A stretch of 64,000 nt of DNA. It comes from Terriglobia bacterium (GTDB lineage: Bacteria; Acidobacteriota; Terriglobia; Bryobacterales; Bryobacteraceae). Positions 1-64,000 of the stretch are shown piece by piece. The notes beneath the pieces are model-generated. The model made no database searches, was not told the DNA's origin, and saw only the letters and a list, made by a program, of their open reading frames with translations. The first letter of the stretch is position 1. Each line of letters opens with the position of its first letter. The translations under genes were made by a program, and so were the position numbers. Location: positions 1-64,000 of the forward strand of contig JAIQFS010000022.1 of NCBI GenBank assembly GCA_020073145.1, given 5' to 3'.

Positions 1-38
1 TTCACGAGTTCTTCCAAATACTGCTTGCGCGCGTTCAT
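1..38 (-). CDS. transposase, 5' fragment (runs off the window)
   Basis: An ATG at 36-38 is preceded by a strong ribosome-binding site (GAAAGGTGG on the minus strand). It opens a frame reading MNARKQYLEELV before the window ends. This resembles the beginning of integrase-core transposases that I associate with Solibacter-type genomes, but twelve residues are not enough for a firm call. Its place just inside the tandem terminal motifs of an IS end supports the reading. Confidence 0.4.
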   Translation of the reverse strand, partial: MNARKQYLEELV

Positions 39-133
39 GTCCACCTTTCATGGGTGTCATGCTTCGCGCCTTCTTGGGTTACATTCTCATTTGACCCATC
101 CGAGTCTCCTCTGGTGACATTTTAGGTGACCCA
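1..133 (-). mobile_element. end of an insertion sequence
   Basis: The outer 133 bases look like one end of an insertion sequence that runs off the left edge. Two similar motifs of 21-23 bp lie in the same orientation, at 113-133 and 76-98. On the minus strand both read GGGTCA, then an A/T-rich core containing AATGT, then ACC. Such tandem motifs are typical of multiple transposase-binding sites at IS termini. A possible transposase start codon follows at 36-38. The outer tip is placed near 133 because homology to the SGNH hydrolase stops there. The IS family cannot be named from so little sequence. Confidence 0.55.
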
Positions 134-634
134 ATTCGCCGTCTTGAAATTGCCGAAGTATTTGTTGAATACCGCCTTGTTGGCCTCTCCTTGCACCCAC
201 CAGTCGGTGATCGAGTCCCCGTCGAATAAGAGATCGATATTGCCTTTGCTCGCGGTCTCCACGAAGCCTATGTGCCGGGGCCCCATCCGTTGTTGGGTCT
301 GCGTATAGGTCGCCGCGACATTCAATCGCGGCGGCTGCAGCTTCATCAGCGGTTCAAATTTCTGCAGCAGCGGTTTGGTTGACGACTCATCGGATCCGAT
401 CCACTTCGCCAGCGCATCATTCACCTGCGCCAACTCCGCCGGCGTGGGACGCGGGATCGCGACCTCGGCCGGAACCGGCGCCGACGGGCCGATCACTATG
501 GGCGCAAACCCTCCCCGGCCGCGGCCGGGCGCGGCGACGGGAGCGTTCGCGGCCGCGGGCGGCCCAACTTGGGAAAAAGCCTGGCCGGTCAACGCCAGCA
601 ACGCGATCACCGAAGCAACAAATACGCGCATCAT
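122..634 (-). pseudogene. SGNH/GDSL-type hydrolase, 3' part lost to an IS insertion
   Basis: The frame encodes a secreted SGNH hydrolase: a signal peptide (residues 1-21), a Pro/Ala/Gly-rich linker, and block I with the nucleophile serine in FDGDSITDWW near residue 138. Family members continue for roughly 150-200 more residues through the blocks carrying Gly, Asn and the Asp-His pair. Here homology stops after FKTAN, and a stop follows within four codons inside the IS-end motif. The product would therefore lack the Asp-His pair and should be inactive. The start at 634 has AAGGAG six bases upstream. The gene lies 22 bp downstream of the secreted protein gene at 657-1520 and probably shared its transcript. 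Confidence 0.75.
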
Positions 635-656
635 CCCGATCTCCTTCTCGTGACCA

Positions 657-1520
657 TCATTTCATGTGCTGCAGGGACTTCTCGTTTTCCAGACACATCT
701 CGTCGATCAACTCCGTGTCGACGGCGATCCGTTCCTTCAATGTCACCGCCCACGGCTTCGTGTAAGCCTTCGGATCATCGACAGTGACGTGGATTTCCAG
801 GTGTCCGAAGTCCGGCCGCCGGATCTGCTCGCGCACTTTGGCTGCCTCGGTCAGCACGCTGCCGTTCCAGTCGATCCACGTATCGTCGCGCAGTCCGATC
901 GTGTCGATCGCCAAGGTGTCGCCGGACCATTTCCCCGAAGAATATCCTTGCCACGAGGGCATCGGATCCTCGGGCAGCGGCCGCGCGTCCGTGAACACCT
1001 GGCGGTATTCGGCGTTCATTTCGTTGAGCACCACCAAAAGACTGGGCGTGTGGACGAACTTGAGCAGATGCGGCATCCCGTACCCGCGAAGAAAATTCAG
1101 CGGCATGCATCGGACGTGAGGATCGTCTTTCGCCCGGTTGGCCGTGCGCTGTTTCACCAGGGATGCAAGCCAGGGCTGATACGGCAACCCTCCCGGAAAA
1201 TCGGCGCCCAGATTGATCATGTAGCGTGACGCGCTGGCGTCCCGAAGATTCGGTGTCACTCCCGGCCGGGGCGCGGCTACCTCACTGGTCCAGATCCCGG
1301 AAAAATCGGGCTTTCCCCCCGCCATCCGCGGCGCGGGCGCCGTCAGGTCCACCGCGCCTTTGGCCGTCCGGGGCACTCCCGCCGTCGGATACTGCAGCCA
1401 CTGTGCAGCCAGATGAGGAGACGTGCCCACAAGGACCAGAGCGGCCGGGACTAGCGCCCCGTAGCGTCGACCCTTTCGCAGTTCCGGCCTCCCGCGGAGA
1501 GAAGAAAACAGACACGGCAT
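657..1520 (-). CDS. secreted protein of an expanded acidobacterial family (paralogue 1)
   Basis: I do not know a function for this 287-residue protein. It has an N-terminal export segment and then the family signature: WLQYPT-GVPR, an APAPR segment, GGKPDFSGIW, RQVFTDARPLP, GYSSGKW-GDTL, and a C-terminus with DFGHLEI, DPKAYTKPW and ending in HMK. Six other full-length relatives lie in this window. The closest is 17457-18398: the C-terminal halves are nearly identical and even the DNA before the start is conserved, so these two are recent duplicates. The conserved acidic and aromatic positions suggest a fold rather than a known active site. The start at 1520 matches the aligned start of the duplicate. 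Confidence 0.85.
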   Translation of the reverse strand: MPCLFSSLRGRPELRKGRRYGALVPAALVLVGTSPHLAAQWLQYPTAGVPRTAKGAVDLTAPAPRMAGGKPDFSGIWTSEVAAPRPGVTPNLRDASASRYMINLGADFPGGLPYQPWLASLVKQRTANRAKDDPHVRCMPLNFLRGYGMPHLLKFVHTPSLLVVLNEMNAEYRQVFTDARPLPEDPMPSWQGYSSGKWSGDTLAIDTIGLRDDTWIDWNGSVLTEAAKVREQIRRPDFGHLEIHVTVDDPKAYTKPWAVTLKERIAVDTELIDEMCLENEKSLQHMK

Positions 1521-1527
1521 TGGGCTT

Positions 1528-1533
1528 AGGATA
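1528..1533 (-). promoter_or_regulatory. -10-like box of a probable leaderless promoter
   Basis: TATCCT lies 7 nt before the ATG at 1520. The same box and its flanks (TTGATGTATCCT) are kept upstream of the paralogue at 17457, which argues for selection. No ribosome-binding site is visible. Confidence 0.4.
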
Positions 1534-1691
1534 CATCAATGCACGCGGCCTGCGACAGGTCGGCGCCGGATTCGCCGGGCGGTCAGCGGCTCCCCTCGGG
1601 CGCGGGTTAAAATCAGGGGACTTGCCGTTCGGACTGTCGAATGCGCCTCGCTCCGCGCCATCGACCGTCCTCCGGGAAGCCTCCGAAATCC

Positions 1692-2603
1692 ATGATGCCT
1701 CTGCTGCTTTCGATTCTGGTCTCCGACATCCTGCCGGTGTTTGTCATTGCCGGCGCGGGCTTTGTTCTCGCTCGCTATGCCGGGGCGGACGTCAAGACCG
1801 TGTCGCGCGTGGTCTTTTACTCGCTGCTTCCCTGCTTTGCCTTCCGGCTGCTCGTGACCTCTCAAACCTCGGGTGCGGATGTGGGCCGCTTGATGCTGCT
1901 GGCCGTGACCATCATGGGAGCCATGGGGCTGGTGGGCTACGCGGCGGGTAAGCAGCTCGGCTTGGACAGCAAGTCTCTGCGCGCCTTCATGATGGTGGTG
2001 ATGTTCTCCAACGGCGGAAACTACGGCCTGCCGGTGGTGCGATTTGCCTTTGGCTCACAGGCTCTCACCTACGCCACCATTTTCTTTTTGACCGGATCCG
2101 TCACCACGTACGTGACGGGCGCGTTCTTCGCCGGCAGCCATCGCAGCAGGCTCGCCGGCGCGCTCGATAAGATTTGGAGAATGCCCTCTCTGTATGGCGT
2201 CGCGCTCGCGCTTCTCGTGCTCGCGCTGGGCCGGCCGGTGCCCGAAGCCGTGATGCGCCCCATCGCCATGCTCAGCGACGCCGCCCTTCCGGTGATGATC
2301 CTGGTTCTGGGGATGCAGTTGGAGCGAGCCGTATGGCCGGCGCGTCCCGGCCTGGTCGTGCTGGCTGTCGCCATTTCCCTCATCGCCGCCCCCTTGGTTG
2401 CCTTGGGTTTGGCCTCCGCCTTCGGCATCACCGGAGCCGCGCGTCAGGCCGCCGTGATTCTCTCCTCGATGCCCGTGGCCGTCGTAACCACCATCCTGGC
2501 GTTGGAGTTTGGGTTGGCCCCGGAGTTCGTCACCAGTGCCGTCTTCGTGTCGACCCTGGCCAGCCCTCTCACTCTCACGCCCCTGATTGCGTATCTCAGT
2601 TGA
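1692..2603 (+). CDS. AEC family transporter
   Basis: This 303-residue inner-membrane protein belongs to the auxin efflux carrier (AEC) family of secondary transporters, whose bacterial members move organic acids such as malate. It has about ten hydrophobic segments arranged in two halves. The family landmark SNGGNYGLPV lies near residue 118, in the first half. The ATG at 1692 (MMPLLLSIL) is chosen because the transmembrane region begins at once; an in-frame ATG at 1641 would add 17 polar residues. The gene is transcribed away from the secreted protein gene at 657-1520 and has no evident operon partner. The substrate cannot be told from sequence. Confidence 0.85.
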   Translation: MMPLLLSILVSDILPVFVIAGAGFVLARYAGADVKTVSRVVFYSLLPCFAFRLLVTSQTSGADVGRLMLLAVTIMGAMGLVGYAAGKQLGLDSKSLRAFMMVVMFSNGGNYGLPVVRFAFGSQALTYATIFFLTGSVTTYVTGAFFAGSHRSRLAGALDKIWRMPSLYGVALALLVLALGRPVPEAVMRPIAMLSDAALPVMILVLGMQLERAVWPARPGLVVLAVAISLIAAPLVALGLASAFGITGAARQAAVILSSMPVAVVTTILALEFGLAPEFVTSAVFVSTLASPLTLTPLIAYLS

Positions 2604-2905
2604 AAGCCGGCGCGCACGGCGCAGCCGGTGACAGCCCGAATGAATTCTCTGATCTGCCGCTAATCCAGTGACTTCCGGCCAAAACCGCGCTTCCCGAAAC
2701 CCGCTACGCGGGACCTCCGCGGGATAATAAGGTTGTGAGAGAAGGACCACGCCAAACGGAATCGCATCAGCCGGCATCCTCCAATCCGGACGGGAGGAAA
2801 CAGGACTGGAGCGGTTCGCTTGGATCCAATCGGAGACCACAGGCGAACCCGTTTGATCGGAACAAATCCTCTCCGATTTCCGAAAGGATCCTTTCGGAAT
2901 CGCCC
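2604..2905. other. intergenic region between convergent genes
   Basis: No convincing gene is present. The region holds the convergent ends of the AEC transporter gene and the tautomerase-like gene, an imperfect GGTTCGC...GCGAACC inverted repeat near 2814-2848, and the strong palindrome listed separately. Confidence 0.5.
2878..2899. repeat. 22-bp perfect palindrome, possible terminator hairpin
   Basis: The half-site TTCCGAAAGGA is followed directly by its exact reverse complement. It lies 7 bp beyond the stop of the gene at 2906-3385, so in RNA it could fold as a terminator or 3'-stabilising hairpin. There is no run of T after it, so it is not a classical intrinsic terminator. It could equally be a dimeric protein-binding site. 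Confidence 0.4.
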
Positions 2906-3385
2906 CTACTGCCGCTGTCGCGCCTTCTTCCGCTCCGCCGTGGTTGAATACCCTCGGTCCCGGTCGATGTCCTGGACATGAACCGTCACTGAGTTGAGCT
3001 CGGGCAGGTCGCCCACGAATTGGTCGATCGCTTCGCCCAGCGCTTCGGCGGCCCGCCGCCGCACGGCGGCCGTCCGGCCCGGCGTATCGTTGCCCGCCGC
3101 CAGCGTCGCGTGCAGAAATCGTTTCGACGCATCGCCTGCCACGTGTGCGTAATACAGCGGCACGATCGCGTGCTTCAGATTGCTCAAGTTGATCATCGGC
3201 GCCAGTTCCGGCGCCAGCGGCTTGCCCGCATCGTCCACTCGCGCCTCGCTGCCAGGCTTCTCCATGCGCAGGCCGGCCACCACCTGGACCAGACGGTCGA
3301 GGAGCTTCCGGGCGTCGAAGCCGGTGGCCAGCCGGAAGTCCTCGCGCAGCCATTCTTCGGGAACATACAACCTGAGATGCGGCAT
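2906..3385 (-). CDS. tautomerase-superfamily protein, CHMI-like
   Basis: This 159-residue protein begins MPHL, so that after Met removal Pro1 would be N-terminal. Pro1 is the catalytic base of tautomerases and of 5-carboxymethyl-2-hydroxymuconate isomerase (CHMI). The C-terminal part contains SVTVHVQDIDRDRGYST, which resembles the beta-strand plus '-IDP-' segment at the end of CHMI. The length exceeds the usual 125-130 residues, with extra sequence in the middle and a basic tail. CHMI acts in homoprotocatechuate meta-cleavage. No other genes of that pathway are adjacent, so the substrate is open. Family assignment is moderate and rests on these two landmarks. Confidence 0.5.
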   Translation of the reverse strand: MPHLRLYVPEEWLREDFRLATGFDARKLLDRLVQVVAGLRMEKPGSEARVDDAGKPLAPELAPMINLSNLKHAIVPLYYAHVAGDASKRFLHATLAAGNDTPGRTAAVRRRAAEALGEAIDQFVGDLPELNSVTVHVQDIDRDRGYSTTAERKKARQRQ

Positions 3386-3433
3386 AGCGGCTATTGGGCG
3401 ATCAGATGCTTCATGTTCCTCAGCGACTCCCGC

Positions 3434-5377
3434 CTATTTCCTAGGCAGCGCGAACACCATGTACGCGCTGGGCGGTGGAGCGCTTTGCGGGTTGGGACTG
3501 CGGCCTCCCAGGTTCAGGCCGTCGCCTCCCGCCACGCAGAACGCAATGTATTCGCGCCCGCCTACCTCGTAGACCGCGGGAACCCCGTCCGAGCCGGTTG
3601 GGGTTTCGTGCTCCCAGAGTACCGCACCGGTATTTTCGTCGTAGGCGCGGATCTTGTGATCGGAAGCGGTCGCGGCGAAGATCAAGCCCCCGGCCGTCAC
3701 CACCGGTCCGCCGCGCGGATCCCTCGCGCCGGTGCCGCTGTGCCCGTCCTTCTCCAGTTCCAGAACGCCGCCATTTGGCACCTGCCATCGGATGGTCCCC
3801 GAGTTGAGATCGTAGGCGGTGAGCGTGGACCACGGCGGTCCCATCGCGGACAGCCCGCCGGTCTGCGTCATGAAGTTCGCCGGCGAGTTATAGCGAATAA
3901 AACCGCTGTCGGCGGTCGGTGGCGCAGCGGGCGGAGCAGGAATCGCGGCCGGCTCCGGTCCGCCGGGCGCTCCGCCTCTCGCTCCGTCACGTCCTCCCCG
4001 GCCTTGTCCCGGCAATTGCAGCTTGTCCAGAGTCGGATGTTCCTTCGTAATGACGTACAAAAAACCCTTCGGCGGATCCACCGCCACCATGCCCCAATTG
4101 GCTCCTCCGTTGTGGCCCGGCGAGGAAACCGAGCCCGCCAGGCTGGGAGGCGTGAACAGCCCTTCGTTGCGCGAATTCTTCAACACCTCGCGGATGGCTG
4201 CCTGCTCCGCCTCCGTGGCATACGGGTTGATGTCTTTTTCGGTGAACGACTGACGGGCGAAAGCCGGCGGTTTGGTCGGGAACGGCTGCGTGGGCGAGCT
4301 CCACTCCCCGGCAACATCGGATTGCGGCACCGGGCGTTCCTCGATGGGCCACAGCGGCGCACCCGTCACCCGATCGAACACATACAGAAATCCAAATTTG
4401 GTCGCCTGCGCCACCACGTCCACGTTCTTACCGTCGTGCTTGACGGTGAGCAGTTTTGGCGCGGCCGGCAGATCGTAGTCCCACAAATCGTGGTGGACCA
4501 GCTGGAAGTGCCACAGCCGCTTCCCCGTGCGGATGTCCAGCGCCAGAAGGGAATTGCCGAACAGGTCGTTGCCCTTGCGATTCGCGCCGTAGAAGTCGTA
4601 GCGCGAGGTCCCCAGCGGAATATAGGCGATGCCGCGCTTCTCATCGACAGTCATCTCGTTCCAGTTGTGAACGCCGCCCACGGTCTTCCAGGCGTCGGGA
4701 GGCCAGGTCTCGTAGCCAAACTCGCCGGGATGGGGAATCACATGAAACGTCCACAACAGCTTGCCGGTGTGGACATCGTAGGCGTGGATATCCGCGGGCG
4801 TGGAGTCGTAGCTGGCGCCGCCGGCGGGCAGCGGCGCGATGATGATGTCTTCGAAAATGCGGCCGGGATTGTTGGTTTGCAGCGGTCGCGCGGGGTCGCG
4901 GTCGAGTCCGGTTCGAAGATCGGTGCGGCCGTTATCCCCGAAACTGTCGATGGTTTTCCCGGTGCGGGCGTCGACGGCCGTCAGAAAACCGGCGTTGATG
5001 TAGACCAGCCGCCGGTCCGAACGGTCCTTGCTCTCCCAATAGTTGATGCCCCGGCTCCCGACTGCGCCGGTATTCGGGTGCGTCCACAATTCCTTTCCGG
5101 TCGCGGCATCGAGCGCTACCAGCGTGTTGGTCTGCGCCAGAACATACATCACGCCGTCCACGACAATCGGATCGAACGTGTAGGTGCCCGGTCCCGTCGG
5201 ATAGGTCCACGCCACCTTCAGTTGCCCGACGTTCGACCGGTTGATCTGCTTGAGCGACGAGTATTGGGACGAATCCGCGCCGCCCAAATACTGGCTCCAG
5301 GTCGCGAAGGACCTCTCGGCGGCGGGCGCCAGAGTTCCACTCCAGATCAGAAGCAGGGAAACCGTCGACTTCCTCAT
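3434..5377 (-). CDS. PQQ-dependent dehydrogenase, glucose-dehydrogenase-like propeller
   Basis: This 647-residue periplasmic quinoprotein begins with a signal peptide (MRKSTVSLLLIWSGTLA). Propeller-blade tryptophan motifs follow, such as GKELWTHPN, GKLLWTFH, GKRLWHFQ and GAVLWEHE. The segment HHDLWDYDLPAAP is a landmark of the membrane glucose dehydrogenase branch, but the N-terminal membrane anchor of that enzyme is absent. A low-complexity Gly/Arg/Pro stretch interrupts residues about 470-500. It would oxidise a sugar or alcohol with PQQ as cofactor and pass electrons to a cytochrome. The cytochrome c gene at 5582-6019 lies upstream on the same strand and is the probable partner. The start at 5377 gives the cleanest signal peptide; one at 5392 is also open. 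Confidence 0.88.
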   Translation of the reverse strand: MRKSTVSLLLIWSGTLAPAAERSFATWSQYLGGADSSQYSSLKQINRSNVGQLKVAWTYPTGPGTYTFDPIVVDGVMYVLAQTNTLVALDAATGKELWTHPNTGAVGSRGINYWESKDRSDRRLVYINAGFLTAVDARTGKTIDSFGDNGRTDLRTGLDRDPARPLQTNNPGRIFEDIIIAPLPAGGASYDSTPADIHAYDVHTGKLLWTFHVIPHPGEFGYETWPPDAWKTVGGVHNWNEMTVDEKRGIAYIPLGTSRYDFYGANRKGNDLFGNSLLALDIRTGKRLWHFQLVHHDLWDYDLPAAPKLLTVKHDGKNVDVVAQATKFGFLYVFDRVTGAPLWPIEERPVPQSDVAGEWSSPTQPFPTKPPAFARQSFTEKDINPYATEAEQAAIREVLKNSRNEGLFTPPSLAGSVSSPGHNGGANWGMVAVDPPKGFLYVITKEHPTLDKLQLPGQGRGGRDGARGGAPGGPEPAAIPAPPAAPPTADSGFIRYNSPANFMTQTGGLSAMGPPWSTLTAYDLNSGTIRWQVPNGGVLELEKDGHSGTGARDPRGGPVVTAGGLIFAATASDHKIRAYDENTGAVLWEHETPTGSDGVPAVYEVGGREYIAFCVAGGDGLNLGGRSPNPQSAPPPSAYMVFALPRK

Positions 5378-5581
5378 GCTGGCGGGCCTCATCGGAACGT
5401 ACTCCCAACCAGAGAGTGTACAACGTATGGAGAAAGGAGCGGGCGCTTCGACCCAAGCCGGCCGCGGCCATCAACCCCATCGCGGGCCGGATTACGACAC
5501 CGGCCAGCCGGGCTCCCACACGGGCCCGGCCGGCCCTTCCCTCACCCCTACTTTCACATCTCCACCCAAAGGTCGAACGAG

Positions 5582-6019
5582 TCACTTCGCCTGCAGCGTT
5601 TCGATGTAGTCCGCCAGCATGTTGACGCGCAGAGTGGCCACCGACTGGTTCTCCAGCGACCGGAAGATATTGCCCCAAACCGGCATGGGCCGGCTTCCGT
5701 GGGCAGCCACGACATCGGCGCCTTCGATGACCCGCATCACCTGGGTCTTCGGAAACTTGCCGCCGTTCTTCCGGGCGATCTGGGTGAGATCCGCCGGCGC
5801 CTTCTTGAGGGCCTCGGCGGCCGGGCCGTTCCCCTGGGCCTGATCGCCATGGCATGCGGCGCAGTATTCGTGGAACATCGTCGGTCCGTCCAGGGTTCGG
5901 GTCGGGCGGGCCTTTACGCTTTTGATGCTGACCTTCGGGGGATCCTGAGCGCGGGCGCCGCCAAGGCCGAAGGCTAGGGCGAAGCCTAATAGGAGATATT
6001 GGGGTATGCAACTCTTCAT
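5582..6019 (-). CDS. small secreted c-type cytochrome
   Basis: This 145-residue protein has a signal peptide (to about residue 24), one haem-binding CAACH motif near residue 53, and a likely axial methionine in PMPVWG near residue 111. That is the normal layout of a class I monohaem cytochrome c. It is transcribed toward the quinoprotein gene at 3434-5377, about 200 bp away, and probably accepts its electrons in the periplasm. The reduced partner would then feed a terminal oxidase encoded elsewhere. The start at 6019 is supported by the signal peptide and by a -10 box just upstream. Confidence 0.88.
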   Translation of the reverse strand: MKSCIPQYLLLGFALAFGLGGARAQDPPKVSIKSVKARPTRTLDGPTMFHEYCAACHGDQAQGNGPAAEALKKAPADLTQIARKNGGKFPKTQVMRVIEGADVVAAHGSRPMPVWGNIFRSLENQSVATLRVNMLADYIETLQAK

Positions 6020-6025
6020 AGTTAT

Positions 6026-6031
6026 ATATTA
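6026..6031 (-). promoter_or_regulatory. -10-like box of a probable leaderless promoter
   Basis: TAATAT lies 6 nt before the ATG of the cytochrome gene, inside a run of alternating A/T. No Shine-Dalgarno sequence fits between it and the start. Confidence 0.4.
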
Positions 6032-6139
6032 AGACAGGTTCCTCCGAGAAGGAAGGAAATTCGTCCCCCCTACGTTCCAAAGAGTGGACAGACGCATTTT
6101 CTACAGCGTTTCAGGCTATGAAAAGACAGGGTTTACGCT

Positions 6140-7063
6140 TCACTGCCGTGCTTCTGCCAGGATGTCGCTCTCGATCAGAGTGACCAGAGTTGCTCTGGGA
6201 CGCGGGGGTCGCCGGGTGATCGCGGCCGCCCAAGGTTCCATGTCCTCGAGAACCAGGCGCAGTTGCGGCTCGTCCAGCGCCGCGGGAAAGCGAAACTGCC
6301 CCCAGACTTTGGCAATCACCGCCTCGGGAGTCGCAAGGACCTGGGCCAGCGCAGGCGTGAAGTCATGCGGCGACTGTTCCAGTTGCGCCGAAACTCGAAT
6401 CACGGCTCGGACCAGCCTCACCAGAGCCCGCCGCTTGGCCGGATCGCGGAGAACCCGAACCGTACTATTCAGGTTGAAGCGCTCGCCATAGACCGAGGGG
6501 TCTTCGAGCACCACCGCCTCACCGCCTAAACGGTCGCTGGCATTCTGCGCGTGCGGCTCCCAAATGGCGATGGCGTCCACGTCCGGTTTCGCCAGCGCGG
6601 CGGGCATGGCCTCGCCCTCCAGGGGAACCAAGGTGACGTCCGATTCTTTCAGGCGTGCGGTGCCGAGCATCTCGGCCAAGAAATACTCGGCGGACGTATT
6701 CTTCGTTACCGCAACCCGCTTGCCGTGCAGATCGGCCACCGCGCGAATCCCCGTGGATCGCCGCGCCACCAGCCGGTACCGGCATTCTGCCAAGGTGAGG
6801 AGGATACGCAGGTCCGGTTGCGCCACGGAGTTCAGGAGTGCCTGCGTCTCCGATCCCGTGGCAGCGTCCACCGCTCCGCTCACCAGTTGCGCCGAGGCCG
6901 CGCGTCCGTTCGCCACCGGCACGATGCGAACACCCGGGATCTCCCGCACCAAAAGGGGCGCCGACTCGATGGTGGTCCGATTGACCGCCACGCGCAATTC
7001 CGGCTCCGCACCGAGCGCCGCCGGGCCGGCCGCCAGCGCTCCGAGAAAGGTTCGCCGCCGCAT
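6140..7063 (-). CDS. orphan ABC-type substrate-binding protein, SsuA/NMT1-like
   Basis: This 307-residue protein starts MRRRTFLGALAAG, a twin-arginine-type leader. It then shows the two-lobe periplasmic binding fold of the NrtA/SsuA/ThiY group: VNRTTIESAPLLV, a GSETQALLN segment, LHGKRVAVTKNTSAEYFL and DVDAIAIWEPHAQ. Relatives deliver sulfonates, nitrate or pyrimidine precursors to an ABC permease. No permease or ATPase gene is nearby, so it may work with a transporter encoded elsewhere or act as a sensor. It lies just upstream of, and on the same strand as, the cytochrome/quinoprotein pair. Confidence 0.8.
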   Translation of the reverse strand: MRRRTFLGALAAGPAALGAEPELRVAVNRTTIESAPLLVREIPGVRIVPVANGRAASAQLVSGAVDAATGSETQALLNSVAQPDLRILLTLAECRYRLVARRSTGIRAVADLHGKRVAVTKNTSAEYFLAEMLGTARLKESDVTLVPLEGEAMPAALAKPDVDAIAIWEPHAQNASDRLGGEAVVLEDPSVYGERFNLNSTVRVLRDPAKRRALVRLVRAVIRVSAQLEQSPHDFTPALAQVLATPEAVIAKVWGQFRFPAALDEPQLRLVLEDMEPWAAAITRRPPRPRATLVTLIESDILAEARQ

Positions 7064-7086
7064 GCATCCGTCTCCGGGACGCGAAC

Positions 7087-7890
7087 CTATGGCTTCATGT
7101 GGACGAGATCCCGATTATTCTCCATGCACATGAAATCGATCATTTCCGTGTCCAGGAGCGCCTTCTGGTGCATGGTCACCGTCCAGGGCCGAGTATAGGC
7201 TTTCGGATCGTTGACGGTGATCTCAACTTCCAGGCTCCCGAAATTCGGGCGGTGAATCCGTTCGGTGACCTGAGCCGCACCGGTCAGGGGGTTGCCCGTA
7301 GTATCCAGCCACTCGTCATCCCGGAACCCCTTGGACTCGATCACCAGAGTGTCGACTTCCCAGTGGGCGACGGAGTAGCCGCTCCAGGCCGGAACCATAT
7401 CGTCGGGAAAACCGCGGCCATCGAAAAAGACCTGCCGGTAGCTGGCGTTGAATTCGTGCAGCACCACCAGCATCCCCGGAACCTGGATAATTTTCTCAGT
7501 CTCCGGAAAAGCCCAGGCGCGGGGAAAATTCGGCGGCATACAGTGGGTATGGGGATCGTTGACACCCAGCTCGGTGCGGCGCTTCTTGACCAGATCCGCA
7601 GCCCAGGGTTGGTACGGCAGACCGTCCTTGAGACCCGTCGCAATGTTGATGACCTGCGGCGTCAGCGCCAATTCGGTGCATTGCACGCCGCGCTCCTGCG
7701 CATTGCACTTCAGCTCGTCCCGCGGCACCCACATGCCCGAGAAATCGGGTTTTCCGTCAGCGGTTTTCGGCGCTGGAGCCGTCAGGTTGGGCGATCCATC
7801 CGGATGGCGCGGCACGCCCGGGGTCGTCACATGGAGCCACTGGCCCAGAGCCGGTGTCGAAACAAGGAGCGCCACCCAGAATATTCGCAT
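7087..7890 (-). CDS. secreted protein of an expanded acidobacterial family (paralogue 2)
   Basis: This 267-residue relative of the protein at 657-1520 has a 17-residue signal peptide and the same order of motifs: WLHVTTPGVPR, APAPKTADGKPDFSGMW, RQVFFDGRGFP, DPKAYTRPW and a C-terminus ending HMKP. It also carries two cysteines in the KCNAQERGVQC loop that the other copies lack. The function is unknown. The gene ends 24 bp before the start of the substrate-binding protein gene, so the two may be co-transcribed. The ankyrin gene of the preceding operon ends 151 bp upstream. Confidence 0.85.
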   Translation of the reverse strand: MRIFWVALLVSTPALGQWLHVTTPGVPRHPDGSPNLTAPAPKTADGKPDFSGMWVPRDELKCNAQERGVQCTELALTPQVINIATGLKDGLPYQPWAADLVKKRRTELGVNDPHTHCMPPNFPRAWAFPETEKIIQVPGMLVVLHEFNASYRQVFFDGRGFPDDMVPAWSGYSVAHWEVDTLVIESKGFRDDEWLDTTGNPLTGAAQVTERIHRPNFGSLEVEITVNDPKAYTRPWTVTMHQKALLDTEMIDFMCMENNRDLVHMKP

Positions 7891-7897
7891 GGCTTGT

Positions 7898-7903
7898 ATT
7901 ATA
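7898..7903 (-). promoter_or_regulatory. -10 box (TATAAT) of a probable leaderless promoter
   Basis: A consensus TATAAT lies 7 nt before the ATG at 7890. The whole stretch GCTATATAATNC is repeated almost exactly before the unrelated gene starting at 46287, including the 7-nt spacing. Confidence 0.5.
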
Positions 7904-8041
7904 TAGCCAGAAATCCTCGGGCCTGCCGCCCACCGAACGAGAAGCGTGCTCTTGGCGCGGCCTCACGGGCAGGGCGGAAACATCACGATTGAGCCTGGCC
8001 GGTCCGCGGGTTCAACGCAGCCCGCCGTTCGCGCCGGCGGA

Positions 8042-9778
8042 CTACTTCTTGGAGGACGCGTCCTGCAGAAGAGTGCGAATCTCGGCCGCGGCTGCGGGGT
8101 CGACGCCCCTCCCTCCGGAGCCGACGCGCGCTCCGGCGCCAGCAGGAGCAGCACCGCCGGCTGCGCCTTGCGCGCCCGCCGCGGGAGTCGTCCCAGCGGC
8201 GGCAGGAGCCGCAATGTTGCCGGTTCCGGAGGGAGGCGCCGGAGCCCCTCCGCCGCGCGGGCCGCCGGCAGCGAGCAGATCGATCGGCTTGCGGCCGTTG
8301 GCGTCGACGATCGTGGGACTGGCTCCCTTGTCGAGCAGGAAGCGCACCATTTCGATTCTGCCCGCCTGCGCGGCCGCGTGGAGAGCCGTCATGCCTTCAT
8401 TGGAAGAGGGCGCGCGGGAGATCCGCATGGAGTAGGTTTTCGTGCCGGTGACTTGCGCATTCAGGTCGGCGCCGTGTTGCGCCATCACGTCCATGAGGGC
8501 CAGATTCGCCGCGCCGCCCGCGGTGGTGGAAGCCGCCAGACCCGTTCCGCGCCCGCCGGTTCCGATGCCGGCCGCCACCAGGAACGGGGTCAGCCCCATC
8601 GCGATGGTGTTGGGAGAGGCGCCCTTCGCCAGCAGAAGGCGAACCACTTCGAGATCGTTGCCGATGGTGGCGCGCATCAACGGCGTGCATCCCGTGTTCA
8701 GAAACTCTTCGATGAAGCGTCCGCTATTCCCGCCTCGGCTGGGGCGGTGCATATTGAGTCCCGGATCGGGATCGACGCCTGCCGCCAGGAGCGTGTTGAT
8801 GATGTCCATGGAGGAAACGGGCGGACGGCCAGTGCCGCGATCCGCAACCGGCGGCGCTCCGACGCGTCCACCGCGTCCCCGGCCTGCTCCACCGCCCAAG
8901 CCGGCGCTACTGCCGCCGTCCTTTCGATCGACGGCGATATAGAGGGCCGTGCGCCCCCACCAATCCCAAACATTAGGATTGGCCCCACGATCCAGCAGCA
9001 GTTTGGCGACGTCGTTATGATCGTTATCCAAGGCGATCATCAGCGGCGTCACGCCTTCCGGCGTCGGCAGATTCACGTCGGCGCCCGCTCCGATCAACGC
9101 CTCGACACACTCATAGCAGCCGCCGCGCGCCGCATACAACATCGCGGTCAGCCCGCCCACCGGACGATACTGCGCGCGGGGCTCCGAGGAAATCTGGCTC
9201 GGCCAGTCGTGGTACAGCGCCCGCGCCCCGACCTTGGCGTCTTTGGAAAGCAGCAGCTTGACCATCTCCCCGGCGTTTTTGGGAGCCGCGGCGGCCCACA
9301 TTAACGGCGTTTGATGATCCAGTTTTTCGACCGTATTCACATTGGCGCCGGCTTTGACCAGCATCTGGACGATGGGCAGTTCTCCCGTCTTGATCGCCAG
9401 CATCAATGCCGTCTCGCCGTCCGGATTGGCGCCCTCGGGGCCCGCGCCGGCGTCGAGCAACATCTTCACCATGGTCGCGTCGGCCAGCTTGACGGCCTCG
9501 GCCAGCGGCGTGGAACCGAAGTCGTTGGAAACGTCCACCTTCGCCTTCTTCGCAATCAGCGCCGAGAACAATTCATAGTCCACCCGGTAGACCGCCCAGT
9601 GGATCGGGCGGGTGCCGTCGGGTTGCGCCTCATTCACATCCGCGCCCGCGCGAATCCGCTCGAGCGCCGCCTTGCGGTTTCCGGATTCAATGAGACTGGC
9701 GAGAGAGTCCTTAGCCTGCGGCAGAAGCGGTGCAGCGGCACCAATCACACAGAAGACAGCGAGAACGAAACGTTTCAC
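8042..9778 (-). CDS. secreted ankyrin-repeat protein
   Basis: This 578-residue protein has a signal peptide (to about residue 21) and then roughly ten ankyrin repeats, visible as TPL/TAL...A...G....V..LL..GA units. They are interrupted by a Gly/Arg-rich insert near residues 285-305 and end in a Gly/Pro/Ala-rich tail. Ankyrin repeats bind proteins; export puts this one in the periplasm or outside. It is the last gene of the operon that starts at 14529: the metallo-hydrolase upstream ends 15 bp before it. The start is GTG at 9778 with GGGAGGG just upstream. The partner is not predictable, but the operon suggests the DUF1592/DUF1552 proteins. Confidence 0.85.
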   Translation of the reverse strand: MKRFVLAVFCVIGAAAPLLPQAKDSLASLIESGNRKAALERIRAGADVNEAQPDGTRPIHWAVYRVDYELFSALIAKKAKVDVSNDFGSTPLAEAVKLADATMVKMLLDAGAGPEGANPDGETALMLAIKTGELPIVQMLVKAGANVNTVEKLDHQTPLMWAAAAPKNAGEMVKLLLSKDAKVGARALYHDWPSQISSEPRAQYRPVGGLTAMLYAARGGCYECVEALIGAGADVNLPTPEGVTPLMIALDNDHNDVAKLLLDRGANPNVWDWWGRTALYIAVDRKDGGSSAGLGGGAGRGRGGRVGAPPVADRGTGRPPVSSMDIINTLLAAGVDPDPGLNMHRPSRGGNSGRFIEEFLNTGCTPLMRATIGNDLEVVRLLLAKGASPNTIAMGLTPFLVAAGIGTGGRGTGLAASTTAGGAANLALMDVMAQHGADLNAQVTGTKTYSMRISRAPSSNEGMTALHAAAQAGRIEMVRFLLDKGASPTIVDANGRKPIDLLAAGGPRGGGAPAPPSGTGNIAAPAAAGTTPAAGAQGAAGGAAPAGAGARVGSGGRGVDPAAAAEIRTLLQDASSKK

Positions 9779-9793
9779 TCAACCCTCCCACAG

Positions 9794-10723
9794 CTACACG
9801 ACATTGGGGTCCAGCTTGTCATGGTGCGCCCAAAGGCCCTTGGCTGCGTCGTACAGGAATTTCTCCGGATCTTTCCACGTCCGGGCCAAGCCCTTCAGAA
9901 CGCCCTCTTCCAACATGTCCTTGGGGCCGTCGCCTTCCCGAACCTGTTTGAACAGGCGGGCCCGAACCTCTTCCATCATGTCGCGTTCGGCCTTGAATTC
10001 GGCTCGCGTCATGACGGGACCATAGGCGGGCACAATCCGGGTCTGGTCATTGCCGAGATGGAGCACGATATCCATGGCGTCCACGCGGCCGCCGATCCAC
10101 GCGCCGGTGAAATAATCGAGCGCCGGATCGCGCACGGGGGATGCGGCGTCGCCGACGGCCAGAACATTCGCCTCCTTGAAGAAGACGTAAATGTCGCCGC
10201 TGGTGTGGGCCAGGGGCAGGTAGCCGTAGTCGATCTGTTCGCCGCCCGCTTGCAAGGAACCGGTCGTCGCAAACGTCTCGGCCGGGCGCGCCGCCTTGGG
10301 ACGCGCCTTCTCATACCGTTGTTCGGCCTCCACCCAGTAATCGGACGACATCCACTGGAGGGTGCGTTGGTGCGCGATGATTTTGGCCCCGGCCGCCGCG
10401 AACAGTTCGTTGTTGCCCGTCTGGTCGAGGTGATAGTGCGTATTGAAGAGCGTCCGCACGTTGGAGGCGCCGGCCCCATTCTGGAGCGCCGCGGTCACCC
10501 GGTCGCCGGATTTCGGCGCGCCGCTGTCCACCAGCACCAGCCCGTCGCCGGCGGAGAACGCCACCACATTGCTGCCGCCTCCATCCACCACGGCGAGCTT
10601 GTCAGTCAGGCGGCGCACGCCGCCCGCGGCTTCCTGCCCGCGAATCCGCGGCGACGCCCATAGGGCGAGCGCGCCCGCCGCGGCGCTTTTCAAAAGTTCT
10701 CTGCGATCCACTCGGCCCTTCAT
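9794..10723 (-). CDS. exported metallo-beta-lactamase-fold hydrolase with altered metal motif
   Basis: This 309-residue protein has a leader that may be Tat-type (RRELLKSAAAGALALWAS) and an MBL fold: DGLVLVDSGAP, THYHLDQTGNNELF, AHTSGDIYVFF and a late VPAYGPV segment. The usual HxHxDH metal motif reads HYHLDQ here, so the last histidine is glutamine. That would alter or remove one metal site. The substrate is unknown. The start codon lies 2 bp after the DUF1552 stop (TAGGGATG), so translation of the two is probably coupled. It sits third in the operon 14529 to 8042. Confidence 0.82.
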   Translation of the reverse strand: MKGRVDRRELLKSAAAGALALWASPRIRGQEAAGGVRRLTDKLAVVDGGGSNVVAFSAGDGLVLVDSGAPKSGDRVTAALQNGAGASNVRTLFNTHYHLDQTGNNELFAAAGAKIIAHQRTLQWMSSDYWVEAEQRYEKARPKAARPAETFATTGSLQAGGEQIDYGYLPLAHTSGDIYVFFKEANVLAVGDAASPVRDPALDYFTGAWIGGRVDAMDIVLHLGNDQTRIVPAYGPVMTRAEFKAERDMMEEVRARLFKQVREGDGPKDMLEEGVLKGLARTWKDPEKFLYDAAKGLWAHHDKLDPNVV

Positions 10724-10725
10724 CC

Positions 10726-12063
10726 CTAGATTTCCGCGATCGTGCCCGTGCTGTCGCCGAACTTATCGCGCTGCAACCCGACCTTCTGCAGGAGGGTCAG
10801 GTGGAGGTTGGCGATCGGCGTGCGCTCCGGCAGCACCACGTGTTGGCCACCCAGCTTCATCCTGCCGATGCCGCCGCCCACCACGATGTTCGGTTCCGGA
10901 TAGTTGTTGTGCAAGTCGCTGTTGCTCATGTTCGACCCGTACATCAGGATCGAGTGGTCGAGCAGGCTGCCTTGCCCGTCCGGCGTCTCGGCCAGCTTCT
11001 TCACGAATTCCGCGAACTTCTCGACGTGCCAGCTCTGGATCTTGACCAGCTTGTTGAGTCTCTCGATATCGTTGGCGTGGTGGGAGACGGGGTGGAACGA
11101 ATCCGGAACCCCAATGTGGTTGTAGGTCCGGTTGGTGCCTTCCGCCACCATGATGTAGGTGGCCACCCGGGTGATATCGGCCTGATAAGCCAGGGCCAGA
11201 AGGTCGAACATGATCTTCACCTGGTCCTCGAATTTGTCCAGGGGCCCGACCGGGGCATCGGGAATCTTGAGGGCGGAGAGATCGTGCGCGCCCGCCATTT
11301 GGGTGCGCCGTTCGATCTCGCGAACGCTGTCCAGATAGCCGTCGAGTACCGTACGGTCGCTGCTACCCACTTCGCTCTTGAGCTTCTTGGTCCGGTCCAG
11401 GATCAGATCGAGCAGGCTGTTGGTCTGGTGGCTGATCGACGTGCGTTCCTGCGTGGTGTCGCCTTCCCCGAAGAGTTCCAGGAAGACTTTCCGCGGATTG
11501 TACTCCATGGGCAGCGGCGATTCCGCATCGCGAAACGAGAGCGTCGTATACGAGCCGCCGCCGCCCGCCGCCACCTGCACGGTGGTCTCGGCGGCCAGTT
11601 CCAGCGAGGGCATTGGCGTGTCCTGGCTGATGAACTTCGCCATCACCTGGTCGAGCGTCGTGGCCATATGGGCCTTTGGGCCGCCGGTGTCGGGACGCGT
11701 GGCGCTGAGCCAGGTTGCGGGAGTGAACGTATGCACCGATCCCGCCGTGGCGGCGTTCTCCAGATTGCCGAACGACGACAGGTACTTCTTGTACGGCTCG
11801 AGCGAGGAGAGAATCGGGCTGAGCTTAAAATTCGCGCCCGAGCCGCTGGGCGTCCAGTGGTCCATGGAGGGACCATGCGACGTGTTGCCCATGATGGCGC
11901 CGTGCGGAAGATAGAAGAAGCCCGCCCGCAGCTTGGGAACCGCGGCTGTTTGAGACTGAGCCGTGGCGGCGGGCACCATGGCATCCAGAAACGGCAGTGC
12001 CAGACTCACGCCGGCCCCTTTCAGTACCGTCCTGCGGGCAAGGTGTTTCTTCGTAAGGAACAT
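10726..12063 (-). CDS. DUF1552 domain protein
   Basis: This 445-residue protein carries a twin-arginine-type leader (ARRTVLKGAGVSLALPFLDA) and the body of a DUF1552 protein. That family is usually paired with DUF1592-type cytochromes in Planctomycetes and Acidobacteria. Seen motifs include FYLPHGAIMG, SVHTFTPATWLS and LLDHSILMYGSNMSNSDLHN, which recalls alkaline-phosphatase-superfamily folds. The biochemical role is unknown, and export by Tat suggests a folded or cofactor-containing protein. AAAGGAG sits 6 nt upstream of the ATG. It follows the DUF1592 gene by 24 bp and precedes the metallo-hydrolase by 2 bp. Confidence 0.88.
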   Translation of the reverse strand: MFLTKKHLARRTVLKGAGVSLALPFLDAMVPAATAQSQTAAVPKLRAGFFYLPHGAIMGNTSHGPSMDHWTPSGSGANFKLSPILSSLEPYKKYLSSFGNLENAATAGSVHTFTPATWLSATRPDTGGPKAHMATTLDQVMAKFISQDTPMPSLELAAETTVQVAAGGGGSYTTLSFRDAESPLPMEYNPRKVFLELFGEGDTTQERTSISHQTNSLLDLILDRTKKLKSEVGSSDRTVLDGYLDSVREIERRTQMAGAHDLSALKIPDAPVGPLDKFEDQVKIMFDLLALAYQADITRVATYIMVAEGTNRTYNHIGVPDSFHPVSHHANDIERLNKLVKIQSWHVEKFAEFVKKLAETPDGQGSLLDHSILMYGSNMSNSDLHNNYPEPNIVVGGGIGRMKLGGQHVVLPERTPIANLHLTLLQKVGLQRDKFGDSTGTIAEI

Positions 12064-12087
12064 GGTTTCTCCTTTGCAGACCCACTC

Positions 12088-14529
12088 TTATCGTTGGGCC
12101 GCCACCGTGACTCCGTCTGGTTTCGGCGCGGCTGCCGGACCTTGTTTCCGGAACGCATCGGAATTCACAATTCCCAACACCAGCGACGAAAACTTGTAAT
12201 TGTCTTTCGCGGCCGCGCGCACAATCGCGCGCACTTGCGGCATGTCGAAGTACTCCAACTGCTGGTTGACGGCGTACGTCATCAGCTTCTCCGTCACCGC
12301 CTCGGCGAACTCCGCGGGCCGCCCGGCCAGTTGCGCCCGGAGTTCCACGGGACCATTGATCGCTACGCCATTGGGCAGCACCGTGCTGGCATCGATCGGC
12401 GCGTGCGCCTCGCGGTCGCTGGTCCGCCACTCTCCGATGGCGTCGAAGTTTTCCAGAGCCAGCCCGGTGGGATCAATGACGCCGTGGCACTGGTTGCAAC
12501 TCGCCTTGTTGCGGTGTTGTTCCAGCCGCGCCCGGACCGTCTTCGGCGCCTCGCCCGCCTTTTGCGACAGATCGGTGGCGGTGTTCGGCGGAGGCGGTGA
12601 CGGCGGCGTGCCCATCAGCTTGTCGAGCACCCACTGGCCTCGCAACACCGGAGACGTGCGGTCCCCATACGACGTCCGCAACAGCACCGCGGCCTTGCCC
12701 AGCAGGCCCGCCCGCTCCTTCCCGGCCAGGGTGACCTCGCGGAACTGGGAGCCGATCACTCCGTCAATCCCGTAGTGGCGGGCCAGCCGGTCGTTCAGAA
12801 ACGTGTGGTTGTCGGTCAGCAGGTCCAGCACGCTCCGGTCCTGCAGAAGAATGCTGCTGATGAAATCTTCGGCTTCGTCTGAAAAATCGTGACGCAATTG
12901 TTCGTTGAATCCCCGGAACAAAGCCGGGTCGGGTTGCACGGAATCGAGCGTGTCGAGGTTCAGCCACTTCATCGCAAAGCTGGTGACCAGGCTGGAGGCT
13001 TTGGGATCCGCCAGCATGCGCCGCACCTGCTTCTCCAGGGCTCCGGGTTTGCTCAGCCCGCTCGCCGCCGCCAGTTTCAGCAGTTCGTCGTCGGGACCGG
13101 TATTCCACAAGAAGAAGGAGATGCGGGAGGCCAATTCCAGATCGGTGAGGGCGAACTCGGTATTGGGAGCGGCGCCCTTGGGTCCGCGAATCCCGCGATA
13201 CAGAAAGTCGGGGCTAGCCAGCACCGCCGCCACCACCTGCTCGATTCCCTGATCGAAGGTCCCACCGTTCTCACGGCCGGCCGCATAGAACGGCATCAGT
13301 TGGGATACGTCGTCGGCGGTGACCGGCCGGCGGAACGCGCGGCGCGCCAGACTCTCCGTAATCTGCTTGGCGCAGGCGGCGTCCCCGGTCTTCTTGGGGT
13401 CGCAGACAAAGATCAGTGCGCGGCTGGCCGTTCGCGAAATCCCGGTCGGGTTGAACGGGCCGGTTATTTCGATTCCGTCTGCCAAGCGCGCCATCCGGCC
13501 GTTCCCATTGCCGAAGCCGAGCGGCCCAATGCCGCCGAAACCGTTCGCGACATTCTCATCCGACTCCACGTGCGCGCGGTCGATGAACGTCACCACCACG
13601 TCCCGCACGCCGGCTTGCACCTGAACCGGAATCTTCATAAAGCGGTTCATGATCTCGGCGCGCCCTTCGGCGGCCTTGCGGTTCGCCAGAGCCAGATCCT
13701 CCGGCCCGCCGATCGGCTGCCGGAACACAATCTTGCCGTCGATCATAATGACCAGCGTGGTTTCATTCTCCACCTGACCGGTGTACAGCCCCACCCCCAG
13801 GTCGTCGACATTGATCCGATACAACCCGTCGGCGGTGAAATTGTGCTTGAATCGAACCCCGCCGCGCGTGCCCGGTGGCAGCGGCAGTTCAGCGTTTTGG
13901 TTCGCCGCGATCAGATATTTGACATTCGAAACCCGAGGATTGGGATCGCCCACCGCGAGCGTCGCAATGTGCCGGGCGGCGCTCACGTACTGGTCCAGGA
14001 ACGCGGGCGAGACGCTCAACGCGGCGGCAATGTTGTCAAAGCCATCCACCTTGATGTCCTGTGGCAGGATGTCGGCCTTCACATCCACGCCGATCAGAGA
14101 TTTCACTTCCGCGATGTATTCCGTGCGGTTCAGACGTTCGATCGGCACGTAACCCGCCGTGGGACCTGTGGGATGCGTGTCGAGGGTGTTTTCCATCCAG
14201 GTCACGAACGAATCCACATCCTTCTGCGGCGGCTGGGGATTGCCGGGCGGCGGCATCAAATGCCCGCGCAGTTTGCGCAAGGCTTTCTCCCAGATTTCCG
14301 CGTCATTCGCCGGGGCTTGAAGGTTCAGCCCGTCCAGCGCCAGACCACCGACTTTCGCGCGCGTGTTGTGGCAACCCACGCAGTAGGTGTGCAGCATCGC
14401 GCCATGGGGATCGGTCCCGGCCGTGGCAACCGCGCTTCCGGTGGCCGACTGGCCCACGGCACTGTGTGGCAAAAAGGCCACGGAGGCCGTCAGAACCGCC
14501 GGAACACCCACCCAAAGGAAGCGTTTCAT
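12088..14529 (-). CDS. DUF1592-type multidomain cytochrome c protein
   Basis: This 813-residue exported protein matches the DUF1587/DUF1592/DUF1588/DUF1585 architecture known from Planctomycetes and Acidobacteria. After a signal peptide there is a haem motif CVGCH near residue 52, followed by GLALDGLN. DUF1587-type sequence (VPIERLNRTEY) comes near residue 120. The DUF1592 core covers about residues 380-530, then the DUF1588 segment with KASCNQCHGVIDPTGLALENFD near residue 675. The second CxxCH is the usual feature of that domain. The function is unproven; electron transfer or an envelope redox role is likely. It is the first gene of a four-gene operon. The ATG at 14529 is preferred to one three codons upstream because MKRFLWVG begins a normal signal peptide. 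Confidence 0.9.
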   Translation of the reverse strand: MKRFLWVGVPAVLTASVAFLPHSAVGQSATGSAVATAGTDPHGAMLHTYCVGCHNTRAKVGGLALDGLNLQAPANDAEIWEKALRKLRGHLMPPPGNPQPPQKDVDSFVTWMENTLDTHPTGPTAGYVPIERLNRTEYIAEVKSLIGVDVKADILPQDIKVDGFDNIAAALSVSPAFLDQYVSAARHIATLAVGDPNPRVSNVKYLIAANQNAELPLPPGTRGGVRFKHNFTADGLYRINVDDLGVGLYTGQVENETTLVIMIDGKIVFRQPIGGPEDLALANRKAAEGRAEIMNRFMKIPVQVQAGVRDVVVTFIDRAHVESDENVANGFGGIGPLGFGNGNGRMARLADGIEITGPFNPTGISRTASRALIFVCDPKKTGDAACAKQITESLARRAFRRPVTADDVSQLMPFYAAGRENGGTFDQGIEQVVAAVLASPDFLYRGIRGPKGAAPNTEFALTDLELASRISFFLWNTGPDDELLKLAAASGLSKPGALEKQVRRMLADPKASSLVTSFAMKWLNLDTLDSVQPDPALFRGFNEQLRHDFSDEAEDFISSILLQDRSVLDLLTDNHTFLNDRLARHYGIDGVIGSQFREVTLAGKERAGLLGKAAVLLRTSYGDRTSPVLRGQWVLDKLMGTPPSPPPPNTATDLSQKAGEAPKTVRARLEQHRNKASCNQCHGVIDPTGLALENFDAIGEWRTSDREAHAPIDASTVLPNGVAINGPVELRAQLAGRPAEFAEAVTEKLMTYAVNQQLEYFDMPQVRAIVRAAAKDNYKFSSLVLGIVNSDAFRKQGPAAAPKPDGVTVAAQR

Positions 14530-14868
14530 AGATTGCAACCTATCGCTGGATCAACGATTTGCCGTCGAATGGTCATCATCGGGGGCCCAATTATTTTATC
14601 GCAGAAATATCCCACATGCGGAAAGCGGCCGAATGTCACGACGTGGAACCCGGCATCTCAGGTTACGCCGAAGTCAGGCGACTGCAACACGTTTGGGGTT
14701 GGCCGCAGGGACCCGTGCCGACGCTTGGCTCCCCGGCGCCGGCCGAATTCCGGCAAACCATTGCTGGATCAACGGCTTACAAGAGAATGGGCCAATTGCG
14801 CCGGACGAAGCTCCGGGGCCGCCACCCCGGGTTTCCCGAGGCAGCGGCTGGGGAGGACCGATTCGTCT
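14530..14868. other. upstream region of the DUF1592 operon
   Basis: No gene is evident in these 339 bp. A TAAAAT box on the minus strand (14593-14598) could be the -10 element of the operon starting at 14529, leaving a leader of about 60 nt. The 12-mer GCTGGATCAACG occurs twice in direct orientation, at 14545-14556 and 14763-14774, each time followed by a GGSCCAATT-like string. This suggests a duplicated extragenic element. Confidence 0.35.
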
Positions 14869-16335
14869 CTATTTCCCCATGGCTTTCCACACATCGGACT
14901 TGTGCTGGGGAGCCGCGGAGGTGTGCACGTTGATGTACCGGTCGAAGTCCAGATTGAGCTTTTCCAGAATCGGGAACAGCGCTTTCACGTGATCGTTCGC
15001 CGGTTCTCCCGGATTCACCGAGAAGTCTCCCTGGAACAGAATCTTCTCCTTGGGAATGTACGCGATCATCAACCCGTTGGAGTGAGGGACCGGCCACGTA
15101 TGATAGAACTCCACCGTGCGCGTTCCATCCGAATAGACCTTCTTTTCCGCGACCGCTTCGATTTTGGCTTTCTTCGGATTCTTGGCCAGAACATCGTCCA
15201 GCAGAGTGCGCGGAGTATTGAGCGCCTTCCCGAGAAACTCCTCATTGTTCTTCTGCGTGATGATGATGGCCCCCTCCGCCACCAACGCGGGCAGGCCGCC
15301 GGTGTGATCGGAGTGGGGGTGGGTGTTCATGACGTACCGGATCGGCTTGTTGGGGATGAGCTTTTTGGTTTCCGCGACGTAGGCGACCCCGCGGGCCACG
15401 GATTGTCCGGCCTCCAGCATCATGACGTAATCCTTGAATTCCACAATCACGGAATCATAGCTGCCGGGGCCGGTGGTGAGCCGGTACACGCCGTCGCCCA
15501 GTTTCTCCGAAGTGACTGTCAGAGGCGCGGGAGCCCGAGGTGGTCCGCCACCCGCGCCACCGCGGCCGGGGGGCGCGGAGACCAGGGTCGCGGCGTCCGG
15601 AGGATTCGCTTTTGCCGCGGTGATCGTCGCTTCGAAGAAAGGCCATCCGCCGCGGGTCTGCACGATTTTCGCCGGAGCCTTCACGCCGCCGAAATCCTTC
15701 CAGTCGGTGTAGGTAGCAAGAATGCGCATGTCGCCCATGATGTTCTCGCCCAGCCACGTTTCGACGTGTTCCACCAGGTTGTCTTTGCCGATATAGCCGT
15801 TGATCTTGTAGGAAGCGCCGGAAGCAGCTTTGACGGCGGGCATCCAGGTCAGCATGGTGTAGCTCTTCCCGTTCACCTTGCCTTTGCTCACGGTGGCATT
15901 GTTGGCGGCCGCGCCCTTTAGAAAACCCCACGGAGTGAGATAGAACTCCAGGGAGTTGGCCCAGGGCTGCGAGACATCCGCTTGCTGCGGTGTGACCCCC
16001 TGGAAATAGGTTCCCGGCGCTACCGCGGTTGAGCCGCCGGCCCCGATGTTGTTCGTCGCTCCCGTGGCACGCGACAGGGGGGCCGCGAGATCGATCACGC
16101 GGACGTAGTTGTTGATCGGCCGCATCGGATCGTGCGTTCCGCGGCACTGCATATCGGTGGAGTTGGCCCCGCACTGCTGGAAGGCCACATCCTTGGCCGA
16201 TCCCGAATACGTGATGGATTGCAGATCGCCCAATGCCTTTTGCGCATTGGCGATCACGGTTTTTGCATCCTGCGCCAGGGCGCTCCCACACAGGAACGCG
16301 AGGCAGGCTACGGCGACAACAAGTTTCTTCAACAC
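14869..16335 (-). CDS. secreted metallo-beta-lactamase-fold hydrolase, two-domain
   Basis: This 488-residue protein has a signal peptide (LKKLVVAVACLAFLCGSALA) and an N-terminal half of about 240 residues that looks like a beta-rich, lipoprotein-carrier-like domain. The C-terminal MBL domain has the full metal motif NTHPHSDHTGG near residue 340 and later HTWPVPHSNGLMIAY and FQGDFSVN. A proline/glycine-rich linker joins the two. The substrate is unknown; such fusions are common in soil bacteria. The start is taken as GTG at 16335 because AGGAG lies 6 nt before it and the signal peptide begins there; an upstream in-frame ATG at 16389 would add a non-signal extension. Confidence 0.82.
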   Translation of the reverse strand: MLKKLVVAVACLAFLCGSALAQDAKTVIANAQKALGDLQSITYSGSAKDVAFQQCGANSTDMQCRGTHDPMRPINNYVRVIDLAAPLSRATGATNNIGAGGSTAVAPGTYFQGVTPQQADVSQPWANSLEFYLTPWGFLKGAAANNATVSKGKVNGKSYTMLTWMPAVKAASGASYKINGYIGKDNLVEHVETWLGENIMGDMRILATYTDWKDFGGVKAPAKIVQTRGGWPFFEATITAAKANPPDAATLVSAPPGRGGAGGGPPRAPAPLTVTSEKLGDGVYRLTTGPGSYDSVIVEFKDYVMMLEAGQSVARGVAYVAETKKLIPNKPIRYVMNTHPHSDHTGGLPALVAEGAIIITQKNNEEFLGKALNTPRTLLDDVLAKNPKKAKIEAVAEKKVYSDGTRTVEFYHTWPVPHSNGLMIAYIPKEKILFQGDFSVNPGEPANDHVKALFPILEKLNLDFDRYINVHTSAAPQHKSDVWKAMGK

Positions 16336-16374
16336 AGATTCTCCTGATTGATCGGTAGAACTCACCCGTCTCGA

Positions 16375-16385
16375 ATATTCTATAT
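16375..16385 (-). promoter_or_regulatory. possible -10 region
   Basis: The string GATATAGAATAT lies about 40 nt before the start of the gene at 14869-16335. The same string occurs before the dienelactone-hydrolase gene (29576-29587). TATAGAAT would serve as the -10 element. Confidence 0.3.
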
Positions 16386-16446
16386 CCACTCGGTCTCGCG
16401 TGGGTCTGCGGCGTAGGCTGAAAACGCCCGACGGATCCTCACGCGC

Positions 16447-17376
16447 TTACTTCACCACCTGGATGAGCAAATCATCCGGGGCGCGCAGAATGGCCGCGCG
16501 TAGCCCCGCTGGGGGCAGCGTCTGGATTGCGCCGCCTGCCGAAACCACCTTGGTTTGCGACTGCTGCAAGGCCTGGACCGCCGCATCGACGTCGGAAACC
16601 ATCAAGCGCAGCACGGCCGCTCCTGGATCGTGCGGACGAACGGCTGTGTCCGCCGCCCTGCCCTTGGCCGTCACCAGCCAGATTTCAAAGCCTCCCGGAA
16701 GCGTCACAATCGCGGCGCCTCGGTCGTTCAGGAGGACGTCCTCAATCGGGCGGCACGCCGGCGCGCGCGTTTCCGCCTGCAGTCCCAAGGCCGCGAACGG
16801 TCCTTTCGCGATTGCGTCGCCGCTGACCAGATAGCCGAACCGTATTCCGGTGAAATTCGCTTTTGCCGGCGGAGAACCGGCAGCCGGCCCGCGTTCCACG
16901 ATCATCACAGCAAAGCCATCGGGATCGGCCGCCACCAGTCCGCGCCCGTCACAAGCCTTTTTCACATTCACCAGCATCGGCGCTTTGGCGGTTTTCAACC
17001 GTTCCTGAACGGGCGCCAAATCCGCGTCTGTGATCATCAAAACCGACGTTCCGGCCGCCCCCCATGGCCGCCTTACCGGCTGGCGATCCACGCCTTGAAA
17101 TTCGACCATCTCCACCCGCATCGGCGAGCCCGGGATTTGCGCGCTGGCTACGCGAAATTTGCCCCCCGCCGCATCGTACATGTTCAGCACGCCTTCGGTG
17201 GATTGCCAATCGCCCGGCGGACGCTGCAACTCCATGCCCAGTACATCGCGATAGAAATGCACGGAGCGATCCAGGTCGCCGACGTCGTGAATAAAATTCC
17301 CGACGTTGTTGACCAAGCGGCCTTGCGGGAAGGCGCTTCCGCCAACGGCCAATATCAGGACCAGTTTCCAAGTCAT
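16447..17376 (-). CDS. secreted VOC (glyoxalase-fold) protein with two modules
   Basis: This 309-residue protein has a short signal peptide (to about residue 18) and two vicinal-oxygen-chelate modules. The first is clear: NFIHDVGDLDRSVHFYRDVLGMEL, ending in DPDGFAVMIVE. The second (about residues 170-309) is more diverged but ends with LRAAILRAPDDLLIQVV. Two modules make one complete metal site in glyoxalases and extradiol dioxygenases. Secretion is unusual for enzymes of this fold but recurs in the protein at 19011-19469. The substrate is unknown. It is divergent from the secreted paralogue at 17457. Confidence 0.78.
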   Translation of the reverse strand: MTWKLVLILAVGGSAFPQGRLVNNVGNFIHDVGDLDRSVHFYRDVLGMELQRPPGDWQSTEGVLNMYDAAGGKFRVASAQIPGSPMRVEMVEFQGVDRQPVRRPWGAAGTSVLMITDADLAPVQERLKTAKAPMLVNVKKACDGRGLVAADPDGFAVMIVERGPAAGSPPAKANFTGIRFGYLVSGDAIAKGPFAALGLQAETRAPACRPIEDVLLNDRGAAIVTLPGGFEIWLVTAKGRAADTAVRPHDPGAAVLRLMVSDVDAAVQALQQSQTKVVSAGGAIQTLPPAGLRAAILRAPDDLLIQVVK

Positions 17377-17382
17377 CGGAGG

Positions 17383-17388
17383 ATTCTA
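17383..17388 (-). promoter_or_regulatory. -10-like box of a probable leaderless promoter
   Basis: TAGAAT lies 6 nt before the ATG at 17376. The intervening bases CCTCCG cannot act as a ribosome-binding site in this orientation. Confidence 0.4.
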
Positions 17389-17444
17389 CCAACTCGGCAG
17401 GTGTAAGCGCGGCGGTCGCCCCTCACAAGCGGCGTGGATTGATG

Positions 17445-17450
17445 TATCCT
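17445..17450 (+). promoter_or_regulatory. -10-like box shared with paralogue 1
   Basis: TATCCT lies 6 nt before the ATG at 17457, in the same context (TTGATG before it, CCCAATGCCG after it) as upstream of the gene at 657-1520. Confidence 0.4.
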
Positions 17451-17456
17451 GGCCCA

Positions 17457-18398
17457 ATGCCGCGTCTGTTTCTTTCTCGACGCTCGAGCCCGGAACTCCG
17501 CATGCGCCGTCGCTACGAAACGCTGGTGCCCGCGGCCCTCGTCCTTCTGGGCACGCCCTTCGCCTTCACCCAATTGGGCGCCCAGTGGCTGCAGTATCCC
17601 ACCACGGGCGTGCCCCGGAAGGCCGATGGCAGCGTGAACATGTCGGCCCCCGCGCCGCGGTTGGCGGACGGCAAGCCGGACTTCTCCGGAATCTGGGCCA
17701 CGGGCGAGCCCAATATTCGTCCATCGAGCGAATTGTCGAGTCCCACGACCGCGGTTGCCCCGAGAAAACCGCAGAGTTCCGACGACCGTCCCGCCGATCC
17801 CGGGGAGATCCGGGCCTCGCGCCAGATGGCCAACATTGGCGTCGATCTTCCGGGCGGCCTGCCCTATCAGCCGTGGCTCGTTCCCATCGTCAAGAAGCGC
17901 ACTGCCAACCTGGCGAAAGACGATCCACACATCCGATGCCTGCCGGATAACTTTCTGCGCGCATACGGGCTGCCGCATTTATTGAAGTTCGTCCACTCGC
18001 CGAAGCTCTTGGTGGTGCTTAACGAAAACAACGCCGGATACCGCCAGGTCTTCACCGACGCGCGGCCGTTGCCCCAGGATCCGGCGCCCTCGTGGCAGGG
18101 ATATTCATCGGGAAAATGGTCCGGCGATACGTTGGTGATCGACACAATCGGAGTGCGCAACGATACCTGGATCGACTGGAACGGCAGTGTGATCACCGAG
18201 GCCGCCAAAGTGCGGGAGCAGATCCGGCGCCCGGATTTCGGACACCTCGAAATCCAGGTCACGGTCGATGATCCCAAGGCGTATACCAAGCCTTGGACTG
18301 TCACTCTGCGGCAGAGCATCGTCGTCGACACCGAGTTAGTCGACGAAATCTGTCTGGAAAATGAGCAGTCTCTCCAGCACATGAAATCACTTCCGTAA
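17457..18398 (+). CDS. secreted protein of an expanded acidobacterial family (paralogue 3)
   Basis: This 313-residue protein is the near-duplicate of paralogue 1. It shares the unusual N-terminus (MPRLF, then ELR-RRYE-LVPAALVLLGT) and a nearly identical stretch from DPHIRCLP to the end. It differs by an insertion of about 25 residues after SGIWATGEPN. The function is unknown. An in-frame ATG at 17439 exists, but alignment with paralogue 1 and the conserved -10 box favour 17457. The DinB-like gene begins 12 bp after its stop, so the two probably form an operon. Confidence 0.85.
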   Translation: MPRLFLSRRSSPELRMRRRYETLVPAALVLLGTPFAFTQLGAQWLQYPTTGVPRKADGSVNMSAPAPRLADGKPDFSGIWATGEPNIRPSSELSSPTTAVAPRKPQSSDDRPADPGEIRASRQMANIGVDLPGGLPYQPWLVPIVKKRTANLAKDDPHIRCLPDNFLRAYGLPHLLKFVHSPKLLVVLNENNAGYRQVFTDARPLPQDPAPSWQGYSSGKWSGDTLVIDTIGVRNDTWIDWNGSVITEAAKVREQIRRPDFGHLEIQVTVDDPKAYTKPWTVTLRQSIVVDTELVDEICLENEQSLQHMKSLP

Positions 18399-18410
18399 GA
18401 CTGAGGTCCA

Positions 18411-18943
18411 ATGAAACGCATCTCCGTCGCCGCGCTCTTGTCATTTGCCGCGGTCTCCGCGCAGGCTCCCAACCCGCTCGTCCACGAAGCCCGCTTCTCC
18501 TGGACGATTGTCCGCGGCAACCTCACCAAGATGGCGGATAAGATGCCCGCCGAATTCTACAGTTTTCGCCCGACTCCTGAAATCGAGACGTTTGCCCAGC
18601 GCATGGCTCACATCGCCGGCGCCGACCTCGGGGTCTGCACCGGACTTCTCACGAACACGGCGCGTCCCTTCACCCGCGTGGGCGGAACCACCAAAGCCGA
18701 ACTCGTCGCCGCCCTGGCGCAAGCCGTCGACGCCTGCGATCATGCCTTCGACGCCACCACCGATCAGAACGCCTTCGAACAGGTCAGTTCGCGCCTCGGC
18801 GGGCCGTTCCCGCCCGAGCCCACCCGCAGCCGCCTCGCCACTCTCAATAAAATATGGTGCGCCACAGCAATGAGGTCTATGGATACATGTGCGTCTATCT
18901 GCGGCTGAAAGGCATCGTTCCCCCGTCCAGCTCGCCTGAGTAA
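18411..18943 (+). pseudogene. secreted DinB-like protein with a frameshift
   Basis: The first frame encodes a signal peptide and a four-helix DinB-like domain (residues 1-145, to LATLNK). It then runs into unrelated residues and stops at 18908. The missing end lies in another frame: HSNEVYGYMCVYLRLKGIVPP, ending at 18943. It matches the end of the intact relative at 30202-30780 (HSQDTYGQLVVYLRLNGITPP). One lost base in the AAAA run near 18848-18852 would restore the full frame. It may be a real mutation or a sequencing error. DinB-type proteins are metal-binding bundles that include thiol-dependent transferases; secreted ones have no assigned role. Confidence 0.75.
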
Positions 18944-19010
18944 TGGTGCAAGCTCCCATTTGCCCGGCGTGGCGGTCTATCATAGATAAAACGTTCCACC
19001 GGAGACTTCG

Positions 19011-19469
19011 ATGAAGAGAATGGACACGACTCGGATTGCCGTATCCGCCGCGCTGTTGCTCGCTGGCGCCGCACACGCCCAAGTGACGCTGAACTCCGTG
19101 CGAGTCGGCGCCAAAGATACCGCTGCCCTGGCGAAGTTCTATCAGGCCGCGTTCGGCATGCAGGAGGTTAATCGGATCGGCGCGGGCGCGGGACCGGAGA
19201 TCTTCGTGAATTTCGGCGCCACCGTCGACGCCGCCAAGGCCAACAAGAGTGAGCCGATCGTGCTCATGCATCGCGACTCCGACGACCTCAAGGACCCCAT
19301 CCCGCACATCATCCTCAACGTGAAGGACATGGCGGCGACGGTGACCGCCATCAAAGCCGCCGGCGGCTCGATGACCGGCGATCCCCGGCCCTTCGGAAAT
19401 ACGGGCATTGTCATCGGTATCGCGATCGACCCCGCCGGCAACCGCATCGAAATGATTCAACGGCCCTGA
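19011..19469 (+). CDS. secreted VOC-family protein, single module
   Basis: This 152-residue protein has a signal peptide (to AHAQ near residue 24) and one glyoxalase-fold module: VRVGAKDTAALAKFYQAAFGM, PHIILNVKDMAATVTAIKAAGG, and the terminal GIVIGIAIDPAGNRIEMIQ, which contains a typical metal-ligand glutamate. A single module must dimerise to build a site. The function is unknown. CGGAGA precedes the ATG, with a possible TATCAT/GATAAA -10 region about 30 nt upstream. It stands alone between the DinB-like gene and the FGE-like gene. Confidence 0.78.
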   Translation: MKRMDTTRIAVSAALLLAGAAHAQVTLNSVRVGAKDTAALAKFYQAAFGMQEVNRIGAGAGPEIFVNFGATVDAAKANKSEPIVLMHRDSDDLKDPIPHIILNVKDMAATVTAIKAAGGSMTGDPRPFGNTGIVIGIAIDPAGNRIEMIQRP

Positions 19470-19637
19470 CGCGGAACCAGTCCACGGGTTCGCTCCAGCG
19501 AGCGCCCACTCGGGCCGTGTTCCGATCTTTCGCTCCCCTGTCACCTGGGCGTTCCAGGAGACGTCTCTATCCGTGGGGAACTGCTGGCGAGGGGCCGCCC
19601 TGCCAGAATATACGTGCTCCGTGTCCTTGGGAACTCT

Positions 19638-20561
19638 ATGATCTCGGTCCGCATCGGATTCCTGATGTCCCTGGTTGCCGTCGCGCCCAGCCTCGCTGCT
19701 GCGCAAAGCCCGAATGCGTCCAAGGCGCCCGGCGGAGCGAAGAGCCCCACGTCCATCGAATTCGTGAAGATTGCTCCCGGCGAGTTCCTCATGGGCTGCG
19801 TGGAGGGCGACAAGGATTGCCTGGAAGACGAAGTGCCGACCCACCGCGTGCGTCTGACGAAGGGCTTCGAAATCGGCAAGTACGAAGTGACGCAAGCCCA
19901 ATGGGAAGCTGTGATGGGGCCCGGTTCCAATCCCAGCGACACAAAGGGCCCGCAGAACCCCGTGGATAGCGTGAACAAGGCCGACATCCACGCATTCCTC
20001 GACAAACTCAACGCGCGCGACGACGGCTACACCTATCGGCTGCCCACCGAAGCGGAGTGGGAATACGCCGCTCGTGCGGGCGCTCCCGACCCTCCGCGGG
20101 CTTCCCTGGGCGACTACGCTTGGTTCGCGGATAACTCCGATGATGAGTCGCATCCGGTGGGCTTGAAGAAACCGAACGCGTGGGGCCTGTACGACATGCT
20201 GGGCAACGTGCGCGAGTGGGCGGACGACCGCGCGGCCTACTACGACTACACCCCGCTGCCCGAGGTAAGCACCGATCCCAAGGGGCCGCAGCCGGGCCGG
20301 GGCCTGGGCGGCGGGCGCGGCTTTGGAGGCGGCGGCCGCGGCGGACCGGGCCGCGACGGCGCCGACCGCCCCCCCAAGGGTTTCGACGCGAGGGGGCGGC
20401 TGCTGATCAACGGCGGCGGATTCGAAGGGCTCCCCGTCTTCCGCGGCGGCGGTTGGGATAATTTCGCCCCCTACCTGCGCCTGTCGGCGCGCTACTACTA
20501 TTACGGGACGGATTTGAAGGTCGGCGACATCGGCTTCCGCGTGGTGCGGGAAGCGCTATAG
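19638..20561 (+). CDS. formylglycine-generating-enzyme-fold protein, secreted, lacking the catalytic Cys
   Basis: This roughly 307-residue protein has a signal peptide and an FGE-sulfatase (SUMF1) fold: VKIAPGEFLMGC, DEVPTHRVRLTKGFEIGKYEVTQAQW, YRLPTEAEWEYAARAG, NAWGLYDMLGNVREWADD and the final GDIGFRVVRE. A glycine/arginine-rich insert interrupts residues about 215-250. True formylglycine enzymes have a Cys before RSANR; here it reads YLRLSARYYYY, so sulfatase activation is unlikely. Many bacterial relatives use the fold for other chemistry or binding. No sulfatase gene is nearby. The start at 19638 is the best signal-peptide start; an ATG-less extension is open upstream. Confidence 0.8.
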   Translation: MISVRIGFLMSLVAVAPSLAAAQSPNASKAPGGAKSPTSIEFVKIAPGEFLMGCVEGDKDCLEDEVPTHRVRLTKGFEIGKYEVTQAQWEAVMGPGSNPSDTKGPQNPVDSVNKADIHAFLDKLNARDDGYTYRLPTEAEWEYAARAGAPDPPRASLGDYAWFADNSDDESHPVGLKKPNAWGLYDMLGNVREWADDRAAYYDYTPLPEVSTDPKGPQPGRGLGGGRGFGGGGRGGPGRDGADRPPKGFDARGRLLINGGGFEGLPVFRGGGWDNFAPYLRLSARYYYYGTDLKVGDIGFRVVREAL

Positions 20562-20579
20562 GATTGGTTGAGAATGCTC

Positions 20580-21029
20580 ATGAGGCAACTACGGTTATGG
20601 TTCTCGCTCGGCGCTTGCTTGCTGGGCGCTTCGATTCCGATGGCCGCTCATCACTCCTTCCAGGCCGAGTACGACGATGGGAAGCCCATCACCTTGACCG
20701 GCAAGGTGACCAAGGTATCGCCCGACAACCCGCACGGCTGGCTGTATCTGGACGTGAAAAACGATCGGGGCCGGGTCATCAACTGGGCTCTCGAACTGCC
20801 CCCGCCGAACGTTCTGTATCGCAACGGCTTCAGCACCTCGGTGTACAAAGCCATGGAGGAGGCGCACGAAGAGATCACGGTGACCGCGTTCCAGGCCAAG
20901 GATGGCGCGAAGCACGCCTGGGCCGCCGGCCTGACGCGCAGCGACGGCAAGACGGTCATCACACTCGGCGGGCTCCCCCAACAGCCCTACAGCGCCAAGC
21001 CGAACGGCGACCGCAAAGTGAATCACTGA
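20580..21029 (+). CDS. DUF6152 family secreted protein
   Basis: This 149-residue protein has a signal peptide ending AAHHSF, followed by the DUF6152 signature: AEYDDGKPITLTGKVTKV, NPHGWLYLDVKNDRG, and YRNGFSTSVY near the middle. The paired histidines right after the signal peptide are a constant of the family and could bind metal. The function is unknown. Two relatives lie at 52886-53305 and at the right edge. In all three cases a member of the secreted paralogue family is close by (here the convergent gene ending at 21057). Starts at 20574 and 20580 are both possible. Confidence 0.8.
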   Translation: MRQLRLWFSLGACLLGASIPMAAHHSFQAEYDDGKPITLTGKVTKVSPDNPHGWLYLDVKNDRGRVINWALELPPPNVLYRNGFSTSVYKAMEEAHEEITVTAFQAKDGAKHAWAAGLTRSDGKTVITLGGLPQQPYSAKPNGDRKVNH

Positions 21030-21056
21030 GCGGCGGCCCTCTCTGGCCCGCCTTTC

Positions 21057-21911
21057 TTACTTCACCATGTGCGCGCGATCCTTCTCGTTCTGATTGCAGA
21101 ACATCTCGAAGATATCGTTGTCAGGCACAAGGTTGTAGGCAATTTTCACCGTGAAGTTCCGCGCGTACATCGCCGGATCGTCGAAAGTCATCTCGGTATC
21201 CAGATGGCCGAAGTCGCGACGGCGGAAGCGCTCCGTCACGTGCATGTCTTCACTGCGCGGATGCCCAAAGGCATCGAGCGGCGTCCGGTCGTTGAATCCG
21301 CGCGACTCCACCACGAAGGTGTCGCCCTCCCAGCGGCCCGTGGAATATCCCAGATACGCCGGAAACTCGAACGTCGCCGGAAATGCGCGCCCGTCGGTGA
21401 AGATCTGGCGGCGGAGGTTGTCCACTTCGTACAGAATCATCGTCTCTTTGGGCGCTTGCACGAATTTGAACGGCTCGGCCAGCAGTCCGGCCACCGGCCA
21501 GCCATACTCGCCGTGACAAACGTTGGTCACCTGCTGCTCGGCTTTGCGCTTCTTCATGAACGCCTCGGCAGCCGGCGTGAGAGGGGACTCTTCGGGCTTG
21601 AAATCGACCAGGATGTTGAGCGCGTACTTGTGCACCGATTCGAGCTCCATTCCGATCAGAGCCGCTTTGGACTCGGCCTCGTACGCGGTGCCGAACATGC
21701 GTTTGAACTCGGCGGGCGTCGTGATCTCGTGCTCCCACACGCCCGTCAGATCGGGCTTGCCATCGGGAGCGTGCGGCGCAGGAGCGGAGAGGTTCGGTTT
21801 CCCGTCTTTCAGCCGCGGCGTTCCCGGCACCGTATAGTTGAGCCATTGGGAGCCCGCGCTCATGGGAAGCAAAAGGGCCGCCAGGAGCAGCCGCGAACAA
21901 GTCACTTTCAT
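21057..21911 (-). CDS. secreted protein of an expanded acidobacterial family (paralogue 4)
   Basis: This 284-residue member has a signal peptide (to about residue 22), WLNYTVPGTPRLKDGKPNL, APHAPDGKPDLTGVWEHE, a longer middle with EAFMKKRKAEQQVTNVCHGEYG, then GYSTGRWEGDTFVVESRGFNDRT, DFGHLDTEMTFDDPAMYARNF and a C-terminus ending HMVK. It is more distant from copies 1 and 3 than they are from each other. The function is unknown. The ATG at 21911 gives a normal signal peptide. It lies convergent to the DUF6152 gene and downstream of the TonB receptor on the same strand. Confidence 0.85.
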   Translation of the reverse strand: MKVTCSRLLLAALLLPMSAGSQWLNYTVPGTPRLKDGKPNLSAPAPHAPDGKPDLTGVWEHEITTPAEFKRMFGTAYEAESKAALIGMELESVHKYALNILVDFKPEESPLTPAAEAFMKKRKAEQQVTNVCHGEYGWPVAGLLAEPFKFVQAPKETMILYEVDNLRRQIFTDGRAFPATFEFPAYLGYSTGRWEGDTFVVESRGFNDRTPLDAFGHPRSEDMHVTERFRRRDFGHLDTEMTFDDPAMYARNFTVKIAYNLVPDNDIFEMFCNQNEKDRAHMVK

Positions 21912-22068
21912 GGGATCCAAGACTCGATTCTATGCAACGGCCCGGCGCCCTGCAAGCGCAGGCGCTCGAAGTATCAGGATGCGATGCGAAGGCGTCCCCT
22001 TCGGGGCAACGCCGGGAAGTTCGCTACCCATCCGCGAACTACTCGGCGCAGGGTTGTGCTTTGCGATG

Positions 22069-25000
22069 CTAGAACAGTAACTTCAAGGCAAGCTGGATCT
22101 GCCGGGACGAGGTGGTGGTCGCCGTGATCTTGCCGAACGTCGGGTTCGGATTCCCGCCGCCGTTGGGAGTAGCCGTGAACGCGCCGGCAATGGGCAGGGC
22201 GAAGTTGGCGTGGTTCAGCAGATTGAAGAACTCGGCGCGGAACTGAAGCCGGGTCTGCTCTTTGATGGTCGTCTCCTTGATGACCGAGTAGTCCAGGTTG
22301 ACAATGCCTGGACCGGCCAAAAAGTCTCTTTGCAGGTTCCCAAACGTGCCGGGCGCCGGTAGCGAGAATCCGGCCGGGTTGACCCACTGCGTCACTTTGT
22401 CTTGCATGATTTGATCCCTCGGCATGACGAGGTTCGGCCGCTCGCTGCCGGCAATCCCGTTTCCGGCTTGGTCGAAGCCGACGGTCACATTCCACGGCGC
22501 GCCGCTTTGCGCGGTCACTCCGCCGCTCATCTGCCATCCTTTGACCAAAATGTTCTGCTTGAACGGGAACGCGTAGACTCCGCTCAAGTGGAACACGTGC
22601 GGCCGGTCGAACAGGCACCGCCCGCGGTCATACGAACCATTCAGCGGAACGGACCAGGGGATGCCGCCTTCCAAGCCGTACGTGCCGGAGGCATCGTCCA
22701 TGCACTTCGACCAGGTGTAGGAAAGCTGGCTTTGCACGCCGTGCGAGAAGCGCCGGTTCAACCCAACCTGCAACGAATGGTAATTCGAGTCGGCAATGGG
22801 CGCTTCGCTGTTCAAAGCGGCGCCTGCTGGATTGAGCCGCGGGTTGGGTGCGATGCCGCTCCGCGCCGCGCCGAACGGGACACCATATACCGACGCACCG
22901 TTGACCACTGTCGGCAGCACGGGATTGATATCGCGAGCGCCATAGAGATGCACGCCCCGCGAGCCTACATAGCCGACGGTCAAACTGGTCGATTCGAACA
23001 GCTGGTGCTGAATGTTGAAATTCCACTGATACATGTGGGGCGTGACGGTCGTGTTATAGTCCACGCCCACGAGCTGTGCCGGCGGCGGCAGCGCGCCCGG
23101 GAAGGGATTCGGGAACGAGGGCGCCCCGAAAATGAAAGCGAGCGCGTAGGGCGGGTTGAAGTAGTACCCGGACGCGTAACTGCGCGCGCGAATCGGATCG
23201 TAAAAAATTCCGGCCCCGGCGCGGATCGCCGTCCTATGATCGCCGAAAGGATCCCAAGCAAATCCGATTCGCGGATCGATGTTGTGCACCGCAGGATTCG
23301 ATTTGAAGACGTTGGGCACCTTCTGGAACGTTCCGAAAGGTGGGTTGATGAGCGTGTTCAGCGTGTGCACGTTGGTGGTGGGATTGGTCACATATTCGTA
23401 GCGGACGCCGACGTTGATCGTCAGCTTCGGAAGCACCTTCCACTCGTCGTGGATGTATAGGTCCAATTCCCGTTCGCGAAAGTCGCGATAGGAGTCCGTC
23501 AACCCGGGCTCCGGCCCCTGAAACGAGCTGGGCTGGGCCTGCAGGAACGGGATCAGGCCCGGAAAGGTGTAGAAGCCGCCCCACCATCCTTGCTGCTGGA
23601 AGTTGCTCTGGACACGGTCCAGGGTTACGCCGAAGCGGAGGCTGTGGGCGCCGCGCGTCCAGAAGACGTCATCTGAAAGAGGGAATTTGTTTTGCACTTC
23701 CAGAAGCGGCGCGAAGATGCTGGTGCCGATCGACGATAAGCCGGTGATGTTCACTCCGCCGTTCTGGTGCCGCTCGGGAAAGAAGTCCAGTGCGGGGGTC
23801 TGGTCTGGTTTGGCTTGCACGTCCGTCTCGCGGCTGCGGGTGAAGCTGAAGCGCAACAGGTTCACCATCGACGGTGAAATCACGCGGCGATACTCGACGC
23901 TCGCGAACTGGTTGCGGGTGGAGCCGACTTCCGGCCAGCGCGGTGGCAACGGCGAGCCCAGAAAAGGCAATGTGGTGTCACCGTAGTCCCGCACGTAGCG
24001 CACGAACAGCGAATCCTTGCTCGACATCGTGTAGTCGATCCGCGCCAGCAGGTAGTTCTCGTTGCCGGTCGTGGTGTCCACTTCGGGGACCTGAACGATG
24101 CCGGTGGGGGACGTTAACGTGGTTGCCGGATAAAGGTCCAGGATGGGCTTAACCAGGGGATTGACGCCGACGTTCACTCCGTTCACGATTCCCAGGTGCG
24201 CGTTGGCGTCGGGAATCAGCCCAACGAAGGTCTGACCCAGGGACTTGCGAAGCTCTTCGTCGTTGACGAAAAAGAACAGCTTGTCCTTCTTGATCGGCCC
24301 GCCCAGACTGCCGCCAAACTGATTTTGCCGGAACGCGGGTTTCTTGGAGCCGGTTGAGTTGTCGAAGAAGTTCGCGGCGTCCAGAGCGCTGTTGCGCAGA
24401 AACTCATAGGCGGACCCATGGAAGGCGTTCGTGCCGGACTTGCTGACCGCATTCACCACGGAGCCATTGCCGCCGAATTGCGCGCTATAGGTATTGGTGA
24501 GAACCGAGAACTCGGAGATCGCCTCGATGCCCAGCGTCGTGCCCATCACGCCCGATCCGGAGCCATGGTTCCAGAAGCCTTGAATATTGGTGCTGTCCAA
24601 AAGATAGGCTTGGCCTTCCGCGCGCGCACCGGAAACGGCAAAGTTGTTCTGGACCCCGTAAAGGAGGTTTGCCCCGCCGTTTCCGATTTGCGATCCTCCC
24701 GACACGCCGGGCACCAACGTCACCAGGTCGGTGAAGTTGCGGCCGTTCAGCGGCAGGTCGTTAATTTGCTTCTGCGACACGAAGGAGGACACCGCCGTCG
24801 ACAGCGTATCGACTTGCGAAACCTCGGCCTCCACGGTGACCGTCTGCTGGGCCTGTCCCACCGCCAGCGAAAAATCCACCACGGCTTGTGCGCCCACAGT
24901 CAGGGTGATGCCGCGGCGCACCGTGGTTTGGAAACCCTGCGCGGTCGCCTGCGCTTCATAATTCCCGATGGGAAGATCCGCAATGGTGTAGCGGCCCTGA

Positions 25001-25218
25001 GCATCGGTCGCCACTTGCCGCTCCTGGTCGGTTCCCACATTCTTCACGCGAACGGAGGCATTGGGAACGACGGCCCCGGCGGAATCCGTCACGGTGCCGA
25101 GGACCGCGGCGTTGGTCGAGCCTTGGGCATTCATCCGGTCGGGCAAGAAAAACCCGAGGCCGGCCAGCATCGCCGCCACTGCAAAGAAGTGCTTAGAACT
25201 GCGAAGTCTTAGGCGCAT
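22069..25218 (-). CDS. TonB-dependent receptor, Oar-like
   Basis: This 1049-residue outer-membrane protein shows a signal peptide, an N-terminal carboxypeptidase-regulatory-like beta-sandwich (about residues 30-110: GTVTDSAGAVVPNASVRV, DLPIGNYEAQATAQGFQ), and a plug domain with INDLPLNGRNFTDLVTLVPGV. A long beta-barrel follows and ends in the aromatic residue of QLALKLLF, as expected for barrel insertion. Acidobacteria carry many such Oar-like receptors, thought to import large or complex substrates with TonB-ExbBD energy. No SusD partner is present. The ATG at 25218 is preferred to the GTG at 25227 for the signal peptide. The ligand is unknown; nearby carbohydrate enzymes make a glycan plausible. 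Confidence 0.9.
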   Translation of the reverse strand: MRLRLRSSKHFFAVAAMLAGLGFFLPDRMNAQGSTNAAVLGTVTDSAGAVVPNASVRVKNVGTDQERQVATDAQGRYTIADLPIGNYEAQATAQGFQTTVRRGITLTVGAQAVVDFSLAVGQAQQTVTVEAEVSQVDTLSTAVSSFVSQKQINDLPLNGRNFTDLVTLVPGVSGGSQIGNGGANLLYGVQNNFAVSGARAEGQAYLLDSTNIQGFWNHGSGSGVMGTTLGIEAISEFSVLTNTYSAQFGGNGSVVNAVSKSGTNAFHGSAYEFLRNSALDAANFFDNSTGSKKPAFRQNQFGGSLGGPIKKDKLFFFVNDEELRKSLGQTFVGLIPDANAHLGIVNGVNVGVNPLVKPILDLYPATTLTSPTGIVQVPEVDTTTGNENYLLARIDYTMSSKDSLFVRYVRDYGDTTLPFLGSPLPPRWPEVGSTRNQFASVEYRRVISPSMVNLLRFSFTRSRETDVQAKPDQTPALDFFPERHQNGGVNITGLSSIGTSIFAPLLEVQNKFPLSDDVFWTRGAHSLRFGVTLDRVQSNFQQQGWWGGFYTFPGLIPFLQAQPSSFQGPEPGLTDSYRDFRERELDLYIHDEWKVLPKLTINVGVRYEYVTNPTTNVHTLNTLINPPFGTFQKVPNVFKSNPAVHNIDPRIGFAWDPFGDHRTAIRAGAGIFYDPIRARSYASGYYFNPPYALAFIFGAPSFPNPFPGALPPPAQLVGVDYNTTVTPHMYQWNFNIQHQLFESTSLTVGYVGSRGVHLYGARDINPVLPTVVNGASVYGVPFGAARSGIAPNPRLNPAGAALNSEAPIADSNYHSLQVGLNRRFSHGVQSQLSYTWSKCMDDASGTYGLEGGIPWSVPLNGSYDRGRCLFDRPHVFHLSGVYAFPFKQNILVKGWQMSGGVTAQSGAPWNVTVGFDQAGNGIAGSERPNLVMPRDQIMQDKVTQWVNPAGFSLPAPGTFGNLQRDFLAGPGIVNLDYSVIKETTIKEQTRLQFRAEFFNLLNHANFALPIAGAFTATPNGGGNPNPTFGKITATTTSSRQIQLALKLLF

Positions 25219-25384
25219 TGAAATCACCCCGATTCAAGCGAGACTATGCGTTTGGCATCATGAAGTCAATGCCGGAAATATGATAGGACTCATCAGCAGA
25301 AGTGATAGTTCTGCCGGCGAGAAGCCGGGCGCCAATCCCGCGCCGTCTCCGGCAGATTGGTCCCGGGCGGGCCATCTTGCCGCG

Positions 25385-25390
25385 TATAGT
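25385..25390 (+). promoter_or_regulatory. -10-like box of a probable leaderless promoter
   Basis: TATAGT lies 6 nt before the ATG at 25397. No ribosome-binding site is present between the two. Confidence 0.4.
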
Positions 25391-25396
25391 GTATTC

Positions 25397-26557
25397 ATGA
25401 GGCATCTTCTCTTCACCGTCCTGATCGCGGCTGCGCTCGTGCGCGGGCAGGCGAACGTCATCGATCTTCCCCGTGCCCCGTTGGGCGATGGTCCCTTCCT
25501 CTTCGATACCGCCGAGCAGCACAAAATCAAGGTCACCGTCATGACCAAGTCGCTCGACCGGCCGTTCGGTATGGCGTTTCTTCCCGGCGGCAATATTCTG
25601 GTGAGCGAACGCGGCGGCAAGCTGCGCATCGTTCGTGATGGTGTCCTCGACCCGCAACCGATCGGCGGGGTTCCCAGAGTTAACGCCCGCGCCAACGCCG
25701 GCCTCTACGATTTCGTCCTGCATCCTCAATACGCCCAAAATCGATGGATCTATTTCGCCTTTAGCAAGCCGGGCGAAGGCAATCTATCCGCCACCGTTCT
25801 CGCGCGCGGCAAGTTGCAGGGCAATACCCTGACGCAAGTCCAGGAGCTCTACAGCACTGAGCCCGGAACCAACGTGGGCGGTTCCCGTCTGGCCTTTGCG
25901 CACGATGGCACGATTCTGATGACGACGCCCGCGGCCGGCGTTGTCGAGAAGGCGCAAGACCCCATGAGCGCCTACGGCAAGGTGCTTCGCCTGAAGGACG
26001 ATGGCAGCATTCCGCCCGACAATCCCTTCGTTGGCAAGCCCGGGTATCGCCCGGAAATCTATACGCTGGGCCACCGCGATCAACTCGGCCTGGTGGTTCA
26101 TCCGTCCGGCACCATCTTCAATGCCGAGCACGGACCGAATGGCGGGGACGAGGTGAACCTGCTCAAGCCCGGCGCGAACTACGGCTGGCCGGTGATCAGT
26201 TTCGGCCGCCAATATGACGGTACGCGCATCCCCACTTATAAAGAAGGTATGGAGATTCCGCAAATCGTGTGGGTGCCTTCCATCGGGCCATCCGGAATCA
26301 TGTTCTACACCGGAGACAAATTCCCCGCCTGGAAAAACAACCTGTTCGTGGGCAGTGCGCGCTATGGCGAGATCCGCGGGTTTGGCCACCTGGAGCGGGT
26401 CGTCTTGAACGACAAGTTCGAAGACATCCGCCGCGAAATGCTTCTCGGCGACCTGCACCAGCGCTTCCGGGATGTGCGCCAAGGCCCGGACGGCAACATT
26501 TATGCCCTAACCGATCAGGAAGTGGGCGCGCTGCTTCGGATCGAGCCAGCGCCCTAG
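25397..26557 (+). CDS. PQQ-dependent aldose-type sugar dehydrogenase
   Basis: This 386-residue secreted enzyme belongs to the soluble glucose/sorbosone dehydrogenase family (YliI-like six-bladed propeller). Landmarks are LDRPFGMAFLPGGNILVSERGGKLRI near residue 55, GLYDFVLHPQYAQNRWIYFAFS, GHRDQLGLVVHPSGTIFNAEHGPNGGDEVN, and GANYGWPVISFG. The histidine and arginine in the GHRDQLG segment correspond to cofactor- and substrate-site residues in this family. It oxidises free sugars at C1 in the periplasm. The start is fixed by the signal peptide MRHLLFTVLIAAALVRGQ. It stands alone between the divergent TonB receptor gene and a decayed ankyrin gene. Confidence 0.88.
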   Translation: MRHLLFTVLIAAALVRGQANVIDLPRAPLGDGPFLFDTAEQHKIKVTVMTKSLDRPFGMAFLPGGNILVSERGGKLRIVRDGVLDPQPIGGVPRVNARANAGLYDFVLHPQYAQNRWIYFAFSKPGEGNLSATVLARGKLQGNTLTQVQELYSTEPGTNVGGSRLAFAHDGTILMTTPAAGVVEKAQDPMSAYGKVLRLKDDGSIPPDNPFVGKPGYRPEIYTLGHRDQLGLVVHPSGTIFNAEHGPNGGDEVNLLKPGANYGWPVISFGRQYDGTRIPTYKEGMEIPQIVWVPSIGPSGIMFYTGDKFPAWKNNLFVGSARYGEIRGFGHLERVVLNDKFEDIRREMLLGDLHQRFRDVRQGPDGNIYALTDQEVGALLRIEPAP

Positions 26558-26759
26558 GATTAGACGCAGGATCAAGCGGCCTCTGGTATGCTGGCAGGTG
26601 GCGCGCGGGGCGCCATCCAGGTCCGCGGGAAGGACTGCGTCCACTCCGCACTTGCTCGCAAGCAGCGATCGCGACATGAACTCTTTTCTTGCCCGGTAAC
26701 AGCGGACCGCGGGCACCGATTGTGCCACGCCGCAAGGCGGGGCCAGGAAAGGAGCTCAT

Positions 26760-27040
26760 ATGAGTCACCAGCCGCCGACGCGCGCCATGCGCGCGAATCC
26801 CGACCTTGATCAATTGAAGCGCCAGGCCAAGGAACTGCTCGAAGCCTACCGGGCCTCGTCGCCGGAAGCCATCGCCGAGGTCACCGCGTATCACCGCACC
26901 GCGACTCCCGAGACCTTTGCGCTGCACGACGCCCAGTTCGTGCTGGCGCGGTCGTACGGTTTCGAAAGCTGGCCGAAATTGAACGCCGCCGTCGACGGGG
27001 TCACGGCCAAGAAACTACACGAGGCGGTGGGCCGAGTGGG
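26760..27040 (+). pseudogene. ankyrin-repeat protein gene, only the N-terminal domain left
   Basis: The first roughly 85 residues match the conserved N-terminal domain of a family of cytoplasmic ankyrin proteins: PDLDQLKRQAKELLEAYRASSPEAI, HDAQFVLARSYGFESWPKLNAAVDGVT. The expected ankyrin repeats should begin after this domain. Instead recognisable homology fades near 27017-27040, and the frame runs on antisense through the LigM-like gene, where it cannot be functional. A strong AAAGGAG site 5 nt before the ATG shows that this was once a proper gene. The 3' part was probably deleted when the neighbouring segment came in. Confidence 0.6.
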
Positions 27041-27068
27041 GCGACGGAAGCAGGTCTTGAGGAGGACC

Positions 27069-27095
27069 GTGGCACCGGCGAATTGCCGGCGCCAC
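27069..27095 (-). terminator. hairpin just past the LigM-like gene
   Basis: Arms of 11 bases (GTGGC-CCGGC against GCCGG-GCCAC, one mismatch) flank a GAATT loop, 21 bp beyond the stop of the gene at 27117-28490. No T-run follows, so it may terminate with Rho or only protect the 3' end. Confidence 0.45.
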
Positions 27096-27116
27096 GAGGA
27101 TCGTGCGAGGAACTTC

Positions 27117-28490
27117 TTATTTCGGGCGATAGGCCGTGCGCGCCACTTCCGCGTAGGGCACGGGCGCAACCTGGGCGCGGATTTCCATCTGGACGTGAGG
27201 TTCGACGGTCGGCTTGGAACCGGTGCCCGGCTGCTCGCCCCACACAAACGTGACGTCATTGCCGTTTGCGGCGTGCTCGTTGTCGAGAATCGCCAAGGTC
27301 AGCATCTTGCCCTCGTTCGAGCTGTAGCCGACCCAGGTGGAGATGCCGATGGTCTTGCCGTTCTTCATGACCTGGTCATAGGGCCATGTGGCATACACGG
27401 CGGACGGGAAATCGATGTACTTGGCGCGATCGCCTTTTTGGAACATGGTGCGCATGGCCTTCAGCACGTCGTCTTCATTCAAGGCCAGGGTGACTTTGGT
27501 GCGTTTCGGACTCTTGGAAATCTTCTCGAGCGCTTCGCGGCCGACGAACTCATGGTCGAACTTGACGCTGGCGCCGTAGCCGAGGTCGTAGGGCGTCAGA
27601 TAGTAATCTTCGATGTTGTCCGAATAGAAGCTGCCGCCCAGCGAACAGACGCCTTCGTACGCGGTGGCGGGCAGCCACTCGCGGTAGGCCTTCATCTTCG
27701 GGCTGGTGTAGATGGCGGGCAGAGGAGACGGAATCCAGCCCGACTCTAGCGTGTTGGAAGAATACGCGCGCCCGCCCACCAGACGCAGTCCGAATTCTTT
27801 GCCGGCCTCGACGATGACGGACTTCACGGCTTCGCCATCGCCCCAGGGGCCGAACAGCTCAAAGCCAGGTTGTCCGACCATGCCGTGACGCAGCACGCGA
27901 ACGGTCTTGCCGGCGATGGTGAAGGTGGTCATCTGGAAGAATTTGACTTCGGGTACAGGGCCGCCGAGCACCTTTTCCATCAGCTTCAGCGCGTTCGGTC
28001 CCTGCACCTGGTACCGGTATGCCTGGCGCACGATGGGACCCTTTTGGGCGGCCGCCCGTTCGTCGCGCCGGCACTTGGCGTTGTAGCCGCCGGTTTCGCA
28101 GTTGTATTGCACCCAATTGTGCACCGACGGCCGCCCTACCAGGTTGAAGACGTTCTCCTCCAGGCCGAAGAGGATGACGTCTCCGATCACATAGCCTTCC
28201 GGACTGCACACCACGTACTGCTTGGCCTTGTTCGGGCCGAAGTTTTTGAACGTATTAATCCCGAGAGCGGAGAGGAGTTTGAGCGCGTCCGGCCCTTCCA
28301 CGTACATGTCCGACATGTGATAGGACTGGTTGAATAAAACGCACGCGTGCTGCCACGCCCATTGTTCGTCCCTCCAGCTTGTATACTCACTCTGTACCAC
28401 GGGGTACACATAAGGCCCGATGGAGGAATTCCTTAACAGCTTGACGGGGCTGGTCTTCTGTAAGATGGCCGCTAAACTCTGCTCACTCAT
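27117..28490 (-). CDS. ligM: LigM-like tetrahydrofolate-dependent O-demethylase (aminomethyltransferase fold)
   Basis: This 457-residue cytoplasmic protein resembles LigM of Sphingobium, the vanillate/3-O-methylgallate demethylase, along its whole length. Matching segments recalled from LigM are LLRNSSIGPYVYPVV, WRDEQWAWQHACVLF, NKAKQYVV, SNTLESGWIPSPLPAIYT, KMKAYREWLPA, GGSFYSDNIEDYY and TVEPHVQMEIRAQVAPVPY. The enzyme moves a methyl group from an aromatic methoxyl to tetrahydrofolate and belongs to the GcvT fold. The long, conserved TLESGWIPSPLPAIYT block separates it from glycine-cleavage T proteins. No folate genes adjoin it. Dimethylsulfoniopropionate demethylase is the main alternative, but the match to LigM is better. 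Confidence 0.8.
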   Translation of the reverse strand: MSEQSLAAILQKTSPVKLLRNSSIGPYVYPVVQSEYTSWRDEQWAWQHACVLFNQSYHMSDMYVEGPDALKLLSALGINTFKNFGPNKAKQYVVCSPEGYVIGDVILFGLEENVFNLVGRPSVHNWVQYNCETGGYNAKCRRDERAAAQKGPIVRQAYRYQVQGPNALKLMEKVLGGPVPEVKFFQMTTFTIAGKTVRVLRHGMVGQPGFELFGPWGDGEAVKSVIVEAGKEFGLRLVGGRAYSSNTLESGWIPSPLPAIYTSPKMKAYREWLPATAYEGVCSLGGSFYSDNIEDYYLTPYDLGYGASVKFDHEFVGREALEKISKSPKRTKVTLALNEDDVLKAMRTMFQKGDRAKYIDFPSAVYATWPYDQVMKNGKTIGISTWVGYSSNEGKMLTLAILDNEHAANGNDVTFVWGEQPGTGSKPTVEPHVQMEIRAQVAPVPYAEVARTAYRPK

Positions 28491-28661
28491 ATTGCTACAC
28501 GATCCCTTTCCGAATATCGGTTGATGTTAGGTGGTTCAAACGGACCAGTGTAACACTGGCGGCAAGGGTTCAGCGGCCCAGCTGAAACGCGTATCAATTC
28601 CGAGCAGGGGCGCGCTCTAGCAAGCGTGATATACGGATCACGATGTTGCCGGACCCGGGGT

Positions 28662-29525
28662 TCAGGCCAGCGCTTTTCCGTAGAGCGCGAGCAGGCGGCT
28701 CCAGGCTTTCTCGGCCAAAGGCTCGTTGTGGACCGTCGAATCCGGCGGGCACCAGCCGTGCATCGCCTGGTAGACTTCGATCTCCGCCGGCACGTGCGCC
28801 TTTTCGAACGTCTCTTTCATGACGTCTTTTTCGTCCGGCGCCTGTTTGTCGTCATTTTCCGCGATGCAGATGAGAAACTGCGCGTGGGTCGTCGCCGCCT
28901 GTAGATGCGGACTATTCGGCGCCTTGGTCACGAGTCCGTTCCCGCCATGGAAGGAGGCAACCGCTCCGACGCGATCCGGCATGGCCACCGCGGTCCGGAA
29001 TGCCATGGAGCCTCCCATGCAATAGCCCTGGGTGCCCATCTTGCGATTCTTGGCAACGGACGACTGCTGGTCGAGCCACCCGATGAACGCCTTGGCGTCC
29101 GTCATGTTGGTGGTCTCGTTCAGACTGCGCGCCAGCGGCATCAGCTCCTGAATCGCGGTGGCGGCTCCCTGGTCGGCCGTGGGGGCCTTCTTGGTGCGGT
29201 AGAACGGATTCACCACAAGCACCGAATAGCCGGATTCGGCGAGCCGCTTGCCCATCTGGCGGAACGCCGGCCGCAGACCGAAGATGTCCGGCCAGATCAG
29301 AACGCCGGGGGCGGCGCCGTTGGACGGATGCACAAAGTAGCTGTCGGCAGCGCCGTCCGGCGTCGTCACGGTGACGTCCGATTCGGTCACGGCAACTGCG
29401 TTGGCGACGCGGGGCAGCACTAGGGCCACGCCCGCGGCCAACATCTTGCCGAATTGCTTTCGGGTCACGAGACCGCGAGCCTCGGCGTCCTGCCGGTCGT
29501 TCTCAAAATGATCCTGATCGCACAT
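28662..29525 (-). CDS. dienelactone hydrolase family protein, exported
   Basis: This 287-residue alpha/beta hydrolase has the triad typical of the family: cysteine nucleophile in GYCMGGS near residue 169, aspartate in CIAENDDKQAP near residue 224, and histidine in AMHGWCPP near residue 255. The N-terminus (VTRKQFGKMLAAGVALVLPRVANA) looks like an export leader following about 20 polar residues. Classical dienelactone hydrolase acts in chloroaromatic breakdown, but most family members have other ester substrates. A strong GAGGAGG site precedes the ATG. It follows the LigM-like gene's promoter region on the same strand, but the 171-bp gap argues against one operon. Confidence 0.82.
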   Translation of the reverse strand: MCDQDHFENDRQDAEARGLVTRKQFGKMLAAGVALVLPRVANAVAVTESDVTVTTPDGAADSYFVHPSNGAAPGVLIWPDIFGLRPAFRQMGKRLAESGYSVLVVNPFYRTKKAPTADQGAATAIQELMPLARSLNETTNMTDAKAFIGWLDQQSSVAKNRKMGTQGYCMGGSMAFRTAVAMPDRVGAVASFHGGNGLVTKAPNSPHLQAATTHAQFLICIAENDDKQAPDEKDVMKETFEKAHVPAEIEVYQAMHGWCPPDSTVHNEPLAEKAWSRLLALYGKALA

Positions 29526-29575
29526 AACCCCTCCTCATCGAAACTGGATGGCGCGGCAAACCACGCGCCTACCGG

Positions 29576-29587
29576 GATATTCTATAT
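29576..29587 (-). promoter_or_regulatory. possible -10 region of the dienelactone hydrolase gene
   Basis: GATATAGAATAT lies about 50 nt before the start at 29525, the same string as found before the gene at 14869-16335. Confidence 0.3.
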
Positions 29588-29600
29588 CACTCGCCGGCGC

Positions 29601-30155
29601 TTAGCGCGGCCGGCTCCTCTTGAGCGCGCCGCGGGAGAGGAAGCGGCTCACCTCGCGCAGCCAGGCCGACTGAGCCTCCACCAGCAGCAACCCGCGGCGC
29701 AACGCCAGGTAGAGCGCGAAATCGTAACCCGTTCTGAGGGGTTGTTTCAGACAGCTCTCGTGCATGGACCGAAGCAGCTTGAGATAGGCGGCGGTCTCGC
29801 CCTGGACGCGCGCGATTTCCCGCCGCAAGGCCGGCTGGTTGACCATCAGACCGGCCAACAGCTTCACCAAGAGATCGTACTGTGGGCGCGGCAGACCGGT
29901 CGGGGCAGCCACCCATTGTTGCAGTTGCGTCCGGCCGTTTTTGGTGAGCGAGTAGAGCTTCTTGGCAGGCTTGCCGGCTCCCGCCACCTCACGGAAGACG
30001 ACACATCCGTCGGCGTCGAGGCGGGCCAGTTCCCGATAAATCTGCTGATGAGAGGCATGCCAAAAATGGGACAGCACCTGGTCAAAGCTGCGGGCAATCT
30101 CATAGCCCGTCATGGGCCGGTGGGCGAGCACGGTCAGAATGACTTCGCGAAGCAT
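29601..30155 (-). CDS. PadR-family transcriptional regulator
   Basis: This 184-residue regulator has the PadR winged helix at residues 1-80 (MLREVILTVLAHRPMTGYEIAR, HQQIYRELARLDADGCV, KKLYSLTKNGRTQLQQWV) followed by the helical Vir_act_alpha_C-type dimerisation domain. PadR proteins usually repress a neighbouring gene and themselves. It is divergent from the DinB-like gene at 30202, and the 46 bp between the start codons hold two matching inverted repeats, so these two genes are the probable targets. The start is set at 30155, where the conserved domain begins; the frame stays open upstream into the divergent gene. Confidence 0.88.
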   Translation of the reverse strand: MLREVILTVLAHRPMTGYEIARSFDQVLSHFWHASHQQIYRELARLDADGCVVFREVAGAGKPAKKLYSLTKNGRTQLQQWVAAPTGLPRPQYDLLVKLLAGLMVNQPALRREIARVQGETAAYLKLLRSMHESCLKQPLRTGYDFALYLALRRGLLLVEAQSAWLREVSRFLSRGALKRSRPR

Positions 30156-30172
30156 ATGCACATAGTTGCATA
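30155..30172. promoter_or_regulatory. PadR operator 1
   Basis: TATGCA-N6-TGCATA forms a perfect 6-bp inverted repeat. It overlaps the padR-like start codon (30153-30155) and the -35 box of the divergent DinB-like gene (TTGCAT, 30166-30171). The spacing and A/T-rich ends fit known PadR sites of the ATGT/ACAT type. Confidence 0.65.
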
Positions 30173-30188
30173 CCGTCGCTCCATGGGC

Positions 30189-30194
30189 TAGACT
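30189..30194 (+). promoter_or_regulatory. -10 box of the DinB-like gene
   Basis: TAGACT lies 7 nt before the ATG at 30202 and exactly 17 bp after TTGCAT at 30166-30171, which gives a complete promoter. The predicted transcript starts at or beside the ATG. Confidence 0.5.
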
Positions 30195-30211
30195 ATGCAC
30201 TATGTTGCATA
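30194..30211. promoter_or_regulatory. PadR operator 2
   Basis: This is a second TATGCA-N6-TGCATA repeat, 39 bp from the first and nearly the same in its centre (CTATGT against CATAGT). It covers the start codon of the DinB-like gene at 30202, so bound protein would block transcription initiation there. Confidence 0.65.
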
Positions 30212-30780
30212 TCAGAGGATTGACGATACTGACGATCATCGCGGGCCTGGCCGCGGCCCAGGCGCAAGTCCCGCCGGCGGCCGCCACGACTCCGCCCAGC
30301 TTCAGCTTCATGGGACCGTGCTCCACGATTTCCTGCGAGATGGAGAACGATTGGACGAGGAACAACGTGATGCTCTATGGGCTGGCCCGGGCGATGCCGG
30401 AAGATAAGTACGGCTTCAAGCCCACTCCGTCGGAACAGAGCTTCGGCGAGCGGGTGCTGCATGTGGCTCAAGTGAACCTCAGCCTGCTGCAGGGGCTGGG
30501 CGCGAAGACGCCGGCGCCGGCGATCGACGACAAGGCCACCTCCAAAGCGGAAGCGATGGCCGCGCTGCAAAAGGTCGGCGATTACGGGGTGGCGGTCATC
30601 AAGGAGTTCGGCGACCAGGGGCTCGCCACGCGCGTGGCCTCCCCTCTGTTCATGGGGCCCCTGTCGAGCCGGCAACGGATGCTCTACTTCCTGATGACGC
30701 ACAGCCAGGACACCTATGGGCAACTGGTCGTGTATTTGCGGCTGAATGGGATCACGCCGCCGGCGAGCCGCCAGCCGTAG
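30202..30780 (+). CDS. secreted DinB-like protein under PadR control
   Basis: This 192-residue protein has a signal peptide (to AQAQ near residue 22) and a DinB-type four-helix bundle: ENDWTRNNVMLYGLARAMPEDKYGFKPTP, FGERVLHVAQVNLSLLQGLG, and the closing THSQDTYGQLVVYLRLNGITPP. Histidines in the second and last helices are placed like the metal ligands of DinB proteins. The role is unknown; secreted DinB proteins are common in Acidobacteria. It is intact, unlike its relative at 18411. The ATG at 30202 is favoured because it begins the signal peptide and sits 7 nt after the -10 box. Confidence 0.8.
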   Translation: MLHIRGLTILTIIAGLAAAQAQVPPAAATTPPSFSFMGPCSTISCEMENDWTRNNVMLYGLARAMPEDKYGFKPTPSEQSFGERVLHVAQVNLSLLQGLGAKTPAPAIDDKATSKAEAMAALQKVGDYGVAVIKEFGDQGLATRVASPLFMGPLSSRQRMLYFLMTHSQDTYGQLVVYLRLNGITPPASRQP

Positions 30781-31055
30781 CGGCCTCCGGACGAAGCGGC
30801 ATGACCCCGTGAATCATCCGGGATTCTGAGATAGAAATCCGATCTGGCCGGGCGACTGGCACGAGCAGGAAATCCGAATGGCGCATCAGGGATGGACGGG
30901 CTTGCTGCAATTCCGTTGGCGTCGGTGTTTGGAGCGCAGGCTCTCGCCGCGGAAAACGATGGGCTGCGAGGTGCAAACACGCCGCCTCGCGTAGTGACCC
31001 ATGGCGATTCAGCCGGCGGCTCACGGCGGGGTTTGGCGTTTCTTCCGCCGCCGGC
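30781..31055. other. intergenic, no feature seen
   Basis: These 275 bp separate the convergent DinB-like and dihaem cytochrome genes. Open frames here lack homology and ribosome-binding sites. Confidence 0.4.
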
Positions 31056-31967
31056 TCAGGGAGTGCAGCGGGCCGCGGCGCCGCCGCGCTTGTCGCGATA
31101 GACTCGATGGCATTGGAAGCAGGAATCGGCGAGCTGGTTGGTGGCGTCGCTCACGGCTTCCTGGCTTCTTGACTGCGAGGCCCGATACGCCTCCCGCCCG
31201 GCTTCGACCAGCCCTTGGGTGAATTTGATCCAATCGGGACGATCGACCGGAACCGGCTTGCCGTTCTCGCAACGGCGTCCGGGCGTCAGCAGGAGCGGAG
31301 CGGACTCGGCAATGGCCACCGAGGCATAGTCGACCACCTGCCAACCGGTGTAGATACCGGCGCCCCAGTCGGTCCAGTTGAAAGACGGGTTGGCGCCCGC
31401 GGCCACCGGAGCGGGCTTGACCGGCGCGCCGGGGTCGTTGGATTGGACGTTGAAGATGATGTTGGAAGCGGGGAACAGGATGCCTCGCATCACCTGATTC
31501 AGATTGCCCATGGCCGGGAAGAAGGGCGCCTGCGACTGAGCGGCCGCGCCGGCCGAGGGCGGGGCCGCGGCGATCACGATGGACTTCAGCCCCGCCTCAT
31601 CGGCGGAGAGTTCCTTCCGTCCCGATGGAAACTTGCCGGCCTGCAGCAGGTACGCGATGAGGTTGGCGGTTTCGGCAGGCTGGAGCGTCCCCGGATTGTC
31701 CGCCGGCATGGTGTTGCGGATCTTGCCCGCCAACTCGGATAATGGCTCCGCTCCCCAGACGGCGAGGAACGGGCTTCCCGCCAGCGGGGGGGCGGCTTTC
31801 CCTTCGAGCGCGTCGCCGTGGCACTTGGCGCATTTTTCGCCGTAAAGAGTACGGCCCTGCGCGGCCTGGGCGTCGGTGTACAGACCAACGTTCGCGGTAC
31901 GGGTTGGCTGGGCCTGCAGAGCGGGGGCGAGCGATGCGAGCAGGACGCCGGCGGCGAGCGTTCTCAT
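31056..31967 (-). CDS. secreted dihaem cytochrome: class I domain plus cytochrome c'-like domain
   Basis: This 303-residue protein has a signal peptide (to about residue 19) and an N-terminal class I cytochrome c domain with CAKCH near residue 46 and the axial-Met segment NTMPADNPG near residue 86. A linker of about 100 residues leads to a C-terminal helical domain ending SCFQCHRVYRDK, the end-positioned CxxCH typical of cytochrome c'. The two haem types suggest electron transfer combined with ligand binding or storage. It lies 68 bp downstream of the cytochrome-ankyrin gene on the same strand, but has its own -10 box. Confidence 0.85.
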   Translation of the reverse strand: MRTLAAGVLLASLAPALQAQPTRTANVGLYTDAQAAQGRTLYGEKCAKCHGDALEGKAAPPLAGSPFLAVWGAEPLSELAGKIRNTMPADNPGTLQPAETANLIAYLLQAGKFPSGRKELSADEAGLKSIVIAAAPPSAGAAAQSQAPFFPAMGNLNQVMRGILFPASNIIFNVQSNDPGAPVKPAPVAAGANPSFNWTDWGAGIYTGWQVVDYASVAIAESAPLLLTPGRRCENGKPVPVDRPDWIKFTQGLVEAGREAYRASQSRSQEAVSDATNQLADSCFQCHRVYRDKRGGAAARCTP

Positions 31968-31975
31968 GGTTTCCA

Positions 31976-31981
31976 ATTATA
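31976..31981 (-). promoter_or_regulatory. -10 box (TATAAT) before the dihaem cytochrome gene
   Basis: A consensus TATAAT lies 8 nt before the ATG at 31967, suggesting the gene can be expressed separately from the gene at 32036-34258. Confidence 0.45.
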
Positions 31982-32035
31982 CGTCACCGACTCGCGGGCC
32001 TTGTCCGGCACTTCCGGCTGATGACGAAGGGCGGC

Positions 32036-34258
32036 TCACCTGGCGGCGGGCGCAAGCGCCATCACCGCCCAATTGGTGGCCGCCGCCGAAATGAACTGTT
32101 CGCGGCCGTGCGGGAATTCGCTGTCGAAGTAGGGCTGGAACGGAATCGTGCGGCTCCTGACGTACCAGGACCCGTCTTCCAGTTGGGAATGGAGGAGGAA
32201 CTGGACTCCGCGCTGGTACGCGGCCCCGGTCACGGCCAGGGAGCCGGCCTGGTTCAGCGCGACCAGAACCTGGCCGGTAGCGTAGGCGTCGCTCGCCAGT
32301 GTCGGCAGCTGAGCCCAACCGCCGTCCCGACGCTGTGCTTCCAGAAGGGCGCGTCCGGCGAGCCGAAGCCTTTCCTTGGCCGCGCCCGCCCAGCTTAGTC
32401 CAAGGAGTTGGAAGGCCCGGTCTTCCGTGGTCGTCGGCTGGGCCTTCTCCAGCCAGGAGGCCGCCCGCTGAATAGCTCTTTGGTATTCGGCAGGTTGGGT
32501 CTGCAGCGCGTAGGTTTGAAGGGCCCGCATGGAAACAGCGGTGACCTCGATACCGCTTGATTCAATGGGTGGCCGGGAACCGCCCGTGGCGACCATTCTC
32601 CACTCTCCCTCCGGCCCTTGCGTGTTCTTGAGGTACCGCGCCAGCGCATCGGTCGCGGCATCCGGCGGATAGTGGGCAGCCGCCAAGCCGGCGAGGATGT
32701 AGCTGATGGTGTCCTGGCCTCCCGGAATGGGGATCCCTTGCAGAACCCGCTCGCGCCAACTCTCGATGTAGGTCCCGGTGGTGCGCAATTGAGCCTGAGC
32801 CGCGGGATCGTCCAGCGGAATTCGGTTCTTCCGAGCCGCGGCGAGGGTCATCATGGTGAGACTGTTGTTGTGGCAGGAGACACAGCCGGATTTTTTGAAA
32901 AACGCGAGATCGGCCCGCTGCAGCGGAGGAATGCTGCGCCGGACCGCGGCGCGGACCGAATCGGCGGGTTTCGGTTTCTCCGCCGGCGTCTCGGGCGCAT
33001 GGCTTTCGGCGGCTCCAGCCTTCCTCAGGAACTCCACGATGGGAGTCTCTCCTTGCCGCTTGGCCACGTCCAGGGCGGTCTCGCCCTGGTCGCTTTTGGC
33101 ATGGGGGTCGGCGCCTCTTTCGACCAGCATCCGGATCGTCTCCAGCCCGGCGGATTCCGAACCGGCGGTGAGGACGAGCGCGCTCGCTCCATCGCCGGCG
33201 GGGTCGGGCGCATTGGCCTGGGCGCCGCGGTCGAGAATCCGCTTCAGCGCCGGCGCATCGCCTAGCAAGGCGCTAATGACCATCGCGCGGTTCAGTGCCG
33301 CGGGATTCGCCGCATCGATCAGCAGACCGATGCACGCGGCACACTGGGATTGGGCCGCGGCCGGAAGAGCGCCGGCTCGACTCTGGGGATCGGCCGCCAC
33401 CAACAGCCGGAGCACTTCCTCATCCCCGGCCAATGCGGCGGCCCTGGCGGCGGCCTGACGCTGCGCAGACACGGTTGATGGATCGGCGGGGTGGTCCAGC
33501 AACAGTTTCACCACGGCGCTGGAACCGAACCGTCCTGCCGCGACGATCAACGCGGTGCGGCCTTCGCCCGAGCGCGCATTGGGGTCCGCACCTGCATCCA
33601 GCAGCAAGCGCGTCTTCTCTTCATCGTCCACCGCCCACATCAACGCTGTGGCTCCGGCATCGTTCGGGAGGTTGGGGTTGGCGCCGCTTTCCAGCAGGCG
33701 GCGCACGGAGCTTGCGTCGCCGTACAAGGCGGCCATCATCAGCGGCGTCGAGCCGCCCGGTCCTCGCCCGCGGCCGGCCGCTGGGTCCTCCCGCAGAAGT
33801 TGGTCGAACCCCGGCCGATCCCCCCGGCGCAGCGCTTCCATGATCCGCGTGGCCTTGGGATCGGGAGGCACCTGCGGCGTCTCACCCGACAGCGCGTCCG
33901 GCCACTCGCAATCGTGCTCGATCCAGGCTTTGATCAGGGCGATTTGTTCTGGGCTTAAGGGTCCCGTGGGAGGCATGCGGAGCCCGCCTCCAGTCCCGAG
34001 GATCTTCTGATAAAGCCGGCTGCGGCCGGTGTCGCCGGGAACGATCCGGGCCCCATTGGCGCCCACGCGGTTCGGCAGGGCGTAGCGCCGCTGGTCGAGC
34101 CGGAAGCCGGCCATCTGTTGCGAAGGGCCGTGGCAACCGACGCAGGACGCCTGAAAGATCGGCTGCACGTCGCGGCCGAAATCGACTTTGCCGGGAGTCT
34201 GGCCGCCCAGAGCGCCGGCAAAGATCAGAAGGGCGCCGACAGGAGTCCGCTTGAGCAT
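32036..34258 (-). CDS. cytochrome c - ankyrin - cytochrome c - alpha/alpha-toroid fusion protein
   Basis: This 740-residue secreted protein joins four parts. After the signal peptide comes a planctomycete-type cytochrome domain with CVGCH near residue 40 and the closing WIEHDCEWP. About seven ankyrin repeats fill residues 150-420 (STPLMMAALYGD, GATALMWAVDDEEK, GETALDVAKRQ). A second haem site, GCVSCHNNSLTMM, lies near residue 465. The C-terminus (about 500-740) has repeats such as AQRRDGGWAQLPTLASDAYATGQVLVAL and QLEDGSWYVRSR, typical of prenyltransferase/squalene-cyclase-type toroids. Possible roles are haem-linked sensing or scaffolding. It heads a pair with the dihaem cytochrome. The domain edges are my estimate. 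Confidence 0.8.
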   Translation of the reverse strand: MLKRTPVGALLIFAGALGGQTPGKVDFGRDVQPIFQASCVGCHGPSQQMAGFRLDQRRYALPNRVGANGARIVPGDTGRSRLYQKILGTGGGLRMPPTGPLSPEQIALIKAWIEHDCEWPDALSGETPQVPPDPKATRIMEALRRGDRPGFDQLLREDPAAGRGRGPGGSTPLMMAALYGDASSVRRLLESGANPNLPNDAGATALMWAVDDEEKTRLLLDAGADPNARSGEGRTALIVAAGRFGSSAVVKLLLDHPADPSTVSAQRQAAARAAALAGDEEVLRLLVAADPQSRAGALPAAAQSQCAACIGLLIDAANPAALNRAMVISALLGDAPALKRILDRGAQANAPDPAGDGASALVLTAGSESAGLETIRMLVERGADPHAKSDQGETALDVAKRQGETPIVEFLRKAGAAESHAPETPAEKPKPADSVRAAVRRSIPPLQRADLAFFKKSGCVSCHNNSLTMMTLAAARKNRIPLDDPAAQAQLRTTGTYIESWRERVLQGIPIPGGQDTISYILAGLAAAHYPPDAATDALARYLKNTQGPEGEWRMVATGGSRPPIESSGIEVTAVSMRALQTYALQTQPAEYQRAIQRAASWLEKAQPTTTEDRAFQLLGLSWAGAAKERLRLAGRALLEAQRRDGGWAQLPTLASDAYATGQVLVALNQAGSLAVTGAAYQRGVQFLLHSQLEDGSWYVRSRTIPFQPYFDSEFPHGREQFISAAATNWAVMALAPAAR

Positions 34259-34325
34259 TCCGCTAGTCTACCGATTCGGGACGGGGATGGGAAACCGGGA
34301 GCAAGGCGGAATGGCAATCGGCGTA

Positions 34326-34331
34326 TATAAT
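34326..34331 (+). promoter_or_regulatory. -10 box (TATAAT) before the quinoprotein gene
   Basis: TATAAT lies 21 nt before the ATG at 34353. AAGGAAC in between can serve as a ribosome-binding site, so this transcript has a short normal leader. Confidence 0.5.
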
Positions 34332-34352
34332 GGCGGTGCCAAGGAACAAACC

Positions 34353-36215
34353 ATGCTAAGCCGAACTCTGTTCATCCGCACCATCTCTCTGCTGTCCGTG
34401 TCCGCCGTGGGAGTAGCCCATGCCCAAAACGACTGGCCGGCCTACGGGCGCGATCCGGGGGCGCAGCGCTACTCGCCGCTCACGCAGATCAACACGAGCA
34501 ACGTCGCCCGGCTGGTCGAGGCCTGGAGAGTCGAATCGAAGCCGGCTTCGGACAGCGGAAACCGGCGGGCTTCGGGCACGACGCCTCTGATGGTGAACAA
34601 CGTTCTGTACTTCGCGACTCCCTATCAAAGCCTAGTGGCAGTGGAGGCCGACACGGGCAAGCGGATCTGGAGTTTCGATCACCAGCACGCGCCCCGGACC
34701 TCGCGCGGGATTGCGTATTGGCCGGGCAGCGGCAACGCGCCTCCGACGCTTTTCTTCGGCACCGAAGATGGCTTCCTGGTGGCAGTGAACGCCCGCACCG
34801 GAAAACTGGTGCCGGGTTTTGCGAAGGAGGGCGAACTCGATCTCAAGCCCGGCATGAAGGGCGAGGGGCTGGACAACGCTCCCTACGGATTGAACGGCGC
34901 CCCGGCGATTTACAAGAACCTGGTGTTCACCGGCTCCCATTTGCAGGACAACGGCTCTTATGGCGGACGAGGGGATGTGCGCGCGTGGGATGCATCGACG
35001 GGAAAGCTGGTCTGGACGTTCCACACGGTGCCGCGGCCGGGAGAACCCGGCCACGAGACCTGGCTCAACGATGGATGGAAGAACCGGGCGGGCGTCAATG
35101 TGTGGAACACTTTTACCGTGGACAGGCAGACCGGCACGCTGCTGATGCCGATCGGCGGGCCGAGCGACGACCGCTACGGCGGAGACCGGCCCGGCGCGAA
35201 CCTGTACGGCAATTCGCTAGTGGCGGTGGACGCCATGACCGGGAAGATGAAGTGGTACCTGCAGACGGTGCATCACGACCTGTGGGATACCGACCTGCCG
35301 CCGCAGCCGACGCTGGTGGACGTGGTCAAGGATGGCCGGAAGATTCCGGCGTTGGTGCAGGCGGGCAAGACCGGCCTGGTGTTCATTCTGGATCGCCGCT
35401 CGGGGAAAGCCATCTTCGGCATGGAGGAGCGGCCCGTACCGAAGGGCGATGTTCCGGGCGAGTGGTATTCGCCCACGCAGCCGTTCCCGTTGAAGCCTCC
35501 GCAACTGGCGCGCGCCACCTGGAAGCGCGACGAGATCACGAAGTTCACGCCGGAGCAGCAGAAGTATTGCGAAGCCTTGTTCCAGAACGCGCAGAATGAT
35601 GGCCCCTTCGCGCCGGTGCGGATGACGGACACGGTGGTGTTTCCGGGCCCGGACGGAGGCTTCAATTGGGGCGGCGGCAGCTACGATCCCAAGCTGGGTT
35701 ATTACTTCATCAACTCGCACGACCGGGGCGGCGTGCAGAAAATGGTGGCGCAGGTTCCGGCCAAGGAACGCCCGGCGGGAAAGATCAGCGGGGCGGGCGA
35801 TTCCAGCCAGGTCCCGTTCGTACGCAAGAACGTAGGCGCGATCACCAATCCGGCGACGGGTTGGCCGTGCCAGTCGCCGCCGTGGGGCGAGCTGTTCGCC
35901 ATCAATGTCAATACGGGAGACGTCGCGTGGCGCATCCCATTTGGCCGCGTCGAATCGCTGGAGAAGATCGGGGTCATGAATACCGGGTCGTACAACATCG
36001 GGGGCTCGGTCGCGACCGCGAGCGGCCTGCTGTTCATCGGCGCGACGGACGATGGGCGCTTCCACGCGTACGAATCGAAAACCGGGAAGCTGGTGTGGGA
36101 GACGAAGCTGCCGGCGAACGGTTACGCGAACCCGATTACGTATCTGGGCGAGGACGGAAAGCAGTACGTGGTGATCACGGCCCAGGAGACGACGGTGGCC
36201 TACCGGCTGCCGTAA
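34353..36215 (+). CDS. PQQ-dependent dehydrogenase, glucose-dehydrogenase-like
   Basis: This 620-residue periplasmic quinoprotein has a signal peptide (to AHAQ near residue 24), then DWPAYGRDPGAQRYSPLTQIN, the usual opening of the family. Blade motifs follow (GKRIWSFDHQ, GKLVWTFHTVPRPGEPGHETW, GKMKWYLQTVHHDLWDTDLPPQP) along with EWYSPTQPFPLKPP. It lacks a cytochrome domain and membrane anchor. The substrate is a sugar or alcohol, not predictable more closely. The gene is convergent with the quinohaemoprotein gene at 36261-38336, with only 45 bp between the stops. Confidence 0.9.
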   Translation: MLSRTLFIRTISLLSVSAVGVAHAQNDWPAYGRDPGAQRYSPLTQINTSNVARLVEAWRVESKPASDSGNRRASGTTPLMVNNVLYFATPYQSLVAVEADTGKRIWSFDHQHAPRTSRGIAYWPGSGNAPPTLFFGTEDGFLVAVNARTGKLVPGFAKEGELDLKPGMKGEGLDNAPYGLNGAPAIYKNLVFTGSHLQDNGSYGGRGDVRAWDASTGKLVWTFHTVPRPGEPGHETWLNDGWKNRAGVNVWNTFTVDRQTGTLLMPIGGPSDDRYGGDRPGANLYGNSLVAVDAMTGKMKWYLQTVHHDLWDTDLPPQPTLVDVVKDGRKIPALVQAGKTGLVFILDRRSGKAIFGMEERPVPKGDVPGEWYSPTQPFPLKPPQLARATWKRDEITKFTPEQQKYCEALFQNAQNDGPFAPVRMTDTVVFPGPDGGFNWGGGSYDPKLGYYFINSHDRGGVQKMVAQVPAKERPAGKISGAGDSSQVPFVRKNVGAITNPATGWPCQSPPWGELFAINVNTGDVAWRIPFGRVESLEKIGVMNTGSYNIGGSVATASGLLFIGATDDGRFHAYESKTGKLVWETKLPANGYANPITYLGEDGKQYVVITAQETTVAYRLP

Positions 36216-36260
36216 GCCGGGGCTGGGGCCGCTCACACCGCTGGTGCCGCGCCAAGCGCG

Positions 36261-38336
36261 TCACTTCGATTGAACTTGCTTGGCCGATTCGCGCGTGCGC
36301 GTGATGAGGTAGGCCTGAATCGCGTGGACCTGTTTGGCGTCGAGGATCTTCTGGAATGAGGGCATGCCGAGCGAGGCGCGCTTGCCGCCCAACACGATGT
36401 CCTCAATTCCTTCGAGGGTCGCTTTGTTGGAATAGCGGAGATCGGGCAGCGGGCCGGCCACGGCGTTGATGCCATGACAACCGGCGCAGTGCGTATTGAA
36501 GAGCATGCCGCCTTCGTGGACCACGGGCGCGGGAGCGGTGGTGGTGAGAACCGGAACGGGCGGGTCCGGGTGGCCATAGGCCGGCGGTTTCAAGGTCGCG
36601 GCGCCGCCGAGCGTAAAGGTGAGAATGCGGCCATAGCCGGGCTTCACGGTGCCGGAGCCGGGCGCGTTGAACAAGGCGGGGGACCCGCCCCAACCCACCA
36701 TCACGGAGAGATACTGGGTCCCATCCACAGTGTAGGTCATGGGAGGGGCCATGATGCCGGTGCCGGCGTCGAACTGCCAGAGCTGCATGCCATCGGTGGC
36801 GCGATAGGCGGCCAGGATGCCGTCGGCGCGCCCCTGGAAGACCAGATTGCCAGCCGTAGCGAGAACGCCTCCACCCACGAGGCTGGGGTAACCCACGCGC
36901 CAGGCGGCCTGCTGCTTGACCGGATCCCATGCCACCAGCTCGCCTTTGGCGGGGGGCATGGAAACCATCTTGGCGTTCAAGGGACCGTCGTACGTCGGGT
37001 CGAGACCCAGGTTGTTGCTATCGGGATTGTATTTGAATTTCGGGTCGGGGGCGTGCACGAACTGGGTGCCCGACTTCGCGGCCAGATAAACGAGGCCGGT
37101 GGCCGGGCTGAAGGCGATGGAGTTCCAATTGTGCCCGCCGTCGGGGCCGGGCGAAACGAGCACGGGCTTCATTTCGGCGACGCCCGGCGTTTCGAGGGGC
37201 CTCCCGGTTTTGGGATCGAGCCCGGTGGCCCAGGAGACGCCGCTGACGAAAGGCGCGCCTGAGATGAACTCACCGGTTTCGCGATCGAGGACGTAGAAGA
37301 ACCCGTTCTTATTCGCCTGCATGATGACTTTGCGGGCGCGGCCGCCGATGGTGAGGTCGGCTTGCACCAGGGGCTGAGTGGCGTCGTAGTCGAAATTGTC
37401 GCCGGGGGTGGTTTGGAAATACCACGCCACCTCGCCGTTGCTGGCGCGGACGGCGAGAATCGAAGCCGTATACAGACTGTCGCCGCCGCCGCGGAGGGCG
37501 CGATACCAGGCGGTCGCGTTGGAGGTGCCGAAGTAGAGCAGGTCGAGCGCGGGATCGTAGGCGACGCCTTCCCAGGGATTGCCGCCGCCCCCGGTCTTCC
37601 AATACTCGCCCGACCAGGATTTGGCGGCCGTTTCCAGGGCCTTGGACTCGAACCCTTTCGAAGGGTCGCCGGGGACGGTGTAGGTGCGCCAGGCCTGCTT
37701 ACCGGTTTCGGCGTCGTAGGCGGAGACGTAACCGCGCGCGCCGTACTCGCCGGCGGCGTTGCCGATGACCACCAGGCCTTTGGCGATGCGGGGCGCGCTG
37801 GTGATGGAGTAGGGTTTGGAAGGATCGGCGGTGGCGGCCGTCCACACGACGCTGCCGGTCTTCTCATCGAGCGCGATGAGACGGCTATCGAGGGTAGCCA
37901 CGTACACCTTGCCCTGGTACAGGGCCAGGCCGCGATTCACGACGTCGCAGCAAATGAAGTAAGCGCGCTCGCGAGGCACCTTGGGATCGTAGGTCCAGCG
38001 AACCTCTCCGGTCTTGGCGTCGAGGGCCTGCACCACGCTCCAGGAGCCGGTGGTGTAGAGGACGCCGTTCTCGACGAGGGGCGTGGCTTCGAGGCCGCGC
38101 GTGGTGCCCATCTCGCGGCTCCAGGCCAGTCCCAGTTTGCCGACCGTCTGTTCGTTGACCTGGTTCAAGGGACTGAATCGATGGTCATCGTAGGTTCGCC
38201 CGTACATCAGCCAGTTGCCCGTGTCTTGATCGGCGCTGCGCAGCTTCGCATCGTCGACCGTGTTGGATCCCTGGCAGGACGCCAATCCGAGAAGGGCGGG
38301 CAAGAGTGCCCAGGCCGATACCTGGCGCTTCAACAT
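36261..38336 (-). CDS. quinohaemoprotein alcohol dehydrogenase, lipoprotein type
   Basis: This 691-residue protein unites a PQQ propeller (about residues 25-580) with a C-terminal cytochrome c domain (CAGCHGINAVAGPLPDL near residue 620). This is the layout of type II quinohaemoprotein alcohol dehydrogenases. The vicinal cysteine pair ICCDVVNRG near residue 112 is the disulfide that touches PQQ in this class. TTPGDNFDYDATQPLV is another landmark. The leader LLGLASC has a lipobox, so the protein is probably lipid-anchored. It would oxidise alcohols and pass electrons internally to its haem. GGAGGTTTCC before the ATG fixes the start at 38336. A TATAGT box lies about 30 nt upstream. Confidence 0.92.
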   Translation of the reverse strand: MLKRQVSAWALLPALLGLASCQGSNTVDDAKLRSADQDTGNWLMYGRTYDDHRFSPLNQVNEQTVGKLGLAWSREMGTTRGLEATPLVENGVLYTTGSWSVVQALDAKTGEVRWTYDPKVPRERAYFICCDVVNRGLALYQGKVYVATLDSRLIALDEKTGSVVWTAATADPSKPYSITSAPRIAKGLVVIGNAAGEYGARGYVSAYDAETGKQAWRTYTVPGDPSKGFESKALETAAKSWSGEYWKTGGGGNPWEGVAYDPALDLLYFGTSNATAWYRALRGGGDSLYTASILAVRASNGEVAWYFQTTPGDNFDYDATQPLVQADLTIGGRARKVIMQANKNGFFYVLDRETGEFISGAPFVSGVSWATGLDPKTGRPLETPGVAEMKPVLVSPGPDGGHNWNSIAFSPATGLVYLAAKSGTQFVHAPDPKFKYNPDSNNLGLDPTYDGPLNAKMVSMPPAKGELVAWDPVKQQAAWRVGYPSLVGGGVLATAGNLVFQGRADGILAAYRATDGMQLWQFDAGTGIMAPPMTYTVDGTQYLSVMVGWGGSPALFNAPGSGTVKPGYGRILTFTLGGAATLKPPAYGHPDPPVPVLTTTAPAPVVHEGGMLFNTHCAGCHGINAVAGPLPDLRYSNKATLEGIEDIVLGGKRASLGMPSFQKILDAKQVHAIQAYLITRTRESAKQVQSK

Positions 38337-38441
38337 GGAAACCTCCGTTTGCATCCGCAACTCAGCGTACTATACCATCGCGTGGGTTTGGGGAGGTGGC
38401 GGCGGGGCACGAGTGGCGCGCCCGATGCCGGATGGACGATC

Positions 38442-39815
38442 ATGAATTCGATGATGCTCCGCAGAAGGTTCCTGCAAGCTCCGGCCGCGCTGGCGGCTGC
38501 CGGCGTCCTGCGTACGGCGACTGCGGACGCGCCCGCTGCGGCGTGGCCCTCCGTGACGTTTAATGTCCGGGATTTCGGGGCCAAGGGGGATGGCACAACG
38601 AAGGACACCGCGGCGATCCAGCAGGCGATCGACCGCTGCTCCGTGCTGGGAGGCGGTTCGGTTCTGGTCCCGGCCGGCGGCTACCTCACGGGCGCACTCG
38701 CGCTGCGTTCCCATACGTTGCTGCGCCTGGAGAAGGACGCGGCGCTTGTGGGAACGCCGGACCTGGCGGACTATCCGGTGACCCAGGTCCGCTGGGAAGG
38801 AAAGTGGATTCCGGGGCATGTGGGCCTGATCTACGCGCTGGACGCCAGCCACATCGGCGTGAGCGGGCCGGGCCGGATCGCCGGTAACCCGGCCGTGGGC
38901 GGCCGCCCCAACGCCCGCGATCCGCTGCGGCATCCGGCGCTGGTAGAGCCGATTGGGTGCGATGGAATTCTGCTGGACGGGTTTTCCGCCACCCAAGGGT
39001 TGATGTGGGCCATCCACACCACCAACTCCCGCAACATCACCATCCGCAACCTGAACATCCGCACCACCACGGGCAACGGCGATGGCATCGATATCGACTC
39101 CTGCCAGCACGTGCGCATCGACGGCTGCGACATCGCGACCGGGGACGACTGCATCGCCATTAAGTCCGGCCGCGGCAGCGAGGCGTATCGGCTGCTCGAA
39201 ACCACCGAGGACGTGCTCATCACCGGCTGCACGTTTGCGGATTCGAACTTCGCCTGCATCGGCATCGGCAGCGAGACGTCGGGCGGCATCCGCAACGTCC
39301 GCATCGAGCGCTGTAAGTTCACCGCCGCGCGCACGTACGCCATTTACATCAAGACCCGCATCGGGCGCGGCGCGTTCATCGAAGACATCACCGCCAGCGA
39401 TCTGGAAGCGTCGGGCTTGACGCGCGGATTTCTACAGGTCAACGCTCTCACCAGCGGGCTGCAGGACCAGGATCCGGTGCCGGGCGAGGAAGGCATTCCC
39501 CGGCTGCGCCATTTTCGGTTCTCGCATGTGAAGCTGGAGAATTGTCCGATGCTGGCGGACGTGACTCTCATCCATCCGGCCAAGCCGCTGGAGGGCTTCT
39601 CGCTGATCGACGTGACGGGCACGTGCGCCAAGGGCATCGCGCTGGCGAATATCCGGAAAGCGGAGATCCGCCAGATCAAGGTCACCGGCTTCGCCGGGCC
39701 GTTGATCGGCACCCACAATGTGACGGGGAAGGGGATCGAAGGCGCGGCAGCGATGGAACCGCCCAAGGTGCCCGATCTCGTTCCGGAGCCGGGACAGCCG
39801 TACCGGCTGCATTAG
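38442..39815 (+). CDS. GH28 family glycoside hydrolase (polygalacturonase-like)
   Basis: This 457-residue exported enzyme has a Tat-type leader (LRRRFLQAPAALAAAGV). It then shows the right-handed beta-helix opening FNVRDFGAKGDGTTKDTAAIQQAID and the GH28 catalytic segments GNGDGIDIDSCQHV and IATGDDCIAIKSG with the paired aspartates. GIGSETSGGIRNV and YAIYIKTRIGRG correspond to the G-H-G and R-I-K blocks, although the usual histidine is replaced. The enzyme would cut pectin-type galacturonans or related glycans in the periplasm or outside. The start at 38442 is preferred because the leader begins there. It is divergent from the alcohol dehydrogenase gene. Confidence 0.88.
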   Translation: MNSMMLRRRFLQAPAALAAAGVLRTATADAPAAAWPSVTFNVRDFGAKGDGTTKDTAAIQQAIDRCSVLGGGSVLVPAGGYLTGALALRSHTLLRLEKDAALVGTPDLADYPVTQVRWEGKWIPGHVGLIYALDASHIGVSGPGRIAGNPAVGGRPNARDPLRHPALVEPIGCDGILLDGFSATQGLMWAIHTTNSRNITIRNLNIRTTTGNGDGIDIDSCQHVRIDGCDIATGDDCIAIKSGRGSEAYRLLETTEDVLITGCTFADSNFACIGIGSETSGGIRNVRIERCKFTAARTYAIYIKTRIGRGAFIEDITASDLEASGLTRGFLQVNALTSGLQDQDPVPGEEGIPRLRHFRFSHVKLENCPMLADVTLIHPAKPLEGFSLIDVTGTCAKGIALANIRKAEIRQIKVTGFAGPLIGTHNVTGKGIEGAAAMEPPKVPDLVPEPGQPYRLH

Positions 39816-39880
39816 GAACCGCCGTCGGGAAGCTGCGGCGTCCGATCGGAGTCAACCCAGACAGGCGCAACCGAAAACGA

Positions 39881-40279
39881 ATGCTCGCCATCGCAGGGAA
39901 GGGTTGCATGGCGGGCATCCTGCTCGCCGCCGCGGCGTCCCCAGCGCTTGCGAAACCCGTTGACGTAGGACGGAGAGAGGCAATTGCGACCTGGCTCAGC
40001 CACCATCCGGAGTTTCGGCGGGCCACCGCTCATGATTGTGGCTGCGACGAGGACATCCGGGATACGAGATCCGGTGACGGGGGAGCGATGACGCCCGCTC
40101 CGGATTACGATCCCTACGTTGTTACGGCTGATCTTAATGGCGACGGAGTAGATGACATCGCCGTTGTTGTACTGGACAGCCGGCGACCAAGCGAGGCCTG
40201 GACCTACGACGTGAACCAGTCACTCTCACGCAGCCGCAGCTCCCCCCGTCCACGTTGCACGGCGGGCCGGCGGCCGTGA
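39881..40279 (+). CDS. small secreted protein with a Ca-binding-like repeat, perhaps truncated
   Basis: This 132-residue frame has a signal peptide (GILLAAAASPALA) and the segment ADLNGDGVDDIAVVVLD, a VCBS/FG-GAP-like calcium-binding repeat. After about residue 100 the composition turns Ser/Arg-rich and loses protein character, so the gene may be cut or frameshifted at its 3' end. I do not recognise a named family. There is no convincing ribosome-binding site. It follows the GH28 gene by 65 bp, at the border of a stretch of decayed sequence. Confidence 0.4.
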   Translation: MLAIAGKGCMAGILLAAAASPALAKPVDVGRREAIATWLSHHPEFRRATAHDCGCDEDIRDTRSGDGGAMTPAPDYDPYVVTADLNGDGVDDIAVVVLDSRRPSEAWTYDVNQSLSRSRSSPRPRCTAGRRP

Positions 40280-40573
40280 TTTGTGAATGGGCAATTTGCC
40301 TGGCGTAAGACGGAGAGCGTAATCCCGGACGGCTGTGGGAGATAGAGCAGCGCATGGCGTCGCCCGGATTGGTATACTCCGTATAGCATCTAAGACTCGT
40401 AACCGCTCAGAATATTGCCCGTCAATTTGGGCAGGCGATCACTCCCCTGGGTCCGAGACTACGGATTTTGCGTGCACGAGGTAAGTTCTCGTGATTCGGC
40501 CTACCATACATCTCATCCCCAACAGTCCTCTCGAAGGGGAGGCTCCAAGCATTCTCGTTCCGGGCGGCCTGGC
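40280..40573. other. intergenic, decayed sequence
   Basis: No gene is evident. A small hairpin (TGCCC-N8-GGGCA) lies at 40414-40431, and a TATACT/TATAGC pair near 40372-40390 could be promoter debris. Confidence 0.3.
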
Positions 40574-40765
40574 ATGCTAGCCGGGAAAACTTGTTTCCGC
40601 ACAAGCAGGTTTCAGGAGAAATGCGACACCTGTGGCCGGGTGCCCGATGTCTTGCACATTCCTCTCAAGAAGCCCGGCCGATATTGCGAGAAATGTTGTC
40701 CGGTGTGCGTCGAGGGGGCTCAGGTCCGGAACGAACTCGAGCCCTGGCTGCAGGGCCGGGGTTGA
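40574..40765 (+). CDS. possible small cysteine-rich (zinc-ribbon-like) protein
   Basis: A 63-residue frame contains KCDTCGRVPDVLHIPLKKPG followed by RYCEKCCPVC, two CxxC pairs plus an extra Cys, spaced as in small treble-clef or zinc-ribbon proteins. The pattern looks protein-like and is unlikely by chance. The start is unclear: the ATG at 40574 has no ribosome-binding site, while AGGAG at 40614-40618 precedes an ATG in another frame. A small indel may have separated the start from the body. The function is unknown. Confidence 0.3.
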   Translation: MLAGKTCFRTSRFQEKCDTCGRVPDVLHIPLKKPGRYCEKCCPVCVEGAQVRNELEPWLQGRG

Positions 40766-40830
40766 CGCCAGCGATGTTTCCCGGGCCGCCGGCCGTCCTG
40801 AGAAATCCTGACCCGAATCGAGGACGCATT

Positions 40831-41088
40831 CTGCGAAGGACAATTTCTCTGGTGTTGGCGTGCCTGATGGTTCCTTATTTGGTCCCTCCGGCCATCGCCG
40901 AGGACAGCGTGGAAAGCCGGATTGCCGCAATGCCAGCCGGCGTCAAGATGGACCTTCGCCTCGAGGATAAGCAAACACCGCGGCACCAAGGGGCCCGTGT
41001 CGAACACCGGCTTTATGCTCGTCGCCGCAGGCACCGGGGGAACCAGATGGCGTTCGCCGACGGGGCCTCGATGACGCAGCTAATCTGA
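40831..41088 (+). pseudogene. decayed small secreted protein with two frameshifts
   Basis: Three frames in sequence rebuild one protein. First comes RRTISLVLACLMV...AEDSVESRIAAMPAGVKMDLRLEDKQT, then RGTKGPVSNTGFMLVAAGTGG, then NQMAFADGASMTQLI with the stop at 41088. I recall this layout (signal peptide, 'PxGxxxELRLxDKQKxRG', 'V-D-GF-L', 'FADVASV') from short acidobacterial secreted proteins of unknown function. Frame changes fall near 40980 and in the GGGGG run near 41037. The start codon appears to have become CTG. The gene looks dead. Confidence 0.5.
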
Positions 41089-41189
41089 TGGCGGCCGGCA
41101 TCGTCGCAAGAAGTGTGACGTAAGGGCGCTTGCCTCAATCCGCGGCTTGTTCCGCCGGGAGTAACGGGGAGGCGAAAGGGCTCAAACCT

Positions 41190-43124
41190 TCAATGCGCTT
41201 GGCGCTGCTTCCGGTGCGCCTCAATAGATTCGATGATCGGTTCGAAGCGCGCATCTCTTCGAATGTTGGCCAGCCGTGGGTTTCTGCGGAACCACTCGAC
41301 GCGTTCATCTCCGTTGCGGACGGCCTTATCGAGCCACTCGATGGCTCTCGGTGTATCACCCAATACTGCATAAAACTCGGCGACATCCAGCGTGGCCGAG
41401 AAGGCTACCGCAGCGAACTTTAATGTGTCCTCGTCCATTGCCTGGATTGCGTCGCTGCGCCGACCGTCGCGCGCCAGTAACAAGGCTGACGTCAGACGCC
41501 ACATATAATTCTTGCCGAATGCCGGACGCTTTTCTTCCAGTAAGGCGCGTGCCTTCGCCGACTCGCCGGCATCCATGTATGCCAGCGCCAGAAAACGGAC
41601 GCCGCTTATGTTCCCGGGGCCTTGCTCTAGCACTCGCTGTTCCTCTTGGATCGCACCCTGAAGATCTCCTTCGGTGCGCAGAGTTTCCCCGAGGAACATG
41701 CGCGCAGCTCCCATTAGCGGCTCGCGCTCCAGAACTCCATGGATCAGCTTTTTCAATTCCGCGTTTGCGCCGGACAGCCAGAGGAGAATTGCGCGCCACA
41801 AGACGGCATCGTGGTTGGAGGGCTCCTTCTGAATAATTCGATCGAGTTGTTCGGGTGCGACCAGATCTTTGCGGCCCTGCATCAAGTACAGTGCTGTGCG
41901 TGCCACCTGGATACCGGATAAGTGCGGCGCTTCCCGCTCCGCTCGGCGCAACTCCTCGTCGGCTTTATAAAGCAGACTGGTGTCGTTGGAGTAACCATTC
42001 AGAATCAGGATGAGGTAGTTGAGCGCATGGTAACGAAGCGCCTCGGCAAAACGCGGATCCAGCGAAATCGCTCGTTCCAGTACCTGTTGGGCCCGCGGAA
42101 TGTCGTTTTGAACCCGATTCAAGTTCATGGCCAATTCGAAAGCATCGTTGGCCCCCTGAATGGCGGACGCCGGCGCACCCGTGCTGGTCAGGTGTCGCGG
42201 AGTAATGGTTTGCGAGTGCTGCCACAAGAAGGCTGCGAGGGCCAATACCGGGATCGCTCCCAGAGCCCAGTACCAACGTTTCCGACTTGGGACAGGGGCG
42301 GTTTGCAGTGTCTGCAGCGCGCCGCGCACCTCACTGGCATTTTGAAACCGGTCTTCGGGCCGCTTGGCGAGGCAGCGCGCGACAATCGCGCGCAGCCCCG
42401 TCGGCACGTTTGCAGGGAGGGGCGGAATCGCCTCGTGCAGAATTGCGGCGGTGACGGCAAACTGCGTAGGACCCTGGAAGGGCAGCCGTCCGCTGAGCAT
42501 CTCGTAGAGGACCGCGCCCAGCGCCCAAAGATCGCTGCGAACATCGGCGGCTGAGCCTCGCAAGAGCTCCGGGGCCATATAGTGAATGGTTCCCGCCACA
42601 GTTCCCGCGGCCGTCAACAGATCGAGAGTCAGAGTTTCTTCAGAATCGGCCACGACATACTTCGCCAGCCCAAAATCCAGCACCTTCACGTGGCCTTGGC
42701 CGATCACCATGACGTTGCCCGACTTGATGTCCCGATGGATGATGCCCCTGGCATGGGCGGCTTCCAGCGCTTCGGCGATCTGCGCACCAAAGGAAACCGC
42801 TCTCTTTATGTCCAGGGATTGCTTCCCGATCGTTTCGCGAAGCGTCTGCCCCTCCAACAGTTCCAATACCAGGAAGGGCCGGCCGGCCTCTTCCCCGATA
42901 TCGAAGACGGCGCAGATATGCGGGTGGTTCAGCGCAGAAGCCGCGCGCGCTTCACGCTCGAAGCGCTCCCAGGCACCCGGCGCGATCGCTTCCGGCAGCA
43001 CTTTGATTGCGACATCGCGGCGCAAGCGAGTGTCGTGAGCCCTGTATACTTCGCCCATGCCCCCGGCACCGAGCGGCGCGACGATCTCGTAAGGGCCTAG
43101 TTTGTGTCCCGCGGCAAGTGTCAT
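41190..43124 (-). CDS. Ser/Thr protein kinase with TPR-like C-terminus
   Basis: This 644-residue Hanks-type kinase has all catalytic motifs: glycine loop LGAGGMGEVYRAHD, VAIKVLP lysine, HRDIKSGNVMV catalytic loop, DFGLAK, and MAPELL in the activation segment (domain about residues 12-270). A single membrane segment (WYWALGAIPVLALAAFLW) lies near residue 285. The outer part (330-640) is helical with TPR-like repeats. The architecture is typical of Acidobacteria, where such kinases are numerous and mostly of unknown target. The start is ATG at 43124, without a clear ribosome-binding site. There is no operon partner. Confidence 0.92.
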   Translation of the reverse strand: MTLAAGHKLGPYEIVAPLGAGGMGEVYRAHDTRLRRDVAIKVLPEAIAPGAWERFEREARAASALNHPHICAVFDIGEEAGRPFLVLELLEGQTLRETIGKQSLDIKRAVSFGAQIAEALEAAHARGIIHRDIKSGNVMVIGQGHVKVLDFGLAKYVVADSEETLTLDLLTAAGTVAGTIHYMAPELLRGSAADVRSDLWALGAVLYEMLSGRLPFQGPTQFAVTAAILHEAIPPLPANVPTGLRAIVARCLAKRPEDRFQNASEVRGALQTLQTAPVPSRKRWYWALGAIPVLALAAFLWQHSQTITPRHLTSTGAPASAIQGANDAFELAMNLNRVQNDIPRAQQVLERAISLDPRFAEALRYHALNYLILILNGYSNDTSLLYKADEELRRAEREAPHLSGIQVARTALYLMQGRKDLVAPEQLDRIIQKEPSNHDAVLWRAILLWLSGANAELKKLIHGVLEREPLMGAARMFLGETLRTEGDLQGAIQEEQRVLEQGPGNISGVRFLALAYMDAGESAKARALLEEKRPAFGKNYMWRLTSALLLARDGRRSDAIQAMDEDTLKFAAVAFSATLDVAEFYAVLGDTPRAIEWLDKAVRNGDERVEWFRRNPRLANIRRDARFEPIIESIEAHRKQRQAH

Positions 43125-43427
43125 TGATGCCCGAACGCCCCGCGGAGCGCCTCATCGGAAACGTCGCGGTTCGGTACCGATTGAGTCGCCTCCAGAAGCA
43201 ACCGCTTCACCTGCAAGCTCAAAGTTGGGAGATCGATAATGGGCGCGGATGTACCGATATTCGCATGTAGAACCAAAAGAATTCACCCTGCGCGGACAAA
43301 CCCCAGTCTCGAACCCGGAGGAAGCGATGTTCTGAGACCGAGATACTGCCCAGAGTATAGCAATCCAGCGGATCGATGTTCCGGGCGCCAACCCCACGAA
43401 AAACGTGGCCGGCCGGCTGACCACCAC
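43125..43427. other. intergenic, upstream of the kinase gene
   Basis: I see no gene in these 303 bp. The part nearest 43125 must hold the kinase promoter. A GTCTC...GAGAC inverted repeat lies near 43308-43340. Confidence 0.3.
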
Positions 43428-44438
43428 TCACACGGGCTTCAGCCAGCGGCTGGCGCGCGGGTATACGCGCTTCGCATTCGCGGAACAAACCCGATTCTTC
43501 TCGTCGCTGCTGAGCTTGGAGTCGTCGACGTAGCGGCGGGTGTTGTCGTAGTGATCCTTGGTCTCATCGTTGACGACGCCGGGGAACGCGCCGTCGCATT
43601 CGGAGCCGAACAGGATGTTGTCGAGCGGCACGGCGTCGAACAGCATCTGCATGTTCAGGTGGTTGTAAATGCAGGTGTCGACGAACACGTTGCCATTGCC
43701 GAGGACCTCGTCGGGGCTAGCCCAGCTGTTGTACTTCGCGATCGCGCGCCAGCGGCCGATCTGGCAGGGCAGCGCCCCGCCGCCATGCGGAATCAGAAAG
43801 CGCAGACGTGGGAACTCCTGGAACAGATCTTTGGCCATCATCAGGTGCACGAAGCCCGTGATGTCGGCGATCAAATATTGCAGGGCGGTATGCGGGAAGT
43901 TCTTATTGATGGACTCGCTGCCGTGCAGCACCAGGGGCAGATCCAGCGCCTGCGCGGCTTCGAACACCGGGTAATTGTGCTTTCCGGTGAAGGGCTGGTT
44001 CTGCCAGCGGCCGCCGGTGCCGTCGGGATCGAAATTGAATGCGACGAAACCTTCGTTGGCCCAGCGCTCGAGCTGCTTTGCGACCTGCGCGGAGGGGCAC
44101 GACGGATGCTGCCCCAGCATGCCGACCGGCGCAAAGCGCCCGGTGTTCAACTGGCACGCGCGCAGGACGAGGCTGTTGTTGAGGTCGGCCCAGATGGCGT
44201 TTTGCTCCACGGTGCCGTCATGCGTCGCCATCGCCTTGGCGCGCGGAGAGGCGAACGCGACATCGATCTTGCGCGAATCCATGAGGCCTATGACCTGTTG
44301 CAAGGTCTTCGATACGTCGGCGTCGGAGAGGTTCGGAAGGGCGTCTGGATTCTTGCCGGCGAGCTGGGCCTCGCGAAAGCCCTCCACTTCCTGGTGCTTC
44401 GCGAGACGGACGAAATGCTGGTGGGAGTCGATGATCAT
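43428..44438 (-). CDS. LigJ-like amidohydrolase (4-oxalomesaconate hydratase family)
   Basis: This 336-residue cytoplasmic enzyme has the amidohydrolase opening DSHQHF and resembles LigJ along its length: DVAFASPRAKAM, FAPVGMLGQHPSC, NFDPDGTGGRW, FPRLRFLIPHGGGALPCQIGRWR, FVDTCIYNHLNMQMLFDAVPLDNILFGSE and NAKRVYPR. LigJ hydrates 4-oxalomesaconate in the protocatechuate 4,5-cleavage and gallate routes. Together with the LigM-like gene at 27117 this suggests breakdown of methoxylated aromatics. Related decarboxylases of the same fold are the main alternative. It follows the secreted paralogue gene on the same strand, 130 bp away. Confidence 0.78.
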   Translation of the reverse strand: MIIDSHQHFVRLAKHQEVEGFREAQLAGKNPDALPNLSDADVSKTLQQVIGLMDSRKIDVAFASPRAKAMATHDGTVEQNAIWADLNNSLVLRACQLNTGRFAPVGMLGQHPSCPSAQVAKQLERWANEGFVAFNFDPDGTGGRWQNQPFTGKHNYPVFEAAQALDLPLVLHGSESINKNFPHTALQYLIADITGFVHLMMAKDLFQEFPRLRFLIPHGGGALPCQIGRWRAIAKYNSWASPDEVLGNGNVFVDTCIYNHLNMQMLFDAVPLDNILFGSECDGAFPGVVNDETKDHYDNTRRYVDDSKLSSDEKNRVCSANAKRVYPRASRWLKPV

Positions 44439-44568
44439 AACGTTGGATGTCGGAATACTGATGATAGCAGCGGTAGGGAGGGGAGCCGCTCGGGATTGGC
44501 CAGGCCTATCCGTCGTGAACTACTGCAATTCGAGGGACGCGGCGAAATGGGGACATACCCATTTCGCG

Positions 44569-45456
44569 CTATTTCTTGGCGCCCCTGCTGACGTAGTGCC
44601 GGGCGTCCCGCTCCTCGCACACGAATTCCATGAGCGCGGTGTCCGGCATGAGTTGATGGTTCACCCGCACGGTGAAGGGCTTGGTGTAGGCCTTGGGGTC
44701 TTCAATGGTGATGTCGATCTGCATCAGGCCGTACTTGACGCGGCGCCAGCGCTCGGTCATCTTGCCGGAACTGGTCAGCGGGCTGCCTTCCACGTCCAGC
44801 CAGACGTCGTCGCGAAACCCAGTGGTCTCGACCACCAGCGTGTCGCCGTCCCAGTGAGCGACCGAATAGCCGTACCACCAGGGGGTGACGTCGCTCGACG
44901 GCAACGGGCGGCCGTCGGTCAGGATCTCGCGGGTATTGCCGTTGGCTTCGTACAGAATCACAATCTCACGCGGAGTCTGGATGATCTTGCGGGGCTGCGG
45001 GTGCATGTGCAACTGGGTCAAGCCGAGCGGCAGGCAGGCGGCGTCGGGGTTGTCCTTGTTGTCATTCCCCTTTCGCTCGGCTCGGACTTGGGCGGCCCAA
45101 GGGGTCATGGGGAGCCCCCCCTTCAGACCTGCCCCGATGTTGAAGAACTGGCCGACGGGAGGGTCGTCCGGCGAAGTAGGAATGGCGAAGGGCAGGGGAA
45201 GCGTGCCGTTCATCGATTCGCCGCCGCGGCCTCCCGCACCGCGCGCGGGCTCCCATAAACCGGAGAAGTCGGGCTTGTCGTCAGCGGTCCGGGGAGGCGG
45301 CGCCGCCAGGTCGATTTTGCCGTCCTTGGTCCGCGGGCCCGGCGTCGGGTAGCTGGGCCATTGCGCGAATGCTGGGATCGCGGCGAGTGCCAGAGCGGCC
45401 AGCGTGGCGGCGGGGGGCCGGAGAGTTTTGATCGGACGTTGGGTCACGAGACGCAT
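44569..45456 (-). CDS. secreted protein of an expanded acidobacterial family (paralogue 5)
   Basis: This 295-residue member has an export segment, WPSYPTPGPRTKDGKIDLAAPPPR, DDKPDFSGLWEPARG, GYSVAHWDGDTLVVETTGFRDDVWLD, DPKAYTKPFTVRVNHQ and a C-terminal tail of MEFVCEERDARHYV that departs from the usual HMK ending. The function is unknown. It is preceded at 18 bp by the alpha/beta hydrolase gene, so the two form an operon. A broken copy of its 5' part lies at 46501-46622. GGAGTT upstream of the ATG gives a weak ribosome-binding site. Confidence 0.85.
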   Translation of the reverse strand: MRLVTQRPIKTLRPPAATLAALALAAIPAFAQWPSYPTPGPRTKDGKIDLAAPPPRTADDKPDFSGLWEPARGAGGRGGESMNGTLPLPFAIPTSPDDPPVGQFFNIGAGLKGGLPMTPWAAQVRAERKGNDNKDNPDAACLPLGLTQLHMHPQPRKIIQTPREIVILYEANGNTREILTDGRPLPSSDVTPWWYGYSVAHWDGDTLVVETTGFRDDVWLDVEGSPLTSSGKMTERWRRVKYGLMQIDITIEDPKAYTKPFTVRVNHQLMPDTALMEFVCEERDARHYVSRGAKK

Positions 45457-45474
45457 ACCTGCGGAACTCCTTGG

Positions 45475-46287
45475 TTAGAAGCTAGCCTTGGGAAGAAAGT
45501 CCGCTAGGAGCTGATTGAACTCCGCCGGCTTCTCCAGCATGACGAAGTGGCCCGTGCCCGGGACTTCGACCGTGCTTCCCTTCGGGAAGATTTTCTTGAA
45601 GTACGCCGGATCGTCGGAGCCGGAGTGATCCGCATAGATGCCGAGAGCGGGAACGGCAAACGTCTCCTCGCTCCAATTCGGCGCGGCGAAAGTGGCGGCC
45701 ATGGCCTGATACGCTGTGGTTTCCGGGGCGGCCAGCATCATCTTCAGGATGTGGTCCTGAATGGCCGGGGTGGCGGACTTGCCAAACATCCCGCGGATCA
45801 TGGCCTCGCGGTTCTTTAAGCCGTCCGGCCCTTTCATGCGGTCCGGGTTCGGCTCGTTCGGGCCTCCGGAGAGGTGGAGCACGCCATCCACCGGAACCAT
45901 GGCCGCGACGTTGGCGGGGTACAGACGGGCATACTCGCGGATGACCGGCGTCCCCATGCTGTGGCCGACCAGCACGATCTTTCCGGCCTTGGCCTCGAGC
46001 CGGACGGCTTCGATCGATTTGGCGAACAGTTCCATGGTGAGCGGACCGTGGGTAGGCGAGCCGCTTTTGCCATGGCCGGGCAGGTCCAAGGTAATGACGC
46101 GGTAGTTCTTCTCGAAGATGGGCACTTGCTCGCGCCACGACGATTCGTCACAGGTCCAGCCATGGACGAAGACGATGGTCCTGGTCCCGCTGCCGCGCAC
46201 TGTGGAGTGGATCGGAATGCCGTCCACGGAGGCGGCCCATGCCGGAACCAGAACCGAGAACGCGAGAATAGGCAGTAAGGAGCGCAT
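45475..46287 (-). CDS. secreted alpha/beta hydrolase
   Basis: This 270-residue protein has a signal peptide (to AAS near residue 20) and a complete alpha/beta-hydrolase core: oxyanion HGWTCDESSW, nucleophile VGHSMGTPV near residue 110, acid in IYADHSGSDDP, and histidine in GTGHFVMLEKP. The shape is that of small esterases or haloperoxidase-like hydrolases. The substrate is unknown. The start is set at 46287, since the in-frame ATG at 46296 overlaps the -10 box. It is first in an operon with the paralogue at 44569-45456. Confidence 0.82.
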   Translation of the reverse strand: MRSLLPILAFSVLVPAWAASVDGIPIHSTVRGSGTRTIVFVHGWTCDESSWREQVPIFEKNYRVITLDLPGHGKSGSPTHGPLTMELFAKSIEAVRLEAKAGKIVLVGHSMGTPVIREYARLYPANVAAMVPVDGVLHLSGGPNEPNPDRMKGPDGLKNREAMIRGMFGKSATPAIQDHILKMMLAAPETTAYQAMAATFAAPNWSEETFAVPALGIYADHSGSDDPAYFKKIFPKGSTVEVPGTGHFVMLEKPAEFNQLLADFLPKASF

Positions 46288-46294
46288 GGACCGC

Positions 46295-46300
46295 ATTATA
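46295..46300 (-). promoter_or_regulatory. -10 box (TATAAT) of a probable leaderless promoter
   Basis: TATAAT lies 7 nt before the ATG at 46287, in the same GCTATATAATNC context as upstream of the gene at 7087-7890. Confidence 0.5.
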
Positions 46301-46332
46301 TAGCTTCCAGGGCTGATATCGGAGCGACAAAT

Positions 46333-46432
46333 CCGGGCCCGGTGCGCTGGAAGGCGAACAGATTCTGAAAATCGTCGCTGGCGGCTTTGGCGGCCGCCAT
46401 GCGGGTATCGGGCGATTCGTCCCGGTCTTGAG
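46333..46432 (-). pseudogene. fragment of a metallo-hydrolase gene (copy of 50212-50315)
   Basis: About 100 bp match the region just after the signal peptide of the gene at 49380-50360. The minus-strand translation DESPDTRMAAAKAASDDFQNLFAFQRTGPG parallels DSPDAHMAAAKAAAGDDFQNLYTFQCTGPG there. No other part of the gene is present, so this is a relic. Confidence 0.65.
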
Positions 46433-46448
46433 CTATGTCTGCTCTAGT

Positions 46449-46503
46449 GGCGGATGGCAGCGGTTGCTGGATAACCCTCCTATTGATCGTCGCGCCAGGC
46501 CGC
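46449..46503 (+). repeat. 55-bp direct repeat, copy 1
   Basis: This imperfect copy shares GGCGGAT-GCAGCGGT, CCTCCTATTGAT and GTCGCGCCAGGCCGC with copy 2 at 46693-46747, 244 bp away. It sits between two gene fragments. Confidence 0.6.
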
Positions 46504-46622
46504 GCGCGGGCTCCCATAAGCCGGAGAAGTCGGGTTTGGCTCGGCGGTGTGGGGCGGCGGCGCCGCCAGGTCGGGCCTGCCGTCTTTCGTTCTGGGGCCG
46601 GGCGTGGGGTAACTGGGCTACG
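46501..46622 (-). pseudogene. fragment of the secreted paralogue family (copy of 45241-45363)
   Basis: About 120 bp match the 5' part of the gene at 44569-45456, including the codons for KPDFSGLWEPARG. The reading frame is broken upstream of that motif. It is a dead fragment, abutting repeat copy 1. Confidence 0.65.
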
Positions 46623-46692
46623 GTGACGGAAAATCGGAGCTAACCATTCGATGGGACGGGTGTCAAACGTTCATGCGGCTCCGTCGCAGTCT

Positions 46693-46747
46693 GGCGGATC
46701 GCAGCGGTGGCTGTGATAACCTCCTATTGATTGTCGCGCCAGGCCGC
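46693..46747 (+). repeat. 55-bp direct repeat, copy 2
   Basis: This copy lies 40 bp before the permease start and may hold its promoter: TGTGATAAC would be an extended -10-like element. The first copy, at 46449-46503, may be a duplicated promoter relic. Confidence 0.5.
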
Positions 46748-46787
46748 CCGCCTCGATCCGATCGCGGCCCTTCGAGAGGAGTAATGG

Positions 46788-49229
46788 ATGCGTACCGACC
46801 TGCGACTCGCCCTGCGAATGCTTCGCAAGCAACCGGGTTTCACGCTCATTGCCGTAATCACTCTCGCGCTCGGCATCGGCGCAACCTCCGCCGTGTTCAG
46901 CCTGATCCAGGGTGTGCTGCTCACGCCGCCGCCGTATCGCCGGCCCGAAAAGCTGGCGCTGATCCATTCGCTCGGCGCCGATGGCCAGCCCTCCCGCCAG
47001 GGCTGGGCCGCGCTGCAATGGACCGAATGGCAGAAGCAGGCAAAGTCGCTCGAGGGCGTCGCTGCCTACTCCTGGACGTTCAATTTCCTGATCGGCAACG
47101 ATGGCAGCGAGTCGATGCAGGGCATGGTGGTCACTCGCGAGTATTTCAACGTCACCGGACTGCACCCCATCCTGGGCCGTTCGTTCGTGGAAGCGGAAGC
47201 CGGTGGCCGCACTCCGCCGGCGGTGCTGATCGGCTACGATCTCTGGCAGCGCAAATTCAACGGCGACCCGCACATAATCGGCAAAACCATCCGCATCAGC
47301 CGCTCCGACACGCCGCCCACCGTGATCGGCGTGATGCCGCCCGGCGTGCGCTTTCTTCCTTCGCCGGGCGCTGCGCAGGAGCCCAGCTACAACGTCAATG
47401 GATTGGTGCAGTACTGGATTCCGGTAACACCCAACCCGGCCCGCATCCGCTCCCCGCAGTGGGACGTGGTGGCGCGCGTTCGCGAGGGCGCCACTCCTGC
47501 GCAGGCCGAAAGCGAGCTGCGCATTCTGACTGCCCGCCAGGCGCAGGGCGAGCGCAGCTTTGAAGGCTTCACGCCCAAACTGCAACTCCTGTCCGGCGAA
47601 CTCAATCAGGCGGGCATGCGGATTCTCCTTCCGCTTCTGGGCGCGGCAGGCTTAGTGCTCCTGATCGCTTGCGGCAATGCGGCGGCCCTGCTGCTGGTGC
47701 GCGGGCTGCAGCGGCAGCAGGAATATGCCGTGCGCAGCGCCCTCGGTGTGGGGCGGATCGCCTTGTTCCGCCAGATCGCCACCGAAAGCCTCCTCCTGTC
47801 CCTTTCCGGGGGGCTGATTGCGGCGGGCATCACCGTTACCGTCGTCAGGCTGTTCAAAATCATCGGTGGGCACGCCATTCCGCGGCTCGACACGGTCGCG
47901 ATCGGCTGGCCCGTGCTGCTGTTTGGACTGGCCGCGGCGGTGCTTTCCGCGGTTCTCGCAGGGCTCTATCCGGCACTGCGCGCGTCGCGGCTCGATCCCT
48001 CCGAATCGTTGAAGAGTGCCGGGCCAAAATCGAGCGCCAGCCGCGGGGAGCGCCGCCTGCTCGCGGGGGTCACAATGGCGCAGACTGCTCTGACTCTCGC
48101 TCTCCTCGTCGGCGCCGGCCTGCTCATTCGAACCATGATCAACCTGTCGCAGGTGCAGACCGGTTACAGCACCAGCCACATCCTCTCGATGACGGTCACC
48201 GCTGTGCAGGGCGACTGGGCAGCCTTCCACCATCGCGCTCTCGATCGGGTTGCCGCGGTTCCGGGCGTTCAGTATGCCGCCTTCGCCTGGGGCGTGCCGC
48301 TCACCGGCAATAACTGGCCGGTCCCGGCGGAAATCGAGGGCCAGCCGGTGCCCACGAAGGATAGCGAGCGCGTCCGCCTTCCCTTCCGGGCCGTTACGCC
48401 CGACTTCTTCCAGTTGATGGGCTTCAAACTCACCGACGGCCGCGGATTCCGCGACTCCGATATTCGTGATCAACCTCAGGTCGCGGTGGTAAACCAGGCT
48501 TTCGTCGACCGATATTTCCCCCACGCTCCCGCGCTTGGCCGGAGATTCTGGATGGGCTCGCGGGTGAACCAGGGTGGCAAGCCGAATCCGGGAGGCCAGA
48601 TCGTGGGTATCGTCGCCAACGCCCGCACCGACGATCTGGCCCAGTCTGCCGAACCCGAGGTGTACCTGTGCTTCTGGCAGGCACAGGCCTTCTCGAAGGA
48701 TCTGGTGGTGCGGACCGCGAGCGATCCGCGATCGGTCATGGCCAACGTGCAGCGCGAACTCCATTCCGTTGACCCCACGTCTGCTGTGGAGAACGTCCGG
48801 ACATTCGACCAGATTCGCGACGATTCCCTGGCCTCGCGCACCTTCGCCATGAATCTGCTGGTGGGATTCTCGGTGGTTGGCGGCGTGCTGACGCTGGTCG
48901 GTCTGTACGGCGTCCTTTCGCTTTCGGTCGCCTCGCGGCGGCGCGAACTGGCCATCCGTACCGCCGTCGGCGCCGAGCAGCGCCACATTCACCGGCTCGT
49001 CCTCGGGGAAGGCTTCCGCCTGATTGCCGGCGGGGTGATGGCGGGCCTCGCGATTGCGCTCGTGTTATCGCGCGTGCTGAAGACCTTCCTCTTTGGAATT
49101 GCGCCGACCGATCCACTCACGCTGATCGGAGCGGGCGTGGTCTTCGCGGCGGTCGCGATGCTGGCCTGCTGGGCGCCCACCCGAAGAGCCGGCAAAGTCG
49201 ATCCACTGGAAGCGCTGCGGTACGAGTAG
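46788..49229 (+). CDS. ADOP-type ABC transporter permease (MacB/FtsX duplicate)
   Basis: This 813-residue membrane protein has a first TM helix (FTLIAVITLALGIGATSAVFSLI), a MacB-like periplasmic core and an FtsX block of three helices (about 270-410). A second periplasmic core and a second FtsX block follow (about 690-800, ending RAGKVDPLEALRYE). This duplicated, ATPase-free architecture is the acidobacterial duplicated orphan permease (ADOP) group. Its role is unproven; MacB relatives move peptides, toxins or lipoproteins mechanically. No ATPase gene is adjacent. GAGAGGAG precedes the ATG at 46788. The group often sits next to padR genes, but here none is close. Confidence 0.92.
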   Translation: MRTDLRLALRMLRKQPGFTLIAVITLALGIGATSAVFSLIQGVLLTPPPYRRPEKLALIHSLGADGQPSRQGWAALQWTEWQKQAKSLEGVAAYSWTFNFLIGNDGSESMQGMVVTREYFNVTGLHPILGRSFVEAEAGGRTPPAVLIGYDLWQRKFNGDPHIIGKTIRISRSDTPPTVIGVMPPGVRFLPSPGAAQEPSYNVNGLVQYWIPVTPNPARIRSPQWDVVARVREGATPAQAESELRILTARQAQGERSFEGFTPKLQLLSGELNQAGMRILLPLLGAAGLVLLIACGNAAALLLVRGLQRQQEYAVRSALGVGRIALFRQIATESLLLSLSGGLIAAGITVTVVRLFKIIGGHAIPRLDTVAIGWPVLLFGLAAAVLSAVLAGLYPALRASRLDPSESLKSAGPKSSASRGERRLLAGVTMAQTALTLALLVGAGLLIRTMINLSQVQTGYSTSHILSMTVTAVQGDWAAFHHRALDRVAAVPGVQYAAFAWGVPLTGNNWPVPAEIEGQPVPTKDSERVRLPFRAVTPDFFQLMGFKLTDGRGFRDSDIRDQPQVAVVNQAFVDRYFPHAPALGRRFWMGSRVNQGGKPNPGGQIVGIVANARTDDLAQSAEPEVYLCFWQAQAFSKDLVVRTASDPRSVMANVQRELHSVDPTSAVENVRTFDQIRDDSLASRTFAMNLLVGFSVVGGVLTLVGLYGVLSLSVASRRRELAIRTAVGAEQRHIHRLVLGEGFRLIAGGVMAGLAIALVLSRVLKTFLFGIAPTDPLTLIGAGVVFAAVAMLACWAPTRRAGKVDPLEALRYE

Positions 49230-49379
49230 GGCAGGCAGGAAGCGCAGTCTCTCCATTCAGCTTGGACTGCTACGCACGGTAGGACGCCCTCTCCACTTCC
49301 AGCTGAAATGGAACACGTCAGTCAAGGGCTGACCGGCAGCAGCAGCGGCAATTCATGGATGGTTCGGCCGTCGTTGACT

Positions 49380-50360
49380 TCACTGCACCGCCAGGACCCG
49401 GGCGGTGGCGCATTCTTCGGCGACCTTGAGAAAGTTCAGAGCCTTGGCATTGCCCACGATGTAGGGATTCGGCGTGACCGGGCCTTGGGCCAGCAGCGGC
49501 AGGTTGATCTTGGAGCGGTCCCAATCGGTATGGTTGGCGATGATGATGTCCGCGCCCGCCTGCTTCACGATGGCGCTGAATCGCTGATCCGACCGGATGT
49601 AGGTGCGGACGGCTTCCGGATCGGTGTTGAGTCCCACTCCTCCCCAGAGGGCGACCATGTGGGTCGCGCCATGGTCTTTCACGGGAAAGATGCTGGAGAT
49701 GGTGCCCGGCGTGTGACCAGGAGTGATGTAGAGGGTCACGGAGGTGTCGCCGAGGGTGAGCTTCTGGCCGTCAACGGCCTCCATATCGCGCTTCGGCTTG
49801 GTGCCGTTGGTTCGCTTATCGAGGACATCCCAGTCGGCAGGTGACATGATGACGCGGGTACCGTAATGTTCCTGGAGGTACCGCGCCCCGCCGTCGTGAT
49901 CGGGGTGGGCATGACTGACGACGGCGTATTTGATGGTGGCCGGGTCCAGCCCCACCTTCTTCATGCCGTTGACGACCTCGTCTTCGATCGAATAATCGAA
50001 GAGGGTGTCCATGAGGATGATGCCTTGCGAGGTGGTGATGGCCCAGGCGGAGTACTCGGACTGGCCGAAGAAGTAGAGGTTGTCAAAGACCTTCACTGGG
50101 TCGCGATGCCACGTTGACGGGTCCGGAGGTCCGGCGCGCCTCGGGCCGCCGGCACGCTGGCCGCCGCCGGGGCCACGCTGCGCTCGCGCGTCGGCGCGCG
50201 GGCCTCCCGGGCCGGGCCCGGTGCATTGGAAGGTGTAGAGATTCTGAAAATCGTCGCCGGCCGCGGCCTTGGCGGCAGCCATGTGGGCATCGGGCGAATC
50301 GTTCTGATCTTGAGCCGCCAGACTGGAGACGGCCAGCAGCAGGCCCAGCGCAATTTTCAT
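49380..50360 (-). CDS. secreted metallo-beta-lactamase-fold hydrolase, B3-like
   Basis: This 326-residue protein has a signal peptide, a Gly/Pro/Arg-rich linker (about 50-80) and an MBL domain with VVSHAHPDHDGGARYL near residue 150, TPGHTPGTISSIF and a late ANHTDWDRS. These are the HxHxDH, His196-like and His263-like positions of subclass B3 metallo-beta-lactamases. Beta-lactam cleavage is possible, but most environmental relatives are untested. A 100-bp fragment of this gene lies at 46333-46432. The permease gene is convergent. Confidence 0.82.
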   Translation of the reverse strand: MKIALGLLLAVSSLAAQDQNDSPDAHMAAAKAAAGDDFQNLYTFQCTGPGPGGPRADARAQRGPGGGQRAGGPRRAGPPDPSTWHRDPVKVFDNLYFFGQSEYSAWAITTSQGIILMDTLFDYSIEDEVVNGMKKVGLDPATIKYAVVSHAHPDHDGGARYLQEHYGTRVIMSPADWDVLDKRTNGTKPKRDMEAVDGQKLTLGDTSVTLYITPGHTPGTISSIFPVKDHGATHMVALWGGVGLNTDPEAVRTYIRSDQRFSAIVKQAGADIIIANHTDWDRSKINLPLLAQGPVTPNPYIVGNAKALNFLKVAEECATARVLAVQ

Positions 50361-50368
50361 AGTCTTTT

Positions 50369-50374
50369 ATTGTA
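50369..50374 (-). promoter_or_regulatory. -10-like box of a probable leaderless promoter
   Basis: TACAAT lies 8 nt before the ATG at 50360, with AAAAGACT in between. Confidence 0.35.
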
Positions 50375-50382
50375 CTCGGGGG

Positions 50383-51243
50383 CTAAGCCAGGGCGCGCAG
50401 CAGGAATTCCATGACCTTCCCGGTCTGGCCGGGAATCCAGTGTCCGGCTTCGGGCAGATCCACCACCTCGGCTTTCGGGACATACCGCTCCAGCCGCTTC
50501 TTGGTCTGGGCGGAATCCAGAAGAGCGTCCCGCCCGCCTACGATCGCCAGCACCGGAATCGTCAGACGCCGCAGCGCCTCGTTGGAAAACACGGGCAGCT
50601 TCACCATGCGGGGGCGGAAATGCAGGTAGATGAGAGTCACGAAGTCGAGGAACGCCTTGACGGCAGGCGGCGGATCGGCAGGCCAGCGCCCCAGAATGCG
50701 TTCCCTCAGTTTCCGTTTCCCCCAGCCGCCGCACAGGCGCAGCACCAGGGTGGCGAAGACAATGCCGACCTTCTGGCGTCCGATCCCTCCCGGGCCCAGG
50801 ACGGCGAGGCGTTCCACGCGCTCCGGGCGTCGAATGGCGTAGTCCAGTGCAAGCCAGCCGCCCAGCGACACACCGGCGAGCGCGGCGCGATCCACGGAAA
50901 GGCCGCGCAGCACCTCATCCAGCCACACGGCATACGCATCGGAAGCGAGCGGCGGCCGCGAAGGCGCGCTCAACCCGGGCTCACCGATCAGATCGACGGC
51001 ATAGACCCGGAAGCGGCTCGCAAAGGTGCGCACGTCTCCCATCCACATGGCGTTGTTCGCCGCGCCGCCGTGCAGCAGCAGGAGCGGCGGAGCGCCTTCC
51101 TCCCCCGAGGCGATCACGAAGGTTTCGCCCTGGCTTGTGGGGATGCGCATTTCCTGGTGGGGCACGGGCCAGTACTTGAGGAACATCAGATACCGCTCGC
51201 GCACCAGACGCTCCCCCTCGGGTGTTCGATAAATACGTTTCAT
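50383..51243 (-). CDS. alpha/beta hydrolase, cytoplasmic
   Basis: This 286-residue protein has no signal peptide. It shows LLLLHGGAANNAMW, nucleophile AGVSLGGWLALDYA near residue 115, acid in IVGGRDALLDSA and histidine in EAGHWIPGQTGKVMEF. The pattern is that of C-C-bond or ester hydrolases of the lipase-like class. The substrate is unknown. The ATG at 51243 has GAAAGGAG 6 nt upstream, which excludes an in-frame ATG at 51267. It lies 69 bp after the DUF2239 gene on the same strand and may be in the same transcript. Confidence 0.85.
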   Translation of the reverse strand: MKRIYRTPEGERLVRERYLMFLKYWPVPHQEMRIPTSQGETFVIASGEEGAPPLLLLHGGAANNAMWMGDVRTFASRFRVYAVDLIGEPGLSAPSRPPLASDAYAVWLDEVLRGLSVDRAALAGVSLGGWLALDYAIRRPERVERLAVLGPGGIGRQKVGIVFATLVLRLCGGWGKRKLRERILGRWPADPPPAVKAFLDFVTLIYLHFRPRMVKLPVFSNEALRRLTIPVLAIVGGRDALLDSAQTKKRLERYVPKAEVVDLPEAGHWIPGQTGKVMEFLLRALA

Positions 51244-51312
51244 AGAATGCTCCTTTCGAAAGGACACACGTCTCCTGTTGGTTGTGATGATTCCGGTAAT
51301 TTCGTGAAACGA

Positions 51313-51867
51313 CTAGCCGGCGCTGGGCTCGCGATCGGCGAACGCAAGCTGGACCGCGTAGTCCCGGACGTCCGCCGGCCAGCCCGCGATGAGTTCGCTG
51401 AAGCGGCGGCGTTCGTAGGCAAACAACGCGCGGGTGGCTTCCTCAAAGCCGGGCAGGTTCCCGGCGATCGCGGACATGAAGCGGTAAGCGGCTTCCTGCG
51501 CCGCGCGGACACGGTCCCCGTCACCGCTGGTCTTTCGCGCCTGCTCGACCAGCTTTCTCAATGCCACCGAGGCTCCTCCGGGTTGAGTGCTCAGCCAGTC
51601 CCAATGCCGCGGCAGCAACGTGACTTCCTTCGCCACCACGCCCAGCCGCGGACGTCCTCGCCCGCGGGGCTCCTCCGATGCCTCCGGAGGGTAACGGATG
51701 GAGATTTCCTCGGCAGTGCCATGGGTATCGAGGTCGATCTGCTGCCCGGTGGCGTCGTCAAACACGAGGAACTCGCCGCCCTGCGGCGCATCCTTTAGAA
51801 GAAGCGCCACTTCCGCAGGGGAGCCGGCCGCGATGCGGGTCATTCCGTGGAAGGCCGAATAGCTCAT
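51313..51867 (-). CDS. DUF2239 family protein
   Basis: This 184-residue cytoplasmic protein shows the DUF2239 signature: FHGMTRIAAGSPAEVALLLK, FLVFDDATGQQIDLD, GRGRPRLGVVAKEVTLLPRHWDWL, GGASVALRKLVEQAR and AAYRFMSAIAGNLPGFEEATRALFA. The function is not known. The basic RGRGRPRLG segment resembles an AT-hook. The gene has a near-perfect promoter whose predicted start point is the A of the ATG at 51867. Two similar boxes in and beside the promoter suggest that it is regulated. Confidence 0.88.
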   Translation of the reverse strand: MSYSAFHGMTRIAAGSPAEVALLLKDAPQGGEFLVFDDATGQQIDLDTHGTAEEISIRYPPEASEEPRGRGRPRLGVVAKEVTLLPRHWDWLSTQPGGASVALRKLVEQARKTSGDGDRVRAAQEAAYRFMSAIAGNLPGFEEATRALFAYERRRFSELIAGWPADVRDYAVQLAFADREPSAG

Positions 51868-51872
51868 GCCCA

Positions 51873-51891
51873 AATATTACCCGGGTATAAA
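51873..51891. promoter_or_regulatory. operator-like repeat, copy 1, in the DUF2239 promoter
   Basis: AATATTACCCGGGTATAAA contains a near-palindrome centred on CCCGGG and covers the -10 box (51874-51879) and part of the spacer. A bound regulator here would block polymerase. Confidence 0.55.
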
Positions 51892-51902
51892 CAGTTTGTC
51901 AA
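51874..51902 (-). promoter_or_regulatory. strong promoter of the DUF2239 gene
   Basis: On the minus strand TTGACA (51897-51902) and TAATAT (51874-51879) are 17 bp apart, close to the ideal sigma-70 promoter. The expected start point is the first base of the ATG at 51867, so the mRNA should be leaderless. Confidence 0.7.
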
Positions 51903-51918
51903 TATTACCCGGATAAAA
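51901..51918. promoter_or_regulatory. operator-like repeat, copy 2
   Basis: AATATTACCCGGATAAAA repeats copy 1 in the same orientation 28 bp away, overlapping the -35 box edge. Confidence 0.5.
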
Positions 51919-51991
51919 AATTTGAGGAACAGAATCTGAGGGTTGCGGGGCTTGCGGAACCGCCCGGAATGGGGGGGCCGCCCCACCGGCC

Positions 51992-52834
51992 TTAGTTGCC
52001 TTTCTTCTCTGCGGGTGGGGCTTGCCGGCGGGCCAGCGCGGCCTCGAAGGTCTTCTCGTACTGGGCGACGTGAGCCTTGTAGCCCTCCGGATCGACGAAC
52101 GGATTCGGGTCTCCGGGGCCTCGCTTTTCGAGCTTGGCGTATTTCTCGGCCAGGTTATAGAACGACGCGTGCGAGCTGAGAAACACTTCGACCGGGAAGG
52201 TGAGGGCTTTTTTGTAGGTGGCCCGGAAGTCATCCACCATTCCCGGGTACTGATCGAGGGACTGGAGGAACTGGCCGTTGAGGCTGCACTCGATGAACGT
52301 GTAATAGCTCTTGCCGTCTTCCTTGAGCTCCGTGCTCCAGGCAAGGCATCCCCGGGTGTGACCCGGCATGATGTGGGCGGTCAGGGTGGTTCCGCCGAGG
52401 GTGACGGTCTCGCCATCATCGACGAGGCGATCGATGGGGTGTACTTGGCCTGCCGGGTGGAAGTCTTTGGTCTTGTCGGCGTCGACGCGCCCCACCACCA
52501 CTTGCGCGCCGGTCAATTCCTTGACCATGTTGTCACCGCCCACGTGGTCCGGGTGGGCGTGGCCGGCGATCAGGATTTTGATGTCGCTGAACTTGAACCC
52601 GAGTTTTTCCACGCTGGCCTTAATGACCGGCACGGATGTTTCGTAGTCGCTGTTCATCAGGATGTTGCCCTGGGGCGTGACGATCAGGAAGGAAGCCAGC
52701 TCCTTGGTGCCCACGTAATAGAGGTTGTCCATCACGCGGTGCGGGGGGAACGGATCGTTCCACCCCTTGGGCTGACAGAACGCGACCAGCGGGGAAAGGG
52801 CCAAGGCGAATGCCGATAACATCAGTTTGCGCAT
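51992..52834 (-). CDS. secreted subclass-B3-like metallo-beta-lactamase fold protein
   Basis: This 280-residue protein has a signal peptide (to FCQ near residue 20), AGHAHPDHVGGDNM near residue 95, IMPGHTRGCLAWS, and SSHASFYNLAEKYAKL near residue 225. The order and spacing fit subclass B3 metallo-beta-lactamases, including the histidine of the SSHA segment. It is closer to true B3 enzymes than the protein at 49380. Resistance activity needs testing. A GAGGAG site precedes the ATG. It is the third gene of an operon with the DUF6152 gene (51 bp upstream) and paralogue 6. Confidence 0.85.
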   Translation of the reverse strand: MRKLMLSAFALALSPLVAFCQPKGWNDPFPPHRVMDNLYYVGTKELASFLIVTPQGNILMNSDYETSVPVIKASVEKLGFKFSDIKILIAGHAHPDHVGGDNMVKELTGAQVVVGRVDADKTKDFHPAGQVHPIDRLVDDGETVTLGGTTLTAHIMPGHTRGCLAWSTELKEDGKSYYTFIECSLNGQFLQSLDQYPGMVDDFRATYKKALTFPVEVFLSSHASFYNLAEKYAKLEKRGPGDPNPFVDPEGYKAHVAQYEKTFEAALARRQAPPAEKKGN

Positions 52835-52885
52835 GAGGGCTCCTCGCGGCCGGAGCCGCGCGCGGATTCAGGGAACGGCGGCCGG

Positions 52886-53305
52886 TTACTTCTCTTTGCC
52901 GGCCTCTTTGCCGCCGGTGTAGCTGCTGCCTGTCTCCAGCTTGCGGCCGTCGGGAAACTCGATGCTTCGCGAGTTGGCCCGCAGCGAGCCGTCTTTGGCC
53001 GGGAATCCATTGACGATGATGCGAGTTCCGGCGGGAAGCGTATTCCGGTTCCAGCCGTTGCGCAGCAGAACCCCAGGCGCTCCGCCTTCGACCGCCCAAC
53101 GCTCGGTGGTGCCGTCCGGTTTTTCGATGTCCATGAACAGCCAGGTGTGCGGGTTCGACCACTCCATCTTCACCACTTTGCCTTCGAGCTTGATGGGTTT
53201 GCTTCCGTCGAATTCGGCGGAAAAGGAGTGGTGGGCCAAAACGGGGAACGCCGCCGCCACCAGCAAGCCGGCTGTTGCCAAAATTCTCATCAGTTTGCGG
53301 TTCAT
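52886..53305 (-). CDS. DUF6152 family secreted protein
   Basis: This 139-residue protein has a signal peptide ending LAHHSFSAEF, then DGSKPIKLEGKVVKMEWSNPHTWLFMDIEKPDG, RWAVEGGAPGVLLRNGWNRNTLPAGTRIIVNGFPAKDGS and a Lys-rich end. It keeps the constant HH after the signal peptide and the NPH segment of the family. It begins 20 bp after paralogue 6 and is followed by the B3-like gene. The function is unknown; the repeated pairing with the paralogue family suggests that they work together. Confidence 0.82.
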   Translation of the reverse strand: MNRKLMRILATAGLLVAAAFPVLAHHSFSAEFDGSKPIKLEGKVVKMEWSNPHTWLFMDIEKPDGTTERWAVEGGAPGVLLRNGWNRNTLPAGTRIIVNGFPAKDGSLRANSRSIEFPDGRKLETGSSYTGGKEAGKEK

Positions 53306-53325
53306 GAGTCCTACTCCTCGTCTTT

Positions 53326-54141
53326 CTACTTCGTAACGGGCTTCGGCTGCTCCAGGTGCATCAAATCGCTATACAGAAGTTTATCGGCGAACGGCACGCA
53401 CTTGTGCTCCAGCACTTCCACATTCTGGTCGATCAAACGATACAGGGGCATCTCGATGGTCCAGGGCTTGGAGTACGTCATGGGATCCTCGAGGGTGGCT
53501 TCGTAGGCGATGTGGCTTGAATCGAGCAGCTTGAAACGCTCGGTGACCTTTAACTGATTGCTGTGGAAGTTGCCCGCGCGATCCAGCCAGGTTTTCTCGT
53601 TCTGACCGATGGTGGTGACCACCAGAACGTTGCCGTCCCAGCTTCCGCTGGACTTACCCATCCAGGTATCCACGGCCGGCTCCGAGTGGTCCTTCATGTA
53701 GATGATTCGGTTGGTGGCGGCGAACGGGTAAACCATCAGCAGGTCGCCGTTGCCCTGGGAGATCTGGAACGGCATGTCATGATACGTGACGCGCGGAACG
53801 CCGAGCATGTAACACTTGGCTTCGGGGTCGGTGGCAGGCCAGCCGGCGCGATTTTTGTCGCGCTCTTTGAGGGCTTCGGGCAGGTACGGGATGGTTCCTC
53901 CGCGCACGACGCTTTTGCCCGCCGGGATGGCGGCAATCGCGCCTAGCGGCCAAAATTCGTCGAGAGCCACAGCGCTGTGCGCTTCCAGATTCCAATAGGC
54001 AGTGTTCAACGCCTGCCAGATCCCATTGAAGTTAGGGTGGCCGCCGATGGTTTCCGGGCGCTTCGCTTCCTGGGCCGCGGCCGACGAGATCAGCGCCGCC
54101 GTCAGGATCGCGCCAAAGAATCGATTGCGCCGATTTTGCAT
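53326..54141 (-). CDS. secreted protein of an expanded acidobacterial family (paralogue 6, divergent)
   Basis: This 271-residue protein has a signal peptide (to AAAQ), GHPNFNGIWQ in place of KPDFSGIW, CYMLGVPRVTYHDMPFQI, WMGKSSGSWDGNVLVVTTIGQNEKTWLDRAGNFHS, VTERFKLLDSSHIAYEATLEDPMTYSKPWTIEM, and a C-terminus ending DLMHLEQPKP. It lacks the WLQYPT opening and resembles the protein at 54629 in parts. The function is unknown. It is first in the operon 54141 to 51992. Confidence 0.8.
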   Translation of the reverse strand: MQNRRNRFFGAILTAALISSAAAQEAKRPETIGGHPNFNGIWQALNTAYWNLEAHSAVALDEFWPLGAIAAIPAGKSVVRGGTIPYLPEALKERDKNRAGWPATDPEAKCYMLGVPRVTYHDMPFQISQGNGDLLMVYPFAATNRIIYMKDHSEPAVDTWMGKSSGSWDGNVLVVTTIGQNEKTWLDRAGNFHSNQLKVTERFKLLDSSHIAYEATLEDPMTYSKPWTIEMPLYRLIDQNVEVLEHKCVPFADKLLYSDLMHLEQPKPVTK

Positions 54142-54265
54142 TCTTTCTGTTCCCTCTCCCCCATAATGTGGCTTGCCGCTACCAATGGCCGCGCGAGCAA
54201 ATCGCGATCGTCATAAGGATATCACGCCGGTTTGCCCGGGTGGCTGGGGCGGGCCCTGGGGGCTG

Positions 54266-54529
54266 CTAAGATGAGACGCTACGCAGGCGGCGCAGCCTCC
54301 CCAACTGGAGGAACCGGATGGAGACGGCAATCACTTGAAGCGCCACGGCGGTGAAGGCCAGCGGCCGGACAGGCCGGAAGGGAAAATACCCGGCGCTCGA
54401 CCGCCAGACCCACAGTCCGTAGGCACCGGCCAGAATGAGGAAGCTTCCCGCATGGGCAGGGTTCGGGAACTGCCCTCCAGGGAGAGGTTCTGAGGCGAAC
54501 CTTGGGCGATTCGAGCCCCCCGAGTCCAT
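54266..54529 (-). CDS. possible small membrane protein
   Basis: An 87-residue frame contains two hydrophobic stretches, AGSFLILAGAYGLWVW and PLAFTAVALQVIAVSIRFL, separated by a short polar turn and ended by Arg-rich residues, like a two-helix membrane protein. No homology is recognised and no ribosome-binding site is clear at the ATG (54529). It would be divergent from paralogue 7. It could be a chance frame. Confidence 0.25.
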   Translation of the reverse strand: MDSGGSNRPRFASEPLPGGQFPNPAHAGSFLILAGAYGLWVWRSSAGYFPFRPVRPLAFTAVALQVIAVSIRFLQLGRLRRLRSVSS

Positions 54530-54628
54530 GCCGCGTATTCGATCACCGGGGGAGGTGCGGTTTGCCTGCACATCCGGAGAAGGGATAAGATTGATCTGCT
54601 GGATGAAAATCGGCAGAGGAGTCGTACG

Positions 54629-55666
54629 ATGATCAGACGGATTCTGGCTCTGGGTGGAATCAGCATCGCGGTGGCCCTGGCGCAAGCTCCAGCACCGCCT
54701 GCGGGACAGGGCAAGAAAGCGCCCGCGGCCGCCTCCAAGACCGCCCCCAAAACCGTAGCCAAGAGCGACGCAAAATTTACGCCGCCGAAGACGCCGTGGG
54801 GCGAACCCGACCTGCAGGGCATCTGGCCTCTCAACCATTTGATCGCGGTCGGCCTGGAGCGGCCCAAGCAGTACGGCGACCGCCTGTACCTTTCCGAGGA
54901 CGAAATCGCCAAAGCGCAAGCCAACCTGGATGCGCGCAACAAGCGCTTCGAGTCCGGGCCGATTCCGCAGGCGGACGTTTCGAAGCGGGTGATGCGGCAG
55001 ACGTCGCTGATCGTCGATCCGCCCAACGGCCACTTCCCCGAACTCACCGAATACGGGAAGAAGCTGCAGGCGGACATGCGCAGCAGCTATCGGCCGGGTG
55101 AGACCGTTTTCGACAGCATCGACGACTTCAGCGCGTGGGACCGGTGCATTACGCGAGGCATGCCGGTTTCGATGGAGCCGCGCAATTACAACAACGGCAT
55201 CCGCATCATGCAATCGCCCGGATATGTGATCATCGTGCTGGAGATGGCGCATGAGGCCCGCGTCATCCCCACCACCGGCATGCCGCCGCTGGATTCCACG
55301 ATCAAGCAGTGGATGGGCGAATCGCGCGGCCACTGGGAAGGCAACACGCTGGTGGTGGAGACGACGAACTTCAACGGCCTGGTGGGCGAGACCAGCGCCG
55401 GCGTCCCCGGCTCTCCGCGCCCGATGGAGCCCGAAACCGAAGGTCTTCACATTGTCGAACGCTTCACCCGCACCGCCGCCGACACCATCGAGTTCAAGAT
55501 GACCATCTCGGATCCGACCGTGCTGGTAACTCCCTACACGGTGGCGTATCCCATGTATCTCGACAACACTTACGAGATGTTCGAGTACGCCTGCCACGAG
55601 GGCAACACCGCGGTGCGCAACTACATCGAAACGTCGCGCTACGAACGCACGCACCCGAAGAAGTAA
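54629..55666 (+). CDS. secreted protein of an expanded acidobacterial family (paralogue 7, long form)
   Basis: This 345-residue protein has a signal peptide, a Lys/Ala/Pro-rich linker (25-50), PWGEPDLQGIWPL, LSEDEIAKAQANLDARNKRF, RCITRGMPVSM, WMGESRGHWEGNTLVVETTNFNG, VERFTRTAADTIEFKMTISDPTVLVTPYTV and YEYACHEGNTAVRNY-like C-terminal residues. It keeps the W-GNTLVVET and DP blocks of the family but has its own ends. The function is unknown. The last 70 bp are repeated at 58795-58864, on the far side of the retron-like island. GAGGAG precedes the ATG. Confidence 0.85.
   Translation: MIRRILALGGISIAVALAQAPAPPAGQGKKAPAAASKTAPKTVAKSDAKFTPPKTPWGEPDLQGIWPLNHLIAVGLERPKQYGDRLYLSEDEIAKAQANLDARNKRFESGPIPQADVSKRVMRQTSLIVDPPNGHFPELTEYGKKLQADMRSSYRPGETVFDSIDDFSAWDRCITRGMPVSMEPRNYNNGIRIMQSPGYVIIVLEMAHEARVIPTTGMPPLDSTIKQWMGESRGHWEGNTLVVETTNFNGLVGETSAGVPGSPRPMEPETEGLHIVERFTRTAADTIEFKMTISDPTVLVTPYTVAYPMYLDNTYEMFEYACHEGNTAVRNYIETSRYERTHPKK
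55596..55665 (+). repeat. 70-bp direct repeat, left copy (island boundary)
   Basis: This is the 3' end of paralogue 7. It matches 58795-58864 at 68 of 70 positions by my alignment; the differences are at 55612 and 55623. The copies are exactly 3199 bp apart and enclose the retron-like genes. Confidence 0.85.
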
Positions 55667-55891
55667 GTCCCGGCTTTACCGGATTCGGGGCTTCGAAGCG
55701 GGCCGTTCCGTGCAAGGCTCTCCGTGGGGATGGGCGGAGACAATCCGCTTGTCGTTCCTGATCTCTCCGGTTTCCTCGAACGCCGCTTCCAGGCGCGCCG
55801 GCAAAGCCCGTAGGGCCACGATCCGGCGAGGATGTACGCGGAGCGCTATACTGTCATGCTGAATGTATTTCGAAAGCGTGAGGAATAGCTC
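55667..55891. other. left end of the island, no gene recognised
   Basis: These 225 bp separate paralogue 7 from the effector gene. A frame on the minus strand looks weakly protein-like, but I cannot name it. A GCGCTATACTGTCATGCTG stretch near 55840-55862 could carry the effector promoter (-10 TATACT). Confidence 0.35.
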
Positions 55892-56710
55892 GTGGGCCGT
55901 TGTTTTGTGATCCAACCCTTCGATAGAGGTGCTTACGACAAACGGTACGAGGATGTAATCGTTCCTGCGATCGTAAATGCAGGTCTCAACGACTATCGTG
56001 TCGACCGTGATCCGGCAACGAAGGTCTTGATTGACGCGATTGAGGACGGCATCCGCGGCAGCGACGCCTGCATAGCCGACGTCACAACTGATAATCCAAA
56101 CGTCTGGTACGAGCTTGGATTCGCTATCGCTAACGGCAAGCCGCTGGTTATGATCTGCAACTCGAGGGAAAGAACCGGACCGTTTCCTTTCGACGTCAGA
56201 CACAGGGTCATTATTGCGTACGCGACGGAGTCGCCGCGCGACTTCCAGGCACTCCAATCTGAAATCACCGAGCGACTCAAAGCGCTATTGGATGCGACGA
56301 CCAAAGCTCAGACGATGGCCTCTATGGAATCGTCAAAAACGATTTCCGGCTTATCTCCTCACGAGATGGCTGCCCTTCAGATTGTCATGGAGAATCAGTT
56401 ATCTGCGCAGGACATGATGTCGGCCTCCGACGTCCAGCAGCAAATGGTCCGAGCAGGTTTTTCGAAAATTGCTGCGACGCTGAGCCTTCGACTGCTCGAT
56501 AAGAGGGGTTTAATGGAGTCCGTCGAGGATAGCGATATAAACGGCAACACCTGGTGGTGCTACCGCGTCACCCAGGCGGGTGTTGACTGGCTACTATCCA
56601 ACCAAGACCTTTTCCAAATGCGCAGCCGACCTAGCCCCCAAGCAGCGACGCATCAATCTAAGATTGATGAATTCAGCCAGGGAATTACGGACGACGACGT
56701 TCCGTTTTGA
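55892..56710 (+). CDS. nucleoside deoxyribosyltransferase-like protein with winged helix (putative retron effector)
   Basis: This 272-residue protein has two domains. Residues 1-125 form a deoxyribosyltransferase/TIR-like Rossmann-type domain: CFVIQPFD, YEDVIVPAIVNAGL, VDRDPATKVLIDAIEDGIRGSDACIADVTTDNPNVWYELGFAIANGKPLVMI. The Glu of WYELG is placed like the catalytic Glu of such N-glycosidases. Residues 160-250 look like a winged helix (SASDVQQQMVRAGFSKIAATLSLRLLDKRGLM). The effector of Retron-Eco1 (Ec86) is a protein of this two-domain type. The start is GTG at 55892 with TGAGGAA upstream. A predicted msr-msd and an RT gene follow. A free-standing defence gene is the alternative. Confidence 0.7.
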   Translation: MGRCFVIQPFDRGAYDKRYEDVIVPAIVNAGLNDYRVDRDPATKVLIDAIEDGIRGSDACIADVTTDNPNVWYELGFAIANGKPLVMICNSRERTGPFPFDVRHRVIIAYATESPRDFQALQSEITERLKALLDATTKAQTMASMESSKTISGLSPHEMAALQIVMENQLSAQDMMSASDVQQQMVRAGFSKIAATLSLRLLDKRGLMESVEDSDINGNTWWCYRVTQAGVDWLLSNQDLFQMRSRPSPQAATHQSKIDEFSQGITDDDVPF

Positions 56711-56786
56711 AGCCGGCGTTCTCGGCGTGCTAAATAAGGATAATAGCCCCGTGGCGAGCCGGACCGAGAGATGGTATTTTAGCGTT

Positions 56787-56925
56787 GGGCCTACGGATAG
56801 ATTTATTGCCATGTTTCGTGGCAGTTGAAAACAATGCTGGAGGCGTTGCTGGCTCATCGCTCAGTGACCACTGTGCATGTGCTCTGTGTCCTGTTGACTA
56901 TCGCGTAAGAGTACCCGTTAGGCCC
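56787..56925 (+). ncRNA. predicted retron msr-msd RNA
   Basis: The 229-bp gap between effector and RT genes has the layout of a retron RNA. Ends a1 (GGGCCTACGG, 56787-56796) and a2 (CCGTTAGGCCC, 56915-56925) pair over 10 bp with one bulge. Inside come a 7-bp stem with a UUU loop (TGCCATG/CGTGGCA, 56807-56823), as recognised by retron RTs, and a second stem (CAATGC/GCGTTG, 56832-56848). A longer bulged hairpin (56862-56893, loop ATGT) would be the msd. The branching G is probably within 56795-56800. The RT start codon follows 14 bp after a2. Folded by eye; no program was run. Confidence 0.55.
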
Positions 56926-56939
56926 TTTCTTTTAGTTAA

Positions 56940-58633
56940 ATGTCGAGGCTCGCCGATCTAAAAGCCGCGGCGTCACGGAGCGATGTCGCTCAGCTACTGC
57001 ACACCACACTGAAGGGCCTCACCGCGATTCTCTATACCACGCCGATAGCGAACCGATACACGACTTTCGAGATTCCGAAGCGAGGCGGCGGCACGCGTAC
57101 CATCAAAGCGCCGGACGAAAAGCTAAAACTGCTTCAGCAAAAGCTGTCCATGCTGCTGCAGGACTGCGTCGATGAGATCAACGATGCCAAATTTTCAATT
57201 TGGATCTGCAGGATTTCTTCCCTTCAATCCATTTCGGACGAGTTCGCGGCTTCTTCATCAAGGACAAGAATCTCGCGCTGAACCCGGATGTCGCCACAAT
57301 CCTATCGCAAATTGCGTGCGACGGAAAGGCTCTACCCCAAGGGAGCCCCTGCTCCCCTGTAATTTCGAACCTGATAGCGCACCCTCTTGACATGCACATC
57401 GTCCGACTGGCAGCGGAGGTCGGATGCGCCTACTCCCGATACGCCGACGATCTGACCTTCTCGACGAACAAGAAGGAGTTTCCGCCAGAGATAGCCCGCA
57501 AATCAGAAGATGCACCCCATATCTGGCTGCCAGGACGGGAGCTTGAGGAGATAGTTATGCATTCCGACTTCAAGATTAACGCGAGAAAGACTCGCATGCA
57601 GTATCGCAACTCCCGCCAGGATGTTACTGGCCTAGTCGTGAATCGTAGGATTAACATCCGCCGAGAATACCGGCACAACGTTCGCGCGATGGTCCACAGC
57701 CTTTTCAGAACTGGGAACTTCACACTTTATGGCCCAGTCACGAAAGAGGGCAAGACCACGCTGGAACTGCGTGAAGGGACGCTCGACGAACTCCACGGTC
57801 GGCTGGGGTTCATCGATTGGATCGACGTCTATAACAAGGGCGTCATTGATGAAGAAGAAGATTCGGCCTTTATCCCAACGAGGGAATCGACCTATCGCAA
57901 ATTCCTTATATACCGCGACTTCTATACAACCAAGTTGCCTGTCGTACTCTGCGAAGGCAAAACTGACAACGTATACATCAAACACGCGATTCGCAGCATG
58001 GTGGCCCAGTTTCCCGACCTCGCGGAACTGGATACGGAAGGCAAGGCTCGGCTCAAAATCCGTCTTTACAAGTACGCAAAGTCGAACACAGGCAGGATCT
58101 TGGACCTTAAGGATGGCGGGTCCAGCCATCTGAAGAAATTCATTATTAACTACAAGAAGGACACCGACAAGTTCGCGGCCCCTGGTCTGCAGAATCCCTT
58201 GATTGTTTTGTTCGACAACGATTCGGGTGCCAAGCCGATATGCTCAGTCGTCAAGCAGGCGCGACCGAGCAAGCAGGACATGATTCTGAAAGACCCTTTC
58301 ACGCATGTAGTGAAGAACCTGTATGTCGTGCCGACACCGCTAAAACCAGGGCACAGGGAATCGACGATAGAGGATTTCTTTGATGATGCCACTAGAGCAA
58401 CCGTTGTAGGGGGAAAGACCTTCAGCGACAAGAACGATGCCGATGAGACAAAGCATTACGGTAAGTGGGTTTTTGCCGAGAAGGTCATAGCGCCCAATGC
58501 CAAGACCATCGATTTCACCGGGTTTGTGCCGCTACTGCAGAGCATTTCGTTGGTCATTCGGACGCACGCCAAGATGTTTTCGTCTGCAGCCTCGCCGGCA
58601 GAAGAGCAGACAACTCCGGCTTCACATCCTTAG
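56940..58633 (+). pseudogene. retron reverse transcriptase-TOPRIM (Ec67 type), broken by an internal deletion/frameshift
   Basis: The N-terminal frame (56940 to about 57190) carries RT sequence: TTPIANRYTTFEIPKRGGGTRTIKAP, LLQQKLSMLLQDCVDEINDAK. The body (about 57191-58633, other frame) resumes with FNLDLQDFFPSIHFGRVRGFF, ALPQGSPCSPVISN, the catalytic SRYADDLTFS and RQDVTGLVVN. A TOPRIM-like domain follows with LCEGKTDN and DNDSGAK. Intact relatives have roughly 30-45 residues (the HGF...NA region) between the two parts, which are missing here. No start codon with a ribosome-binding site precedes the second part. The family is the one annotated as retron Ec67 RT/endonuclease. As read, a full enzyme cannot be made without frameshifting. 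Confidence 0.75.
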
Positions 58634-58943
58634 CCTGTTACCCTCGTGGAGCCCCTGAAGTTGCGGTGCTTCTGATGATGACAATCCGCACGTACTCAAA
58701 TCGCCCGACGCAGGTCTTTAGGCCATCCGTAATCGTCTGTTATCGCCATCGAGCGTTGGTAACGAGAGACGCCCCAGAGTCTTGCAATCTACGTACGAGG
58801 GCAACACCGCGATGCGCAACTCCATCGAAACGTCGCGCTACGAACGCACGCACCCGAAGAAGTAGGGGCCGGTCCCGCGGCGGCAATCCGGATCTGCTCC
58901 CGACAGAACCGGTGGCGCGGACAGGGTACAATACCGGGTCAGG
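58634..58943. other. right end of the island
   Basis: No gene is present. The stretch 58634-58794 is island DNA without recognisable coding sequence. It is followed by the right 70-bp repeat and by the promoter of the gene at 58944, where TACAAT at 58927-58932 lies 11 nt before the ATG. Confidence 0.5.
58795..58864 (+). repeat. 70-bp direct repeat, right copy (island boundary)
   Basis: This copy of the 3' end of paralogue 7 (55596-55665) still encodes the last 22 residues and a stop (TAG instead of TAA), but no gene body is attached. Confidence 0.85.
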
Positions 58944-59759
58944 ATGAGGACACTCAGGAAACTGACGCTGGCGGCCACGATAGCGATTGTTGCGGCATCC
59001 GGGCAAGCCCAGGACTGCACGCGCGATGGATTGAAGGCACTGGCCGCGAATTACTTCCAGGCGGTCGAGACCCACACGATGTCGGCGCTGCCGACTGCGG
59101 CCCACGTGCGTATCACCGAAAATGCCGCGGAGATCCAGCCGGGCGAAGGCTTCTTCCAGACCGGCGGCAAGGCGCGGTTGCAACGCACCCTTGTCGACAC
59201 CGGACGCTGCAGCACGCTGACGCAGGCGGTGGTGGAGGAAACCGCCGGAGGCAAGAGCGGTCCGGTGCTGATGGCGGTACGGCTGAAGGCGGTCTCGGGC
59301 AAGGTGAGCGAGATCGAGACGATCATCGCGCGCACCGGGAATTTCGCGTTCAAGCCGCAAGGCGTGCTCGACACCAAGGATCAGGACTGGACCACTTTGA
59401 TGCCGGCGGCGCAGCGCCGCACGCGCGAATTCCTTAACGGCCAGGCCGACAAATACTACGTGATGTTCGAGGACCACAGCATCGACCCCGGGTTCGCGAC
59501 GCCCTGCAGCCGCTGGGAAAACGGCACGTTTACGACTCCGAAGGGCGACTGCTCCTGGAAAGCCTCGGTCCTGAAGCACCCGCGCCGCCGTTTCCCGGTG
59601 ACGGACGTCGAACTCGGCGTGGCTGCCGCCATCACCAACTTCCAGGACGACTGGCTGGATGTTCACATCTTCAAGTTCAACCGGGACGGCAAGATCGAGC
59701 TGATTCAGGCCGTGGACGGGCCTGGAACCAAGGGTACGGGTTGGCCGTATGACCAATGA
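58944..59759 (+). CDS. secreted protein of unknown function, DUF8021-like
   Basis: This 271-residue protein has a signal peptide (to QAQ near residue 23), an N-terminal NTF2-like half (LKALAANYFQAVETHTMSALP) and a second half with CSRWENGTFTTPKGDCSWK and RRRFPVTDVELGVAAAITNFQDDWLDVHIFKF. The last segment recalls the DUF8021 pattern, in which a reaction-like cleft is repeated twice. Two cysteines (TPCSRW, GDCSW) could form a disulfide. The function is unknown. It lies just outside the island and 36 bp before the TIGR03435 gene, so the two are probably co-transcribed. Confidence 0.7.
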   Translation: MRTLRKLTLAATIAIVAASGQAQDCTRDGLKALAANYFQAVETHTMSALPTAAHVRITENAAEIQPGEGFFQTGGKARLQRTLVDTGRCSTLTQAVVEETAGGKSGPVLMAVRLKAVSGKVSEIETIIARTGNFAFKPQGVLDTKDQDWTTLMPAAQRRTREFLNGQADKYYVMFEDHSIDPGFATPCSRWENGTFTTPKGDCSWKASVLKHPRRRFPVTDVELGVAAAITNFQDDWLDVHIFKFNRDGKIELIQAVDGPGTKGTGWPYDQ

Positions 59760-59795
59760 GCGGGCACAATGCCCCGGCAGGAAGAGAGGAATTCG

Positions 59796-60599
59796 ATGTT
59801 GAAGAGACTCACGCTGGCCGCACCGCTCCTGGTTGCATTCGCGGCCTTCGCAGGGGCGCAAGCCCGCCCGGAGTTTGAGGTCGCCTCCGTGCGGATCGTG
59901 CCGCCCGGCAACAACTCCGAAAGCTACATGCAAACGCTCGATGTCGGGCCCGGCGGAACCCTCCGCATTTCCAACCGCCGCCTGGATGAGATCATCATGG
60001 TGGCCTACAACATCAGCGGCAGACAGCTCTCCGGCCCGCGCTGGTTGACGGAGCCGACGACGGACCCCACGGTGGTTACGCGCTATGAGATCGTCGCCAA
60101 AGTTCCTGACGACGCCAAGAAGGACCAGATCCCTCTGATGTTACAAAAGCTCCTCGAAGACCGCTTCAAACTGCAGGTGCATCGGGAGTCCCGCACCACG
60201 CAGGTCTACGCGCTGGGAGTTGCCAAAGGCGGGCCGAAGCTGGAGACCTCCGTTCCCAATGGCGATCGTCCGCCCGGCTGCGCGCGCGTGGTCACTGGTG
60301 GCGCGGGTATCGGGGCGGCGGCCGATTGCTATCACATCACCGCCGAGCAACTGGCGCATCAGCTTCCCTCGCTCTCGCCCGCGTACTTCCGCGACGGCCC
60401 GGTTGTCGACCGCACCGGCCTGACCGGCACCTACGATCTACATCTGGAATGGATGATGCAGCAACAACTCGATGCCGGATTGACGGGTCCTACGATGTTC
60501 ACGGCGGTCGAGAAGCTGGGGCTCACTTTGGAGAAAAAACGGGATACGGCCGAAATGCTGATTGTCGACCACTGCGAACCGACGCCGACCGAGAACTGA
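59796..60599 (+). CDS. TIGR03435 family protein
   Basis: This 267-residue secreted protein matches the soil-bacterial TIGR03435 family: FEVASVRIVPPGNNSES, GGTLRISNRRLDEIIMVAYNI, PLMLQKLLEDRFKLQVHRESRTTQVYALGVAKGGPKL, GPVVDRTGLTGTYDLHLEW, and FTAVEKLGLTLEKKRDTAEMLIVDHCEPTPTEN. The family is greatly expanded in Solibacter-type Acidobacteria, and no biochemical role is established. GAGAGGA lies 6 nt before the ATG at 59796, which excludes an upstream in-frame ATG at 59769. It is convergent with the quinoprotein gene ending at 60645. Confidence 0.92.
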   Translation: MLKRLTLAAPLLVAFAAFAGAQARPEFEVASVRIVPPGNNSESYMQTLDVGPGGTLRISNRRLDEIIMVAYNISGRQLSGPRWLTEPTTDPTVVTRYEIVAKVPDDAKKDQIPLMLQKLLEDRFKLQVHRESRTTQVYALGVAKGGPKLETSVPNGDRPPGCARVVTGGAGIGAAADCYHITAEQLAHQLPSLSPAYFRDGPVVDRTGLTGTYDLHLEWMMQQQLDAGLTGPTMFTAVEKLGLTLEKKRDTAEMLIVDHCEPTPTEN

Positions 60600-60644
60600 A
60601 ACGCGCTGCGCCTTCTCCAGGAAAATGCGGGGCCCACGGCCCGC

Positions 60645-62597
60645 CTACGGTAGCGCGAAGACCACCAGGCCCTGACCGCGGTTGGGGCCGCCGGCGGCGG
60701 CGACGATGGCCACATATTGTTTGCCGTTTTTCCCGCGGTAGGTCATCGGATTGGCGGTGGCGGTGTGGTCGAGCTTGGTGACCCAGAGTTCCTTGCCGGT
60801 CTTGGAATCGAAGGCGCGGAAGCGGTTGTCGGAAGTCGCGCCGATAAAAAACAGGCCGCCCGCGGTGGCGATGCCGCCGGCGGAATTGCTGACGCCGGTG
60901 TGCTGCTTTTCCGGCGGCAGGCTCTCGCTGATGCCGAGCGGTACTTCCCAGGCGAAATCGCCGGTGGCTGCGTTGACCGCGATGAGGCGGCCCCACGGCG
61001 GCCGGAAGCACGGCAGAGTGCCCAGCGTTTTTCCATTGGCATCCTTCACGGGCGCGCTGAAACCGCCCAGGCCGCGCGGGCCGGTGCGGATATACGGCTC
61101 AATGCCGTCGGGATTATCCGGCGTGTACTTCGGGTTCTTCTCCATCCATCCCAGGGCGGGAGCGTCTTTGGTGTTGACGAAAATATAGCCGAGCTTGGGA
61201 TCGACGGCCGTGCCTCCCCAGTTGGCGCCGCCGGTAAATCCGGGAAACACCAGCGAGGGCTTGGACGGCTTGCCGTCCTCGTGATAGAGGAACGGCGTGA
61301 ACGGGCCGCCGTTGTACAGGCCGCCGGATTTTTCCCAAAGTTCCTGACACGCCTGGGCATGTTCCAGAGTGGTGTCGGCGGCGGTCACGATGTCGTCCTT
61401 GGTGAAGCTGACCCGCGAGATGGGCGGCGGCTTCACGGGGAAGGGCTGCGTGGGCGAATACCATTCGCCCGGAACATCGCCCTGCGCTACCGGGCGCTCA
61501 TCGACGCCGAAGACCGGCTTGCCGGTGACGCGATCGAGAATGAACATGTAGCCGGATTTGCCCACCTGCGCGAGAGCGGGAATGGTCTTGCCGTCTTTCT
61601 TGATATCGATCAGGCTCGGCGCCGGAGGCAGGTTGTAATCCCACAGCTCGTGGCGGACGGTCTGGAAATACCACTTCAGTTTTCCAGTCTGGGCGTCCAC
61701 GGCCACCAGCGTGTTGCCGAACAGGTTCGCGCCCGGCCGGTCGCCGCCATAAAAGTTCGCGCCCGGTCCGCTCACGGGAAGGTAGAGGATGCCGCGCTCT
61801 TCGTCCACGGTGAGGGCGAACGCCCAAACGTTGTTGCCCGTGCGATTTTTCCAACTGTCCGGCTTCAGCCAGGTCTCGCTCCCCGTCTCACCCGGCCGCG
61901 CGATGGTGTGAAACTCCCAGAGTTGCTTGCCGGTTCGCACGTCGTACCCGTGAACGTCGCCGAGCTGTCCACCACCCTGATCGAGGGCCGGATTGATGTG
62001 GCGGTCGCCCGGACCATAGAAATTGGTCCCGAGCAGCAGCATGTTTTTGTAAATGACGGGCGCTCCGTCGTAAGCGACTTCGAGCGGCACTTCCCCTTCG
62101 CGCCCGAAGCCGGGATCGACCTTGCCGGTGCGCGCATTCAACGCCATCATTTTGTGGGCGGTTGTGAAAATGATGCGCGGAGGATTATTGCGGTCGCCCG
62201 GCCAGAAGCCGACACCGCGAAACGAGGCCAGTCCGCCGCTCACTTCGTACGTCCAGATCTCCTTGCCCGTCTCCGGATCCAACGCGACCACGCGGTCGCC
62301 GGCCGGCAGGTACATGACACCATCGACCACAATCGGCGTGATCTCCTGGTAGAGCTCCGATGGGCTTTGGCCTTTAATCGGTTTGCCCTCGCGATTGAAA
62401 GCGTAAAACCAGGATTGGGTGAGCGTGGACACGTTGGAGGTGTCGATCTGGGTGAGCGGCGAGTACCGCGTGCCGGCCAGATCGTGCAGAAACATCGGCC
62501 AGTCGCCATCGTTTCGTGCCGCGGCCCGTTGGGCCTTGAGCCCGCCTGCCAAGGCGGATAGGATCAGGATCGGAACCCCCAGACTGCGCAGACTCAC
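60645..62597 (-). CDS. PQQ-dependent dehydrogenase, glucose-dehydrogenase-like
   Basis: This 650-residue periplasmic quinoprotein has a signal peptide (SLRSLGVPILILSALAGGLKAQ), DWPMFLHDLAGTRYSPLTQIDTSNV, blades GKEIWTYEV, GKQLWEFHTIARPGETGSETW and GKLKWYFQTVRHELWDYNLPPAP, and EWYSPTQPFPVKPP. It differs from the other two of its type by a longer loop after AADTTLEHAQACQELW, where a cysteine occurs. The substrate is unknown. The start is GTG at 62597 with GAGGAAA 6 nt upstream. The GH53 gene lies upstream on the same strand, 103 bp away. Confidence 0.9.
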   Translation of the reverse strand: MSLRSLGVPILILSALAGGLKAQRAAARNDGDWPMFLHDLAGTRYSPLTQIDTSNVSTLTQSWFYAFNREGKPIKGQSPSELYQEITPIVVDGVMYLPAGDRVVALDPETGKEIWTYEVSGGLASFRGVGFWPGDRNNPPRIIFTTAHKMMALNARTGKVDPGFGREGEVPLEVAYDGAPVIYKNMLLLGTNFYGPGDRHINPALDQGGGQLGDVHGYDVRTGKQLWEFHTIARPGETGSETWLKPDSWKNRTGNNVWAFALTVDEERGILYLPVSGPGANFYGGDRPGANLFGNTLVAVDAQTGKLKWYFQTVRHELWDYNLPPAPSLIDIKKDGKTIPALAQVGKSGYMFILDRVTGKPVFGVDERPVAQGDVPGEWYSPTQPFPVKPPPISRVSFTKDDIVTAADTTLEHAQACQELWEKSGGLYNGGPFTPFLYHEDGKPSKPSLVFPGFTGGANWGGTAVDPKLGYIFVNTKDAPALGWMEKNPKYTPDNPDGIEPYIRTGPRGLGGFSAPVKDANGKTLGTLPCFRPPWGRLIAVNAATGDFAWEVPLGISESLPPEKQHTGVSNSAGGIATAGGLFFIGATSDNRFRAFDSKTGKELWVTKLDHTATANPMTYRGKNGKQYVAIVAAAGGPNRGQGLVVFALP

Positions 62598-62700
62598 GTG
62601 TGGTTTCCTCCATGCCGTGCCGGGGCGCGCAGCGGCCAACGGCCCCTTCCAACCAGCGGCATCAGACTGCTAGTGTATCGCGTCCGCGCCGCACGAGAAA

Positions 62701-63735
62701 TCACCGGCGGGTGAACTTGTCAAAGACGGTAATCACCGGCAGGGCGTTCCGGTTTTCGTCGAAGAAACCTCGCGACCCCAGGTTGCCGGTCACCGCTGGT
62801 TCCCACCAGAACACTCCGGCTCCACGGCCGTTGGGCGCCGCTTGGACCACGCGGTTCAGCTCCTCCAGGAATTCCTTCTGGCCTTCCGGCGTTTCGGGAA
62901 ACGGCGCCAGTTTATCGCGGTATTCGGCGGGCTTCCAGTTGTAGGCGGCTTCCACCACGATGATGTCCTTCCGGTACTGGTCCGCCATGAAGATCAGATT
63001 CTCTCGAAGATCGTTCAGGCTTCCATGCCACCACGGATAGTAGGATTGGCCGATCACGTCAAAGTCGATGCCATAGGAATTGATCTTGTCGAAGAAGTCT
63101 TTGGTTGCGTACCGATCGCCGCCCTTATCGATGTGAATCATGATGCGGGGCCGCGGCTGATCGCCTCTCCCCGCCTCCACACCGGCGATGCCCGCCTTGA
63201 GCAGTTCCGCAAAATGATCCCAGTTTTCCGGGAGTTTGCCATCAGGCCACAGCATGCCGTTCGTGATCTCATTTCCGATCTGAACCATGTCCGGGAGCAC
63301 GCCGTCCTTGCGAAACGCCGCGATTGTATCGCGCGTGTAATTGAAAACGGCTTCGACCAGCCGCGCGTGCGGCAATCCCTCCCAGGCCTTGGGGAGAACT
63401 TGCTTGCCAGGGTCGGCCCAGGTATCCGAGTAGTGGAAATCCAGAAGAAACTGAAAGCCCAGGTTCTTCGCGGCTTGTGCCAGAGAGAGGGTGTATTCGA
63501 GGTTGTTGGGAAGCGCCGTGGGGGTATGAAACAGCCGCAGGCGAATCCAGTGGTAACCGTGGTCTTTGAAAATTTGCAGTCCCGGCCGGGGCTGGTTGTT
63601 GTCCTTGAAGACGATGCCGCGATCCTCGGCTTGTTTCAGGAAAGAGAGATCCGCGCCGACGGCATATTCGGCGGATCGAGCCAGGGGAAGCGCGCACGTG
63701 AGAAACACCAGCGCTTGCAGGAGGCGGAGCATCAT
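62701..63735 (-). CDS. GH53 endo-beta-1,4-galactanase
   Basis: This 344-residue secreted enzyme shows the GH53 pattern: signal peptide, then YAVGADLSFLKQAED, HWIRLRLFHTP, LLDFHYSDTWADPGKQVLPKAW, the acid/base glutamate in MVQIGNEITNGMLWPDG near residue 150, DVIGQSYYPWWHGSL, and the nucleophile glutamate in IIVVEAAYNWKP near residue 245. GVFWWEPA closes the barrel. It cuts beta-1,4-galactan side chains of pectin, which fits the GH28 enzyme at 38442. The start at 63735 (MMLRLLQALVFL) gives the signal peptide. It may share a transcript with the DUF6152 gene just upstream. Confidence 0.92.
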   Translation of the reverse strand: MMLRLLQALVFLTCALPLARSAEYAVGADLSFLKQAEDRGIVFKDNNQPRPGLQIFKDHGYHWIRLRLFHTPTALPNNLEYTLSLAQAAKNLGFQFLLDFHYSDTWADPGKQVLPKAWEGLPHARLVEAVFNYTRDTIAAFRKDGVLPDMVQIGNEITNGMLWPDGKLPENWDHFAELLKAGIAGVEAGRGDQPRPRIMIHIDKGGDRYATKDFFDKINSYGIDFDVIGQSYYPWWHGSLNDLRENLIFMADQYRKDIIVVEAAYNWKPAEYRDKLAPFPETPEGQKEFLEELNRVVQAAPNGRGAGVFWWEPAVTGNLGSRGFFDENRNALPVITVFDKFTRR

Positions 63736-63793
63736 GGGTAGACTCGCGCGATCGGGGGATCGATGCCGGCGCTTCGTTCGATCGGCCACTCGC

Positions 63794-64000
63794 CTACGGT
63801 CCGTAGACGCGGATCTCCTTACCGTCCGCCAGGACAACGCGTTCGAGTCTGACAATCTTCTGGCCGTCGGCGTACTGATAGCCGATGCCCGTGATCACGT
63901 CGCCGGGCCGGACTGTCGTTTTGGTCCAGCCGTTGGCCGTCATCCGTACGATGGCGGGTCCGCCGACTTTCCATTTCTCCGTTCGGCCGTCATTGGTCTG
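63794..64000 (-). CDS. DUF6152 family protein, C-terminal part (runs off the window)
   Basis: The last 68 codons of a gene read NDGRTEKWKVGGPAIVRM, ANGWTKTTVRPGDVITGIGYQY and IVRLERVVLADGKEIRVYGP. This is the C-terminal half of a DUF6152 protein of the GxxxLxRNGW type. It is longer at this end than the two complete members in the window. The stop is TAG at 63794-63796. The signal peptide and the HHS segment would lie beyond the right edge. It precedes the GH53 gene by 58 bp. Confidence 0.7.
   Translation of the reverse strand, partial: QTNDGRTEKWKVGGPAIVRMTANGWTKTTVRPGDVITGIGYQYADGQKIVRLERVVLADGKEIRVYGP

Follow-up and report, generated by a model that had tools for sequence, protein, structure and literature searches.

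Two copies of one palindrome lie between a padR gene and a divergent gene for a secreted DinB-like protein. The question that this locus raises is whether they are operators of the adjacent PadR and, if they are, which promoter they govern and where such an arrangement comes from. The locus is part of a stretch of 64,000 nucleotides, which we call the window. Our reading, to which we give a probability of roughly 0.8, is that positions 30155-30211 are a paired operator for the adjacent AphA-type PadR, on which two dimers would block the dinB promoter until a small molecule releases PadR, and that PadR probably limits its own synthesis as well. This reading builds on the sites themselves, on their uniqueness in the genome, on the subfamily of the PadR, and on the recurrence of the site, the pairing and the promoter placement beside relatives of this PadR. 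In Table 1, we report the features of the region.

Table 1. Features of the padR-dinB region, in window coordinates.
Feature	Position	Strand	Evidence or remark
Dienelactone hydrolase-family gene, 78 bp downstream of padR	28662..29525	-	PF01738 5.8e-35
padR, 184 aa, AphA-like	29604..30155	-	PF03551 4.7e-16; PF10400 1.5e-8
Operator 1 (predicted), TATGCACATAGTTGCATA	30155..30172		exact match; 11/12 to AphA consensus
Putative dinB -35, TTGCAT	30166..30171	+	part of best plus-strand promoter in about 30061-30215
Putative dinB -10, TAGACT, 17 bp spacer after -35	30189..30194	+	promoter scoring
Operator 2 (predicted), TATGCACTATGTTGCATA	30194..30211		exact match; 11/12 to AphA consensus
dinB-like gene, 192 aa, ATG inside operator 2	30202..30780	+	PF12867 8.2e-11; PF05163 6e-8

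The two copies of TATGCA-N6-TGCATA are exact and stand where the earlier note had placed them, between padR on the minus strand and the secreted DinB-like gene on the plus strand, 39 bp apart from start to start with a gap of 21 bp between the 18-mers. That each copy touches one start codon is also correct: the padR ATG occupies 30155-30153 on the minus strand and starts on the first base of site 1, and the dinB ATG (30202-30204) lies within site 2. The promoter proposed for dinB, with TTGCAT as a -35 in operator 1 and a -10 located 17 bp on, is recovered by our promoter scoring, in which the same hexamers form the best plus-strand promoter there. The putative dinB -35 falls within operator 1, which also reaches the padR start codon, and operator 2 spans both the dinB start codon and the expected transcription start.

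A pattern search of the window allowing up to 3 mismatches returns 6 matches, the 2 exact copies and 4 with 3 mismatches. Shuffled versions of the window give a mean of 8.88; the real total is not in excess of that, and therefore in the window information comes from the exact copies alone. Across the 6.32 Mb of the genome there are 2 exact sites, both in the padR-dinB intergenic region; no site differs at a single position, and 24 differ at two. These 24 we regard as background, because reversing the pattern as a control yields 36 sites when up to 2 mismatches are allowed. From the base composition one would expect about 0.09 exact sites in the whole genome, with an expectation of about 1.7e-6 for a further exact site no more than 60 bp to either side of the first. 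The whole-genome count of two exact copies and no others, set against this expectation, rules out a chance origin of the pair. Outside the padR-dinB intergenic region, the genome has no strong site of this type.

The window PadR passes the curated cut-offs both for the PadR winged-helix domain PF03551 (59 bits, cut-off 27) and for the C-terminal Vir_act_alpha_C domain PF10400 (35.6 bits, cut-off 22.4), and it fails that of the NCBIfam model TIGR03433, padR_acidobact (39 bits, cut-off 101.8). Of the proteins with a solved structure, the one closest to it in sequence is the gene activator AphA (1yg2, E 9.5e-24), with 8ioi and other PadRs ranking behind. The recognition segment of the window PadR is HQQIY, within ASHQQIYREL, to be compared with ASHQQVYREL in AphA of Vibrio cholerae. 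From here on we use HQQ[IVL]Y as a signature, which is defined in the present analysis and not a curated one.

The likeness to AphA includes the DNA site. In an AphA ChIP-seq study, ATGCAA-N4-TTGCAT is the likely preferred palindrome (PMC6855506), and each of the two window sites agrees with that consensus at 11 of 12 positions. The same study describes AphA as a multi-target quorum-sensing regulator that activates tcpPH and that represses cqsS by binding two adjacent sites over the cqsS start cooperatively (PMC6855506). As described there, the double site at cqsS spans the start site, as the two sites of the window do. AphA differs in its many targets, whereas the window genome has exactly two strong sites, both by its own regulator gene; the target in the window is a DinB-like gene. 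The phenolic-acid repressor PadR (structure 5x11 and related entries, which we take to be PadR of Bacillus subtilis) belongs to the same family and matches the window PadR with E 9.2e-16 over 2-170, but its recognition segment is AKHSQIY where the window PadR has HQQIY. The operator of the phenolic-acid repressor, ATGT-N8-ACAT, is unlike the window site.

We scanned a collection of species genomes, blind to protein, for two ATGCAN6TGCAT sites 24-54 bp apart, which yields at least 119 stretches. Among the 119 matches listed, 55 have a PadR ORF, delimited by its stop codons, no more than 66 bp from the site pair, and the recognition segment of all 55 of these PadRs reads HQQ[IVL]Y. The 55 listed PadR loci come mostly from Pseudomonadota, with some Cyanobacteria and one Dadabacteria; 16 of them are Acinetobacter. 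In two loci, L107 and L133, site 1 is identical to that of the window over 16 bp. The window thus adds one more AphA-type PadR whose gene lies by a probable paired operator, an arrangement that is also present beside related repressors of distant bacteria. A first set, made of 80 of the 119 listed stretches with 41 of the 80 beside a PadR ORF, underlies three results given below: the Pfam tally (39 loci), the promoter profile anchored on site 1 (41 loci) and the tree (40 PadRs, after one fragment was dropped).

The calling of the two sites PadR operators in the earlier note is very probably right, judging by sequence likeness: an AphA-type protein meets an AphA-type site, such pairs stand beside a PadR in 55 of the 119 matches listed, and the -35/17/-10 placement is the same. 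A competing explanation is that a different regulator owns the palindromes, or that they are structural repeats or arose by chance, and we find it hardly credible for this locus. It draws on the other 64 of the 119 matches listed, in which the pair is not beside a PadR, and on the presence amongst the matches listed of Nostoc-type tandem repeats and of pairs near AAA_14-DUF4143 genes; those non-PadR pairs that we inspected include repeats in tandem, repeats of hairpin-like form and pairs whose neighbours are unrelated genes. Yet the window, with its small expectation of exact sites (about 0.09), has two of them 39 bp apart, by a PadR of the very subfamily with which such pairs are associated.

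Some of the pairs without a PadR are described here in their own right. In L068 (5808-5855), a ATGCAGTAnAGTGCAT-like palindrome pair lies between a gene for an IMS-type polymerase and a gene for an AAA_14-DUF4143 ATPase, 35 bp upstream of the latter. L081 (3956-4003) has a palindrome pair with an ORF of 384 aa at 35 bp, length and distance as in L068, and in L115 (2494-2548) the pair is found 68 bp past an AAA_14-DUF4143 gene. L080 (4772-4813) and L121 (786-828), an Olsenella and a Collinsella, have ATGCAAAA-type pairs, and in L121 a minus-strand gene for a manganese efflux pump (Mntp) has its 3' end 37 bp from the pair. In one Amulumruptor assembly, a unit of two ATGCACCnnGGTGCAT palindromes, 43 bp apart, occurs at least 5 times over several contigs (L092 at 504, L108 at 763 and 2806, L118 at 5133, L136 at 2120), in the manner of a dispersed repeat. 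In Nostoc-type cyanobacteria (L065, L101, L128, L129, L132 and L142), tandem arrays with a period of 21 or 42 bp mimic the paired operator.

The same group of PadRs can be approached from the protein side, with a search profile built from the window PadR and 29 of the 41 first-set PadRs. In 77 genomes around a Marinobacter, the profile finds 13 PadRs, of which 11 are independent once L255 (already in the paired set) and L267 (only 36 bp upstream) are set aside. The 250 bp upstream of these 11 include at least one exact site in 6 cases and an exact pair in 2, so the site is common beside such PadRs and the pair less so. One of them, L261, has its pair 39 bp apart, and the padR-proximal site is identical to window site 1 over 16 bp. 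For the HQQ-type L249, L259, L260 and L266 there is no upstream site with fewer than 3 mismatches and no pair; L268, with YQQ, likewise has no upstream site with fewer than 3 mismatches, and three further paralogs without HQQ (L256-L258) have no such site either.

The placement of the promoter relative to the pair recurs in the listed paired-site loci, where site 1 supplies the -35 of the divergent gene, TTGCAT in 52 of the 55. This -35 is partly forced because TGCAT is part of the search pattern, and the -10 alone is independent. For 56 sequences, the 55 listed loci and the window, the mean best score of a -10 located 15-19 bp past the site-1 hexamer is 3.74, versus 1.26 for shuffled spacers (sd 0.27, largest 2.05 of 200), and 0 of the 200 shuffles reach 3.74. 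A spacer of 17 bp is the best in 41 of the 55 listed loci. The first set of 41 loci gives 3.86 versus 1.06 shuffled, with 17 bp best in 30 of 41, and a profile anchored on site 1 of these 41 has a mean of 5.29 at the promoter position versus -3.83 elsewhere (sd 1.94). The window -10, TAGACT, shares 4 of 6 positions with TATAAT, and the identical hexamer recurs in L139 with a spacer of 17 bp and in L110 with one of 18 bp; a strict sigma-70 consensus scan of 29400-31100 lists no promoter. The dinB transcription start would be expected at about 30201-30202, at the A of the dinB ATG. Since that ATG lies inside site 2 and the expected start falls on its A, a leaderless mRNA is predicted, and the dinB mRNA is probably of this kind.

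Such a placement suggests how the switch could work. One PadR dimer would occupy site 1, over the dinB -35, and a second would occupy site 2, over the dinB transcription start and start codon; both together would exclude RNA polymerase and keep dinB off, and a small molecule that releases PadR would turn dinB on. With a centre spacing of 39 bp, the two sites look to roughly the same side of the helix, so that a cooperative contact of the two dimers is possible. For the 55 listed loci, the centre distances are 27-31 (9 loci), 34-43 (35) and 45-53 (11), the commonest being 42 (13), and the window falls in the main class of 34-43. A periodicity of the spacing at 10.5-13 bp is matched by 0 of 5000 uniform draws, with a best period of 11.5-12 and not 10.5; the test takes the loci as independent, and their relatedness (the 16 of 55 from Acinetobacter) weakens its statistics. 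The phasing is weaker over the 119 listed stretches than over the first 80, with distances of 31, 45 and 48 bp occurring, and is still periodic.

It is improbable that PadR is instead an activator of dinB, a role for which AphA at tcpPH would be the precedent (PMC6855506). The window sites span the -35 and +1 and are not upstream of the -35, and the AphA sites that lie over the cqsS start repress (PMC6855506). Repression of dinB by PadR remains our reading, and it would run in one direction: the mutual repression that the earlier note had predicted does not hold, because the DinB-like protein comes from an enzyme-type family, not a regulator family.

The control of padR itself calls for separate treatment. 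No convincing padR promoter was found by promoter scoring of the window, where the minus strand has only weak promoters, or at the mirrored position across the paired loci, which gives no signal (1.02 versus 1.28 shuffled for the 55 listed loci and the window; 0.73 versus 1.05 for the first set). Elsewhere there is a weaker padR-side signal at the edge of site 1 (3.15, first 41 loci), which cannot serve the window padR because its start codon already occupies that place. In all 55 listed loci padR starts 16-127 bp past site 1 (49 of the 55 at 16-54), versus 1 bp in the window, and therefore the arrangement in the window is not the usual one. As for the target side, in five Acinetobacter loci an ORF of 674 residues begins 59-93 bp past the start of site 2. 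Peculiar to the window are its compactness, the dinB ATG in site 2 and the padR start at the edge of site 1.

It could be, then, that PadR represses dinB only, and that padR is transcribed from an unrelated or read-through promoter with no autoregulation, the overlap with site 1 being a matter of compaction. The silent mirrored position, the weak minus-strand promoters and the distance of padR from site 1 in all 55 listed loci agree with this, but the sites lie directly upstream of padR, where a dimer at the padR start should impede any upstream promoter, and we hold control of dinB alone to be rather unlikely. Since site 1 overlaps the padR start, PadR probably limits its own synthesis; we infer this autorepression from the overlap, the search for a padR promoter having given nothing convincing. 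The dienelactone hydrolase-family gene may be co-transcribed with padR, and it may have come under padR control in the present genome. A consensus scan of 29400-31100 finds no terminator-like site.

The target protein passes the cut-off for the DinB_2 domain PF12867 (42.9 bits, cut-off 24.8), and its N terminus is short, hydrophobic and signal-peptide-like as judged by eye. Three histidine metal ligands are usual in the DinB fold. An alignment of 20 sequences has H87 in all and H167 in nearly all of them, and Thr171 of the window protein takes the place of the His of HxxEHYG in several relatives, a position that varies in others. If Thr171 means altered metal binding, the protein may not be a standard DinB-fold enzyme.

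Within the phylum of the window, which we take to be Acidobacteriota, the exact paired site is present in the own genome only (1 of 396) and in none of the other 395 phylum genomes searched; a reversed control of the paired pattern also occurs in 1 of 396. No other PadR-DinB pair is found at the 29 DinB loci of relatives, in the 119 paired-site matches listed, or at 33 other phylum PadR loci, these 33 being 29 of 50 other profile matches and 4 of 29 other loci picked by eye for length. None of the 33 PadRs has HQQ[IVL]Y, and the 250 bp upstream of each are free of sites with 0 or 1 mismatch, a missed case being possible since the phylum profile search scored at most 8 candidates in most genomes; in L013, a site with 1 mismatch sits downstream of its PadR, not upstream. 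Titles and abstract openings of the literature, with subscription papers thinly covered, include no PadR-DinB pair and no paired operator like the present one.

The best PadR match by E-value among 80 relatives has 27% identity over 167 residues, and paired-site PadRs elsewhere have up to 37% identity to the window PadR in a multiple alignment, a measure that differs from that of the 27% figure. A tree of 74 PadRs places the window PadR among the paired-site PadRs, as sister to L135 with support 0.877; the split holding exactly the paired-site group and the window has a support of only 0.262. DinB-like proteins are found in 66 of 81 genomes of relatives (own included), with 12 in the own genome; on plasmids, there are only 4 weak matches to DinB, with 28-35% identity. 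That an outside regulator took over a resident dinB gene fits these data. Composition gives no support for a recent transfer, the GC of padR (0.639) and its GC3 (0.793) resembling those of the neighbours. Three of 4 congeners retain the dienelactone hydrolase gene at 75-81% identity, and near it we find no padR, dinB or cytochrome gene (E 1e-5, stretches read), with one congener contig ending 204 bp past the hydrolase gene. The padR-dinB unit therefore sits at a variable place, which is not decisive for transfer. As a tentative proposal, an AphA-type PadR with a phased paired operator could be a portable one-promoter switch, here imported from outside the phylum and spliced onto the coding start of a resident dinB, so that the operator forms the first codons of a leaderless mRNA.

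The nearest parallels to the window are PadR loci of FMN/FAD oxidoreductases, as in the Noviherbaspirillum (L139), Vreelandella (L107) and Marinobacter (L135) examples, which have the paired site, the spacing class, the HQQ PadR and the -35/17/-10 placement of the window. The difference is in the target: in the loci scanned, the divergent genes are mostly flavin oxidoreductases, and that of the window is a DinB-like gene, of which the 119 matches listed include no homologue. In the 39 of the 55 listed loci that were scanned, with the divergent gene picked mechanically as the longest ORF and 25 of 31 families listed in the tally, PF00724 is found in 20 and NAD_binding_8 in 27. Flavin-enzyme partners elsewhere hint at lipid-like or electrophilic inducers, which for the window is a lead only.

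At the level of the protein and of the DNA site alike, the locus links an uncharacterised PadR with one evident target to AphA, a regulator that has been studied by experiment. It suggests a rule in which a PadR with HQQ[IVL]Y goes with a paired ATGCA-N6-TGCAT, the -35 being in the regulator-proximal site and the -10 usually 17 bp on, and such a rule may be of use in predicting the target promoters of HQQ-type PadRs across phyla. The secreted DinB-like target offers an entry point into a family of proteins common among the bacterial group of the window.
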